From Planctomycetaceae bacterium TMED10 (lineage in GTDB: Bacteria > Planctomycetota > Planctomycetia > Pirellulales > UBA7805), in NCBI GenBank assembly GCA_002168195.1, contig NHBP01000094.1, positions 1 through 13,531 of the forward strand: a stretch of DNA of 13,531 nucleotides, in the 5' to 3' direction. Made by a program: the position numbers and the translations under genes. Position 1 is the first letter of the stretch. Every line of letters begins with the position of its first letter. The notes under the pieces are model-generated. The model saw only the letters and a list, made by a program, of their open reading frames with translations, ran no database searches and was not told the DNA's origin. Below, piece by piece: positions 1 to 13,531 of this stretch.

Positions 1-97
1 GGATTGAATAATCTCCACACCCCGGACACCACCGGATCTCTTGATCACTTGCAAAGTCGGTTGCCTTCAAAACTGGAAGGGAAGAATCGGTACTCAT
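1..97 (-). CDS. korB: 2-oxoacid:ferredoxin oxidoreductase beta subunit (KorB), N-terminal fragment
   Basis: The complement of the left edge opens with ATG at 97-95 and reads 32 codons before the window ends. It contains CPGCGDY at residues 24-30, just after DQEIRW. That cysteine-bearing N-terminal motif is characteristic of the thiamine-diphosphate-binding beta subunit of 2-oxoglutarate/2-oxoacid:ferredoxin oxidoreductases, which decarboxylates the 2-oxoacid and passes electrons through an Fe-S cluster to ferredoxin. An AGGA Shine-Dalgarno sits six bases before the ATG. The gene lies 61 bases downstream of korA on the same strand, the usual alpha-then-beta order. Only the N-terminus is visible, so substrate specificity cannot be read here; the 2-oxoglutarate assignment rests on the partner subunit. 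Confidence 0.9.
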   Translation of the reverse strand, partial: MSTDSSLPVLKATDFASDQEIRWCPGCGDYSI

Positions 98-158
98 AGC
101 AAATCCTAAAATCAATGCGGCTCGTCACCGCAAATTATTAAACTTTTAGTTAGTTTAG

Positions 159-2063
159 TTATAACAAACTGTTTATCTTTTCGACTAATTCACACACCGA
201 AAATGGCTTTCCTTGTACTTTATTAAAGGCAACTGTATCCACAAGATAACGAGCTCGGATTAGCATGTTCAATTGCCCTTTATTGAGCTCTGGGACGAGC
301 ACCTTGTCGAATTTCCCGATAATTTCTCCTAGATTCCTCGGAAAAGGATTTAAATAGCGGAGGTGTGCATGGGAAACTGCTTTCTCTTCAGCCAACATAT
401 TGTTTACCGCAGTTCTGCATGATCCAAAAGTCCCACCCCAACTGAGCACCAGAAGCTTGCCCTCATCAGGCCCCTTCAACTCCTGGAGAGGAATATCATC
501 CGCAATTTTTTCCACTTTACGTTGCCGCAAGTCGACCATGTGCTGATGGTTTTCAGGATCATAACTCACATTTCCCGTGCCATCCTGCTTTTCCAAACCA
601 CCGACCCGGTGCATTAGGCCAGGGGTACCGGGAATCGCCCATGGTCTCGCAAGATTTTCATCACGTGCATACGGTAAAAAATCATCCCCGCTATCTCCAT
701 CGGCACTCTGTTCGGGATGCTTAATGTTGATTGCCGGCAAGCTTGCACAGTCCGGAATTTTCCAAGGCTCAGATCCATTCGCAATATAGCCATCGGTTAG
801 TAACACGACCGGCACCATGAATTTAGATGCAATTCGCCACGATTCTAATGCGACTTCAAAACAATCGGCTGGACTACTTGCTGCTATAACGGGCATCGGA
901 CATTCCCCGTTGCGTCCAAAAAGCGCTTGCAGCAGGTCTGCCTGCTCAGTTTTTGTAGGCAATCCAGTGCTTGGCCCGCCCCGCTGGACATTGATCACAA
1001 TCAGCGGCAGTTCGGTCATCACCGCCAGTCCCATCGCCTCACCCTTGAGCGCTATGCCCGGACCGCTGGTCGTTGTGATGGCCATTGCTCCTCCATAGGC
1101 GGCACCAATCGCGGAGCAAATGGCGGCAATTTCATCCTCTGCCTGAAAGGTTCGAACACCAAAATTTTTGTGCTTGCTGAGTTCGTGCAAAATATCGCTT
1201 GCGGGTGTGATCGGATAACTGCCTAGAAAAAGTTCTTTTCCACTCAGCTTGGCGGCGGCTATGAGTCCCCAAGAAACCGCCGTATTACCCATGATGCTCC
1301 GATAGGTACCAGCCTCTAATTCCGCTCTTGGGACCTCGTAATGAGTCAATAGTGCCTCGGTCGTCTCGCCATAGAAATATCCAGCTTTTAAAGCACGGCG
1401 ATTCGCATCGGCGACAGCCGGTCGCTTTCCAAACTTTTCATCGATATAGCGGAGCGTTGCATCCATTGTTCGGCCGTAAAGCCAAAACGTGAGGCCCATC
1501 GCAAAGAAATTTCGACAGCGATCAGATTCTTTTACACTCAAACCCAAATCCTCAACCGCAGTCCGCGTCAGCTTCGTCATTTTGACTTTGATAAGCTTGT
1601 ATCCCGCGAGGCTATCATCCTCCAACGGATCGGACTCGTATCCCGCCTTTTTTAAATCTTTGTCATTGAAAGCATCTTGGTTGACAATCAAAATTCCACC
1701 CGGAACCAGGTCCGACAAGTTCGTAACCAAGGCTGCCGGATTCATTGCCACCAGAGCATCTACGCTATCGCCGGGGGTAAAAATGGGCGTTGAAGCAAAA
1801 TGGACTTGAAACCCACTCACACCTGCTTTTGTTCCTCGGGGCGCACGAATCTCCGCCGGAAAGTCTGGAAAGGTGGCGACGTCATTACCGAGCAACGCCG
1901 AGGTTGTCGAAAGCTGGGTACCGGCCAACTGCATACCGTCGCCTGAATCGCCACAAAATCGAACGGTGGCGTTATCTACCGAGACAACAGGCTTTTGTGA
2001 CTCGGAAGATTGCGAATCACTTGAAGTAGTCGAAGCCATGGTGGGGTCTTTCAGTGCATTCAA
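159..2063 (-). CDS. korA: 2-oxoacid:ferredoxin oxidoreductase, fused gamma-alpha subunit (KorA)
   Basis: This 634-residue protein is the large subunit of a 2-oxoacid (probably 2-oxoglutarate) ferredoxin oxidoreductase. The enzyme makes succinyl-CoA, CO2 and reduced ferredoxin in the cytosol, replacing or supplementing the 2-oxoglutarate dehydrogenase step of the TCA cycle. Residues about 33-235 form the gamma domain, with [13 protein letters not shown] at 36-48. Residues about 255-440 form the pyruvate/ferredoxin oxidoreductase alpha N domain, with [10 protein letters not shown] at 281-290, [10 protein letters not shown] at 331-340 and [16 protein letters not shown] at 361-376. The tail from about 545 is the second alpha domain. 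The gamma-alpha fusion is normal for the KorA type. The first 30 residues are Ser/Gln-rich and not conserved; an alternative ATG lies eight codons downstream (Met9), and neither start has a strong ribosome site. It lies between the CBS protein (72 bases upstream) and korB (61 bases downstream). Confidence 0.95.
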
Positions 2064-2135
2064 AGTCTCTTCAGAAAAATAGCTGAAGAGATAAATCGGT
2101 TACGAAGATTTTGGAACTAACTTTTACTAAGCGTA

Positions 2136-2600
2136 CTAAGCGCCTTCTCGTTCGGGCATCACGACATTGGGCTGGGGCGGAAGGTTAAAAACTTTCTCGG
2201 GAAAATGTTCGATGAAATAATCAATAATTCCCGAGACCTTGACGATGCCAACCAACAGCCCTTCCGTATTCACAATCGGAAGGCGCCGACATTTCCCTTT
2301 TGTCATCAGTCGGATCGCATTCGCAAGCGGCGCACCTTCCGTGATGGTCAACACATCGGTTGTCATCAGGTCGGAAATAGGGACCGCCAAGTCCACATTT
2401 TCAACCATTGCCTTCAGGGCATCTCTCTCGGTAAAAATCCCAACAAGTTTTCGGTCAAGACAGATCAGTACACTTCCGACCGCCTGGTCCTTCATCAATG
2501 ATAATACTTCCTTGAGTGTCGCCGAAGGGATCCCCACAACGGCATTGTCAGCCAACGCATTTTCTACTTTGTCAGATTGTAAATTAATTTCAATCGTCAA
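2136..2600 (-). CDS. Tandem CBS-domain protein, likely regulatory, upstream of korAB
   Basis: This 154-residue cytosolic protein consists almost entirely of a CBS pair (Bateman module), roughly residues 17-70 and 75-135. Recognisable elements are GSVLICLDRKLVGIFTERD in the first repeat and the VLTITEG...LMTKGKCRRLPIV...LVGIVKVSGIIDYF pattern in the second. CBS pairs usually bind adenosine nucleotides (AMP, ATP, NAD or S-adenosylmethionine) and regulate a partner. No catalytic domain is attached. The frame has no ATG before the first CBS repeat; TTG at 2600-2598 is the most plausible start, since the frame is open only eight codons further up and offers nothing better there. It is the first gene of a leftward unit with korA and korB, so control of that enzyme by energy charge is a reasonable inference, but nothing here proves it. 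Confidence 0.85.
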   Translation of the reverse strand: MTIEINLQSDKVENALADNAVVGIPSATLKEVLSLMKDQAVGSVLICLDRKLVGIFTERDALKAMVENVDLAVPISDLMTTDVLTITEGAPLANAIRLMTKGKCRRLPIVNTEGLLVGIVKVSGIIDYFIEHFPEKVFNLPPQPNVVMPEREGA

Positions 2601-2726
2601 ATTTTCAGTCCGGTTCTTCGTATTTTATGTTTGTACACACAAATGCTTTACAAGGCACCCTGTGTTTGTGAAGACAAGCGGGAACTTGGTAATTCAGCGG
2701 CACTCCATCAAAGGCCCGGGGCCGCA

Positions 2727-2749
2727 CTGTACCCTGCCCTGTACCCTGC
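2727..2749. repeat. Imperfectly spaced short direct repeat (12-bp period)
   Basis: CTGTACCCTGC occurs at 2727-2737 and 2739-2749, giving a period of 12 bases. It lies in the same upstream region of the CBS-korA-korB unit as the 11-bp repeat at 2810. No known operator is recognised. Confidence 0.45.
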
Positions 2750-2809
2750 ATTGCCTGCTTTCGAATTCTAACCTCTTCAAGGATAGGATTGAACCGGATT
2801 TCACCTATT

Positions 2810-2831
2810 TTTACCTGTCATTTACCTGTCA
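2810..2831. repeat. Two exact 11-bp tandem repeats
   Basis: The 11-mer TTTACCTGTCA occurs at 2810-2820 and again at 2821-2831, in the non-coding stretch between the coiled-coil protein gene and the CBS gene. One period is about one helical turn, so the copies lie on the same face of the DNA. The position is upstream of the CBS-korA-korB unit, so a protein-binding role is possible, but two copies could also be chance or replication slippage. Confidence 0.5.
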
Positions 2832-2886
2832 TTGTCAAGAAAATGAAGGCTGCGGTGTCTAATCCTCCAGCCTCGCCAGTAAATCA

Positions 2887-3720
2887 TTACTCCCCGGCAT
2901 CCGGGGGAGGTGATTCGGGGGCGGTGAAAAACCGCTCGATCTGTATCCCCCCTCTCGACTCCTCCTCGAGAAGCTTCATTCGACCCTCGATCCGTTCGAT
3001 TCGGCGGGACATTTGGTCAATTTTCTCATGGCTTTGATCCACGGGTTGGGGGCGGGGAACCTCAGGATAGCCGAGTTGCCTCTGCAGGGCCGCAAACAGA
3101 AGTAGAGGATCTTTTTTGCGGTTGGCGAGCGCAATTCTACCTTCTTTCTCCCCAAATAAGGCCACCTTGGTCGCTGCTTCCGCCTCACTGGAGCCCTGGT
3201 AGTGTTTGCTTCGCACATAGATTAAGTCCGCCAATTCGACTAAGCCGACTTGCCGTCTAACCGTCAGCACCCAATCTCGCCAGGGCGGATCAAAAGAAGG
3301 ATCCTCCGCCGTCGCTCCCAAACCTGCATCGTAATGAAGTCGATTGCGACAAATGGATTCAAATTGGTAGAGAAAAATCCCTTCTCGCGACGGATTGCCA
3401 GCTCGATATTCTGCATCCCGTCTGAGAATTTCGAGGCCCGTTCGTAAATCAAATTTACCGCGTTCATCCTCCGCTTCCTTCACTACGAACGTTTGAAACG
3501 GGGTGAAATAATGATCCAGCCTTTCCATCGCCCGCGCAAATCCACCCTGGCTTTGTAATTCACTCCTTAAAAAAGCAATTGCTTTCGGCAAGTTAGTGGT
3601 TGCAAGAATTTCTTCCTCAATCGAGGAGAGTACCTCTTGAATAGGCATTGCCTGGCGAATTCGCTCTAGCAGGGTCTTAAAAAAATAGGCCTGTTCGACA
3701 TATTCTTCTTTGGGAAGCAT
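2887..3720 (-). CDS. Conserved-looking cytosolic protein of unknown function with C-terminal coiled coil
   Basis: I do not recognise a named family for this 277-residue protein. It has no signal peptide and no membrane segment. The N-terminal two thirds are charged and helix-rich, opening with MLPKEEYVEQAYFF, and contain a WRDWVLTVRRQVGLVELADL segment at 147-166. A proline-rich linker (about 220-228) leads to a heptad-like, Lys/Glu/Arg-rich stretch at about 229-255 that should form a coiled coil, and the end is Pro/Gly-rich. I chose the ATG at 3720-3718. The frame also opens from a TTG at 3759, but that would add 13 residues of unconvincing RHRINYFLGKRT-type sequence. It is divergent from ribBA and separated by 286 bases from the CBS gene downstream. 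Oligomerisation through the coiled coil is the only inference I would make. Confidence 0.75.
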   Translation of the reverse strand: MLPKEEYVEQAYFFKTLLERIRQAMPIQEVLSSIEEEILATTNLPKAIAFLRSELQSQGGFARAMERLDHYFTPFQTFVVKEAEDERGKFDLRTGLEILRRDAEYRAGNPSREGIFLYQFESICRNRLHYDAGLGATAEDPSFDPPWRDWVLTVRRQVGLVELADLIYVRSKHYQGSSEAEAATKVALFGEKEGRIALANRKKDPLLLFAALQRQLGYPEVPRPQPVDQSHEKIDQMSRRIERIEGRMKLLEEESRGGIQIERFFTAPESPPPDAGE

Positions 3721-3788
3721 TGTTCTTTTGCCCAAAAAGTAGTTTATCCGGTGACGCAACTCACCCTGGTGATCAGTTTGGCGGGGGA

Positions 3789-3794
3789 TATAAT
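3789..3794 (+). promoter_or_regulatory. Possible -10 box for ribBA
   Basis: A perfect TATAAT lies 113 bases before the ribBA start codon in the divergent intergenic region. No good -35 hexamer stands 16-18 bases upstream, so this is only a candidate. No FMN riboswitch is recognisable in the leader. Confidence 0.25.
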
Positions 3795-3821
3795 TGGGTA
3801 ACGCATTTCACCTTGGTTCCC

Positions 3822-3827
3822 ATTATA
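3822..3827 (-). promoter_or_regulatory. Possible -10 box for the coiled-coil protein gene
   Basis: The complement reads TATAAT here, about 100 bases before the ATG at 3720. It lies to the right of the plus-strand TATAAT at 3789, so the two start sites would face each other and the divergent transcripts would overlap. The -35 region is weak. Confidence 0.25.
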
Positions 3828-3907
3828 GATGATTGAGGGAAGTCCTGGGTCCGCGTCTAAAGACTGCGAACTACCTTAATATCGTTTGACCCTAAGTAAA
3901 GCCTGCC

Positions 3908-5122
3908 GTGAGCCACCAATTTTCCACCATCGATGATACGATTGCCGCAATTGCTCGCGGTGAGGTCGTCATTATTCTTGACGCAGAAGACCGAGAAAAC
4001 GAAGGCGATTTTGTCTGCGCTGCCGAAAAGATTTCTCCCCAAATTGTCAACTTCATGATTAGTCATGGCCGTGGACAACTTTGCATGCCTATCTTGCCCG
4101 AGGTCGCTGATCGTTTGCAACTGACTTTAATGGTCGACAAGAACACGTCGCCCCTGCAGACACCCTTCACGGTGCCACTGGATCATCACACGAATAAAAC
4201 GGGAATCACTGCTCCGGAACGTGCGATGACGATCGCGTCCATTGTCGATCCTGAAAGCAAAGCACAAGATTTTGTTCGCCCCGGTCATCTATTTCCTTTG
4301 ATCTCCAAAGAGGGTGGTGTGTTGCGACGGGCTGGACACACTGAGGCGGCAGTCGATCTGGCTCGCATGGCGGATTTAGCTCCAGCCGGTGTCCTCTGTG
4401 AAATTCTTGACCAAGAAGGGCACCGCGCTACCCGCGATCAACTTTTCTCTCTGGCTGAAGAACACGGACTTCAAATTACGACCATTGAGCAATTGATCCG
4501 GTACCGCAGGGTGCGAGAAAAACTCGTCCAGCGAACTGCGGAAGCCAAACTGCCCACGCGATATGGTGAAGGTAAAATTATTGCTTACGCGGTGCAACAT
4601 GAATCACAGCAACCTATCGCGTTTGTGTTGGGGGACCTGGAAAAGGTGGATGCTCCGTTGGTCCGCTTACACTCTTCTTGCTTTACCGGTGATTTGATTG
4701 CTTCCCTTCGTTGTGACTGTGGTGATCAACTCGACTTGGCTCTCCAGATGATCAGTTCCGAGGGGACCGGGGTACTGATCTACCTACCGCAGGAAGGACG
4801 TGGGATCGGGCTGCTTGGAAAATTGAAGGCCTATGAACTCCAGGATCAGGGGCTTGATACGGTCGAGGCAAATCTAGCATTGGGCTTCAAAGCAGATCCT
4901 CGGGATTATGGAATCGGTATTCAATTACTCAAAGATCTCGGTCTGAGCCGCATTCGATTGTTAACCAATAATCCGAAAAAAACAGACGCGTTCATTTATG
5001 GTGGATTTGATCTGGAGGTTGTTGATCAAGTTCCTATTATGCCGCCGATCAATGAACACAATGCCCGCTATATGGCAACCAAACGGGACAAGATGGGGCA
5101 CCATCTGCCTGACGAAATTTAG
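3908..5122 (+). CDS. ribBA: Bifunctional 3,4-dihydroxy-2-butanone-4-phosphate synthase / GTP cyclohydrolase II (RibBA)
   Basis: This 404-residue cytosolic enzyme supplies both precursors of riboflavin. The N-terminal RibB domain (about 5-203) converts ribulose 5-phosphate to dihydroxybutanone phosphate plus formate; it shows EDRENEGDF at 27-35, the DHHTNKTGI segment at 92-100, RPGHLFPL at 124-131 and GHTEAAVDLA at 143-152. The C-terminal RibA domain (about 208-375) opens GTP; it shows the zinc ligands Cys258, Cys269 and Cys271 (HSSCFTGD and LRCDCGDQ), LPQEGRGIGL at 293-302, Tyr309 in KAYELQD and LLTNNPKKTDA at 351-361. All key residues seem present, so both activities are expected. The start is GTG; an in-frame stop (TAA, 3893-3895) lies four codons upstream and no ATG is available, so GTG is forced. 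It is followed after 47 bases by uppP on the same strand. Confidence 0.96.
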   Translation: MSHQFSTIDDTIAAIARGEVVIILDAEDRENEGDFVCAAEKISPQIVNFMISHGRGQLCMPILPEVADRLQLTLMVDKNTSPLQTPFTVPLDHHTNKTGITAPERAMTIASIVDPESKAQDFVRPGHLFPLISKEGGVLRRAGHTEAAVDLARMADLAPAGVLCEILDQEGHRATRDQLFSLAEEHGLQITTIEQLIRYRRVREKLVQRTAEAKLPTRYGEGKIIAYAVQHESQQPIAFVLGDLEKVDAPLVRLHSSCFTGDLIASLRCDCGDQLDLALQMISSEGTGVLIYLPQEGRGIGLLGKLKAYELQDQGLDTVEANLALGFKADPRDYGIGIQLLKDLGLSRIRLLTNNPKKTDAFIYGGFDLEVVDQVPIMPPINEHNARYMATKRDKMGHHLPDEI

Positions 5123-5169
5123 AGCGCCTGCCCGATAAATTTGCTTGAGCGGTTAGAATTGCCTCGCAC

Positions 5170-5961
5170 ATGACACTTTTGCAGATTCTTATTCTGGGCG
5201 TCGTGCAAGGAATCACTGAATTTCTTCCAGTCAGTTCCTCAGGGCATCTGGTCGTGATCCAGGCCTGGTTCGCGCAGTTCGAAGGTCAACGGTTGCCCGA
5301 TATGGTTGCCGTGAACGTCCTCCTGCACGCGGGCACGCTGGCGGCCATTCTTTTGTTTTATCGGAAACGGATCATCCGGCTTCTCTTCGAGGACCGTCGC
5401 GTCCTTGCGCTCCTCGCTGTCGGAACACTTCCGGCGGTCGGAGTGGGCTTGATTCTAAAGCAGCTGCTCCCTGAATTTTTATCGAGTCCCCTGCTCGCCG
5501 GCTTCATGTTTTTACTCACCGGAGGGCTGCTGGTCTGGAGTGGGAGACGTGAAGGAATCCAAGAAGATCGAATCGATTATCAAACGTTGAGTTATACTCA
5601 GGCGTTCGGGATTGGCCTCTTTCAGGCGGCAGCTATCTTGCCGGGCCTTTCTCGAAGTGGCTGGACGATTGCTGGCGGCATGTTGCTCGGGCTCAGGCGT
5701 GAAGCGGCTACCACATTCTCGTTTCTCCTGGCAATTCCTGTGATCGCCGGGGCGACGCTGCTTGAGCTTAAAGACTGGTCTCTGGAGACACATCCTGTAT
5801 CGCCCGGTCTACTTGGCCTTGGAACTGCGATTGCGTTCGTGGTTGGGCTGCTCTCACTCTGGATTCTGGTAAAGATTGTCGAACGAGGTCGGTTAGCTTG
5901 GTTTGCCTGCTGGCTTTTTCCACTGGGCCTGGGGGTCATTGCCTGGCAACTGGCAAGCTAA
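5170..5961 (+). CDS. uppP: Undecaprenyl-diphosphate phosphatase (UppP/BacA)
   Basis: This 263-residue integral membrane enzyme dephosphorylates undecaprenyl pyrophosphate to recycle the lipid carrier for peptidoglycan and other envelope glycans; overproduction gives bacitracin resistance in other bacteria. The family signature QGITEFLPVSSSGHL (13-27) carries the catalytic Glu17, the Ser cluster 22-24 and His26. The second signature, PGLSRSGWTIAGGMLLGLRR (158-177), carries Arg162. About seven or eight hydrophobic segments span the rest, and the length is normal. The first Glu of the E. coli-type ExxxE pair is Gln13 here, a variant common in the family. The ATG start is well placed against family N-termini. 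It lies 47 bases after ribBA and may be cotranscribed; the tmRNA gene follows on the same strand. Confidence 0.96.
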   Translation: MTLLQILILGVVQGITEFLPVSSSGHLVVIQAWFAQFEGQRLPDMVAVNVLLHAGTLAAILLFYRKRIIRLLFEDRRVLALLAVGTLPAVGVGLILKQLLPEFLSSPLLAGFMFLLTGGLLVWSGRREGIQEDRIDYQTLSYTQAFGIGLFQAAAILPGLSRSGWTIAGGMLLGLRREAATTFSFLLAIPVIAGATLLELKDWSLETHPVSPGLLGLGTAIAFVVGLLSLWILVKIVERGRLAWFACWLFPLGLGVIAWQLAS

Positions 5962-5974
5962 GCAGCCGATTCGC

Positions 5975-5980
5975 TATAAT
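5975..5980 (+). promoter_or_regulatory. Possible -10 box for the tmRNA gene
   Basis: A perfect TATAAT stands just after the uppP stop codon and 59 bases before the mature tmRNA 5' end. Initiation near 5987 would give a precursor with a leader of about 50 bases, to be trimmed by RNase P. The best -35 match upstream (TGGCAA at 5951-5956) is poor. Confidence 0.35.
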
Positions 5981-6039
5981 GGAACTGGACATGAGAGATG
6001 GAATTCGTTTCGTTTCACCGTCCGATGGTCATTTCACTG

Positions 6040-6398
6040 GGGGGCGAACTGGGTTCGACCGGATAGCCTGAAGTGAAAGTGGCGTGCCGTGGTTGGTCAG
6101 TTGGCCACGTTAAAAGCTGACCGCATATTTTATTTGCCGAAGGTAACTTCGCACTGGCCGCCTAGAGATAGGCGTCCCCGGCTGATGGCTTTCGTCGGAG
6201 AGGCCTGAAAGCTGGTCACCAATTCCGAATCGCCTGAAGTCACTGCCGGACACGCTTCAGGCTAAATTAGTTTCTGGCGAGCGCGGGTGGCATCCTGTCG
6301 ATTGGAGTCCACGCGAGCGAGAATTAAATAATCGACTACGCGCGTAGAAGCTTTCATGAAAATGTCGCGGGACGCGGGTTCGATTCCCGCCGCCTCCA
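6040..6398 (+). ncRNA. ssrA: Transfer-messenger RNA (tmRNA, SsrA)
   Basis: tmRNA rescues ribosomes stalled on broken messages: it is charged with alanine, enters with SmpB, and supplies a short reading frame that tags the protein for proteolysis. The 5' end GGGGGCG (6040-6046) pairs over seven positions (one G-U) with CGCCTCC (6391-6397) to make the acceptor stem. AACTGGGTTCGACCGG follows as the D-loop analogue. The T arm is GCGGG-TTCGATT-CCCGC, ending at 6390. The tag frame is at 6136-6165. GCCTGAAG (6232-6239) pairs with CTTCAGGC (6255-6262), as expected for a pseudoknot stem. The discriminator A at 6398 is followed by CTGG, so CCA appears not to be encoded and would be added by the nucleotidyltransferase. 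It is a standard one-piece form, 359 bases. It converges with the exported-protein gene whose stop is at 6438. Confidence 0.95.
6136..6165 (+). other. tmRNA tag-peptide reading frame (AEGNFALAA)
   Basis: Starting from the resume codon GCC at 6136, the frame reads Ala-Glu-Gly-Asn-Phe-Ala-Leu-Ala-Ala followed by TAG. The ALAA end is the classical ClpXP/ClpAP-recognised degron. The same frame has a TGA six codons earlier (6118-6120), so translation can only belong to the tag. Confidence 0.9.
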
Positions 6399-6437
6399 CT
6401 GGAAATGGCTACCGTTTCAAACGGCTCGCCACATAAC

Positions 6438-7517
6438 TCAGCCATCGAATCCGGGGAAGAGACGAGGACGATCGGGAAAAATGCCGAATAGATTCGGCAC
6501 GATGTGGCGGTCGCGCAAGTGACCCACCTGCCAGCCCGGGCTCACCTTCCGCACAACAACTTCCACCGTGCTGTTGAAATTACCCTCCATCGTCCAAACC
6601 TGACCGCGCTCTGGGTCGTAACTGAGAAGCATAAAACTGTGTCCCGGCACGCGGACATAATCTCCATGGATCGGACCCTCGCCACTGAGTTCCGGAATAT
6701 GGCTTCCCAGATTGTACGGATTCTGTTTGTCAAAAAGATTGTGCAACTGAGTCCGACCGTTTTGGCTGCCCACCGTACAGAAACCGGTCGCCCACATATA
6801 GTAGGCATAACAATCCATCGGGTAGTTTTCTCCGGTCCGCCACCCGTTGAGTCTGTAGTAAAACTCTTTGAAGGTCCGCATGACAATTTTTTTCCGTGCG
6901 CGATCCAAACGGGTTGAACCTGATGTGGCCGTATAGTACGGATAAGGCACTTGGCCTAATCGCGTGTGCTCTCCTTGACTTGCCTCTTTTCGGTGCAGGT
7001 GAACAAACAATCGATACACCCGTGCAGGCGCCAGCAAGGGAGCCTCCCAGGAGCGATTATCCAAATCAAAATGTGCGTATCGCACCACACGAAATTGATA
7101 ATCTTGATTGTCTTTGTTCGTTTCCTGTGAGGCCGGGTTCGGTGATGAAGCGGGGGCCGCACCGTTCCCACGAAAAACGTCGCGATCAATGACAAGCGGA
7201 ACGTAGCGAACGTGCGTACGCCCGGAGTGCCGCAGGTCGGTAAGTCGAACTTCGGCGACAAGTGGTCCCCGCAATTGATCGGCGTGATCCAATCCAAGGC
7301 ATAGATGCACCCGCAGCGAACCATCAAAGAGTCGCTCCTCACCAATCACCGGGTCGTAATAAAAACTGACAGGTAGGGGATTGATGGTTGATGCTTCTGG
7401 ATCGACCTTCGTTGCAATTTGCTTGGAAAACGTTGTTTCTTGGGCATCTGCAGTAAATACTGCAAATGACCCCAGAATGAGGAGACCGAAGGCGATCCTC
7501 AGATGTTGCCGATTCAT
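6438..7517 (-). CDS. Exported protein with papain-like (NlpC/P60/CHAP-type) Cys-His signature, function unknown
   Basis: This 359-residue protein begins with a clear Sec signal peptide: MNRQHLR, a hydrophobic core at 8-22, and a likely cleavage after ADA (about 25). I chose ATG 7517 because AAAGGA sits seven bases before it and the signal peptide begins there; the frame is open to 7640 without a good site. The middle (about 50-180) is beta-rich and resembles nothing I can name. The C-terminal part has MDCYAYYMW (Cys236) and then GDYVRVPGHSFMLLSYD (His293), followed by VWTMEGNFNSTV (Glu311, Asn313). The order Cys, then GD..V...H, then EGN is that of NlpC/P60 or CHAP cysteine peptidases/amidases acting on peptidoglycan or peptides. 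The fold assignment is an inference from motif order; the substrate is unknown. It is the last gene of the leftward group, 271 bases after the membrane-LRR gene. Confidence 0.8.
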   Translation of the reverse strand: MNRQHLRIAFGLLILGSFAVFTADAQETTFSKQIATKVDPEASTINPLPVSFYYDPVIGEERLFDGSLRVHLCLGLDHADQLRGPLVAEVRLTDLRHSGRTHVRYVPLVIDRDVFRGNGAAPASSPNPASQETNKDNQDYQFRVVRYAHFDLDNRSWEAPLLAPARVYRLFVHLHRKEASQGEHTRLGQVPYPYYTATSGSTRLDRARKKIVMRTFKEFYYRLNGWRTGENYPMDCYAYYMWATGFCTVGSQNGRTQLHNLFDKQNPYNLGSHIPELSGEGPIHGDYVRVPGHSFMLLSYDPERGQVWTMEGNFNSTVEVVVRKVSPGWQVGHLRDRHIVPNLFGIFPDRPRLFPGFDG

Positions 7518-7788
7518 TGCTGTTCCTTTCGTAAGGCCACCGGGTGGGAATTCTTTGAGTGTCAGTTTTGATAAGACACACAGAATTGGCGGACTAAATA
7601 TGCCCTGGAAATAATCCCTGACTTTAGGGGCCATTTTCATCGGATAGGCAAAAGACAGAAAGGGGGGGGATTTTGGCGTAATTCAGCGAGAAAACTCTAA
7701 TGGTTGCACGTGGAATTCAAAAAAAGTCGTAAAACGTTCTCCAGTAAATATTTACAGGGCAACAAACCCCCTGAGAAATTTTGGAACC

Positions 7789-9261
7789 TCACCGAAGCGA
7801 TTCAGGCGGCCGAGAAACGCGAAGCAAATTCTCTAGTCCCTCTGAAGTAATGGAGCTCCCTTGATGTTCGATAACACGAAGGTTTTTTAGCTCTGATAGA
7901 TACATCAGACCTCGATCACTGATTGGCGTGTTCGATAAACCGACACCGACCAAAGCATCCAAGTCACTCAAAGCACGAAGGTCTTCGTCTATGAGATCAC
8001 AGTCGGCCAACTGAATCTGTTCTAAATTAGGAAGTCCTTTTAAGTAGCGTAAAACAGCACCATTAAATTTTTTCGGGTCAAATTCGACCGCGTAAACAGC
8101 ACCGCCACTCTCCCGTGCTAACATTTTTGCCCCATATCTTTGCAGATTAAAGATACTGACCGGATCGCATAAAAATACTCCTTTCACTTCCGTTGGTGAG
8201 TTGCGTGAAAATTCTATTTTAGAAATCTTCAGAGGGATATTTTTTGATCCCATTACAAAAAATTGGTCGCTCGACCAGGGACGGCGATCCGTCACGTGTA
8301 GTTTGTCACCAGCATTCGACATCTTTTTAAAAATTGCGTGAAAGTGTCGTTGCTCCCTCGGAAAGGGGACGCCCAAATATTCCTCATCGCCAAGTATTTG
8401 CCTGCCATTTTTCGTCGTCATCGCAGCCCGTGGCATATTTCCCGAGTAAAGCACGAACGCTAGGCCGCGATCGACCCAACCACCGTAAAACCCCACAGGC
8501 AGCAACAAACATCCAGCAACAACAACGCGACCCCACCTTGTTGCAGGAATGCTCGCGGTTGCATTCCAAAATAATGCGAAACCGACAATGGCTGTTGCCA
8601 AATTCCAGGGGATAACCGACGCATTAAAATCGAAAAACAAAGGCGACATAAATAGCGCAATTCCTCCGTGAAGCACGACGCAAAGAATTGCCCCCAGACG
8701 GGGCCGAAGCACCGCTGCAATACCCAAAATAATTTCGGCAATCGCAAGAACCCAGGAGACAAAATGGTAGAAATTATCCGCATCAAACTGACTGCGCTCA
8801 AGAATGTTCCAGGCAATCATCGGCCATTCTGGTGAGAATATTTTATGTGTGCCCGCCCAGAACCACATGGCGATTAAATACCACCTACAATAATTTTGCC
8901 TCTGCGTCGTGCTACAACCAAAAATGAGTATTGAGATTGATAAAAATTGTGGCTGGATACGGTACTGGTCTGCAAGGCAGGCAATTGCCAATACCACAAT
9001 ATGAATCACCGCTCCGCGCCGTGGATCAATGAGCACATAAATCAACGACACAAGAACGACTGCGCCAAAAGATATCCACGGACCGTCGATCAGAGGAAGA
9101 TTGATTGAATATTCTCGAACCTGCCAGAGACGCCACGTCAGCACCACAGTGATCGTTTGTGCCAATACGCAAAGTAAGAGTAGGCTGTACCACTGACGAT
9201 CAATCTGGAAGGCGCCCCATCTAGCCCGAGAAGCGTTTGAAATATTTTTTCTTTCGCTCAT
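7789..9261 (-). CDS. Polytopic membrane protein with C-terminal leucine-rich repeats, function unknown
   Basis: The protein has 490 residues from ATG 9261; a GTG three codons earlier (9270) is an equal alternative, since neither has a clear ribosome site. Residues about 22-262 hold roughly seven or eight membrane helices, including a conserved-looking WYLIAMWFWAGTHKIFSPEW segment (127-146) and a helix pair at about 165-208. This pattern is loosely reminiscent of DoxX/MauE- or HTTM-type membrane domains, but I cannot assign one. After a hydrophilic stretch (about 275-400), residues about 403-480 form three leucine-rich repeats of the LxxLxxLxL type: LKGLPNLEQIQL, LSDLDALVGVGL and LSELKNLRVIEH, each followed by an I/L-S/D-D/E-GL-type return. 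Such LRRs are protein-interaction modules and common in Planctomycetes. It lies 62 bases downstream of the DUF1499 gene and is probably cotranscribed. Confidence 0.8.
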   Translation of the reverse strand: MSERKNISNASRARWGAFQIDRQWYSLLLLCVLAQTITVVLTWRLWQVREYSINLPLIDGPWISFGAVVLVSLIYVLIDPRRGAVIHIVVLAIACLADQYRIQPQFLSISILIFGCSTTQRQNYCRWYLIAMWFWAGTHKIFSPEWPMIAWNILERSQFDADNFYHFVSWVLAIAEIILGIAAVLRPRLGAILCVVLHGGIALFMSPLFFDFNASVIPWNLATAIVGFALFWNATASIPATRWGRVVVAGCLLLPVGFYGGWVDRGLAFVLYSGNMPRAAMTTKNGRQILGDEEYLGVPFPREQRHFHAIFKKMSNAGDKLHVTDRRPWSSDQFFVMGSKNIPLKISKIEFSRNSPTEVKGVFLCDPVSIFNLQRYGAKMLARESGGAVYAVEFDPKKFNGAVLRYLKGLPNLEQIQLADCDLIDEDLRALSDLDALVGVGLSNTPISDRGLMYLSELKNLRVIEHQGSSITSEGLENLLRVSRPPESLR

Positions 9262-9323
9262 TAAATTCACGGGTAATGGATAGACGAAATGTTACAAATC
9301 TGTTCGCCAAAGAGATCGCATTT

Positions 9324-9797
9324 TCATTCCCTCGTGAACTGAAAGGCTTCCCTGATTTTATTCGCTCGATCTCGATTGACACCTAAATCTGAATAGCCAA
9401 TACGTGACGCCGATCGCATTTGAATACTTTTACTTTTTGCATCGAGATAAAACTCTAAATCATCAATAAACCGGAAGATCTTACTACGGCATTCAAAGTG
9501 AAGATAGTTTTCTCTCTCAGTTACCAAACTGGTTCGCGGCAGTTGACCTACAATATGAACCAACTGTTCCTTTGCATCTGCTATCGATCCCGTAAATTCA
9601 ATGGGGGCAACGCGATGTGCTGCATCGTTGGCTTCGCTTGAAACGCAATTCGGTGAACTGGGGCATCCGCCCAGCTTTCCGTCAGTCAATCCTAGGTTAC
9701 CGGGTTTTGAAGGCGGCATCAGACGAATTCCTAAACAAAACAACAAAACAATAAGTAAGATAGAGATATACCATAGGAGTCTTCGCTTTTGTGGCAT
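9324..9797 (-). CDS. DUF1499 family membrane-anchored protein
   Basis: The protein has 157 residues with one N-terminal transmembrane helix (about 8-26) after a basic MPQKRR start, so the rest probably faces the periplasm. The DUF1499 signature is complete: GGCPSSPNCVSS (43-54), the ENYLHFECRS segment (96-105), FRFIDDLEFYLD (108-119) and the near-invariant RSASRIGYSDLGVNRDR (128-144). The biochemical function of the family is not known. AGGAG occurs 11 bases before the ATG. It is the first gene of a leftward group with the membrane-LRR gene and possibly the exported Cys/His gene; the 284 bases to its right are a divergent promoter region shared with the DUF1559 gene, in which I see no clear motif. 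Confidence 0.92.
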   Translation of the reverse strand: MPQKRRLLWYISILLIVLLFCLGIRLMPPSKPGNLGLTDGKLGGCPSSPNCVSSEANDAAHRVAPIEFTGSIADAKEQLVHIVGQLPRTSLVTERENYLHFECRSKIFRFIDDLEFYLDAKSKSIQMRSASRIGYSDLGVNRDRANKIREAFQFTRE

Positions 9798-10081
9798 CGC
9801 TAACTAGACTCCTGTTTGTTGGGCAAGTCCTTGAGCAAGTTATTTCGTAAGATTTTATTTTCCCCATCGAGTATACCGTTCCAGTAGACTTTAAAAATTG
9901 GCCCTGGACACCGAGCGATTTATTTTTTTGTGCTCTTTACGCGTCGACGGGGTCTGCTGCAGTGGGATGTGTGAATTAAAATAATGAAAGGTGTCCCGTA
10001 CTTTTCTTCGGAATGAAATAAATGCAATATAATTTCAGCGTTGTCCCCAATTCGCCTGCGCATCCAAGAGATAGCGGCCCG

Positions 10082-11041
10082 ATGCAAAGTAAGTATAAGA
10101 ATGGATTTACCCTGGTTGAACTGCTGGTCGTGATCGCCATTATCGGCATTCTTGTGGCGTTGCTACTTCCGGCACTTAGTTCGGTTCGGGAAGCAGCACA
10201 GAGGGCGACCTGTGCCAACCATCTGCGACAGATCGGACTCGCTACACAAACACATGTTGATACATTTTCCGCCTATCCATCGGGTGGCTGGGGATATCAA
10301 TGGGTCGGAAGCCCCGAAAGAGGGAGTGGTCCGGAACAGCCCGGGGGATGGATTTATAACCTGCTTCCATTCATCGGTGAAGAAGCAATACACGATATGG
10401 GGCAGGGGCTTGCTCAGGAAGATTTGTTAACGGCAATCGCCGAGCGCAATCAGATACCCATCGCAACTTTTACCTGTCCATCCCGCCGCTCTTCAAAGGC
10501 GTGGCCGATTACCGGTGTGTCTCCTCACCTCTATCAACCGGTCAACTCTGGCCCCGTCACTCAGGTCGCCCGCGCATGTTATGCAATCAATGCGGGAAGT
10601 GTGATGGAAGAAAATCCACCGGCTGGCCCAAATTCAATCGAGGAAGCCGAAACATTTGTATGGCAAGATACGATTCCTTTTAACGGCGTCAGTTATCAGA
10701 GGAGTCGAGTCCGACCGCGTCATTTGATTGACGGTCAAAGCAGCACTCTATTGGTTGCCGAAAAATATCTGTTTCAAGAGGACTATCAGACAGGATCTGA
10801 TAAAGGAGATAACGAAAGCATGTACACTGGATATTGCATTGACGTGAATCGCTTCGCCAGTCGCGACCTACCGCCTCTGAGAGATTCGGTCGACAACGGT
10901 GATGGGCTGAATCGGCAGTTTGGGGGGCCACACGAGGTTTGGAATGCAGTCTTTTGCGATGGATCGACCCGCAGCATTTCCTTTGAAATCGATCCGCTGC
11001 TTCACGAAGGGCAGGCGAATCGGAACGACAGGCAATTGTAA
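10082..11041 (+). CDS. DUF1559 pseudopilin-like protein (prepilin N-terminus)
   Basis: This 319-residue protein has a type IV/type II-secretion prepilin leader: MQSKYKNG, then [16 protein letters not shown] from residue 9, with Gly at -1 and Glu at +5 of the mature chain, a target for prepilin peptidase (PilD). I chose ATG 10082 because it gives a normal short basic leader; an ATG at 10022 in frame would add 20 residues of non-leader sequence. After the membrane helix comes [22 protein letters not shown], typical of DUF1559. Near the C-terminus, His284 is followed by DG at 293-294, the family's H-X9-DG motif with one residue fewer (X8). DUF1559 proteins are extracellular, very numerous in planctomycetes, and of unknown role, possibly pseudopilins. 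The CbiX gene follows after 51 bases on the same strand. Confidence 0.93.
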
Positions 11042-11092
11042 CACGGTGAACTTTTTACTTTTGAATCTCTAAAAATAGCGGTAACCAACCCG

Positions 11093-11557
11093 GTGACTGA
11101 ACCTAACTCCTGTGAAAAAATTGGTGTGATCATCGTGGATCACGGTTCGCGGCGGGATGAAAGCAATCAAATGCTTTTAGGGATTGTCGATGCGTTTCGG
11201 CAGTCTAGCGCATATGCGATCGTGGAAGCAGCGCATATGGAACTTGCCGAACCATGTATCGCTACCGCCTATAATGCCTGTGTCCAGCAGGGAGCGACAT
11301 TGATTGTCGTCCACCCTTTTTTTCTTCTTCCGGGACGACACTGGGATAGCGATATTCCGCGGTTGGCCGCCGAAGCGGCTGCGGGGCACCCTCAGACATC
11401 GTATCTGGTCACCGCGCCGCTGGGCTCCCATCCTCTCATGGCGCAAGTCATCGATGAGAGAATTGCAGGATGCCTGAGTCACGGTCGAGGGGAGGCGCCG
11501 GATTGTTCTCTTTGTGAAAACACCGACAAGTGTACCCTTCTGAAAGCTGAAGTCTAA
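11093..11557 (+). CDS. cbiX: CbiX-type sirohydrochlorin chelatase (cobalto/ferrochelatase) with C-terminal Cys cluster
   Basis: This 154-residue single-domain protein belongs to the small CbiX/SirB class that inserts Co2+ or Fe2+ into sirohydrochlorin for cobalamin or siroheme synthesis. The N-terminal VDHGSR (His17) and the HPFFLLPGRHWDSDIP segment (His74, His83) are the family metal-binding and catalytic regions. Residues 138-147 give C-x2-C-x5-C (CSLCENTDKC); some CbiX proteins carry a C-terminal Fe-S-binding cysteine motif, and this could be a variant. It starts with GTG at 11093 and has no strong ribosome site, yet no usable ATG exists before the DHGSR motif. The metal (Co or Fe) cannot be told from sequence. 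It lies 51 bases after the DUF1559 gene, and its TAA overlaps the stop of the convergent channel gene by four bases. Confidence 0.88.
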   Translation: MTEPNSCEKIGVIIVDHGSRRDESNQMLLGIVDAFRQSSAYAIVEAAHMELAEPCIATAYNACVQQGATLIVVHPFFLLPGRHWDSDIPRLAAEAAAGHPQTSYLVTAPLGSHPLMAQVIDERIAGCLSHGRGEAPDCSLCENTDKCTLLKAEV

Positions 11558-12861
11558 GATAAAGTTTCAGTATCGAAGCTCTTGTCAATTTGACGGAGTA
11601 CAAAGTCGGCAGCCTCCGCTTGCCGCGCTACGCGTGGTGAGGCTACTAATCGATATTCATCCTCGATCAGCGTACGATCACCGTTTGAATCTGGGTCTCG
11701 AAAAACAACCGCTACGAAAAGAACTCCATCGAGTTCTGGTGGCGCATCCGGTCCGAGATGTCCGGTCACGGCGGCGGCAAGTGAGGCCTCGGGGGTTTCG
11801 GACAAGACAGCGATTGCCATCGCATGCGTTATTTCACGGCTCACGGATGAAAATTTGTCCAACCCAGTCGCGGATATACCGAGCCATTCTCGCTTGGTTA
11901 AGTCACGATAACTCACCATCGAGCCACACAAAACATCTGAGGCACCCGCAATCGAAGTGAGACGAGCCGCCACTAGACCACCGGTGCAACTTTCCGCCAG
12001 TGCCAACCGCAACTGTCGTCGTCGCAATTTTTCCACGATCAGTTGAACCGCACTCGGACTTTTACCGCTGCCCGGTTCAGAACGTATTTCCTGCAAAAAT
12101 CTCGCGTATCTGCCCGTATCGTCGAGCGATGTTGCGGTCGCTTCGCTTTCTTCTCTTTCAAAATTCTGCGCCTGACTCAGGGCCGATGTCACAATTGCAG
12201 CAGGAACTGCGACGATTCCAATTCCCACCATCAGGACAACGACTGTAAACAAACGGCCACCTATCGTGACCGGATAGATATCACCGTAGCCGACCGTGGT
12301 GAGAGTAATCACGGACCACCAGAGGCTATGAAAAACGGAGACAAATTTTTCGGGTTGCGCATCGCGCTCAAAGTAATAGATTCCGACCGCAGCGATAAAC
12401 AGTAGGATTCCTGTAATCGAAAAGAAAAGAGCAATCTGTTCCTTCGAAAGCAAAAAGGCTCGATGAAAACGCTGAATCGCTCGGCTGTAGCGACCCAATT
12501 TGAGAATTTGAAAGATATGTACGAGGCGAATTGCGCGAAGCCCCCGCAAATCGACACCCATTTGTACGTAAAAAGGCAGAATCGACATCAAATCAATCAG
12601 GCCAAAAAAACTAAAAACATATCTTGCTTTATTAGGAGCAGCAAGCAAGCGGATCGCATATTCGATCGTAAAGAGTACAATCACCGCGAACTGCTCCCAC
12701 CACAAAAATGCTTTTAGTTTGGGTGGAATATTTGGCGTGGTAGAGAGCGCAAACGAAAACAAGGAAACAAGAATCAAAATCTGGACCGCCACCGCAAAAC
12801 CGCGACCTACGGATGTATTCGGATTCGTTATGAGCCGACAAATTTCGCGATGGGAGTGCAT
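11554..12861 (-). CDS. Voltage-gated K+ channel fused to CinA C-terminal / PncC (NMN deamidase) domain
   Basis: This 435-residue protein has two unrelated parts. Residues about 20-230 are a six-helix voltage-gated channel: S4 carries regularly spaced Arg/Lys (LRGLRAIRLVHIFQILKLGR, 105-124), the pore helix is SLWWSVITL, the K+ filter is TTVGYGD (188-194), and S6 is at about 204-227. A Glu/Thr-rich linker with no membrane segment follows (232-268). Residues about 270-425 are a CinA C-terminal domain: AESCTGGL (289-296), SMVSYRDLTKREWLGI (314-329) and AAVTGHLGP (363-371). That domain is the NMN deamidase PncC, which turns NMN into nicotinic acid mononucleotide. Ser291, Tyr318 and Lys323 fall where the family's catalytic Ser, Tyr and Lys sit, so activity is plausible. 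TGAGGT stands eight bases before the ATG at 12861. The frame is unbroken between the two parts. Both domain assignments are firm; their functional link is inference. Confidence 0.92.
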   Translation of the reverse strand: MHSHREICRLITNPNTSVGRGFAVAVQILILVSLFSFALSTTPNIPPKLKAFLWWEQFAVIVLFTIEYAIRLLAAPNKARYVFSFFGLIDLMSILPFYVQMGVDLRGLRAIRLVHIFQILKLGRYSRAIQRFHRAFLLSKEQIALFFSITGILLFIAAVGIYYFERDAQPEKFVSVFHSLWWSVITLTTVGYGDIYPVTIGGRLFTVVVLMVGIGIVAVPAAIVTSALSQAQNFEREESEATATSLDDTGRYARFLQEIRSEPGSGKSPSAVQLIVEKLRRRQLRLALAESCTGGLVAARLTSIAGASDVLCGSMVSYRDLTKREWLGISATGLDKFSSVSREITHAMAIAVLSETPEASLAAAVTGHLGPDAPPELDGVLFVAVVFRDPDSNGDRTLIEDEYRLVASPRVARQAEAADFVLRQIDKSFDTETLS

Positions 12862-13033
12862 CGTGGGTACCTCAAACTGCTAACGAAAACAAGCGATTTT
12901 GAGAGTAGTCATCCCGCAGGACGATGACAAGATGGGAGCCGAATTGTCTATCGCTATCGCGGCTAAAAGTATGGGAATCACCAGAAAAATGGTGCGTCGG
13001 GGGATGATTCGCCCCAGCCGCTTTCTTTTTTAG

Positions 13034-13055
13034 GATCGAGCATCGTTACTCGATC
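13034..13055. repeat. 7-bp inverted repeat (hairpin)
   Basis: GATCGAG and CTCGATC are perfectly complementary around the loop CATCGTTA. It lies about 150 bases downstream of the partial channel gene on the minus strand. The lack of a following T-tract on that strand argues against a Rho-independent terminator; it could act as an RNA 3' stem or a protein site. Confidence 0.45.
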
Positions 13056-13174
13056 TGCAGAAGGTATGCCATGGTGGCCCCGGGCAACCTCAGCCCCTGA
13101 ACCGGTGTAATCTCAATCGCAACGTCAAAGGGCAAACAAGGACAAACCGGGTGCGCAGACAAAATGCGACATTG

Positions 13175-13207
13175 TTCTGATCGAGTTCTGATCGGGTTCC
13201 GATCGAC
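13175..13207. repeat. Three 11-bp tandem repeats abutting the channel stop codon
   Basis: Units at 13175-13185 (TTCTGATCGAG), 13186-13196 (TTCTGATCGGG) and 13197-13207 (TTCCGATCGAC) match at 8 or more of 11 positions, all sharing the GATCG core. The third unit ends on the base before the TAG of the partial channel gene. The period is close to one helical turn. Confidence 0.65.
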
Positions 13208-13531
13208 CTATGCCGCTTCCCGTTGTGGCTTAAGGTGGGTCACGAAATCCAGCACTTCCGCACTCTCTTCCATATTGTCCGCTTTTGTTTCAGCCGATGA
13301 ATCGCTTGGCAAACCACCCTCCTCTCCCTCCAGATTACGAGCCTGACTGAGGGCTGAAGTGACGATTGCCGCAGGCACCGCCACAATACCGATACCCACC
13401 ATTAGTACCGCGACTGTAAAAAAACGGCCACCAATTGTGACTGGATAAATATCGCCGTACCCAACGGTAGTCAAGGTAATCACCGCCCACCAGAGACTGT
13501 GAAATATAGACGCAAATTTTTCAGGCTGCGT
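13208..13531 (-). CDS. K+ channel paralogue, C-terminal fragment (gene continues past right edge)
   Basis: 107 codons plus a stop are visible; the start lies beyond the window. The fragment begins TQPEKFASIFHSLWWAVITL, carries the TTVGYGDIYPV filter (21-31) and an S6 helix with VGIGIVAVPAAIVTSAL (45-61), then a 44-residue hydrophilic acidic tail ending QREAA. Over the 70 residues from QPEK to EGEE it matches 62 of 70 residues of the neighbouring channel-PncC protein, and no CinA domain follows. The two genes therefore look like a tandem duplication in which only one copy has (or kept) the enzyme domain. The frame is intact, so this is a partial gene by window edge, not a pseudogene. It lies upstream of the fused gene on the same strand, 346 bases away. 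Confidence 0.92.
   Translation of the reverse strand, partial: TQPEKFASIFHSLWWAVITLTTVGYGDIYPVTIGGRFFTVAVLMVGIGIVAVPAAIVTSALSQARNLEGEEGGLPSDSSAETKADNMEESAEVLDFVTHLKPQREAA

Follow-up and report, generated by a model that had tools for sequence, protein, structure and literature searches.

A planctomycete gene joining a Kv-type potassium channel to a PncC/CinA domain: a candidate bacterial channel-enzyme

A polypeptide of Planctomycetaceae bacterium TMED10 (NCBI GenBank assembly GCA_002168195.1) consists of a Kv-type potassium channel followed by a PncC/CinA domain, and this fusion is confirmed as genuine. Its gene lies in a stretch of 13,531 nucleotides (contig NHBP01000094.1, positions 1 to 13,531), referred to below as the window. 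The protein is best explained, with a confidence that falls somewhat short of even, as a bacterial channel-enzyme, wherein a catalytically equipped pyridine-nucleotide amidase would be carried by a Kv-type channel and its occupancy would change gating. Channel-enzymes are known mainly from animals.

Architecture of the fused gene

The fused gene is a single open frame of 435 codons (11554-12861, minus strand; ATG start, stop at 11554-11556) that runs through a K+-channel domain and then a CinA/PncC domain with no internal stop, in a window that contains no ambiguous base. An earlier note, made from the letters of this DNA alone, had described such an unbroken frame, and this is borne out; both domains score far over their cut-offs. 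The features are listed below in window coordinates.

11554..12861, minus strand: fused gene, Kv-type channel + PncC/CinA domain (copy B), 435 aa; open frame, Pfam and NCBIfam matches
12166..12798, minus strand: channel domain, residues 22-232; PF00520 at 1.9e-32, PDB matches
12490..12546, minus strand: S4, residues 106-124; alignment to Kv1.3
12280..12300, minus strand: selectivity filter TTVGYGD, residues 188-194; translation
12058..12165, minus strand: linker, residues 233-268; the frame break of the relative P0004 falls here
11557..12057, minus strand: PncC/CinA domain, residues 269-435; PF02464 at 273-389, TIGR00199 at 276-392, alignment of 127 + 114 rows
11893..11991, minus strand: Ser291 (11989-11991) to general-base Lys323 (11893-11895), mapped on AtCinA
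13208..13531, minus strand: 3' part of a plain tandem channel gene (copy A), 64% identical, without CinA
11093..11557, plus strand: convergent CbiX gene, a conserved neighbour

The stretch from Ser291 to Lys323 also contains Cys292, Ser308 and Tyr318 (AtCinA C32, S48 and Y58). Copy A continues past the window (match to G000:C30:14029, G000 being the genome of the window), and the CbiX frame and the fused gene share their terminal 4 bases. A promoter scan gave 1 promoter-like site (shuffle mean 1.5), and a terminator scan gave 6 terminator-like sites (shuffle mean 2.9), each lying within copy A or copy B.

The domain searches that had been proposed as a check were run, and the three profiles all scored over cut-off: Ion_trans on residues 22-232 (112.8 bits, cut-off 25, 1.9e-32, profile positions 4-237 of 241), Ion_trans_2 on residues 153-229 (64.7 bits, cut-off 22.5) and CinA (PF02464) on residues 273-389 (96.6 bits, cut-off 23.5, 1.5e-27). 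With the NCBIfam model TIGR00199 (PncC_domain), the protein reached 84.5 bits, above the cut-off of 68.9. By Pfam, neither a T1 domain nor a MocF/COG1058 domain was found on the fused protein, whose N-terminal half is Ion_trans. The motifs that had been read from the translation were located at residues 188-194 (TTVGYGD), 289-295 (AESCTGG), 318-323 (Y318-x4-K323) and 364-367 (AVTG). A channel and an enzyme-family domain are thus found in one chain, which is the architecture of a chanzyme.

Relatives, gene neighbourhood and origin of the fusion

Relatives were searched among 5.8 billion clustered proteins (8000 candidates scored, 2178 matches, of which the best 120 were examined). At least four other protein clusters with both domains are present among these best 120 of 2178 matches: P0001 (97% identical, 30 member sequences), P0002 (73%, 5 member sequences), P0003 (71%, 16 member sequences) and P0005 (partial, 73%, 3 member sequences), which together comprise 54 member sequences and 5 contigs. 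A search with the CinA part, restricted to proteins of about 239-761 residues, gave no additional channel fusion among the best 120 of 624 matches.

Of five congeners of the window genome, three (G005, G006 and G007) carry the channel and CinA as separate, adjacent genes on the same strand. The stop of the channel gene and the start of the CinA gene overlap as ATGA in G005 and G007, the two genes being in different frames, and are 37 bases apart in G006; no slippery site for a programmed frameshift was seen by eye in the short ATGA junction sequences of the congeners. Of the remaining two, G008 (82% complete) shows no more than a weak channel match, and its CinA, found elsewhere in the genome, is of a different, two-domain kind; channel and CinA are both absent from G009 (70% complete). 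The neighbourhood common to G000, G005 and G006 includes DUF1499, DUF1559, CbiX, CinA, the channel, and YbaK-like (tRNA_edit), LepA-like and ROK-like genes. In G000, G005 and G007, UPF0047 belongs to the group as well, and the G006 copy was read by eye. These names come from Pfam for the G000 members and the G005 CbiX only, and LepA and ROK were named by eye.

This pattern bears on the two ways in which, according to the earlier note, the fusion could fail. The first, a frameshift or assembly error joining two genes, could be suspected from the genome quality of G000 (96.95% complete, estimated contamination 7.38%) and from the three congeners with two genes. It has a practically negligible probability, since four other protein clusters are fused too, in other records, and since the gene neighbourhood is the same as in G005 and G006, which makes the contig native; an assembly artefact was rejected on these fused sequences and conserved neighbours. 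The second, that homologues are always encoded as two proteins, does not hold as it was worded, given the fused clusters, although the three congeners that have this channel and this CinA do encode them as separate, adjacent genes.

In a maximum likelihood tree of the channel (36 rows), the fused sequences and the frame-broken P0004 form one clade (100/100) with two lineages. The fused CinA domains and P0240 join less firmly in the corresponding CinA tree of 38 rows (91/88). Because the fused channels form one clade, one origin of the fusion is likely, and a single fusion event is the simplest reading. Copy A groups with the channel of G005 (94/97), apart from the fused clade, and no remnant of CinA was found in the 346-base gap after it (best tblastn E value 4.4). 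In G001, which belongs to another genus, CinA lies near UPF0047-, LepA- and ROK-like genes without the channel, so that the channel probably arrived later.

P0004, with 1 member sequence, shows 94% identity across the channel, shifts out of frame within the linker and terminates at 273 aa; P0240 is a CinA domain predicted alone (160 aa, 93% identical, 7 member sequences). In the window, a second frame matching that of P0004 stops two bases before the GTG of the CinA frame where P0240 begins. P0004 and P0240 may represent a near relative that makes two proteins again, or sequencing errors.

The linker (residues 233-268) has equal length, with no indel, in the window protein, P0001, P0002, P0003 and P0005. 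The window protein and P0002 are identical at 184/232 residues of the channel, 19/36 of the linker and 113/167 of the enzyme half, the linker thus being the least conserved part of the fused protein in this comparison. Values of dN/dS were 0.06-0.08 for the fused channel and 0.14-0.29 for the fused CinA domain where computable (3 of 8 pairs were not); with synonymous sites near saturation, they support no finer statement than purifying selection. Both halves look constrained. The fusion could nevertheless be a near-neutral accident, in which a frame change joined overlapping or adjacent genes whose products keep their own functions and whose bond has no role. A small indel could fuse genes that overlap in different frames as they do in the congeners, and the frame-broken or split forms at 93-94% identity would suit such an event; the persistence of the fused state in two lineages, at 71-73% identity and with unchanged linker length, makes this account distinctly unlikely.

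The fusion appears to be rare. No other one was present among the matches listed in searches of the order (396 genomes), the class (397) and the phylum (392), three sets that overlap and in which at most four candidates per genome were scored. A close channel (>45% identity) and a CinA match are both listed for 21 of these genomes and were neighbours, by eye, in none of them: they lie far apart on one contig in 7 and on different contigs in 14. Ten channel matches that run on beyond the channel itself, reaching residues 252-312, or that lie in long frames were picked by eye (L092-L101), and the surrounding 3-5 kb contained neither a CinA tblastn match nor a CinA motif. No channel frame was found within about 6 kb on each side of 14 standalone CinA loci. 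A scan of genome contigs, from which the window's own genome was possibly excluded, gave 15 loci, of which L016 has the two-gene form and none is fused, and viral contigs gave no relative of the fused protein. In the literature searched (open-licence PMC papers, partly by title), no fusion of a K+ channel with CinA or an NMN deamidase is described. Passages of PMC3855486 mention occasional fusions of the CinA domain to further domains, which they leave unnamed, so that the bare channel-CinA architecture could already have been seen in a database.

Residues of the channel and enzyme halves

The nearest PDB chains to the channel half are Kv1, Kv4 and Kv2; prokaryotic entries named voltage-gated potassium channel were matched too. 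The evidence for the six helices claimed from the letters is the Ion_trans match; in a hydropathy scan S1, S2, S3, S5 and S6 stood out, whereas S4 was not resolved as a segment of its own. None of the 19-residue windows past residue 240 is strongly hydrophobic (peak 1.27), and the enzyme half should therefore be cytosolic; a cytosolic C-terminus is the usual topology of such channels. TTVGYGD is a K+-filter motif, and TVGYGD is intact at residues 189-194.

In the alignment to Kv1.3, the S4 positions are R106, R109, R112, H115, Q118, K121 and R124. The regular basic S4 is thus present (R106, R109, R112, K121, R124), and the S4 arginines named earlier are R106, R109, R112 and R124; H115 and Q118 stand at the R3 and R4 positions in Shaker numbering. 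With His and Gln at these two positions the charge of S4 is reduced, and voltage sensing may persist with less charge. Position 115 is His in the 4 fused rows that cover it (P0005 starts later) and Arg in all 14 plain relatives. The fused clade has changes that none of these 14 relatives share, among them Q57, H115, G123, S183 and, where S6 ends, Q232; those at H115, G123 and Q232 would suit a channel altered along with the fusion.

The nearest PDB entries to the enzyme half are 2A9S and other CinA/PncC entries. For AtCinA, passages of PMC5384747 give a catalytic dyad of S31 and K63, an oxyanion held by the backbone amides of C32 and G106, a phosphate bound by S48 of the other subunit, Y58 and R145, a contribution of T105, a pocket shared by two subunits, and a kcat of 8.7 per s; for TtCinA, passages of PMC4246079 have the product phosphate bound by R377 and Y296. 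Seven AtCinA residues probed by mutation, plus G106, were compared by alignment with the fused domain, and their equivalents are S291 (S31), C292 (C32), S308 (S48), Y318 (Y58), K323 (K63), T366 (T105), G367 (G106) and R410 (R145), the last assigned by MAFFT in a variable region where R413 is equally conserved. All eight are present in the 5 fused rows (window, P0001, P0002, P0003, P0005), including the Ser/Lys dyad (S291, K323) and the phosphate-binding residues (S308, Y318, R410). They are also kept in 124 of 127 subfamily rows, the exceptions being P0307, P0323 and P0338. P0323 and P0338 are short (131 and 127 aa).

The full CinA domain claimed earlier stands as to motifs and catalytic residues, but its AVTG block runs on as TGHLGPDAP. 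In the passages of PMC3855486, the P-VI block of most enzymes is (S/T)G(I/V)AGPxGG, and active lineages are described with Asn60 in the YxNxxK block. In the substrate-facing block of the fused domain, H368, L369 and D378 replace I/V, A and V, D378 standing at the Val of KPVG. H368 and D378 occur together in 127 of 127 subfamily rows and in none of 114 canonical rows (signature TGHLGP...DG), both sets consisting of putative enzymes that were the best matches of two protein searches. At the N60 position the fused domain has D320; canonical rows have Asp in 33 and Asn in 79 of 114. As judged from these alignments, the domain is in a distinct PncC subfamily. This subfamily is common in planctomycetes.

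The enzyme half looks catalytically able, and the fused domain is likely a PncC-like amidase. NMN is its likely substrate and no firmer than that, because the subfamily differs in the substrate-facing block; given H368, L369 and D378, the substrate may differ from NMN. No statement on the substrate of this subfamily was found in the literature searched. In two members, P0122 and P0123, the partner of the PncC domain is a CTP_transf_like nucleotidyltransferase, the superfamily to which NadD belongs, and this fits work of the subfamily on nicotinate or nicotinamide nucleotide. In G000, the adenylation domain of NAD-dependent ligase was matched once and NadD twice over cut-off, so that NMN is likely produced and NaMN likely used there. 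The recurring families beside the 14 standalone CinA loci included no NAD gene that could be made out by eye; at 5 of the loci the CinA frame itself was hidden under a longer overlapping frame in the ORF list.

The fused domain is the sole PF02464 match in G000, no second PncC being found by this profile, and copies A and B are the sole Ion_trans matches. The fused domain is thus probably the genome's only enzyme of its kind, a kind that salvages a breakdown product of NAD. Among the 10 family genomes compared (6 of this genus, namely the window genome and five congeners), 9 have exactly one PF02464 match and the tenth has none.

A degenerate domain that binds but does not turn over its ligand, which the earlier note had offered as the main alternative, is disfavoured by the presence of all mapped active-site residues, catalytic and phosphate-binding. 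In its sharpest form, the domain would bind a pyridine nucleotide in order to gate the pore, without relevant turnover, as in TRPM2, where PMC4974056 describes the enzyme-derived C-terminal NUDT9-H domain as gating without catalysis. The altered substrate-facing block would agree with this. It is, however, very unlikely, as the eight active-site residues are retained in 5 of 5 fused rows, and loss of catalysis in the sole PF02464 match would leave G000 with no such enzyme findable by this search.

Proposed mechanism and known systems compared

The channel-enzyme reading can be put as a sequence of steps. In an ancestor of the genus, a plain Kv-type channel gene would have arrived immediately upstream of a PncC-like gene already in place, and translational coupling of the pair would have followed, as the ATGA overlap of two living congeners suggests. 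In one lineage the channel was presumably duplicated in tandem, copy A staying plain and copy B becoming fused in frame to the PncC-like gene, apparently once. The cytoplasmic C-terminus would then carry the amidase, most likely converting NMN to NaMN. Because two subunits contribute to the pocket of known PncC enzymes, a homotetramer may have its four C-terminal domains paired as a dimer of dimers; alternatively, copies A and B may mix, giving one PncC dimer per channel. Substrate occupancy would shift the gating of the pore, as pyridine nucleotides on Kv-beta change the gating of Kv1. This coupling of the enzyme domain to gating is inferred by analogy.

A narrower version, which is doubtful, would make the protein the first bacterial K+ channel with an active NMN amidase. 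NMN, arising from NAD-dependent DNA ligase and other NAD-consuming reactions, would bind the paired PncC domains beneath the pore, change the opening of the channel and be removed by these domains themselves, so that the signal resets; A and B may mix as A2B2, with one PncC dimer per channel. K+ conductance would then report DNA repair or NAD turnover.

The strongest rival of the channel-enzyme reading is tethering without gating: the fusion would fix the amidase at the membrane, in one-to-one dose with the channel, and neither half would influence the other. Such a tether would succeed a translational coupling of two products wanted together. The ATGA overlap, the poor conservation of the linker and the frame-broken allele P0004 are all compatible with it, and separate proteins suffice in the congeners, so that tethering is not essential to the task of the enzyme. 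Nor does a linker conserved at 19/36 positions speak for tight mechanical coupling. Tethering alone would need neither the exact linker length kept in both fused lineages nor the S4 and S6-end changes shared by the fused clade, and it is considered as rather unlikely, without being far-fetched.

Several known systems resemble the fused protein in part. With the PncC/CinA C-terminal NMN deamidases (AtCinA 2A9S, TtCinA 4UOC, E. coli YgaD) it shares a TIGR00199 match over cut-off, the Ser/Lys dyad, the Tyr, the Arg and the GxS block; it differs in having TGHLGPxAP...DG instead of TG(I/V)AGPxGG...KPVG, and in its position behind a channel, whereas those domains stand alone or behind COG1058/MocF. 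The Kv-type channels (Kv1.3, Kv4, Kv2 and prokaryotic ones) have in common with it the Ion_trans domain, the basic S4 and the TVGYGD filter; the fused protein departs from them by His at R3 (in the fused clade), Gln at R4, the lack of a T1 match and an enzymatic C-terminus.

TRPM7 and TRPM6 are channel-enzymes with a C-terminal kinase. They and TRPM2 share with the fused protein the plan of a channel and a C-terminal cytosolic enzyme-family domain in one chain; the fused protein has a bacterial Kv-type pore, an amidase rather than a Nudix or kinase domain, and retained catalytic residues. According to PMC4974056, the ligand of TRPM2 is an NAD metabolite, its enzyme-family domain gates and its Nudix box does not support catalysis; TRPM2, the one channel-enzyme tied to NAD metabolites, has proved to be no enzyme. 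The fused protein is small and bacterial, its active-site residues are intact, and it has a plain paralogue adjoining and two-gene relatives. It provides a clean test system, in which it can be asked whether joining an enzyme to a channel yields a pore gated by a metabolite, and it also offers a test of NMN as a bacterial signal.

For Kv1 with Kv-beta, passages of PMC9317154 report that pyridine nucleotides change gating. The likeness lies in a pyridine-nucleotide enzyme on the cytoplasmic side of a Kv channel; Kv-beta, an aldo-keto reductase, is a protein of its own that binds T1, whereas the amidase is covalent in the fused protein. In the COG1058/MocF-CinA enzymes and in P0122 and P0123 the PncC domain is also fused, but its partner is a soluble enzyme.

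TGHLGP-type PncC domains and their other fusions

A PncC subfamily distinct from canonical CinA/PncC carries the motif TGHLGP and comprises P0121 and 126 relatives, in all of which both His368 and Asp378 are invariant (both lie in residues 366-379 of P0121). The subfamily is common in planctomycete genomes. In two clustered-database proteins from other organisms (P0122 and P0123), the TGHLGP-type domain is joined to a CTP_transf_like nucleotidyltransferase, a composition that could possibly place PncC and a NadD-like step on one chain. Judging by length, it may be conjectured that a frame in G559, a genome from the wider survey, is also a PncC-nucleotidyltransferase fusion:

G559:C331:14528-15031, in a frame of 397 codons

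CinA domains in relatives

Four genomes of the same family (G008, G003, G002 and G004; loci L065-L068) each contain a single, weak match to the CinA profile PF02464 (26-39 bits), located in frames of 418-445 codons that by eye resemble MocF-CinA and lack the AESCTGG motif. Because the match is weak and this motif is absent, the PncC part may be inactive in these genomes.

Among database proteins, P0004 is a near-identical channel whose reading frame is broken within the linker, and P0240 is a near-identical CinA predicted as a separate protein starting at an internal GTG. These two sequences suggest that fused and split forms may coexist among close relatives.

The tandem channel and other neighbours

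A plain channel gene (copy A) is found directly upstream of the fused gene:

13208-13531, continuing to about 14029 in G000:C30, minus strand, plain channel

Copy A clusters with the congener channel and not with the fused clade, and is the only Ion_trans match in the genome (G000) besides the fused gene. Scattered N are present in its 5' part, outside the window. Immediately past its stop, short direct repeats of the CGATCAGAAC type were noted by eye (13174-13205, minus strand).

At its other end, the fused gene converges with a CbiX frame, the two 3' ends sharing four bases (11554-11557). Another gene of the window is:

7789-9270, minus strand, 493 aa, MauE-like membrane domain

By eye, the C-terminus of this protein resembles a leucine-rich repeat.
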